This document shows positions 1-32,874 of a stretch of 32,874 nucleotides of DNA, one piece after another (positions within the stretch are counted from its first letter, which is position 1; every line of letters begins with the position of its first letter). Origin of the DNA: an uncultured Saprospiraceae bacterium (GTDB lineage Bacteria > Bacteroidota > Bacteroidia > Chitinophagales > Saprospiraceae). Under the pieces are notes generated by a model. That model was given only the letters and a program-made list of their open reading frames with translations, did no database searches and had not been told where the DNA came from. Location: positions 1-32,874 of the forward strand of contig CALHKJ010000198.1 in NCBI GenBank assembly GCA_938033975.1, written 5' to 3'. A program made the position numbers and the translations under genes.

Positions 1-1
1 G

Positions 2-265
2 CCTGGGAAGTCAAATTATACACCACCAGCACCAAAGGAGAAACCAAATATTGTAAAAATTGCACCTAAGGGAACATACTATTACAATGGAGTTGTGGTT
101 TCGAAAAGTAGCCTTGAGACAAAAATCAGAGATCTAAAGAAGAATAGCAGTAAGCCTTCATTTGTGATCTCTCCAGATAAGAAGACTCCTAATCAATATG
201 TGATAGCTGTTATGGATATTGCCTATAGATATGGAGTTGCCGGCATTTTGACAGATGTAAAATAA
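2..265 (+). CDS. ExbD/TolR-family biopolymer transport protein, C-terminal fragment (5' truncated by window)
   Basis: Open frame 2 from window start to TAA 263-265; C-terminus ...FVISPDKKTPNQYVIAVMDIAYRYGVAGILTDVK typical of ExbD; followed by a TonB gene. Confidence 0.75.
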   Translation, partial: PGKSNYTPPAPKEKPNIVKIAPKGTYYYNGVVVSKSSLETKIRDLKKNSSKPSFVISPDKKTPNQYVIAVMDIAYRYGVAGILTDVK

Positions 266-342
266 TTGCCCCCAACAGTAATGAGAATGTTTTAGTTGTA
301 GTAAGGTTCTACAACGAGATCGCAGATTATAACATTTAAATT

Positions 343-1215
343 ATGTACACAGATATAAGTTTAAGTATAGAGGAAAAAGAAGACAGGAAAAATAGTTTCT
401 ACCTGAGCGTAGCCATACACCTTATCCTACTTATTATGTTGCTCATGATTCCTTTAAAAAAAGCAATCACACCAGATCCAACAATGCAAGGCATTATCGT
501 TCAGTTTGGCAACCCAAATGCTGGGAATGAAAACTCAGTAAACGAACCAATGATGGCTGAGTCTAGTCAAAGTGAAGCTGTAAGCGAAGAAAAAGCGACA
601 TCAGAACCTGTAAAGCAAAAAGAGGAACCAATTGTTAAAAAAGAAGCTCCTTCAGCAGCATCTGTAGAAACAAAAATAGTAGAAAAGACAAGTCCAATTA
701 TAGCGAGTAATGAGGTTGTCATTGAGAAACAAACAAAAGCTGTTGAAGAAAATACTTCAGCTTCAAGTAGCAGTGAAAGTCAAGAAAAAACAAATGAGAA
801 ATCAGAGGCTGAAAAACTTGCAGAAAGCAAGGCCAAATTTGGTTCTTTGTTTGGAGGAGGTTCCACTGGTTCAGAAAACGATAAAAAGGGAGAAGACTTT
901 GGTGTGCCTGATGCAACTGTCTTAGAAGGTTTGAGTAAAGGAACAGGAGAGGCAGGTGATGGATTAGGTTCTCGTGGTTTGGTCTATGAGCCAAAAATTG
1001 AAGACAACTCACAAAAGTCCGGAAAGGTAGTTGTGAAAGTTTGTGTCAATAAACAAGGAAATGTAACTTCTGCAAAATATACTCAACGAGGTTCTTCTAC
1101 TTCGGATAGTTATTTGATCAGTCTAGCTGAAAAGAGTGCTAAGAAATATCGTTTTACGCCAAGTAATACTGAAGAGCAATGTGGCAGCATCACAATTGAT
1201 TTTATTGTAAAATAA
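343..1215 (+). CDS. TonB-family energy transducer
   Basis: Single N-terminal TM segment, Pro/Glu/Lys-rich linker, C-terminal TonB-like domain (GKVVVKVCVNKQGNVTSAKYTQRGSS...AKKYRFTPS). Confidence 0.8.
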   Translation: MYTDISLSIEEKEDRKNSFYLSVAIHLILLIMLLMIPLKKAITPDPTMQGIIVQFGNPNAGNENSVNEPMMAESSQSEAVSEEKATSEPVKQKEEPIVKKEAPSAASVETKIVEKTSPIIASNEVVIEKQTKAVEENTSASSSSESQEKTNEKSEAEKLAESKAKFGSLFGGGSTGSENDKKGEDFGVPDATVLEGLSKGTGEAGDGLGSRGLVYEPKIEDNSQKSGKVVVKVCVNKQGNVTSAKYTQRGSSTSDSYLISLAEKSAKKYRFTPSNTEEQCGSITIDFIVK

Positions 1216-1242
1216 AAAAGGCCAGCGATTGCTGACCTTTAT
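1216..1242. terminator. Intrinsic, probably bidirectional terminator between convergent genes
   Basis: AAAAAGGCCAGC-GATT-GCTGACCTTT stem-loop (one G-U pair) with flanking A and T runs. Confidence 0.7.
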
Positions 1243-1245
1243 GTT

Positions 1246-2364
1246 TTATTTTCCTTCTACTTCTTTCTTTTCTGTTTTCTCAAGTGCAAACCTGACAGGA
1301 AAGGTATATAGGACATCAACTGCCTTCCCTCTCTGTTTTCCTGGTATCCATTTTGGCATTTGATTAATCACAGATAAGGCTGCATCTCCACAACCTGAAC
1401 CTAAGTCACGAAGAATTTTTGCATCTTTTACCATTCCGGTTTTGTCAATAACAAACTGGAGAACAACCATTCCATCTACTCCTTTGCTTCGAGCTTCTGT
1501 AGGATACACAAGATTTTTATATACAAATTCAAGCAACTTTTGTTCTGCACATTTCTTTTTATCGTCCTTTGTTCCTTCCATATCTTCACAGCCAGGAAAC
1601 CTTGGCATTTCCTCTACTACCTTATAAAGCTCACCTTCTTGGTGGTGCTCTTTTGAAAACCCAGGGTGACCACTTTTCTTAGTTGTAGTTTTTTGCTTAG
1701 GAACAGTATCTCTTTTGATTGATCTACCATTTGTTTTGGTATTGACTGTTGGTTTTTTTGCAGTTGCTGAATTAGAACTGTTTGTTGCAACAGGCTTAGT
1801 TATTGCATTAGCAGTTGCCTGATTTTTTGCAGCTGCTGCCTTCTGGTATTGTTCTATCTTATAATTATTTTGGAAAGTAGTCCAAGCCATCGTTTTATAC
1901 TTTTCCTCGGTGGCAAACTTCATTTCCATCATAACTGCATCTGGACCTTTGAATCCTGGTGAAATTAAAATTCTAGCAAATTCCTCATCAAGAACAACAA
2001 AGGCTGGATATCCCAATCTTCCATTCAACAATGCATACGCAAGTTCGTGGACACCTCGTCCCCCACTAGTTATGTATTTGAATTCAGTATCGTTGAAAGT
2101 AATATTGTCTTTTTGCTCTGCATTGAATTTTACTGGATAGAAATTATCATTAAGATACTTTACAATGGCAGGATCTTTAAAAGTTGTTTTATCCATTTTC
2201 TTACAGTATCCACACCAGTCAGTATAAATATCGACATATAGTTTTTTGGGATTTTTTTCAGCAGCCTCCATGGCATCTTGCCAGCTCATCCAGTTCACAT
2301 CCTTTTGTGCGTTTGAGATGCTTAAAACAAACATCAAACTAGCAAAGGTTAAAATATATTTCAT
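1246..2364 (-). CDS. Secreted thioredoxin-fold protein fused to a C-terminal TonB-like domain
   Basis: Signal peptide MKYILTFASLMFVLSISNAQ; TDWCGYCKKMD thioredoxin motif; C-terminal GMVVLQFVIDKTGMVKDAKILRDLGSGCGDAALSVINQMPKWIPGKQRGKAV. Confidence 0.8.
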   Translation of the reverse strand: MKYILTFASLMFVLSISNAQKDVNWMSWQDAMEAAEKNPKKLYVDIYTDWCGYCKKMDKTTFKDPAIVKYLNDNFYPVKFNAEQKDNITFNDTEFKYITSGGRGVHELAYALLNGRLGYPAFVVLDEEFARILISPGFKGPDAVMMEMKFATEEKYKTMAWTTFQNNYKIEQYQKAAAAKNQATANAITKPVATNSSNSATAKKPTVNTKTNGRSIKRDTVPKQKTTTKKSGHPGFSKEHHQEGELYKVVEEMPRFPGCEDMEGTKDDKKKCAEQKLLEFVYKNLVYPTEARSKGVDGMVVLQFVIDKTGMVKDAKILRDLGSGCGDAALSVINQMPKWIPGKQRGKAVDVLYTFPVRFALEKTEKKEVEGK

Positions 2365-2589
2365 TCTATGAATTTTGTAAATGCTATAAATACGGGTGTA
2401 AATTAAGCTTATTCATCCATAATTGAAGTTAAGAGATTCATAAACTCGAGAATATATCCTCTAATCAAATAATGTAGTATAGCTAAATAAGTTTTACACT
2501 TGGCCATTCAAATGCTAAAATCGGATAAAACATAAGGCAATTATAGCTTTTTATGCTATTCAATTATAAAAAGTCTTATTCAGAATTAT

Positions 2590-2877
2590 TCATTTACCAA
2601 GGAGTTTGGTTTCCAGCTCTCTGATTTTACCTCTCTGAATTGCCAGCTGCCCTTTCAAATCTTTCTGTTCCTTTATAAGTTCTTCTAGTCTTTGTTCAGA
2701 ATCTTTTAGCTTATTTCTTCCTACTCTTGTTTCTTGAGTAAGCTCATGATACATACTTTTCCATTTCTTCATGACCACTACTCCCAAAGTACAACCAAGT
2801 ATAAATGGAAGAATCCACCATAACCACCAGGTACTACAAAAGTCAGTAAAAATATTTAGGCTTATTAAGTTCGTCAT
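2590..2877 (-). CDS. Small membrane protein with one TM segment and coiled coil
   Basis: WWLWWILPFILGCTLGVVVMKKW TM followed by heptad-rich tail; 6 nt downstream of the OmpA gene on the same strand. Confidence 0.6.
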   Translation of the reverse strand: MTNLISLNIFTDFCSTWWLWWILPFILGCTLGVVVMKKWKSMYHELTQETRVGRNKLKDSEQRLEELIKEQKDLKGQLAIQRGKIRELETKLLGK

Positions 2878-2883
2878 GATATT

Positions 2884-3687
2884 TTATTGTTCTAAAATTT
2901 TCAACTCTACTCTACGATTTGCTGCTCTACCTTTGTCTGTTTCATTTGTTTGAATAGGTTTTTGATCACCAAAGGATTCCGTAATAATCTGGTGAGGTTT
3001 CACCCCCCTACTCAATAAATAAACTTTTATAATCTGTGCTCTCATGTTTGCCAATTCCAAGTTATATTCTCTACTTCCTGAGTTGTCAGTATGTCCATCA
3101 ATTTTTAGCTTTTCAGATTTTTCGATTACTCGAATAGCAAGCTTATCTAGATATTCTTCTACTTCAACGTCAGCTAATTTATTTACGGAGTTAACTGGGA
3201 AATAAATCAAGATTTTGTCATCAATCTCTTTAATCTTTTCACTCACTGTAACTAGACGAATGTTTGCCCCAGGAATTTTGCAATCAAAATTATATTTCAC
3301 ATTAATCAAACTATCAGATTCTAATTGAAATTTTGATTCATCTAAACCCATAAACTTTGACAATGCTTCTGCTCTGGCCATACCAAGATTGCCATACTCA
3401 CTTTGATTTTCTTCCTTATTATGATATAGTCCTTTGATTCTGATTTTCGATGTCTCTTCCATTTTTTCCAACAATGAAGATTTATAATTATTCCACTGCT
3501 TGGTTACTTTAAGATCAGCAGAAGACCATTCAAAATAATACGGTCCTAAGGTTGGACAAGGAGTTTCACTTTCTGATGCAACTATATTTGGTGCAAGTTT
3601 ATCTGGATGATCGCTTCCGCAAATATTTGAAATTGAACAATATCCAACTCCTAATAGTAACCACAGCAAGATTAAAATGTAACGCAA
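2884..3687 (-). CDS. OmpA-family protein
   Basis: C-terminal OmpA motif LKIDGHTDNSGSREYNLELANMRAQIIKVYLLSRGVKPHQIITESFGDQKP...NRRVELKI. Confidence 0.85.
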   Translation of the reverse strand: MRYILILLWLLLGVGYCSISNICGSDHPDKLAPNIVASESETPCPTLGPYYFEWSSADLKVTKQWNNYKSSLLEKMEETSKIRIKGLYHNKEENQSEYGNLGMARAEALSKFMGLDESKFQLESDSLINVKYNFDCKIPGANIRLVTVSEKIKEIDDKILIYFPVNSVNKLADVEVEEYLDKLAIRVIEKSEKLKIDGHTDNSGSREYNLELANMRAQIIKVYLLSRGVKPHQIITESFGDQKPIQTNETDKGRAANRRVELKILEQ

Positions 3688-3858
3688 CCCTTTGCTTGTT
3701 TTAGAGATTAATTTGATTGGCTTGTAATTTAATCAATTATCGAAAACTGATTACTGAATTCTGTCTATTAGATTTTGAAGGATTCAAAAATAACCAACCA
3801 AAACTGTTTACCTTCTTTGAATTTCTAACACAATATGTAGATCTAAGAATATACAATT

Positions 3859-5934
3859 GTGCTAATCAACCATCACGAAATCCCACTTCTCAAACCTTGC
3901 CTCGTCTTAATTCTTGGGATATTGGTAGGAGAAATTGTATCACCTCCTTTTCGGGTATCTTCGATTTTAATTTATGCGATTATATTTTTCTTAGGCCTAC
4001 AATTGGTTTCCAAGATAAGCCATGAACATTCTTTTAGAAGTTTCATAGTTCTACTTTTAATCTCTTGTTTGGGTATTTGTTTAGTCCAAGAAAGAAGTCC
4101 TGTGACAAGATCATTGCCTTATGATATAACAGCAGAGTCCTTTACAATCAGGGTGGAGAAATTACTGCCCAACAAAAATCACAAAAAACTTGTTGGCAGC
4201 ATTTTATCTTATCAAAACGAGGATTCAGTTTTTGTCCATTCCAAAGGAAAGGTGCTGGTCTATTTTGAAGGTGCAAAAACTGACACAAGTATCATGGTTG
4301 GAAACGAATATTATATTAGTGGTAATTTATCTCAGATTTCCCAAGTTCCCAATCCCTATGCTTTTGATTATTCTTCCTACTTAAAAAAGGAAAGAATTTA
4401 CCATCAAGTCTTTGTCAAAAAGAAAGCTTGGCAATTTATAAGAACTAATAGAAAATCACTTCTTCACAGTATTGTGCATAAGCTACAAGTACACTTTAAG
4501 GAAATTATCAATCGGAATTTTGCTGACGTATCAAATAGAGCATTGGTTATGGCAATGGTCTTAGGAGATAGAACTGAACTTGGTGAAAATCAAAAAGAAT
4601 TGTTTATTAATACGGGAGCTATTCATGTTCTTGCTGTTTCAGGTCTACATGTTGGGATATTGGCACTATTCATTTCATTTATATTTAAGCTCTTAGATAA
4701 GATCATAAGTATTCCCAAACTAATACAAGGACTCGTTGGTATTTTTACTTTGTGGTTGTTTGCAATGATCACAGGCGCCTCATCTGCTGTATGTCGTGCT
4801 GCTTTAATGTTTAGCATGTTCTATTTATCTCGAGATATCCTACATCGGCATGTTTCAATTTACAACATCATATTTGGGTCTGCATTCATACTTCTTCTCT
4901 ATGAACCAATGCAAGTTTTTAAAGTTAGTTTTCAATTTTCATACTTAGCAGTCCTTAGTATTGTTTTCTTTTATCCGTTTGTCAACAATTGGCTAAATTC
5001 AAAATTTATGATTGCCAATTATTTTTGGTCATCTATTGCTATTGGGATTTCTGCGCAGGTATTGGTCTTTCCTATCAGTATTTTTTATTTCAACAAATTC
5101 GCAAGTTCATTTTTTATCACTTCGATTTTTGTGGTTCAGTTGGCTATGATCATTTTGGTCGTGACACTGTTGATCTTGATTTTTGATTCATTTGGTCTTT
5201 CATTAATCTCTGACACTATTTTATCTCCTATATGTAATTGGGTTCTGTCTATTTTTCAACAATCAATCTCAAAAGTGCAGGCCTTGCCTTATAGTTATAT
5301 CGACAATATCTGGATAGACAGAATTCAGCTGATAGTTATTTATATTGCTTTGGCTTTTCTGATGCTGCTTATTAAGTGTAAGAAAATCAAATACCTCTTG
5401 GTAATTTTTGCTTGTTTGTTATTCTACTTCGCCCACAGTAATTACAAATCACATTCTAGTTCAATTCAGCACAAGGCTTATATCTATAAGTCAAGCGATG
5501 ACTATGTGGATATATTTGTGGGCAATCAATGTTATAGTTTACACACAGATTCAAATGAAGGTGAGGCTTTTGTCTATGGTAGGAATAGACTGGCTCATGA
5601 TATTCAGGACCACAAGAAATTAGATGAGGCGATAATGCAAAATGCTCTTGAATACAAAAATGGTGTATTGCGATTAGGAGATATATTTCTTGCTTTCGCA
5701 AATGAGAAGTCATTTACAGAAGTGAACAAAACTTATGCATACAATTACTTATTGGTCAATAAAGTAAACAATAAGCTAAAAGAGTTTGACCTTTCTCAAA
5801 TAAGAGATTCAGAAATAATATTGATGGCAAGTTTGCCGCCTTGGAAAAGAAATGAATTTATTGAGTATTGTAGTGAAGCAAACTTAAACTGCTTTGATAT
5901 TAAGAAACAGGGAGCAAAGGAAATCCTGTTCTAG
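3859..5934 (+). CDS. ComEC/Rec2-family competence/DNA uptake membrane protein
   Basis: N-terminal DUF4131-like region, competence domain NRALVMAMVLGDRTELGENQKELFINTGAIHVLAVSGLHVGIL, multiple TMs; GTG start. Confidence 0.85.
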   Translation: MLINHHEIPLLKPCLVLILGILVGEIVSPPFRVSSILIYAIIFFLGLQLVSKISHEHSFRSFIVLLLISCLGICLVQERSPVTRSLPYDITAESFTIRVEKLLPNKNHKKLVGSILSYQNEDSVFVHSKGKVLVYFEGAKTDTSIMVGNEYYISGNLSQISQVPNPYAFDYSSYLKKERIYHQVFVKKKAWQFIRTNRKSLLHSIVHKLQVHFKEIINRNFADVSNRALVMAMVLGDRTELGENQKELFINTGAIHVLAVSGLHVGILALFISFIFKLLDKIISIPKLIQGLVGIFTLWLFAMITGASSAVCRAALMFSMFYLSRDILHRHVSIYNIIFGSAFILLLYEPMQVFKVSFQFSYLAVLSIVFFYPFVNNWLNSKFMIANYFWSSIAIGISAQVLVFPISIFYFNKFASSFFITSIFVVQLAMIILVVTLLILIFDSFGLSLISDTILSPICNWVLSIFQQSISKVQALPYSYIDNIWIDRIQLIVIYIALAFLMLLIKCKKIKYLLVIFACLLFYFAHSNYKSHSSSIQHKAYIYKSSDDYVDIFVGNQCYSLHTDSNEGEAFVYGRNRLAHDIQDHKKLDEAIMQNALEYKNGVLRLGDIFLAFANEKSFTEVNKTYAYNYLLVNKVNNKLKEFDLSQIRDSEIILMASLPPWKRNEFIEYCSEANLNCFDIKKQGAKEILF

Positions 5935-6977
5935 TTTTCCTTATTTGCCAATTGCCCACAAGCAGCATCAATATCTTTACCTCGGCTTCTTCTGAGGGTA
6001 CAAGTAATATCTTGCCTTTTCAGATAATCCATAAAGTCTTCAATCCTTCCACTATCAGATTTTGAAAATTCAGAACCATCAATCGGATTGTATTCAATGA
6101 TATTTACTTTAACTGGAAAACGCTTGCATAACTTACTCAAGTTTTTGGCATCTTGAATGGAGTCATTGAATCTTTGGAATGCAATATACTCGTAACTTAT
6201 TTTATTCTTAGTCTTCTGATAAAAGTATGCCAGTGCATCCATCAGATTGTCAAGATTATTTGTTTCATTAATCGGCATGATGGAATCACGTTTTGTGTCA
6301 TCTGCTGCATGTAAGGAAAGTGCCAGATTAAATTTGACTTCATCATCTGCCAATTTCATAATCATCTTAGCAATTCCTGCGGTACTTACTGTGATACGTC
6401 TTGGAGACATATTGAGTCCATCTTTACCTGTGATCAACTCAATACTTTTCATAACATTCTTATAAGCTAAAAGTGGCTCACCCATACCCATGTACACAAT
6501 ATTGCTTAAAGGCTTATCAAAATGCTCAAGCGATTGTTCGTTGACCATAGTCACTTGATCATATATTTCTCCAGGATCAAGGTTCCGCATTCTTTTCATT
6601 TTACCTGTAGCGCAAAAACTACATGTAAGGCTACAACCTACCTGTGAAGAAACACAGACTGTAAATCTATTATCTCGTTCGACGGGGATTAATACTGATT
6701 CGATTAAATGCTCATCATGTAATTTGAATCTGGTTTTGATGGTACCATCATTACTTTTTTGAATCAGGTTTGTTTTGATTCTATTGATCGTGTAATGCTT
6801 GGAAAGATTTTCTCTGAGAGTCTTTGACAAATTGGTCATTTCGTCAAATGAGTTGGCTCCCTTTTCCCAGAGCCACTGATATATTTGTTTTCCAGCAAAT
6901 GGCTTGGCGCCATGTTCTGCTACAAGCTCAATGAGTTGAGCTTTGTCTAATAAACGTATATCTTTTAGTGTATTGAT
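5931..6977 (-). CDS. rlmN: 23S rRNA (adenine-C2)-methyltransferase RlmN (start inferred upstream of the ORF-track ATG at 6839)
   Basis: Radical-SAM motif CSFCATGKM, GMGEPLL, SLHA, RRSRGKDIDAACGQLA; reading frame stays open to 6998 with a conserved N-terminus (LLDKAQLIELVAEHGAKPFAGKQIYQWLWEKGANSFDEMTNLSKTLRENL) but no ATG/GTG/TTG; ATC at 6975-6977 taken as putative start. Confidence 0.9.
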   Translation of the reverse strand: MNTLKDIRLLDKAQLIELVAEHGAKPFAGKQIYQWLWEKGANSFDEMTNLSKTLRENLSKHYTINRIKTNLIQKSNDGTIKTRFKLHDEHLIESVLIPVERDNRFTVCVSSQVGCSLTCSFCATGKMKRMRNLDPGEIYDQVTMVNEQSLEHFDKPLSNIVYMGMGEPLLAYKNVMKSIELITGKDGLNMSPRRITVSTAGIAKMIMKLADDEVKFNLALSLHAADDTKRDSIMPINETNNLDNLMDALAYFYQKTKNKISYEYIAFQRFNDSIQDAKNLSKLCKRFPVKVNIIEYNPIDGSEFSKSDSGRIEDFMDYLKRQDITCTLRRSRGKDIDAACGQLANKEN

Positions 6978-7004
6978 CTGTTCTGTTGATTTTAATGATC
7001 AAAA

Positions 7005-7718
7005 TCAACCGGTAACAATAGTTCCGATATTTTCTCCTTCAATAATTTTGGCAAGATTTCCTTTTTCATTGATATCGAAAACTACAATTGGGAGGTTGTT
7101 TTCTTGACATAGTGTGAATGCAGTCATATCCATTACTCCTAAACCACGAGATATTACTTCTGCGAAAGATATACTTTCGAACTTTTCTGCATCGGGGTTT
7201 TTGAGAGGATCCTTATTGTAAATTCCATCCACACGAGTTCCTTTGAGGATAACATCTGCACCAATTTCATTGGCTCTTAATGCAGCTGCAGAATCTGTAG
7301 TAAAATAAGGACTACCTGTTCCGGCAGCGAATATTACCACTCTACCTTTTTCAAGATGTCTGATCGCTCTTCTTTTGATATAAGGTTCTGCAATTTGTAC
7401 CATTTGCACCGCAGAGATCAATCTTGTGAAAACATCATAACTTTCTAGGACTGATTGTAGAGCAAGACCATTTATGCATGTAGCAAGCATGCCCATATAA
7501 TCCCCTTGTACTCTTCCAATGCTATTTTCTTTAGCATTTAAACCTCTGAAGATATTTCCACCACCAATCACGATGGCGACTTCAATTCTTCTATCTACAA
7601 GATTTTTTATTTCCTCAGCGTAGTGTTTGAGTTTATTAGAATCAATTCCAAAACCCTCCTCACCCATGAGTGATTCGCCGCTAAGTTTAAGAAGTACTCT
7701 TTTGTATTTGTGAATCAT
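7005..7718 (-). CDS. pyrH: UMP kinase
   Basis: [15 protein letters not shown]...[11 protein letters not shown]...[20 protein letters not shown]. Confidence 0.95.
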
Positions 7719-7741
7719 AAGGCTTCTTTGTGCATAGATAC

Positions 7742-7773
7742 AAAAAAGCGGTTAAAATTTTTAACCGCTTTCA
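7742..7773 (-). terminator. Intrinsic terminator downstream of tsf
   Basis: On minus strand: AAAGCGGTTAAAAATTTTAACCGCTTTTTTG, strong stem plus T-run between tsf and pyrH. Confidence 0.8.
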
Positions 7774-7799
7774 TTACTTATATTTTATATAGAGTTAGC

Positions 7800-8777
7800 T
7801 TAACCAACTGCTACTCTTTTGAATTCGACTACATCTGCACCTTCACTAAATTCAGCGATTGCTGCTTGTACACTTTTGCTATCGTCCAGCGCATAATTCT
7901 GATTTAACAGGCAATGTTCCTTATCTAATAGTGTGTTATCTGCTACGAATCTCTCTAACTTTCCAGGAAGAATCTTATCCCAAATCTTCTCAGGCTTACC
8001 TTCAGCTTTCAATTCTTCTTTGATCTTATCTGCAGCAGCATTCATTACTTCTTCAGTAAGTTGAGTCTGACTGACATACTGCGGTACATTTAAGAGATGC
8101 TTACCAAGACGCTCTCTTTCCTCATTTTCAATTTTCACTTGGTTTTGATATGCTTCAGTCTCCTTAGCAATGTAATCAGCTTCAAACTGATTGTAATGCA
8201 AGATAGAAGGGCTCATTGCAGCAATGTGCATTGCCATTCCTTTGAAAAACTGATCTGCACCGTCTTTACCTCCGTCTTTGTAAGATACCAAGACACCGAT
8301 CTTAAAACCTGCGTGAATGTAGGAAGCGATATTCTCACCTTCTAAAGTTTCATAACTAGCAACTTCTATCTTCTCTCCGATTTTTCCAGTATAGTCTATC
8401 AATTTATCTGCAACTGTTGCGTCCTCTAAGGGAAGAGCAAGAAGTGCTTCTTTGTCTGCAGGAAAATTTTCTAAGGCTAAGTTAGCTATGCTTCTAACGA
8501 AGGTTTGGAAGTCCTCGTTTTTAGCTACGAAATCTGTTTCGCAACTAACACTAACTACTATTCCTTTCGTATTATCTCCATTAGTAGCAGCTATCACCAC
8601 TCCTTCATTCGCTTCTCTATCTGCTCTTTTAGCAGCCACTTTCTGGCCTTTCTTTCTAAGGTAATCTATTGCGCCTTCTATATCTCCACCAGATTCAGTA
8701 AGGGCTTTTTTGCAATCCATCATTCCAGCTCCAGTCTGATCTCTTAATGCTTTTACGTCTGATGCTTTAATGCTCAT
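7800..8777 (-). CDS. tsf: Translation elongation factor Ts
   Basis: MSIKASDVKALRDQTGAGMMDCKKALTESGGDIEGAIDYLRKKG; VSCETDFVAKN. Confidence 0.95.
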   Translation of the reverse strand: MSIKASDVKALRDQTGAGMMDCKKALTESGGDIEGAIDYLRKKGQKVAAKRADREANEGVVIAATNGDNTKGIVVSVSCETDFVAKNEDFQTFVRSIANLALENFPADKEALLALPLEDATVADKLIDYTGKIGEKIEVASYETLEGENIASYIHAGFKIGVLVSYKDGGKDGADQFFKGMAMHIAAMSPSILHYNQFEADYIAKETEAYQNQVKIENEERERLGKHLLNVPQYVSQTQLTEEVMNAAADKIKEELKAEGKPEKIWDKILPGKLERFVADNTLLDKEHCLLNQNYALDDSKSVQAAIAEFSEGADVVEFKRVAVG

Positions 8778-8808
8778 GTTTATGAATATTTAACTGTTAT
8801 TAATGTTG

Positions 8809-9510
8809 TTATTGTTTCTTCATGTTTTCTCTATCCTTCAATCCTTCTTTGATACAACCAGTCAAGTATTTTGTAATCATACCGATTGATTTTGCTGCAT
8901 CATCATTTGCAGGAATAGGATAATCGATTGTATTAGGGTTTGAGTTTGTATCAACCATAGCAAAAATCTTAATTCCTAATTTTTTTGCTTCAGCGATAGC
9001 GATGTGCTCATAGTGAGTATCAACAACAAAAATTGCGTTAGGCAATCTGTTGATGTTTGCGATACCACCCAATACTTTTTCAAGCTTGTTTCTTTCTCTA
9101 GTAAGAGTCAATCTTTCCTTCTTAGTGATACTAAGATTCGTGTCGCCCAACATTTTGTCAATGTTGTTCATCTTTTTGATTGATCTTTTGATAGTAGAAA
9201 AGTTGGTCATCATTCCTCCCAACCATCTTTCAGTTACATAAGGCATAGCTACACCTCTAGCTTCTGCAGAAACGATTTCTTTTGCTTGTTTTTTTGTAGC
9301 AACAAACATGATTTTCTTTCCTTGCTTAGCCATTTGCTTCATCACATCACCAGCTTCTACAAGCTTGTCTGATGTTCTGTTCAAATCGATGATGTGTATT
9401 CCTTTTCTTTCTTGGAAGATATAAGGTAACATCTTTGGATTCCATTTTCTTTTCAAATGTCCAAAGTGTACTCCTGCATCCAATAATTCGTTATATGTAG
9501 GTACGTTCAT
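8809..9510 (-). CDS. rpsB: 30S ribosomal protein S2
   Basis: ELLDAGVHFGHLKRKWNPKMLPYIFQERKGIHIIDL...YVTERWLGGMMTNFSTIKRS. Confidence 0.97.
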   Translation of the reverse strand: MNVPTYNELLDAGVHFGHLKRKWNPKMLPYIFQERKGIHIIDLNRTSDKLVEAGDVMKQMAKQGKKIMFVATKKQAKEIVSAEARGVAMPYVTERWLGGMMTNFSTIKRSIKKMNNIDKMLGDTNLSITKKERLTLTRERNKLEKVLGGIANINRLPNAIFVVDTHYEHIAIAEAKKLGIKIFAMVDTNSNPNTIDYPIPANDDAAKSIGMITKYLTGCIKEGLKDRENMKKQ

Positions 9511-9546
9511 TTTCTAAATAATTTTTGAAATAATTGAATAAGGAGA

Positions 9547-9933
9547 TTAACGCTTTGAGAACTGGAAGCTCTTTCTTGCCTTTGGTTTACCAAATTTCTT
9601 TCTCTCCACTTTTCGCGCATCTCTTGTCAAATATTTTTTATCCTTAAGAGGTTTTCTATTGTCAGCATTTACTTTTACCAATGCTCTAGAAATTCCCAAT
9701 CTGATTGCTTCAGATTGTCCTTTGAATCCACCACCATTTACATTTACTTTCAAGTCGTATTTATTATCCAGCTCAAGAGTTGTAAAAGGATCTGTGATAT
9801 TGAATTGTATTGCTTCTTGCGGGAAGTATTCTTTAAAGTCTTTTCCATTAATTATGTACTTACCTGACCCTTCAGTAAGATATACTCTTGCAACAGAAGC
9901 TTTTCTTCTTCCTATTGTATTAATTACTTCCAT
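9547..9933 (-). CDS. rpsI: 30S ribosomal protein S9
   Basis: GRRKASVARVYL...GGGFKGQSEAIRLGISRAL...LTRDARKVERKKFGKPKARKSFQFSKR. Confidence 0.97.
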   Translation of the reverse strand: MEVINTIGRRKASVARVYLTEGSGKYIINGKDFKEYFPQEAIQFNITDPFTTLELDNKYDLKVNVNGGGFKGQSEAIRLGISRALVKVNADNRKPLKDKKYLTRDARKVERKKFGKPKARKSFQFSKR

Positions 9934-9934
9934 G

Positions 9935-10378
9935 TTATAGTTTTAACTCTTTAGGATTTTGAGCTGCATGTGGGTGCTCGTTACCTGTATAAATAAATAG
10001 TTTCTTAATCTGTGCTCTTCCAAGCTTTGACTTAGGGATCATTCCTCTAACTGCTTTTTCTACAATATCAGTTGGTTTTTTAGCCAACATCTCCTCAGCA
10101 GTTCTTTTCTTCTGACCTCCTGTGTAACCAGAATATCTTTGGTAAACTTTGTCTTTCATTTTGTTGCCTGTAAATCTTACCTTATCAGCGTTCAAAACGA
10201 TTACATAATCACCTGTATCGATATTCGGTGTATATGATGGTTTGTGCTTACCTCTCAATACCATAGCAATCTTGCTGCACATACGTCCAACAACTTGCCC
10301 TTCAGCATCGATTACGTGCCAGTCTCTTTTGATCTCAGAAGGCTTGGCTGTAAGCGTTTTATAACTTAATGTTTTCAC
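9935..10378 (-). CDS. rplM: 50S ribosomal protein L13 (GTG start at 10378 preferred over ORF-track start 10432)
   Basis: VKTLSYKTLTAKPSEIKRDWHVIDAEGQVVGRMCSKIAMVLRGKHKPSYTPNIDTGDYVIV; a TACTTTTG promoter element overlaps the longer start. Confidence 0.93.
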   Translation of the reverse strand: MKTLSYKTLTAKPSEIKRDWHVIDAEGQVVGRMCSKIAMVLRGKHKPSYTPNIDTGDYVIVLNADKVRFTGNKMKDKVYQRYSGYTGGQKKRTAEEMLAKKPTDIVEKAVRGMIPKSKLGRAQIKKLFIYTGNEHPHAAQNPKELKL

Positions 10379-10429
10379 GAAAAAAAATTTATTTAGTGGA
10401 TTAAAACACCGCTTTTCTTGAGCGGATGG

Positions 10430-10437
10430 CAAAAGTA
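10430..10437 (-). promoter_or_regulatory. Bacteroidota-type -7 element TACTTTTG upstream of rplM
   Basis: Reverse complement of CAAAAGTA matches the TAnnTTTG consensus, about 50 bp upstream of the GTG start. Confidence 0.6.
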
Positions 10438-10591
10438 TGTTTTCTGACCTTGATAGGCAAGCTTTTTCAGCTAATATTTCAAAAGAGTACGTATAACTCC
10501 TTGATTATCAGTGTTTATTTCGCATAATTTCTGAAGAAACAATGGTTTGGAAGCTAAATTTGAGGTGAATTTAGAGCTAGTTTGGATCCAT

Positions 10592-11035
10592 TTAGTGCTG
10601 CATACTCCACTCATAGGTGGTTCCTCCACCCAAGAAGCAATGACAAGAAAATCCTTCTAAAGAATTATCAATTGGGTTATAGTCAACATATCTGATTAGG
10701 TGAGGAGTATTGGGATGATTTGCATAATACCTGATAATACCTTCAGTTGATTGAAAACTGAAGCTAACTTCATCTGTTATTTCTGGATTATCAAGAACAA
10801 TTGAAAATGTTGAATCAGCTACACTTTCTATGATGAATTGAGCTGAATGAGTACTAACATTAGAATCCTGTCCATCTTGATAACTAGTTCTGGTGACCAT
10901 AATTTCATGGGTACCTATTGCATCAAACATGCTTTCAGCTTCTTCTATTACTTCAGGTTCTTGCTCCACCAATGGTTCTTCCATGGGAGTACAAGACAAA
11001 GTGAAAAGAAAAAGTATGAAAACAAAATTTCGCAT
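10592..11035 (-). CDS. Putative lipoprotein of unknown function
   Basis: MRNFVFILFLFTLSCTPMEEP lipobox; intact ORF on its own strand. Confidence 0.6.
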   Translation of the reverse strand: MRNFVFILFLFTLSCTPMEEPLVEQEPEVIEEAESMFDAIGTHEIMVTRTSYQDGQDSNVSTHSAQFIIESVADSTFSIVLDNPEITDEVSFSFQSTEGIIRYYANHPNTPHLIRYVDYNPIDNSLEGFSCHCFLGGGTTYEWSMQH

Positions 11036-11049
11036 ATTCTAATTTATTA

Positions 11050-12168
11050 CTAATTGCAGTAAGAAGCAACATACTGAAAGGCCTTATCAAAGCCTAGTTC
11101 TGCAGAAGCCCTAACATCTGCACAAGCTCTATCATTTTGACCCAGCTTAGCGTAGGCATTCGATCGATTGAAAAGTGCTTCTGCATGTTTTGGATTCTTC
11201 GCAATAAGGGCGTCAAGACTTTTCAAAGTTTCACCATATGAGCTTGCATTAAAATGACAGATGCCAGCATTTAAAAAATGACTTTCAACATCTGGTTCCG
11301 CCTTACTAAGAGAGGTAAAGGCATTTGCAGCAGCTGGATAATCTTTGGTCTTGATTCCAATATTTGCGACATTTTTTAAAGAGGCGACATGCATTGGATC
11401 TATTTGTAGGGCAGCTCGGTAATCACTTAAGGCTGCCTCGGTATTTTCCAACTTGGAGTAATTAAGGGCTCTGTTATAATATCCTTCTATCGATGGCTCT
11501 GCATCTACATAAACATTAAAATCATTAATTGCCTTTTCATACTTTTCCAACTTACTGAATGACATCGCTCTATAGTACAAAGCTTTAGGGTATTCGGCAT
11601 TCAAATCATATGCTAATGTGAATGAGTTTGCTGCATCGATATACTTCTTTAACTTGTAGTAGCATACTCCAGCATTATAATGTGTTTTGGAGTTTTCTGG
11701 ATCCAATTTTGCCGCTTCGGCAAAATCCTGGATGGCTTTATCCAGATTTTCATCCAACATCTGAATGTAACCTCTATAGTAATATGCATCATATATTTCC
11801 GAGTCATACTTGATGGCGCGAGAAAAATCCACAAGGGCATCCTTATAATTTTTCTTCTTCATCTTAACATAACCTAAATAATAGTGAGCTTTTGCATACT
11901 CAGGTGTGATAGTTACCGTCTTGCTGAAGTCAGCTGCGGCAGCATCATAATTTTTTAATCTCAGACTCGCAGTCCCTCTATTATAATAAGCTTTATCATA
12001 GTTTGGATCAGCTTTTATTGCATTCCCATAATCGATAATTGCTCCTTCATAATCCTTTTGCTTTATCTTTTCTACTGCAGCGTTGTATGCTTTTATGCAA
12101 TCAGCATTCTGAGCATATACTATTGGCATAGAAATCAATAAAATCAGGGATAATTGTAATAACTTCAT
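11050..12168 (-). CDS. Secreted TPR-repeat protein
   Basis: Signal peptide MKLLQLSLILLISMPIVYAQ then many TPR repeats (YDKAYYNRGTASLRLKNYDAAAADFSKTV...); start at second Met of the track ORF. Confidence 0.85.
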   Translation of the reverse strand: MKLLQLSLILLISMPIVYAQNADCIKAYNAAVEKIKQKDYEGAIIDYGNAIKADPNYDKAYYNRGTASLRLKNYDAAAADFSKTVTITPEYAKAHYYLGYVKMKKKNYKDALVDFSRAIKYDSEIYDAYYYRGYIQMLDENLDKAIQDFAEAAKLDPENSKTHYNAGVCYYKLKKYIDAANSFTLAYDLNAEYPKALYYRAMSFSKLEKYEKAINDFNVYVDAEPSIEGYYNRALNYSKLENTEAALSDYRAALQIDPMHVASLKNVANIGIKTKDYPAAANAFTSLSKAEPDVESHFLNAGICHFNASSYGETLKSLDALIAKNPKHAEALFNRSNAYAKLGQNDRACADVRASAELGFDKAFQYVASYCN

Positions 12169-12243
12169 GGACGAATTTTTTAATTGCAAATATACTCTTT
12201 AACGCTAGTCAACCATTAATAGGTATGCTTGTTAATGAATTTA

Positions 12244-12251
12244 TACTTTTG
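12244..12251 (+). promoter_or_regulatory. Bacteroidota-type -7 element TACTTTTG upstream of the IDI gene
   Basis: Exact TAnnTTTG match about 40 bp upstream of the TTG start. Confidence 0.55.
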
Positions 12252-12292
12252 CATGTAAACTTTAACCGATCGAAAAGAAATTAGATACAAAC

Positions 12293-13300
12293 TTGGACCC
12301 CACAGCTTCCTCGAGGAAGTTGGACCATATTAAGCTTGCCTTTGAGTCTTCTATAGAAAAATCAAAAATTGATAGACGCTTTAGGTATGAGCCATTCTTA
12401 TCTCCCCTTCCGGCAAATGTCAATGGTTGTCCTAGAATATTCGGTTCAAAGGAGATGAAGTATCCAATTTGGGTGTCTAGCATGACAGGTGGAACAGCTT
12501 TGGCCAATAAGATAAATAAAAGCCTGGCCGCAATGTGTGGTAAGTATGGTCTTGGAATGGGTCTTGGGTCTTGTAGACAACTTTTACACAGTGATGAATA
12601 TCTTCAAGATTTTATGGTTCGAGATTTGATGCCTGGGCAACCTTTGTTTGCTAATCTTGGTATAGCACAAGTGGATGAGTTGATAGCAGAAGATGCCTTA
12701 GACAAAATTGATAAGCTCCTGAGTAAACTTTCTGCTGACGGATTGATTATACATGTCAATCCTTTGCAAGAGTGGCTACAACCAGAAGGAGATAAAATTC
12801 ACAAAGCTCCTATTGATACGATAAAAACACTTTTACATAAAGTAGACTACCCCATCATTGTCAAAGAAGTAGGTCAGGGATTTGGCAAAGAAAGCATGGA
12901 AGCATTGCTCAGTCTCCCACTTGAAGCTGTAGATTTTGCATCAAATGGTGGGACTAATTTTTCAAAAATAGAATTGTTTAGATCTGACCCTATCAAGCAA
13001 GAAGTGTATGAGCAAATTTCAAATTTGGGACATGATGCTTATACTATGTTAGAATGGAGTAATGACTTGATTGAAAGTGGATCCAAAGTAAAGGCAAAAC
13101 AGCTAATTATTTCAGGAGGAATTAAGAACTTTCTTGATGGCTATTACTTTGTAGAATCTTCAAAACTTCAAGCAACTTATGGGATGGCTTCAGGATTTTT
13201 AAAATATGCACTTGAAAGTGATGAAGAATTAGATCAATTTGTGCAACTTCAACTTGAAGGCTACGATATGGCTCAGGCTATGTTGAGAATAAATCAATAA
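12293..13300 (+). CDS. fni: Type 2 (FMN-dependent) isopentenyl-diphosphate delta-isomerase
   Basis: SSRKLDHIKLAFES...WVSSMTGGT...GLGMGLGSCR...FANLGIAQ...VKEVGQGFGKESMEAL; TTG start in the track, in-frame ATC at 12269. Confidence 0.9.
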   Translation: MDPTASSRKLDHIKLAFESSIEKSKIDRRFRYEPFLSPLPANVNGCPRIFGSKEMKYPIWVSSMTGGTALANKINKSLAAMCGKYGLGMGLGSCRQLLHSDEYLQDFMVRDLMPGQPLFANLGIAQVDELIAEDALDKIDKLLSKLSADGLIIHVNPLQEWLQPEGDKIHKAPIDTIKTLLHKVDYPIIVKEVGQGFGKESMEALLSLPLEAVDFASNGGTNFSKIELFRSDPIKQEVYEQISNLGHDAYTMLEWSNDLIESGSKVKAKQLIISGGIKNFLDGYYFVESSKLQATYGMASGFLKYALESDEELDQFVQLQLEGYDMAQAMLRINQ

Positions 13301-14637
13301 TGAAAGACGACAATCAAAAGAAAATAAGCGGATTCTCTTCTATGAGGAAGAGAGACAAGATAAAGTGGATTGCAAAGAATTTCTTTAAAGATCCAGAGGT
13401 TGTAATCAAGGAACTATCTAGTTACTGGCATAGTAATGATGAACAACAAAAAATATTGGATGGCTTTAGTGAAAATACTATCAGTAATTTTCCAATGCCT
13501 TTTGGAGTAGCTCCAAACTTTCTGATTGATGGAAAGACCTATTGTGTCCCGATGGTAATAGAAGAGAGTTCTGTTGTAGCAGCAGCTTCTGCTGCTGCAA
13601 AGTTCTGGATGGAACGTGGAGGTTTTAAAACAGAAATTGTAGACACAAAAAAACTTGGTCAAGTACATTTCTTCTGGTACGGGGATAGGCAGGATCTTTT
13701 TGAAAATTTCGTGAATGCGAAAATCAAATTGATGGAAGACACCAATGAGATTGCTTCCAACATGAAAAAGAGAGGTGGTGGAATTTTAAACTTAGAGTTA
13801 TTAGACTTTACTGAAAAGAAAAACAACTACTACCAAATTAAAGCATCCTTCGAAACATGTGATTCGATGGGAGCAAACTTCATTAATACTTGCTTAGAAC
13901 AGTTTGCTAAATCCTTAAGTAGTTTCTATCAAGAATTGACAGGTCAAGATGATTGTATAGAAATCATCATGAGTATTCTTTCTAATTATACACCTGAATG
14001 CTTAGTCAAAGCTTGGGTTGAGTGTCCAATTGAAGAATTGGGTGATTTTAAAAATGGAATGACGGCAGAGATATTTGCCAGAAGGTTCAACGATGCAATC
14101 GAAATTGCAGAAATTGATACTTATAGAGCTACGACTCATAATAAAGGTATCTATAATGGTATTGATGCTGTAATAATAGCAACAGGCAATGATTTTAGAG
14201 CCATAGAATCTTGTGGGCATACTTATGCAGCTGAAGGAAGCTATTCTAGCCTATCCCATTGCAGCATTGAAGATGGAATATTTAAATTTTGGCTGGAGGT
14301 TCCTATGGCTATAGGAACTGTAGGAGGTCTCACAAGTCTTCATCCAATAGCAAAAAGAAGTCTAGAGTTATTGGAGAACCCGACCGCAAAAGAACTTATG
14401 AGCATAGTAGCATCCACAGGTTTGGCTCAAAACTTTGGAGCTATTAGGTCATTGATTACCACAGGCATCCAGCAGGGTCATATGAAGATGCATCTTCAAA
14501 ATATACTAAGACACCTTGAAGCCTCCGAAGAAGAATATGAAAAAGCAAATTTGTATTTTAAAGATAGAGTAGTATCTTTCGGCTCCGTTAGGAATTTCCT
14601 CAAACTAAACCGACAAACGATCTCCCAAACCGATTAA
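13300..14637 (+). CDS. Hydroxymethylglutaryl-CoA reductase (class II-like)
   Basis: ISGFSSMRKRDKIKWIA...PMPFGVAPNFLIDGKTYCVPMVIEESSVVAAASAAAKFW...GTVGGLTSLHPIAKRSLELL; abuts IDI stop. Confidence 0.92.
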   Translation: MKDDNQKKISGFSSMRKRDKIKWIAKNFFKDPEVVIKELSSYWHSNDEQQKILDGFSENTISNFPMPFGVAPNFLIDGKTYCVPMVIEESSVVAAASAAAKFWMERGGFKTEIVDTKKLGQVHFFWYGDRQDLFENFVNAKIKLMEDTNEIASNMKKRGGGILNLELLDFTEKKNNYYQIKASFETCDSMGANFINTCLEQFAKSLSSFYQELTGQDDCIEIIMSILSNYTPECLVKAWVECPIEELGDFKNGMTAEIFARRFNDAIEIAEIDTYRATTHNKGIYNGIDAVIIATGNDFRAIESCGHTYAAEGSYSSLSHCSIEDGIFKFWLEVPMAIGTVGGLTSLHPIAKRSLELLENPTAKELMSIVASTGLAQNFGAIRSLITTGIQQGHMKMHLQNILRHLEASEEEYEKANLYFKDRVVSFGSVRNFLKLNRQTISQTD

Positions 14638-14693
14638 TAGGGACGAATTATTGAATTCTTATGTGAATTCAGAACAGAAAACAAAACTGAGTT

Positions 14694-15635
14694 ATCGCTA
14701 CAGAACATTTTGGACGAGGAAAATTGCTACTCACTGGAGAGTATGCCGTACTAGATGGTGCTAAATCTTTAGCGCTCCCCTCCAAACTCGGCCAAAAATT
14801 AATAATTACCAATCAAAGAAGCTCAGATTTAAGTTGGAAAAGCTTTGATACCAAAGATAATTGCTGGTTTGAAGCAAAAATATCGTTTTACGACTTCTCA
14901 GTACTAAAAACCACAAACGACAAGCAAGCTGCCTATCTCACCAAGTTATTCAAGGGTGCAGTCAGGCTAAATTCAGATTTTCTTTCCAAATGGAGTGGCT
15001 TTAAGGTTCAAACAAAATTGCAATTCCCTCTTACATGGGGTTTGGGTTCTAGCTCTACTCTTACACATCTTGTGGCAAAATGGGCTGATGTGAATCCATT
15101 GTTATTACATTTTGAGGTTTCAAATGGATCAGGTTATGATGTTGCAGCAGCTGGAGTTGATCTCCCTATTACCTATCAATTGGTTGATGACCAGATCAGC
15201 TTTTCAGAAATAGATATTGATTGGCCATTTGCTGATAATTTGTACTTTGTCCATCTCAACAGAAAGCAAAACTCTGATGCAGGTATCAAGTACTATCTAA
15301 AAAATGGAAAGAATAGAAAGCAACTTGCTAAAGATCTTAGTTCAATAACTGAAGAAATCATTGATTGCAGCTCTCTAAGTTCCTTTGAGAAATTGTTATT
15401 AGCACATGAAGAAATGGTTTCAAAAAGCTTAACGCTATCTCCAATGGGCAAGGAATTTTTCTCTGATTACTGGGGAGCTATCAAATCATTAGGAGCATGG
15501 GGAGGAGACTTTGTTATTGCGACAAGTAATAGAGGTCCAGCAGAAACAAGAGCCTATTTCAAGAAAAAAGGCTACAATACCTTCCTACATTTTTCAGAAC
15601 TATTCGATTTTCAGGAAATACCATCAAAAGTTTAG
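14694..15635 (+). CDS. GHMP-family kinase, probably mevalonate-pathway (start inferred at in-frame ATC 14694; track start is TTG 14724)
   Basis: HFGRGKLLLTGEYAVLDGAKSLALP and WGLGSSSTLTHLVAKW GHMP motifs; adjacent to HMG-CoA reductase and IDI. Confidence 0.75.
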   Translation: MATEHFGRGKLLLTGEYAVLDGAKSLALPSKLGQKLIITNQRSSDLSWKSFDTKDNCWFEAKISFYDFSVLKTTNDKQAAYLTKLFKGAVRLNSDFLSKWSGFKVQTKLQFPLTWGLGSSSTLTHLVAKWADVNPLLLHFEVSNGSGYDVAAAGVDLPITYQLVDDQISFSEIDIDWPFADNLYFVHLNRKQNSDAGIKYYLKNGKNRKQLAKDLSSITEEIIDCSSLSSFEKLLLAHEEMVSKSLTLSPMGKEFFSDYWGAIKSLGAWGGDFVIATSNRGPAETRAYFKKKGYNTFLHFSELFDFQEIPSKV

Positions 15636-15709
15636 CATTTCTGCTTGATTTTAGCCCACTTGTATTACAAATTATTATAATATATTATTCCTCATAGCTA
15701 CTTAAGTAT

Positions 15710-15717
15710 TAACTTTG
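15710..15717 (+). promoter_or_regulatory. -7 element TAACTTTG immediately upstream of cysS
   Basis: Matches TAnnTTTG; ends 4 nt before the ATG at 15722. Confidence 0.5.
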
Positions 15718-15721
15718 CGGC

Positions 15722-17212
15722 ATGAGAAACTCTACATTGAAGGTATACAATAGCCTCACAAGAAATAAGGAAACATTCAAGCCTATTAATGAAGGTTATA
15801 TAGGTATGTACGTTTGTGGACCGACAGTCTACAATGATGTTCATTTAGGTAACTGCAGAACCTTTGTTTCATTTGATATTATTTATAGGTATCTTTTATA
15901 TTCTGGTTACAAGGTTAGATATGTTAGAAATATTACTGATGTAGGTCATCTCTTAGATGATGGAGAAGATAGGATATTGAAAGGAGCGCGATTGGAACAA
16001 TTAGAGCCAATGGAAATTGTACAAAAATACACCAATGGCTTCCATAAGATGATGACCATCTTCAATACGAAAAAACCAAGTATTGAACCAAGAGCAACGG
16101 GGCACATTATTGAGCAAATTGAAATGGTACAAGATATCATTGATAATGGATATGGATATGAAAAGAATGGATCCGTATACTTTGATACGGTCAAGTTTGC
16201 AAATGAGGGAAAGGGTTATGGAAAGTTGTCAGGAAGAGTGATTGAGGATTTGCTTTCAGAAACAAGAGACAATCTTAAAAATCAAAGTGAGAAAAATCAT
16301 CCTTCAGACTTTGCGATATGGATGAAAGCTGCTCCTGAACATATCATGAAATGGAACAGTCCGTGGTCAGTTGGTTTTCCAGGATGGCATCTCGAGTGTT
16401 CAGCCATGAGTACAAAGTATCTAGGAAAAACTTTTGATATCCACGGAGGTGGAAATGATCTTAAGTTTCCACACCACGAAAATGAAATTGCACAAAACAT
16501 GGGAGCATGTAGTTGTCAACCTGCCAATTATTGGTTACATACAAACATGCTATTGATGAATGGTCGTAAAATGTCAAAAAGTGACGGCAACACCATTTCT
16601 CCAGAAGAACTTTTTACAGGAGATAGTCCTCACGTAACGAAAGGTTTTTCTCCAATGGCCGTGAAATTCTTTTTCCTACAATCACATTATAGTTCACCAA
16701 ATGACTTGACCAATGATGCATTGATTGCTGCAGAAAAAGGATACAAAAGATTGATGCAAGCCTATAAAACTCTTACTGGTTTGACCACTGCAGGAAATGG
16801 AAATAGTCTTGATGCAGAATTCAACGATATGATGGAAACTGCTTTTAATGATATGGACGATGATTTTAATACACCAAAAGCATTATCAAGATTATTTGAG
16901 TTGGTTACAAAAATCAATAGCTTGAAGGAAGGTCATATTGATATCAACCAATTAAGTGCAGAAGCTTTAGAGAATTTAAAGAAACATTTTAGTGCATTCT
17001 TGTTTGATATTTTTGGGTTACTAGATGAGCAAGAAGCAGGTGGAGGAAACTCACAAGCATTGAATGGTCTGATGGACTTGATCATTGATATTAGAAAGTC
17101 TGCTCGAGAAAACAAAGATTGGACGACTGCAGATAAAATAAGAGATAAATTAAAAGAGTTAAGTATTGAGGTGAAAGACGGGAAGGAGAAAACTGGTTGG
17201 ATAATAAACTAA
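15722..17212 (+). CDS. cysS: Cysteinyl-tRNA synthetase
   Basis: YVCGPTVYNDVHLGNCRTFVSFDIIYRYL; GWHLECSAMSTKYLG; HGGGNDLKFPHHENEIAQ; KMSKSDGN. Confidence 0.97.
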   Translation: MRNSTLKVYNSLTRNKETFKPINEGYIGMYVCGPTVYNDVHLGNCRTFVSFDIIYRYLLYSGYKVRYVRNITDVGHLLDDGEDRILKGARLEQLEPMEIVQKYTNGFHKMMTIFNTKKPSIEPRATGHIIEQIEMVQDIIDNGYGYEKNGSVYFDTVKFANEGKGYGKLSGRVIEDLLSETRDNLKNQSEKNHPSDFAIWMKAAPEHIMKWNSPWSVGFPGWHLECSAMSTKYLGKTFDIHGGGNDLKFPHHENEIAQNMGACSCQPANYWLHTNMLLMNGRKMSKSDGNTISPEELFTGDSPHVTKGFSPMAVKFFFLQSHYSSPNDLTNDALIAAEKGYKRLMQAYKTLTGLTTAGNGNSLDAEFNDMMETAFNDMDDDFNTPKALSRLFELVTKINSLKEGHIDINQLSAEALENLKKHFSAFLFDIFGLLDEQEAGGGNSQALNGLMDLIIDIRKSARENKDWTTADKIRDKLKELSIEVKDGKEKTGWIIN

Positions 17213-17216
17213 TACA

Positions 17217-18224
17217 ATGAAATATTTACCTAAGTACTTGATGGCGTTTTTTGCGATTTGCTTAATCTATTCTTGTGGATCAGATGGAGCGACAGCATCA
17301 AAACCAAAATCAGAAAATAAAGCTACTCCAAAAACAGTAAAAATTCCTGCCTTTGTTACAGATTCAGCTTTTGCATATATAGAAAAACAACTATCGTTTG
17401 GTCCAAGAGTGCCGGGAACAGAAACGCATGCTGCTTGTAAAGATTGGTTGGTTACAAAGTTTAAAAGTTTTGGAGCAGAGGTTATTGAACAAGATTTCGA
17501 AGCAAGTTTTTACACAGGCACAAAAGCTGCCTCGACAAATATCATTGCACAGTTTAATCCTAAGATGAGTAAGAGGATTATACTTGCTGCTCACTGGGAT
17601 ACAAGAATGTTTGGAGACAAAGATGAAGATCCAAACATGAGAGATAAACCTATTCCAGGTGCTGATGATGGAGGGAGTGGTGTTGGTGTCCTTTTAGAGA
17701 TTGGAAGATTACTACAAGAGAATCCAATTGATATGGGGATAGACATCATTCTATTTGATGCAGAGGATCAAGGTAAGTCTGGAGATGGTCCTGCTACATA
17801 TTGGTGTTTGGGTTCACAATATTGGTCAAAAAACAAACACAAAAGCAGCTATCAAGCTCAATATGGAATACTCTTAGATATGGTTGGTGCTAAAAAACCA
17901 ACTTTCGGACAAGATGAGTATTCACTTCAATATGCAGGTCCTCAGGTAAAGAAGCTATGGACCTTAGCTCAAAGAATGGGTTACTCCGATATGTTTGTCA
18001 ATCAAAAGACTAGTGGACTGGTTGATGATCATGTGTTTGTAAATACAATTGCAAAAATTCCTATGTTAGATATCATAAATAGATCTACCAATACAGAATC
18101 TTCTTTCCAAAAATGTTGGCACACCCACTGTGATGATATAAGTGTTATTGATAAAAGAACACTGAAGGTTGTGGGACAAGTTGTGACAGCTGCCATTTAC
18201 AAAGAATCAATTGGTACTTTTTAA
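17217..18224 (+). CDS. M28-family lipoprotein, glutaminyl-peptide cyclotransferase-like
   Basis: Lipobox CLIYSCGSDG; LAAHWDTRMFGDKD...PIPGADDGGSGVGVLLEIGR...DIILFDAEDQGKSGDGPATYWCLGSQYW. Confidence 0.8.
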   Translation: MKYLPKYLMAFFAICLIYSCGSDGATASKPKSENKATPKTVKIPAFVTDSAFAYIEKQLSFGPRVPGTETHAACKDWLVTKFKSFGAEVIEQDFEASFYTGTKAASTNIIAQFNPKMSKRIILAAHWDTRMFGDKDEDPNMRDKPIPGADDGGSGVGVLLEIGRLLQENPIDMGIDIILFDAEDQGKSGDGPATYWCLGSQYWSKNKHKSSYQAQYGILLDMVGAKKPTFGQDEYSLQYAGPQVKKLWTLAQRMGYSDMFVNQKTSGLVDDHVFVNTIAKIPMLDIINRSTNTESSFQKCWHTHCDDISVIDKRTLKVVGQVVTAAIYKESIGTF

Positions 18225-18239
18225 AAAATAACAATAAAC

Positions 18240-19268
18240 ATGAAGCAAATTTTTACACTTTTGATTGTTCTAAGCTTATCAATTGTAAGCTATGGACAAA
18301 CATTTAAAAACACGCCTTTGATTTCTAAGAGAACTGCAACTTGGTGTCCAAACTGTGGTACCTGGGGTTGGGATTTTAAAACCGCTCTTTTAGAAGAAAT
18401 ATCATCAGATCAGGCAACATTTGTCGCTCTTCATTTTAGTGGAGATTTATTAAATGAAACAAGTAAGGTGATCAGCGATAATTTAGGTGGATTTGGACAG
18501 CCATCATTTTTCTTAAACAATACTAACCTTAATGTATCTAGTGGCAATTGGCAAACACGTTTAGAGGAATTAAAAGCAAGTGTCGAAACAATGAATGCTG
18601 AGATACCAGGATTTGGTATAGAACTTCATGGATATTTGGGTGAAGCTACAAATGAAGTTGTTACCGAAATTTCACTACATGTAAATGAAGCAGCTGAAGG
18701 TGAATACTACTTAGGTACCTACTTAGTAATTGATGATTTTATTCATAATCAAGCTGGTAATTCTTCTATGGCTTCACACAGTAAACTTCTTGTAGAGGAA
18801 TTTAGTGGAAACATCTTTGGTAGAGAAATTGGTAATGGACCAATCTTAGAAGGAGTCATGGATTTTAGTATCAGTTCAACGTTTGAAACTGCAATTGAAG
18901 GACCAACTGATGTATTGGTTGTCATTTGGCAGAAGGTCGACGAAACTTATTCGATAGTAAACACAGCTGTGGTAGAAAATGTGGAACTTCTTTCAAACAA
19001 CGATAATCACGATTGGGTAACAGAAGCTAAATCGTATTATGCTCAAAATGCCATAAATGTAAGTCTCCAAAGTGAAGAAATTATTGGTGAATACAAGATC
19101 AATATTATCAACACAAATGGACAGATAGTTAGAACTGTTTCAAATAACAGCTTTGAAAATAATTTAGAACTACAAATAGATGCAAGCCTAATTCCAAACG
19201 GAAATTACTTTATCAATATGGTTTCTAGTAAGGGAATTTGGTCAGATAAAGTTGTTGTTGTCAGATAG
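18240..19268 (+). CDS. Secreted Omp28/thioredoxin-like protein with C-terminal T9SS type A sorting domain
   Basis: Signal peptide ending SYGQ; TATWCPNCGTWGWDF; C-terminus INIINTNGQIVRTVSNNSFENNLELQIDASLIPNGNYFINMVSSKGIWSDKVVVVR. Confidence 0.8.
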   Translation: MKQIFTLLIVLSLSIVSYGQTFKNTPLISKRTATWCPNCGTWGWDFKTALLEEISSDQATFVALHFSGDLLNETSKVISDNLGGFGQPSFFLNNTNLNVSSGNWQTRLEELKASVETMNAEIPGFGIELHGYLGEATNEVVTEISLHVNEAAEGEYYLGTYLVIDDFIHNQAGNSSMASHSKLLVEEFSGNIFGREIGNGPILEGVMDFSISSTFETAIEGPTDVLVVIWQKVDETYSIVNTAVVENVELLSNNDNHDWVTEAKSYYAQNAINVSLQSEEIIGEYKINIINTNGQIVRTVSNNSFENNLELQIDASLIPNGNYFINMVSSKGIWSDKVVVVR

Positions 19269-19290
19269 AAAATATAAAATTCACACTAAA

Positions 19291-19322
19291 AAAGCTATGG
19301 CCATTTGGTCATAGTTTTTTTT
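19291..19322 (+). terminator. Intrinsic terminator after the T9SS protein gene
   Basis: CTATGGCC-ATTT-GGTCATAG stem (one G-U pair) followed by a T9 run. Confidence 0.8.
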
Positions 19323-19330
19323 TATGCAAG

Positions 19331-19368
19331 CATTTGATTATTATTACTTTTATCATAATAATCAAATG
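19331..19368 (+). repeat. 14-bp perfect inverted repeat enclosing the likely corA start codon
   Basis: CATTTGATTATTAT - TACTTTTATC - ATAATAATCAAATG; right arm ends with the ATG (19366-19368) of MKRKSKIGLPPGE. Confidence 0.85.
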
Positions 19369-20415
19369 AAAAGAAAATCTAAAATTGGATTGCCACCTGG
19401 TGAAGTTATTTTTACAGGTAATCAAAAGGTAGAGAAGGTGAACATTCATTACCTTAAGTATAATTCTGAAAGTATTTTTGATATTATACTTAGTAATCAT
19501 GCTGAAATAAAATTCGCAAATGATGCTTCTACTGTTGATTGGTACGATATAAGAGGAATTCATGATGAGGAATTAATAAAAGCAATTGGAAGTAGATTTG
19601 ATATCAATTCACTGGTGCTTGCAGATGTTGTAGATCCCTTACAAAGGCCTATTTTAGAAGAATATAAATCTGGAGTCTTTCTTATTCTTAAATCTATATC
19701 TTTTGATAAATCTAAATTTAAAATTCAAGTAGAACATATTGGTCTCTATTTTGGGTTGGACTTTATTATCACCTTTCAAGAAGATCATAGCGATGTATTT
19801 GAAACTGTAAGAAAGAGGATTCATAACAATAAAGGATTGGTGAGATCAAAAAAAGCAGATTATCTCGCATTCGCTCTTATTGATAACATTTTGGATCAGC
19901 AATTTGTAGTTAGTGATTTACTGCAAGAAGAAATTGAAAGACAAGAGGATATGATTTTAGAGGGAGCAAAAACCGAAAGCAAACAAAATATTCATTTCCT
20001 GAAAAAGGAAATGATAAAAATGCAAAAAAGTATTACACCTCTAAGAGAAGCTTTGTCAAGGTTGAGTAGAACTGAAAATCAATTTATAGATAAAAAAAAT
20101 AGAATTTATTTTAGAGATCTGCACGATATGGTAATCCAAGTTAAGGATAGAGTAGAAAATCAAAGAGATTATCTAAATGGCCTTCAAGATCTTTTACTTT
20201 CTGAGATTAGTTTCAAAATGAATGAAATCATGAAAGTGCTCACCATTATAACAACAATTTTTGTTCCCTTATCATTTTTAGCTGGATTGTATGGAATGAA
20301 CTTTGAAAACATGCCAGAGTTAAAACAACAAAATGGATACTATTATTTGCTAGGGTTTATGCTCCTTTTAGTAGTCGCATTTTGGGTCTATTTTAAGAAA
20401 AAAAAGTGGCTATGA
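19366..20415 (+). CDS. corA: CorA-family Mg2+/Co2+ transporter (start at second Met of the track ORF)
   Basis: DWYDIRGIHDEELIKAIG, two C-terminal TMs with the GMN signature (LAGLYGMNFENMPELK). Confidence 0.92.
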   Translation: MKRKSKIGLPPGEVIFTGNQKVEKVNIHYLKYNSESIFDIILSNHAEIKFANDASTVDWYDIRGIHDEELIKAIGSRFDINSLVLADVVDPLQRPILEEYKSGVFLILKSISFDKSKFKIQVEHIGLYFGLDFIITFQEDHSDVFETVRKRIHNNKGLVRSKKADYLAFALIDNILDQQFVVSDLLQEEIERQEDMILEGAKTESKQNIHFLKKEMIKMQKSITPLREALSRLSRTENQFIDKKNRIYFRDLHDMVIQVKDRVENQRDYLNGLQDLLLSEISFKMNEIMKVLTIITTIFVPLSFLAGLYGMNFENMPELKQQNGYYYLLGFMLLLVVAFWVYFKKKKWL

Positions 20416-20491
20416 TTTAAACATGTGGTTGCATAGTCTTCATTAAATTCGCGTCGAAAAGTGCCAAGCCCTTTGGATTTCATAAGCTTTA

Positions 20492-20506
20492 TAGGTAATT
20501 TACCTA
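20492..20506. promoter_or_regulatory. Palindrome TAGGTAATTTACCTA (site C), with an extra half-site TAGGTAATTA at 20516
   Basis: Perfect 7-1-7 inverted repeat 72 nt upstream of the STAS gene; same motif upstream of three further transcription units. Confidence 0.75.
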
Positions 20507-20578
20507 CAAAGAGATTAGGTAATTAAGCTGATTTATTTCCTTTCTTTTAATATCAAATTTGTAACTAAAATCCCAACG

Positions 20579-21025
20579 ATGGATAATGAAAATAAAAATT
20601 CAGAATCGAATGTTGCTATAAGCAGAAGAATTATTGGAGGAGATACTCCAATAGTCATTAATGAAATTTCTGATAGATGTTTGTTTACTAGTTTTTATGG
20701 AACACTTGATTCTGTAAGAATGAAGAGAGTCGTTGACGGCTTATTGGAAGTTGTCAACCGAAATGATAATGACATTATTATAGTTGATCTTAGTAATATC
20801 GATATTATTGATAGTTCCATCGCAGCACATTTAAAGGGACTAAACAAACTTCTCCAACTTCTAGGGATGGAAGTAATATTTTGTGGAATCAAACCAATTG
20901 TTGCAAGTAGCATGGTGGCTGCGGGAGTAGAATTAGATAATATTAATGTTGAAAAGAATTTAAAGCGAGCACTTTTACACGTGTATAAAAAACAAGGTCT
21001 TAAACTACAAAAATTAAGTACTTGA
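20579..21025 (+). CDS. STAS-domain anti-sigma-factor-antagonist-like protein (RsbS-like)
   Basis: NDIIIVDLSNIDIIDSSIAAHLKGLNKLLQLLGMEVIFCGIKPIVASSMVAAGVEL. Confidence 0.85.
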   Translation: MDNENKNSESNVAISRRIIGGDTPIVINEISDRCLFTSFYGTLDSVRMKRVVDGLLEVVNRNDNDIIIVDLSNIDIIDSSIAAHLKGLNKLLQLLGMEVIFCGIKPIVASSMVAAGVELDNINVEKNLKRALLHVYKKQGLKLQKLST

Positions 21026-22011
21026 TTGAATTAGAATCATATCGACTTGATTCCGAAAGAGATATTACAGATATTCTCAGATTAATAAGACAAGAAGCGC
21101 ACACTTGTGGTTATTCCAGATTAGAAACAGAACAGTTTTTACTTGGTATATCTGAAATCGCAACTAATGCTATAAGGCATGCAAGTGATGCAGTTGTTGA
21201 TTTTTCAATACTCAACAAAGGTGGTATATTAAAAATAGTCGTTTCAGATTCTGGACCTGGCATAGCAAATTTGGACCTAGCAAAAGTTGAAGGTTTTAGT
21301 ACAATTCATACAAGCCTTGGTATTGGTCTAGTCGTCGCAGAGCGATCTGTGGATCTAATGGATATTAAAACAGAAGTTGGTCAAGGAACGATTATAACCT
21401 TAGAAAAACATCGACCCATCGACAAACAAAATGTTGATTATGGTCTTGTAAGTATTTCGGATTCCAAATATGATTTTAATGGTGATCAATATATTATAAA
21501 AGAATACAATGGCGATTCAATTTTGGTGGCCCTAATTGATGGACCAGGTCAAGGTTACGATGCTTATGCTATTGCAAATTCTTGTACAAATTATATTGCA
21601 AAGCATTACCTAGATCCCATTGATCTGATCCTTGCTAATCTAGATTTTTTAATGAACAATAGCAATGATCAAGTTGGTATCACTGCATCAATCATGAGGA
21701 TTACGCCTGGGAAAATGATTTACAAAGGTTATGGGGATACTCATGCTTATCTTGTAAAGGATGGTTTTTACCATACTCTAACAAACCAAGGAGGTAGACT
21801 AGGTCACTTAAAAAAATATAGAAGTGGAATAAGTGAGTTTTCGTTTGAGGATAAAATTCAAATTATTTTATGTACAGATGGCTTATCTGTTCTTCCTTTA
21901 ACCAAAACACTTAATGGATCTGCTCAATTCATTGCTAATTCAATATTTGATGAGTTTCATAAACCAAATGGCGACGCATCTATTTTGTGCTTAAAATATC
22001 AGCGGTCATGA
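21022..22011 (+). CDS. RsbT-like HATPase fused to RsbX/SpoIIE-like PP2C phosphatase
   Basis: N-terminal HATPase (TEQFLLGISEIATNAIRHA...VSDSGPGI...GIGLVVAERSVDLMDIKTEVGQGTIITL); C-terminal PP2C-like LVALIDGPGQG...GYGDTHAYL...IILCTDGLSVLPL; TTG start overlapping the STAS stop. Confidence 0.82.
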   Translation: MIELESYRLDSERDITDILRLIRQEAHTCGYSRLETEQFLLGISEIATNAIRHASDAVVDFSILNKGGILKIVVSDSGPGIANLDLAKVEGFSTIHTSLGIGLVVAERSVDLMDIKTEVGQGTIITLEKHRPIDKQNVDYGLVSISDSKYDFNGDQYIIKEYNGDSILVALIDGPGQGYDAYAIANSCTNYIAKHYLDPIDLILANLDFLMNNSNDQVGITASIMRITPGKMIYKGYGDTHAYLVKDGFYHTLTNQGGRLGHLKKYRSGISEFSFEDKIQIILCTDGLSVLPLTKTLNGSAQFIANSIFDEFHKPNGDASILCLKYQRS

Positions 22012-22991
22012 AAAATGTCACCGAAGGCTTAGAGTTTTTATACCGTTTAGTTGAGCATTTTCCTGATGGTATTATTGTCTTTGATATTGAAGGAAAGGTT
22101 ACACTTTTAAATAGAGTTGCTTTCAAACAAATGGAGGCTAAGGGTTCGCTTTCAGAGTATATAGAACAGCCCGTTTTAAATCTATTGGGCAATAGTCCTT
22201 TGGCAGATAAGGTGAGATCTTGTATAACAGATGGGAGAACCGATTTTGAGTTTGAAGCCTTAAAAATTAATTCGCTATACTTGGATGTTTATGGGAAAAA
22301 AATAACAGAGGGGATGTTATTATTTTTATATGATATTACCCACAATATCAAAGCAAAAAATTTGACCTTAAACACTCTAATCCAAGGTCAAGAATTAGAG
22401 CGACAACGGATTGCAAAAGAAATTCATGATGGAATAGGACCTAGTCTTTCCACAATTAGACTTGGAATAGATATGGTGTCTACAATAGCAGAGAAAGAAA
22501 AAATAAAAAATAAACTTAACACTCTATCTTCTCAGGTTGCAGAAATTGCTGAAGACATTAGAAATATTTCACACGATTTAATGCCATCTAGTTTGCTTGA
22601 TTTTGGCATCAAGTCAGCTTTAGAGAATTTAGTTGCTAAAATAGAGGAAAACTCTCAGGTAAACATTGAAAAAAATATTCAGATAAAAGATGAGCATCCA
22701 TTTATGGATCAAAATCAGACTCTAAATATTTATAGAATCACTCAAGAATCAATTCATAACGGCCTTAAGCATGGGAATGCAAATGAGTTTACAATTTCTT
22801 TGAGTGAAAAAAACGAAACATTTCATTTAAAAATAGTTGACAACGGAAAGTCAGAAAAAAGTCAACATAAAGCAGGTATAGGATTGAAGAATATGCAAGC
22901 AAGAGTAAATAGCATGAATGGAACAATTTCAACAAAGGCTTTAAGGCCTAATGGATTTGAGGTTTATGTAAGAATTCCGTACAAAAATTAA
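22008..22991 (+). CDS. PAS-containing sensor histidine kinase (HisKA_3 type)
   Basis: PDGIIVFDIEGKVTLLNR PAS; ELERQRIAKEIHDGIGPSLSTIRLGID H-box; IYRITQESIHNGLKHGNA N-box; ATGA overlap with upstream gene. Confidence 0.9.
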   Translation: MKNVTEGLEFLYRLVEHFPDGIIVFDIEGKVTLLNRVAFKQMEAKGSLSEYIEQPVLNLLGNSPLADKVRSCITDGRTDFEFEALKINSLYLDVYGKKITEGMLLFLYDITHNIKAKNLTLNTLIQGQELERQRIAKEIHDGIGPSLSTIRLGIDMVSTIAEKEKIKNKLNTLSSQVAEIAEDIRNISHDLMPSSLLDFGIKSALENLVAKIEENSQVNIEKNIQIKDEHPFMDQNQTLNIYRITQESIHNGLKHGNANEFTISLSEKNETFHLKIVDNGKSEKSQHKAGIGLKNMQARVNSMNGTISTKALRPNGFEVYVRIPYKN

Positions 22992-22997
22992 AATATA

Positions 22998-23645
22998 ATG
23001 ATTGAAGTAGCAATTGTAGATGATCACAAAATGTTCCGGGATGGGGTTAAGGCTATGCTAGAAGCAAGCGAAGGAATTAGCGTATGTTGGACTGCAAGCA
23101 ATTCAAAAGAAACTTTAGAACAGATTGATACTTCAAAACCAGAAGTAATATTAATGGATATTACATTAGGAACAGAAAGTGGAATTACGCTAACAAAAAT
23201 AATTCTCGAAAAATTTCCCGATCAAAAGATCATTGCCGTTTCAATGCACTATGAGGATAGTTATATTGTAAAAATATTAGAACTTGGTGCCAAGGGATAT
23301 TTATTGAAAGATGCTGGTGGTGAAGAAATGGTCAATGCAATAAAGACAGTTGTAAAGGGAGATACTTACTACAGCAATCATGTTTCTCAGGTTCTTATCA
23401 AGCATATAACAAGTGGGACAAAGCCTAGTGATAAAAATATTAATATCCCATTGACAAAAAGAGAACAAGAGGTATTAACCCTAATAGCTCAAGAGTACTC
23501 TAATCCTGAAATAGCAAAAGAGTTATTTATCAGTATTAGAACTGTTGATACTCATAGGAGAAACTTGCTCGACAAATTACAGGCAAAAAATACAGCAGGC
23601 TTGGTAAAGTTTGCTATTAAATTTAACCTAATCGAATTAAAATGA
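22998..23645 (+). CDS. NarL/LuxR-family response regulator
   Basis: VAIVDDHKMFRDGVKAML, VILMDITLG receiver; C-terminal HTH LTKREQEVLTLIAQEYSNPEIAKELFISIRTVDTHRRNLLDKLQAKN. Confidence 0.95.
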   Translation: MIEVAIVDDHKMFRDGVKAMLEASEGISVCWTASNSKETLEQIDTSKPEVILMDITLGTESGITLTKIILEKFPDQKIIAVSMHYEDSYIVKILELGAKGYLLKDAGGEEMVNAIKTVVKGDTYYSNHVSQVLIKHITSGTKPSDKNINIPLTKREQEVLTLIAQEYSNPEIAKELFISIRTVDTHRRNLLDKLQAKNTAGLVKFAIKFNLIELK

Positions 23646-24484
23646 TTTTCATTAAGAAAAGCTTATATGCTAAATATGCTTTAGCAGTATTTGTTTTGAG
23701 CTCATTTTTTTATCGGCATCAAATTTCAAAATTTCCTTTTCTCGAACAGGGATTTGCTACTTTGAGGTTTATAGCTATGGTGTTTCTGTTTTTACAGACC
23801 AGCACTATTTTCTATAGAATTAGAAATAAAATCGAATTTAAAAATTCTGATAACATTATTGCTGCCATATCTAATGCATTTAAAATCATTGTTTACATTT
23901 CAATTTTTTTTCTCTTTCTTAGGTACAATGGTGTAAGTCCTATACAATTTTTTACTTCGATTTCTATAGTAGCAGCTGCTATTGCCATAGTATCAAAAGA
24001 TTATCTTACTTCAATCATTAGTGGATTTTTTATTTCTTTTACGAAAATCATAAATATTGGTGATTACATTTCCATTGGATCCATTAAAGGAATTGTAAAG
24101 GAAATAAAGTTGACTAAGTTGTTTTTAGAAAATGATCAGGGAGAATTAATAATATTAGGTAATGAAAAAGTGTTTTTAAGTGATATCGTCAACCATTCTA
24201 AATCCAATAAGCGCAGAGTAAGTCTAGAATTTGAATTACAACCTTCTGAATTATATGATATTGAACAGTTGGAAGAATCTCTTAAAAATTCTTTAAGTGA
24301 ATTTGATGAGCAGATTGTAAGTAATTCATTTTCCCTAAGAATAGACAATATTTTTATTGATAAAATCTGTATTACACTCTTCTATACCCTAGAGAAACTT
24401 GAGCCTGCAATTGAAAATGAAATCAGAAAAAAGACTATTCGCAATCTTATAAAGTTGATTCAATCAAAGCAAATATCCAAGTAG
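23642..24484 (+). CDS. MscS-family mechanosensitive channel-like protein
   Basis: VAAAIAIVSKDYLTSIISGFFISFTKIINIGDYISIGSIKGIVKEIKLTKLFLENDQGELIILGNEKVF; ATGA overlap with upstream gene. Confidence 0.85.
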   Translation: MIFIKKSLYAKYALAVFVLSSFFYRHQISKFPFLEQGFATLRFIAMVFLFLQTSTIFYRIRNKIEFKNSDNIIAAISNAFKIIVYISIFFLFLRYNGVSPIQFFTSISIVAAAIAIVSKDYLTSIISGFFISFTKIINIGDYISIGSIKGIVKEIKLTKLFLENDQGELIILGNEKVFLSDIVNHSKSNKRRVSLEFELQPSELYDIEQLEESLKNSLSEFDEQIVSNSFSLRIDNIFIDKICITLFYTLEKLEPAIENEIRKKTIRNLIKLIQSKQISK

Positions 24485-24496
24485 GTGATTTACCTA
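24482..24496. promoter_or_regulatory. Palindrome TAGGTGATTTACCTA (site A)
   Basis: 7-1-7 inverted repeat with one mismatch, 72 nt upstream of the OmpA ATG; first three bases are the MscS stop codon. Confidence 0.7.
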
Positions 24497-24568
24497 ATTT
24501 AAAAAATAGGCTTTTCACTCGACACCACAAGGCATTCTTATTCAGAAATTTGAGTAAAATTTATAAGA

Positions 24569-25711
24569 ATGAAAAACTTGAACATTATTTTATTTTGCTT
24601 ATTATCAACAGCTGTTTATTCTCAAACAATTATTCAAGGAAAAATAGTTGATGATAAAAACAATCGGTTACTTGACGATGTAGAATTGAGCATCTATAGT
24701 CTGGAAGAAGATGGATTGGTCACAACTGCCATCTCCAACCAACAAGGTCAATACATTGCTCAGATTCTAGAAGAAGGAAGTTATGTAATTAGGTGCATAA
24801 GACAAGCTTACTTTGATTTAGAACTTTTCGTAGATATTGACTCGGAAAATCAAACTTTAGACATCAAGATGTCAAGACAACCAGGCTACGAGTTTGAGGC
24901 TACCATCAAAGAATTATTTAGCTACTCTGTAGGTAAATTAGGAAAAGAGTTGAGAAATGTGAAAATTGAAGTTTACAATAACACACTCAATAAGGAGCTA
25001 TTAGTAATAGAGGACGATCCCGACAATACTTTCAAGGTAAACTTTGAAAGAGGCAATAGATATACGATTCTACTTAGAAAGAAAGGATACTTTGCTAAAA
25101 GGATTGAGGTCTATGTTGACATTGAAGATTGTATTCTTTGTTTTGAAGGGCTTGGAACCTATGTCTCTCCCGAAATCGAATCAGCACTTACCAATCAAAA
25201 TGAAAGAGGAAGTATCATTACAGATATTCCTATGAAAAAAATTATTCAAGATGAAAGCATTGTATTAGACAATATCTATTATGATTACAACAAATGGAAT
25301 ATTCGAAAAGATGCTAGACCATCTCTAGAAAAATTAGTCAACATATTACGCAGGAATCCAATCAAGATTGAGCTGGGTTCCCATACTGACAGTAGAGGCA
25401 AGGATGACTACAACTTAGATCTATCACAAAAAAGAGCTCAATCTGTTGTTGACTATGTAGTGTCAAGAGGAATAAATCCATCTCGTATCACCGCACAAGG
25501 CTACGGGGAATCTAAATTGGTAAATGCATGCTCTGACGGTGCTGAATGTACTGAAGAAGAGCACCAACTCAATAGAAGAACCGAATTTAAGGTTACTTCC
25601 TTTATGGAGGAATCTAACTTTGACAACAAATCATTAAGAGAAATAATTGAGCAAGAAAAAATTAGTGGATCAAGATTGAAGGAGTCAATCTTAATATTTG
25701 AAAACAACTAG
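24569..25711 (+). CDS. OmpA-family protein with N-terminal carboxypeptidase-regulatory-like repeats
   Basis: Signal peptide ...TAVYSQ; IVLDNIYYDYNKWNIRKDARPSLEKLVNILRRNPIKIELGSHTDSRGKDDYNLDLSQKRAQSVVDYV. Confidence 0.88.
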   Translation: MKNLNIILFCLLSTAVYSQTIIQGKIVDDKNNRLLDDVELSIYSLEEDGLVTTAISNQQGQYIAQILEEGSYVIRCIRQAYFDLELFVDIDSENQTLDIKMSRQPGYEFEATIKELFSYSVGKLGKELRNVKIEVYNNTLNKELLVIEDDPDNTFKVNFERGNRYTILLRKKGYFAKRIEVYVDIEDCILCFEGLGTYVSPEIESALTNQNERGSIITDIPMKKIIQDESIVLDNIYYDYNKWNIRKDARPSLEKLVNILRRNPIKIELGSHTDSRGKDDYNLDLSQKRAQSVVDYVVSRGINPSRITAQGYGESKLVNACSDGAECTEEEHQLNRRTEFKVTSFMEESNFDNKSLREIIEQEKISGSRLKESILIFENN

Positions 25712-25721
25712 TTTCTCTAAA

Positions 25722-25736
25722 TGGGTAATTTACCTA
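25722..25736. promoter_or_regulatory. Palindrome TGGGTAATTTACCTA (site B)
   Basis: 7-1-7 inverted repeat with one mismatch, 91 nt upstream of the mini-protein ATG. Confidence 0.7.
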
Positions 25737-25827
25737 GAACAAAAAATACGTTTTTCAGCAGACACACAAGAATTCAATTTACTACAATTTTGACTTATAA
25801 TAATTATTCATTTTTAACCATTTAATC

Positions 25828-25998
25828 ATGCCAGCAATTAACAAAAAAAATAAAGCAAGTTTAGCTAGAAAAAATGCAGAAGAATTGAAAGCAAAAAAGA
25901 AAGCAGGAAGAGATTCTAAAAAAGCAACAATGAGTTCAACTTCTGTCTCTAATAAAAAAGGAAAAAGCCCAATCGGTCAATCTAAGAAAAAGAAATAA
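25828..25998 (+). CDS. 56-aa Lys-rich basic mini-protein (absent from ORF track)
   Basis: MPAINKKNKASLARKNAEELKAKKKAGRDSKKATMSSTSVSNKKGKSPIGQSKKKK*; own promoter-like region with site B. Confidence 0.65.
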   Translation: MPAINKKNKASLARKNAEELKAKKKAGRDSKKATMSSTSVSNKKGKSPIGQSKKKK

Positions 25999-26023
25999 TT
26001 TAAACTTTTAGATATTCAAAATT

Positions 26024-26932
26024 ATGAAAAGAATACTTTTTACAATCGCAACAATAATTTTACTTCAATCTTGCATAAGCAAGAAAAAATATTTGGACCT
26101 TGGATATGAACTTGAAGTAACTACAAATGACTTGAGAGCAGCTCAGCATAACTTAGAAAATTGCAAAACTGAAAAAAAGCAATTGACAACACAAATAACT
26201 TCAGAAGTCACAAAATTTCAAACAATGAAAGAAACTCGTGACGAAATTGAAAACGCGTTAAGAACACAAATTGCTGATTTGCAGAAGCAAAGAGAACAGC
26301 AGTACTCTCAAGTTGGGGATCTTACAGTTCTGTCTAAGTCTGCCAATGAAAATATGAATCAAACAATAAGACAGTTGGAGCAAAAAGATAAATATATCCG
26401 CAATCTTATGGATGCAAAATCGAAAGCTGATTCTCTTAACTTAGCTCTAGCTGTAAACCTAAAATCAGTATTGAAGAAAGGGATAGAAGATGAAGATATA
26501 GAGGTAAAGGTTGACAAGACAGTAGTCTTTATAAATTTATCTGATAAAATGTTATTCCAATCTGGTAGTTCTCAGCTTACTCCAAGATCTAGTGAGGTAT
26601 TGTCAAAAATTGCGGAAATCATAAAATCAAGACCGGAGCTAGAATTATTGGTAGAAGGCTATACTGACAATGTCCCAATTAAAAATAGCTGTATTGAAGA
26701 TAACTGGGATTTGAGTGTAAAAAGATCAGCTCAGGTTGTTAGAACTTTACAAAAAGAATATGGTGTCAATCCGGATAAACTTATCGCAGCAGGTAGAGGT
26801 GAATACAACGCACTAGGTGATAACATGACAGCAGAAGGAAAATCATTAAACAGAAGAACTAGAATTATCCTTATGCCTAAACTCAATCAATTTTACGATT
26901 TACTAAAACCTCAAACGGTTAACTTAAACTAG
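26024..26932 (+). CDS. OmpA-family lipoprotein with coiled-coil N-terminus
   Basis: Lipobox ILLQSCISKKKY; coiled coil; ELLVEGYTDNVPIKNSCIEDNWDLSVKRSAQVVRTLQKEYGVNPDKLIAAGRGEYNAL...NRRTRIILMPK. Confidence 0.9.
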   Translation: MKRILFTIATIILLQSCISKKKYLDLGYELEVTTNDLRAAQHNLENCKTEKKQLTTQITSEVTKFQTMKETRDEIENALRTQIADLQKQREQQYSQVGDLTVLSKSANENMNQTIRQLEQKDKYIRNLMDAKSKADSLNLALAVNLKSVLKKGIEDEDIEVKVDKTVVFINLSDKMLFQSGSSQLTPRSSEVLSKIAEIIKSRPELELLVEGYTDNVPIKNSCIEDNWDLSVKRSAQVVRTLQKEYGVNPDKLIAAGRGEYNALGDNMTAEGKSLNRRTRIILMPKLNQFYDLLKPQTVNLN

Positions 26933-26957
26933 AAAAACAATAACATTAAGAATTATG

Positions 26958-27011
26958 GTGATCCCTTCACTATCTCCAACCTCTTATGAGGTTCGGAGAT
27001 AGTAGGGTCAC
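26958..27011 (+). repeat. Long imperfect hairpin 1
   Basis: GTGATCCC..ACTATCTCCAACCTC-TTAT-GAGGTTCGGAGATAGT.GGGTCAC. Confidence 0.85.
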
Positions 27012-27036
27012 TTTCAAAATTAATGATAAAAAATAT

Positions 27037-27096
27037 AATGACCCTACTGCTATCTAAGACTTGTACTAAGTTAGGATAGTAGAGGGTCATTTCTTT
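27037..27096 (+). terminator. Hairpin 2 (related to hairpin 1) plus T-rich tail, terminator-like
   Basis: AATGACCCT..CTATCTAAGACTT-GTACT-AAGTTAGGATAG..AGGGTCATT followed by TTCTTTTT. Confidence 0.65.
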
Positions 27097-27172
27097 TTAT
27101 TGATATATCTTGTAGTATGTAACCCACAGCTCACTCTTTGAGCCTCATTGTATCTAAAAATAAAATAGTCAT

Positions 27173-28378
27173 ATGATTGCACTTATGTCACAATTTGGTA
27201 GCTCAATTAATTTCATCTGCATCGTAGGCCTCTTGGCCGTTTGTGCAAGTGTTATTCTCAAAAAACTAAAGCAACCCAAATTAGTTGCATACATACTGAT
27301 AGGAGTGCTAATAGGTCCTTTTTCCCTTGATTTAATTGCAGATGAAGAATCAATTAAATTTATTGGAGAGCTAGGAATTATTCTTTTGTTTTTCTTCATC
27401 GGTATGGAAATTGATTTGCGTAATTTTCTTAAAGATTGGCGTTTGGCAATCTTTGGAACGTTGACACAAATCCTTCTAAGCATCGCAATTGTTTTTTTGA
27501 TGGGACAATTTTGGGATTGGCCCATCAATAGAATAGTAGTCCTGGGTTTTGTTATTGCTTTATCTAGTTCTGCTGTAATTTTTAAATTACTTGAAGAAAA
27601 AAATTTAATGCAAGAAAAAATAGGACGCAATGTATCCAGTATCTTACTTGCTCAAGATATTGCCATAGCTCCCATTTTAATTTTAATTTCAATTTTAGCT
27701 GGAAACAATACAGATAGTGAATCTTATTTAATGAAAATAATTGGCGGAGTAATTGTTATATCCGTTATTTCTTATGTGGCTATAAAAAAAGAAATATCGT
27801 GGCTCCCCTTTAAGTCAACAATTAAGGACGATCATGAAATGCAAGTTTTTATGGCCTTGTTCTTCTGTTTTTTTGGTGCATTGGTAGCTAATTTTTTTGG
27901 AATTTCCGAAGCACTTGGGGCATTCATAGGTGGTTTAGTTATGCATGCTGGAAAAGCAACAGAATGGATACATGATGCTATTCACTCCTTCAGGATATTA
28001 TTCGTAGCTATATTTTTTATTAGTATTGGAGCACAGTTAAATTTGGAGTTTTTAATTACAAACTGGAAAATTTTACTCTATTTACTAATAGCTGTATATC
28101 TTACTAATCACTTTATAAATACGCTTATATTAAAAGCATATAAAAACAGTTGGAAATTATCACTAATTGGTGGAGCGCTATTAGGCCAAATTGGTGAATT
28201 AAGCTTTTTAATCTGCATCGCTGCATTCAATCTAGGTGTTCTTAGCCAGTTTGCTTATGATTTTACGATCTCATTGATTTCTCTTACTATTTTTATTAGT
28301 CCTATTTGGATCTTATTGACTGAATATCTAGTCGATAAATTTATGCCAACAAAAGTGACAAGATCCAATTTTTCATAA
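27173..28378 (+). CDS. CPA2/KefB-type cation:proton antiporter
   Basis: LKQPKLVAYILIGVLIGP, GELGIILLFFFIGMEIDLRNF, ALSSSAVIFKLLEEKNLM, SEALGAFIGGLVM; no TrkA-N domain in the 401 aa. Confidence 0.88.
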   Translation: MIALMSQFGSSINFICIVGLLAVCASVILKKLKQPKLVAYILIGVLIGPFSLDLIADEESIKFIGELGIILLFFFIGMEIDLRNFLKDWRLAIFGTLTQILLSIAIVFLMGQFWDWPINRIVVLGFVIALSSSAVIFKLLEEKNLMQEKIGRNVSSILLAQDIAIAPILILISILAGNNTDSESYLMKIIGGVIVISVISYVAIKKEISWLPFKSTIKDDHEMQVFMALFFCFFGALVANFFGISEALGAFIGGLVMHAGKATEWIHDAIHSFRILFVAIFFISIGAQLNLEFLITNWKILLYLLIAVYLTNHFINTLILKAYKNSWKLSLIGGALLGQIGELSFLICIAAFNLGVLSQFAYDFTISLISLTIFISPIWILLTEYLVDKFMPTKVTRSNFS

Positions 28379-28396
28379 ATAGGTATCAATTAAAAA

Positions 28397-28411
28397 TAGG
28401 TAATTCACTCA
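28397..28411. promoter_or_regulatory. Degenerate palindrome TAGGTAATTCACTCA (site D), preceded by half-site TAGGTAT at 28380
   Basis: Left arm identical to sites C and B apart from B's A-to-G change; 68 nt upstream of the UspA ATG. Confidence 0.5.
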
Positions 28412-28479
28412 TTTTGAAAATAAGTAGAATAGCTGATTTAGTATAATAGCTTTAACTATACTTTTATAAAAAATTAGAT

Positions 28480-29283
28480 ATGGAATTTCAAAATATTTTT
28501 GTTTCAATTGATGTAAATAACAGCAATACTCAGCTCATTAAATTCAGCTTTAAATTGGCTGAAAAATTTAATGCTAATATCTCTTTTCTAAATTGTTATC
28601 ACCCAACTATTGATGATGCCAATGACAATGAAAACAACTTAGATTCAAAGCACCTAAATGAACTTTCAGCCCAAGTAGAGCTTATTGCTCCCTTACATGA
28701 AAAAATAGATTATTCTTGTTTCGTGCACGCTGGGTTTGTAGCGGAGAGTATTCCAAGCTTTATTGATCAAAATGATTTTGACCTTATGCTTATTGGAACT
28801 TCGCAAGGTAAATATTCTCAATTTGCTTCAGGCATTGGCTATTATTTATTGGAAAAAATAGAATTTCCAGTCATCATAGTTCCTGAATCCTTCAGATTAA
28901 TTGACCTTGATCATGTAATATTTAATCTTGAATTTGAGTTCAGGGAAATTGACATAATATACAATCTACTTATCTTATGTAATTCTTTAGGTTCGCATTT
29001 AAGTTGCATACATGCATGTGAGAAAGTAAATTTAATAGAAGCAACAAAAAACTTGAATACTTATAAAAATATGTTTGAAGGTCATATTTTGGAATCTGTA
29101 ATAGATTTTGAATTAATTGGAGATGATAAATTTAAAAGTATAGAAAAGTATGCAACTGAGAATGAGGCAGATCTTATCGTTTTAGGAAAAACAAGAAAAA
29201 CCTGGAAGAATCAATTTGTCAGCACAATAGAAGAAAAATTGGGACAAAGGATAAATATTCCAATAATGATTATTGAATTATAA
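28480..29283 (+). CDS. Universal stress protein, two-domain
   Basis: FQNIFVSIDVNNSNTQLIKFSFKLAEKF...LMLIGTSQGKYSQFASGIGYYLLEKIEFPVIIVPE. Confidence 0.82.
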   Translation: MEFQNIFVSIDVNNSNTQLIKFSFKLAEKFNANISFLNCYHPTIDDANDNENNLDSKHLNELSAQVELIAPLHEKIDYSCFVHAGFVAESIPSFIDQNDFDLMLIGTSQGKYSQFASGIGYYLLEKIEFPVIIVPESFRLIDLDHVIFNLEFEFREIDIIYNLLILCNSLGSHLSCIHACEKVNLIEATKNLNTYKNMFEGHILESVIDFELIGDDKFKSIEKYATENEADLIVLGKTRKTWKNQFVSTIEEKLGQRINIPIMIIEL

Positions 29284-29711
29284 TGTACTATTCAAGGATT
29301 TATCTTCATCTTTTGTGGACAACTGAAAATTGTCAAAACTCTCTTAACAATTACTCAAAAAAATTGGGTTCATTTCTGATGAGTCATGCAGAAAAAAAAG
29401 GTATTGATTGTTTAATGATTTCTGTACTAGCTAATCATGTACATTGTTTGATTAAAATAAACTCAACACAAAGTGTAAGTGACATAGTACAAATCCTAAA
29501 AGGGAGCAGTTCGTTATGGATAAACAAAAACTCTTTTCTTCCTTATAAGTTCAAATGGGAGGATGAATATTTTGCCTTCAGTATAAGTTACTCTCAACTT
29601 TCTGAATTTAAAAACTATCTAATGAATCAATCGAAATTTCACGAAACTGTTGGAGTAAAAAAAGAAATCCAAAATATTAGTAATGTTTATAAACTAAATT
29701 ACAAATTATGA
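29283..29711 (+). CDS. Y1 (HUH) IS200-like transposase-domain protein embedded in a stress operon
   Basis: HVHCLI HUH motif, IVQILKGSSSLWINKN, FKWEDEYFAFSISYSQLSEFKNYLMNQSKFHE with candidate catalytic Tyr; TAATG and ATGA overlaps with flanking genes. Confidence 0.85.
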   Translation: MYYSRIYLHLLWTTENCQNSLNNYSKKLGSFLMSHAEKKGIDCLMISVLANHVHCLIKINSTQSVSDIVQILKGSSSLWINKNSFLPYKFKWEDEYFAFSISYSQLSEFKNYLMNQSKFHETVGVKKEIQNISNVYKLNYKL

Positions 29712-30142
29712 ATATAGATTTAAACATAGATGTTTTAAAATTCATGGCGACGAATATTACTGTTGTTCACCCAAAGGAAAGCATTAGTGCAGCAGAAAAA
29801 AATTTTAAAAGAGTAAATAAAAAAATATTACCTGTTGTCTCAAATGGTGATTTAAGAGGAATTCTCTTTGACAGGGACTTTGAAAGTTTAAATAAAACAA
29901 ATTCTTATATAGTAAAGATATCTGGACAAAATTATTCTTTTGGCGGAATGACCGTAGAAGACTACATGACAACAGACTTCTATGTATTAAGTGTAAACTC
30001 TAAACTTTCAGACGTAGTTAAATTCTTTACTGAAAAGAGACAATACTACATTCCAATCGTGGATGATAAAAAACTAGTAGGCTTTATAACTCCATTTGAC
30101 ATTTTTGCATATTTACAAGATTTACAAAAAACTGAATTATGA
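29708..30142 (+). CDS. CBS-domain pair protein
   Basis: ATNITVVHPKESISAAEKNFKRVNKKILPVVSNGDLRGILFDRDFE...VEDYMTTDFYVLSVNSKLSDVVKFFTEKRQYYIPIVDDKKLVGFITPFDIF. Confidence 0.88.
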   Translation: MNIDLNIDVLKFMATNITVVHPKESISAAEKNFKRVNKKILPVVSNGDLRGILFDRDFESLNKTNSYIVKISGQNYSFGGMTVEDYMTTDFYVLSVNSKLSDVVKFFTEKRQYYIPIVDDKKLVGFITPFDIFAYLQDLQKTEL

Positions 30143-30966
30143 AAAATTTACTATTAATTTCAAATATTTCTTCTCAAAATGAGGCCCTTATAAAATATGC
30201 AGCAAAGTTTTGTAAGCATTATGGTAGCAAGTTACATGTATTACATATTGCAGATACTTCTTCTGCTGTTTTGGTGTCATCACCTAAATATTATAAAGCT
30301 TTCGATATCGAGTATAAAGTTGATAAACCAAGAAAGGCAATACAAGAAATATACAAAGCAACGGATGGTATTTTGGATAGAGAATTTTTTGATGTTAAAA
30401 TTATTGCAGGAAATCAAAGTAGGATTCTTGATAATTTTATAAATGAAAATTTTATTGATTTTATCATTTTGGGTAATTCAGATCTAGACGTAGAATCTGA
30501 TCTAAAAGAGCACAAAAATCTACTTCTAAATCTTATTAATACACCCTTGATGATTGTGCCCGAATTTCATACTTTTCAACCAATTAGCAAGTTCAATTTT
30601 TTAACAACTAAAACACAAAATGACCTAAATCATATTGTTAAACTTATTGGATATTTTCCTAAATCAAAAATCAGGTTGACACATTTGGTAACAGCGGAAG
30701 ATCATGAAATTCAAAATCAAAAGTCTGATAAATGGTTAGAGTATGTAAAAGATAAAGCTGGAAAAATTATTCAATATGAAAGTATCATTGAAGATTTGAA
30801 TTCCTATGTAAAACAAGAAAACTATTCAGTAATCAAAAGACATGATGCCATTGTATTTACGACTAATAAACGTAACTTTTGGACAAGATTATTTGACCCA
30901 AGCACTACCCTAGGATTTTTAACTTCTTTGGAAATACCTGCTGTTATCTTCAAAATCAAAGAATAG
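30139..30966 (+). CDS. Universal stress protein
   Basis: MKNLLLISNISSQNEALIKYAAKFCKHYGSKLHVLHI...IDFIILGNSDLD...NLINTPLMIVPE; ATGA overlap with CBS gene. Confidence 0.78.
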   Translation: MKNLLLISNISSQNEALIKYAAKFCKHYGSKLHVLHIADTSSAVLVSSPKYYKAFDIEYKVDKPRKAIQEIYKATDGILDREFFDVKIIAGNQSRILDNFINENFIDFIILGNSDLDVESDLKEHKNLLLNLINTPLMIVPEFHTFQPISKFNFLTTKTQNDLNHIVKLIGYFPKSKIRLTHLVTAEDHEIQNQKSDKWLEYVKDKAGKIIQYESIIEDLNSYVKQENYSVIKRHDAIVFTTNKRNFWTRLFDPSTTLGFLTSLEIPAVIFKIKE

Positions 30967-31111
30967 TTTAAAACTTTTGATGGTTTTCCAAAAAAGCATA
31001 TTGATTTAATTACCTTGGATTAATCAATAGATAAATAAAAAATTTGCTTACTTTTTATTTTCTCAAATAAGATGCTTTTTTGTAAAAATGGTAAGTATAT
31101 AAAATCAAAAG

Positions 31112-31588
31112 ATGAAAATTTTACTCAAGGTAAATGGCGAAGAAAAGACCATTGATGTAGATGGCAGTTCACCTTTATTATGGGCCATTAGAGATGCTGT
31201 GGGGTTAAAGGGCACCAAGTTTGGATGCGGTATTTCTGCATGTGGTGCTTGTACAGTACACATAGATGGAGTAGCAGTAAGATCATGTATCTACCCTACT
31301 GAAATGGCTCAAGGCAAAAATATAACAACCATTGAAGGACTTTCAGATGGCGACAAAAAACATCCAGTCCAACAAGCGTGGATTGATGAAATTGTTCCTC
31401 AATGTGGATATTGTCAATCTGGATTTATTATGGCTACTGCAGCACTTTTAAAAGAGAATCCTAACCCAACGGATGAAGATATAGACAACAGTATTACCAA
31501 TATCTGTAGATGTGGTACCTACAATAGAATCCGAAAGGCTATTCATAAAGCTGCGGAACTTAATGATAATAAGCAATTAGGTGAATAG
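31112..31588 (+). CDS. (2Fe-2S)-binding subunit of a xanthine dehydrogenase/isoquinoline 1-oxidoreductase-type enzyme
   Basis: [54 protein letters not shown]. Confidence 0.93.
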
Positions 31589-31606
31589 TCAAAATTGAAC
31601 CAAAAG

Positions 31607-32874
31607 ATGTCAGATAAAATTCAACAAAACAAACCAAAAGATAAGTCACGTAGACGTTTTCTTGTAAAGGGAGGCCTAGGAACAGTTGGACTACTTGCTT
31701 TAGGAACCTTTGTGCTTAGAAATCCACTTAGAAGAGTCATGTATGGTGTTTCTGATACCATAGTTGCTCCATATTCTGGTACAGGAACAGAAGCAAATTT
31801 ATGGTTTGAAATTACAAATGAAAACAAACTACTCATCCACTCTTCTAAAGTAGAAATGGGGCAAGGTACTTTCACAGGGATAGCTCAAATTGTTGCCGAT
31901 GAAATTGATTTTGACATTTCTCAGATAGAAGTGAAAGCTGCAGAAACTGATTCGGGTATTGTGGATCGACTTGCTACAGGAGGTAGCCTTTCAATCGCAT
32001 CTCTATTTCAGCCATTAAGAGAAATGGCAGCAACCATGAGAGAAATGGTCAAAAAAGAAGCTGCCAAAAAACTCAATGTAGATATAGAAAAACTAAGTAC
32101 TTCACAAGGACAGGTTTCTGATGGAACAAACTCAATCACATTTGCGGAAGCGGTAAAAGATGTAAGCTCTTGGGATTTACCAAGTACACCTACATTGAGG
32201 CCGGTAAGTGATTACAAGTATGTAGGAAAGCCAACGCCAAGAGTAGACCTTGAAGCGAAGGTAACTGGAAAACCAATATTTGGAATAGATGCAGAAATGG
32301 AAGGCATGCGCTTTGCATCAGTCATCAGACCGGAAAAGATTGGAGCGAGTATCAAAACTGTGAATACTAGTGCAGCAGAATCAATGCCTGGTAATATCAA
32401 AATTGTCAAAGAGGATGGTTGGGTAGCTATTGTTGCGGATAGTTTTGCACAAGCATTAGCAGCAAAAAATGAAGTTGAAGTCGAATGGGATACTATAGAA
32501 GAATGGACAGAAGAATCGCTAAGATCATTTATACAAATTGGTAATGGCGACAAGATGGTTACGCAAAAGAAAGGATCAGAACTTGATGAGGAAGATTCTG
32601 ATTCGGTTACACTTGAGTTTACAAGTCCACTTGGCGCACACGCCCAATTAGAACCGAATGGAGCAGTGGCTTCTGTAAAAGACGGAAAGGCAACCATCAT
32701 CATTTCTACTCAGGTAGTTATGATCACCCAATCGCAAGTTGCTAAGGCTTTAGGCTTTGCAAAAAAGAATGTGAATATTATTCCTACTTATCTAGGTGGT
32801 GGTTTTGGTAGAAGATTGAATTGTAATCATGTTGTTATTGCTGCGAAAATTTCTCAAGCAATAGGAACACCTGT
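31607..32874 (+). CDS. Molybdopterin-binding subunit of the same oxidoreductase (3' truncated by window)
   Basis: ATG 31607; Tat-like SRRRFLVKGGLGTVGLLALG; SSKVEMGQGTFTGIAQIVADEI; frame open to window end. Confidence 0.9.
   Translation, partial: MSDKIQQNKPKDKSRRRFLVKGGLGTVGLLALGTFVLRNPLRRVMYGVSDTIVAPYSGTGTEANLWFEITNENKLLIHSSKVEMGQGTFTGIAQIVADEIDFDISQIEVKAAETDSGIVDRLATGGSLSIASLFQPLREMAATMREMVKKEAAKKLNVDIEKLSTSQGQVSDGTNSITFAEAVKDVSSWDLPSTPTLRPVSDYKYVGKPTPRVDLEAKVTGKPIFGIDAEMEGMRFASVIRPEKIGASIKTVNTSAAESMPGNIKIVKEDGWVAIVADSFAQALAAKNEVEVEWDTIEEWTEESLRSFIQIGNGDKMVTQKKGSELDEEDSDSVTLEFTSPLGAHAQLEPNGAVASVKDGKATIIISTQVVMITQSQVAKALGFAKKNVNIIPTYLGGGFGRRLNCNHVVIAAKISQAIGTP

Follow-up and report, generated by a model that had tools for sequence, protein, structure and literature searches.

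Introduction

The cell-envelope-stress two-component systems VraSR of Staphylococcus and LiaSR of Bacillus are among the closest described counterparts of the system studied here. VraR and its relative LiaR each have a primary site, which for LiaR spans about -76 to -52, and a weaker, less conserved secondary site that is reached on phosphorylation; at vraSR the secondary site lies downstream of the primary one (PMC7191749). The RsbRSTX stressosome modules form a second point of comparison, as they adjoin two-component outputs in Vibrio vulnificus and other bacteria, Bacteroidetes included (PMC9237108). For the promoters themselves, the reference is the consensus -7 box of the housekeeping sigma factor, TAnnTTTG at -12 to -5 (PMC9723704).

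The DNA analysed here, referred to as the window, is a stretch of 32,874 nucleotides (contig CALHKJ010000198.1, assembly GCA_938033975.1) from an uncultured Saprospiraceae bacterium. A sequence-only reading of the window had pointed to a palindrome shared by four promoters at a fixed distance from the -7 region, and proposed that a NarL/LuxR-type response regulator (RR) encoded in one of the operons binds it as an activator, autoregulates its operon and controls the neighboring genes. To our knowledge, little has been described of the operators that NarL-type regulators use in Bacteroidota, and we know of neither SigB nor RpoS stress regulators in Bacteroidota. A search of the open-access literature found no description of this operator or regulon.

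Results and Discussion

The RR locus and its described counterparts

The RR is encoded in an operon (the STAS operon, 20579-24484) for a STAS protein, a fused kinase/phosphatase, a PAS kinase, the RR and an MscS channel. The features of the window are as follows, operators and targets being predicted:

20492-20506, plus strand: primary operator (O2) of the STAS operon, candidate autoregulatory site, TAGGTAATTTACCTA; orthologous sites at L066:201, L069:10104, L071:9834 and L077:13736 (oriented coordinates)
20516-20530, plus strand: secondary operator (O3) of the STAS operon, TAGGTAATTAAGCTG, 42 bp before TTTG
20554-20561, plus strand: -7 element of the STAS operon, CAAATTTG, with C at -12
20579-21025, plus strand: STAS-domain protein, RsbS-like (Pfam PF01740, E 2.4e-12)
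21022-22011, plus strand: fusion protein of HATPase_c_2 (RsbT/RsbW-like kinase) and SpoIIE-type phosphatase (RsbX-like); PF13581 and PF07228
21987-22991, plus strand: PAS - HisKA_3 - HATPase_c sensor kinase, NarL-type partner (domain matches)
22998-23645, plus strand: NarL/LuxR-type RR, proposed reader of the palindrome (Response_reg and GerE; nearest solved structures VraR)
23642-24484, plus strand: MscS-type channel, last gene of the operon (domain match)
24482-24496, plus strand: primary operator of the OmpA gene, TAGGTGATTTACCTA; orthologous sites at L071:13835, L077:16894 and in L108
24507-24521, plus strand: secondary operator of the OmpA gene, TAGGCTTTTCACTCG
24545-24552, plus strand: -7 element of the OmpA gene, GAAATTTG
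24569-25711, plus strand: OmpA-family outer-membrane protein, candidate target (domain match)
25722-25736, plus strand: primary operator of the mini-protein promoter, TGGGTAATTTACCTA; L108 has the same promoter and the same downstream gene
25747-25761, plus strand: secondary operator of the mini-protein promoter, TACGTTTTTCAGCAG
25785-25792, plus strand: -7 element of the mini-protein promoter, CAATTTTG
25828-25998, plus strand: 56-aa Lys-rich mini-protein, candidate target, conserved together with the site in L108
26024-26932, plus strand: second OmpA-family protein (domain match), probably on one transcript with the mini-protein
27173: Na/H antiporter
28397-28411, plus strand: weak operator of the Usp operon, TAGGTAATTCACTCA; perfect palindrome at the orthologous L071:16511
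28421-28435, plus strand: secondary operator (weak) of the Usp operon, TAAGTAGAATAGCTG
28459-28466, plus strand: -7 element of the Usp operon, TACTTTTA
28480-30966, plus strand: UspA - Y1-transposase-like - CBS - Usp operon, candidate target

The RR has an N-terminal receiver (Response_reg, 3.5e-25) and a C-terminal helix-turn-helix (GerE, 1.5e-18), and its best match among solved structures is VraR (E 3e-55). Of the phospho-acceptor Asp and its supporting acidic, Ser/Thr and Lys residues, D8, D9, D54 and K104 are invariant, and S82 nearly so, among 13 orthologues. The locus resembles VraSR and LiaSR in having a NarL-type RR near this branch, in its presumed envelope-stress targets and, at the level of sequence only, in the pair of sites, one primary and one weaker and secondary, that precedes the promoter. 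It differs from them in several respects. TAGGTAAATTACCTA does not match the motif T(N4)C(N4)G(N4)A of LiaR (PMC7191749), as it has no C and G at the spacings that this motif demands, the promoter is of the Bacteroidota type, and the kinase has a PAS domain and is accompanied by an RsbS/RsbT-RsbX-like switch. Within the window operon, we saw no LiaF-like gene.

As in the RsbRSTX modules (PMC9237108), a STAS protein, a switch kinase, a PP2C-type phosphatase and a two-component output are encoded together: the window operon has an RsbS-like STAS protein (PF01740) and, in one chain, an RsbT-like kinase (PF13581) and an RsbX-like PP2C phosphatase (PF07228). Unlike in those modules, kinase and phosphatase are fused as one protein, and the output regulator comes with a candidate operator and a local regulon. 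RsbR (sensor domain plus STAS, about 280 aa) appears to be missing here: none was found in the window operon, and in a 100%-complete carrier genome (G609), searched by protein length, the only STAS frames were of 137, 162, 551, 576 and 622 aa. Finally, the promoters share A at -11 and TTTG at -8 to -5 with Bacteroidota sigma-A promoters, and differ from them by G/C in place of T at -12 and by the absence of a -33 box.

Palindromes in the window and in its genome

All four palindromes were present where the sequence-only reading had placed them (20492-20506, 24482-24496, 25722-25736 and 28397-28411), as were their -7-like boxes at the claimed distance, with 66-67 bp from the motif to TTTG (starting at 20558, 24549 and 25789) or TTTA (28463). 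The palindromes at 20492, 24482 and 25722 are near-perfect. That at 28397 is weak, with three mismatches and TTTA, and taken alone would not convince; the orthologous UspA promoter of another genus (L071:16511, oriented coordinates) has a perfect palindrome, with TTTA likewise at +67. With up to three mismatches on both strands, the window contained nine motif matches against 1.64 expected, and none of 100 shuffles reached nine. The motif (PWM score of at least 13) combined with TTTG at +66/+67 occurred three times in the window, compared with a mean of 0.003 and a maximum of one in 300 Markov sequences, and the reversed-sequence control for this pairing yielded none. A chance origin of the window sites is excluded. 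The motif is not randomly distributed, a point on which the sequence-only reading had let its proposal stand or fall.

The strict word TAGGTRAWTYACCTA is present three times in the assembly to which the window belongs (67% complete, 577 contigs, 3.6 Mb), twice within the window. The third strict site (C467:2238-2252, minus strand, TAGGTAATTCACCTA), which the sequence-only reading had missed, has TACC at the second-operator position and TTTG at +66, and precedes the gene for a 174-aa secreted protein. Weaker matches across this genome showed no enrichment over the reversed-pattern control and elsewhere were mostly within genes. Similarly, motif searches over genomes with two to three mismatches, also with TTK, gave no excess compared to the reversed pattern, and at genome scale only near-exact sites are informative. 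Based on the lack of genome-wide enrichment of weaker matches, the regulon looks small and mostly local.

Orthologous loci in the Saprospiraceae

Using a profile of the STAS protein that was blind to the motif, we identified 17 operon-bearing genomes, the window's included, among 395 of the family, and read the regions around the 16 other operon copies for the motif. The genomes compared were mostly MAGs, several of them incomplete, and the closest STAS relatives on named public contigs were also Saprospiraceae MAGs. Most of the 16 loci had one to four intergenic palindromes beside the operon, and sites scoring at least 13 were intergenic in 32 of 34 cases, while genes make up 83% of the DNA. 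Near-exact palindromes were found upstream of the STAS gene in L066, L069, L071, L077 and the window. A palindrome also lies between the RR/MscS gene and the next gene in L027, L067, L068, L069, L071, L072, L075, L077, L079 and the window. Further palindromes precede OmpA and Usp genes and, in L066, an MscS gene; the L108 site precedes the same Lys-rich mini-protein. An ECF sigma factor is encoded by the gene after the site in L027, L068, L072-L075, L078, L079 and others. Two operon loci (L076 and L080) had no clear phased site, and several operon genomes had only variant sites such as TACGCAATTTACCTA. In other genera, the orthologous promoters have kept both the motif and its phasing; conservation of the motif in such promoters had been a touchstone of the proposal in the sequence-only reading.

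Association of the palindrome with the RR

The exact motif was present in 8 of 17 operon genomes versus 16 of 378 without the operon (Fisher p = 9e-7). Sorting the genomes by RR clade instead gave 14 of 39 members versus 10 of 356 others (p 8e-10), membership having been set by a gap in profile scores (E <= about 1e-88) that was chosen after the list was seen. When five profile members first noticed via the motif were left out, the count for the clade was 9 of 34 (p 5e-6). There is some circularity in the raw enrichment, as these loci also served to seed the PWM; the tests of phasing, O3 and co-occurrence are free of it.

Six of the 16 motif carriers that lack the operon (G254, G159, G548, G649, G780 and G628) have a member of the RR clade (47-67% identical) encoded near a site, without the STAS and fused-kinase genes. 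A further genome from the window's genus, G002, was found by RR similarity alone. Its RR is encoded behind a GAF-type kinase, and upstream of this operon lies TAGGTAATATGCCTA, which has TTTG at +65. Another phased site stands before an operon for decarboxylase, agmatinase-like and deoxyhypusine-synthase-like proteins. The RR is the sole window protein with a homologue in this region. As sites occur beside the RR in genomes without the rest of the operon, and as G002 shares the RR only, the motif follows the RR, and on the evidence of gene content the palindrome accompanies it through unrelated gene contexts. As there are motif-bearing RR loci without the STAS/RsbT-X genes, we rejected the possibility that these genes are what the motif follows.

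The association had exceptions. Among held-out RR loci with short flanks, 6 of 10 were without a site scoring 9 or more. The exact word was also found in ten genomes outside the RR clade, within genes in five of these, and one genome outside the clade (G774) had a properly phased site with no RR found, perhaps due to incomplete assembly. Among other genomes sampled from the class, no further clade members were identified at E <= 1e-80. The RR recognition helix, ISIRTVDTHRRNLL, is nearly constant among carriers, the motif variants being TAGGT and TACGC.

The upstream sites in the window, L066, L069, L071, L077 and the congeneric L199 lend support to autoregulation of the RR operon, and the comparison across genomes argues for the RR as the palindrome's probable regulator, with control of the neighboring genes. 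An unlikely alternative is that another transcription factor, encoded elsewhere, binds the palindrome, and that the RR is a mere fellow member of the regulon. As the RR operon is itself preceded by a site, it would then be indistinguishable from any other target. However, such a factor would have to explain why the motif goes with the RR through unrelated contexts, down to the single shared gene in G002, and why exact sites are strongly enriched in genomes with the RR clade, a clade not found in the other genomes sampled from the class. Two palindromic dimer sites also fit a NarL-type RR.

Anatomy of the candidate target promoters

TTTG was found at +66/+67 in 21 of 31 intergenic sites (p about 5e-34). 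Of the other sites, several had TTTA at this position, or else combined TTTG at +87/+88 with one more copy of the palindrome 20-21 bp upstream (L027, L068, L072 and L075). The phasing of motif and core promoter noticed in the window extends to orthologous promoters in other genera. Averaged around the sites, the PWM profile had its strongest secondary peak at +25, and a degenerate copy of the palindrome, TASGYTTTTNRCYG (the second operator, O3), was identified at +23 to +25. For 31 of 38 sites, TTTG was at a distance of 42 bp from O3, compared with a maximum of 23 sites in permutations (p 5e-5). As O3 is fixed at this distance, the variation of 65, 66 or 67 bp between palindrome and TTTG mostly reflects inter-operator spacing, and the proximal operator is, in these alignments, locked to the core promoter. 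With TAnnTTTG taken as -12 to -5 (PMC9723704), the operator centres are near -67 (distal) and near -43 (proximal).

When about 40 promoters were aligned, no TTG was concentrated at the position expected of a -33 box. The -7 box reads (G/C)AnnTTTG, or SAnnTTTG, rather than TAnnTTTG. G or C was present at -12 in 37 of 43 regulated promoters versus 14 of 44 other upstream boxes from the same loci (p 3e-7), and T in 4 of 43 phased promoters versus 25 of 44 other upstream NAnnTTTG boxes from those loci. All 43 aligned promoters had A at -11, and A was favored at the predicted start (32 of 43). Neither the second operator nor the unusual -7 box had been noticed in the sequence-only reading. A weakened -7 box is expected in activator-dependent promoters, and the lack of a -33 box, the weakened -7 box and the second, promoter-proximal operator together point to an activator-dependent layout, in keeping with the activator-type site that had been proposed.

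The G/C at -12 and the absent -33 box could also be explained by an alternative sigma factor that prefers SAnnTTTG, with the palindrome only ancillary, and ECF sigma genes are indeed frequent among the targets. We consider this quite unlikely, as TTTG and the A at -11 agree with the housekeeping sigma consensus (PMC9723704), conservation is strongest in the palindrome, far upstream of the sigma contacts, and the weakened box would be expected of activator-dependent promoters anyway. Repression of these promoters by the RR seems about as unlikely. Operators by themselves are compatible with either sign of regulation, and the proximal one borders directly on the polymerase region, but the main site near -67 is too distant upstream for simple steric repression. 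Moreover, with no -33 box and an off-consensus -7 box, the promoters should be nearly silent unaided. Chance, or a recent promoter duplication inside the window, for which the likeness of 24482 and 25722 beyond the palindrome might speak, is already refuted by the comparative data and has a negligible probability, as O2, O3 and TTTG keep register across about 40 promoters of different genera while the spacers diverge freely, and as the reversed-sequence control yields none.

A model for regulation by the RR

On comparative evidence, we consider it very probable that TAGGTRA-N-TYACCTA is the operator of the RR, and that the phosphorylated RR, acting at two sites, activates the operon that encodes it and a few envelope and stress genes, most of them adjacent. 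According to this model, the PAS histidine kinase of the operon would phosphorylate the RR (22998-23645), and a phospho-RR dimer would bind the high-affinity palindrome centred near -67. A second RR dimer, helped by the first, would then bind the degenerate TASGYTTTTNRCYG near -43, next to RNA polymerase, and the RR would contact polymerase, the two dimers together recruiting it to promoters whose -7 box (SAnnTTTG) is weakened and whose -33 box is missing. Besides the RR's own operon, the predicted targets comprise the OmpA proteins, the Usp/CBS operon and the Lys-rich mini-protein, joined in other genera by an ECF sigma factor. An additional signal probably reaches the kinase or the RR through the RsbS-like STAS protein and the RsbT/RsbX-like fusion. 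Judging by the nature of the targets, we infer that the inducing signal is envelope or osmotic stress.

More tentatively, and with somewhat less than an even chance of being correct in full, the locus may represent a family-specific stress switch. In this switch, a minimal partner-switch of RsbS and a fused RsbT-RsbX, without RsbR or SigB, would drive a NarL-type RR that acts through a double operator and a defective SAnnTTTG box, and the signal would be passed to an ECF sigma factor in many genera.

If the model is right, the locus would yield a regulator, its probable operator, a promoter layout and a list of targets. Activator-dependent promoters of Bacteroidota may more generally follow this layout, with a second operator at -43, no -33 box and G/C at -12, and RsbS/RsbT-type modules would gain a concrete output in bacteria that have no SigB.

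Proteins and repeats in the window

Four features of the window are considered here:
21022-22011, a single protein joining an RsbT/RsbW-like ATPase domain and a SpoIIE/RsbX-like phosphatase domain
25828-25998, a Lys-rich protein of 56 aa
26964-27098, hairpin-like repeats in the gap that separates the second OmpA gene from the antiporter gene, including an inverted repeat at 27030-27045 / 27083-27098
29283-29711, a protein of the Y1 (IS200-type) transposase family, encoded inside the Usp-CBS-Usp operon

The Y1-family protein looks domesticated, rather than a passing insertion, because comparison with other genera showed it to be conserved within the same operon (52-56% identity; loci L066 and L071) with its HxH motif intact. 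The fused ATPase-phosphatase protein is adjoined by an RsbS-like protein; no RsbR was found in the window operon or, judged by length, in one complete carrier genome. The Lys-rich protein had zero NCBIfam matches. Its counterpart in L108, a locus of another Saprospiraceae genome, is retained together with the phased candidate operator. The hairpin-like repeats are possibly terminators.

Candidate targets beyond the window

Outside the window lie:
G000:C467:2238-2252 (another contig of the same assembly), an exact candidate operator with TTTG at +66, preceding the gene for a 174-aa secreted protein
L199 9818-13240 (G002, a species of the window's genus), a phased candidate operator followed by an operon for decarboxylase / agmatinase-like / deoxyhypusine-synthase-like proteins

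An ECF sigma factor gene lies under the candidate operator near the response regulator in L027, L068, L072, L073, L074, L075, L078, L079 and L105. This arrangement of an ECF sigma factor near the regulator occurs in many genera and is absent at the corresponding place in the window genome. In the sister species G002, the phased candidate operator upstream of the L199 operon suggests that polyamine metabolism may be a target.
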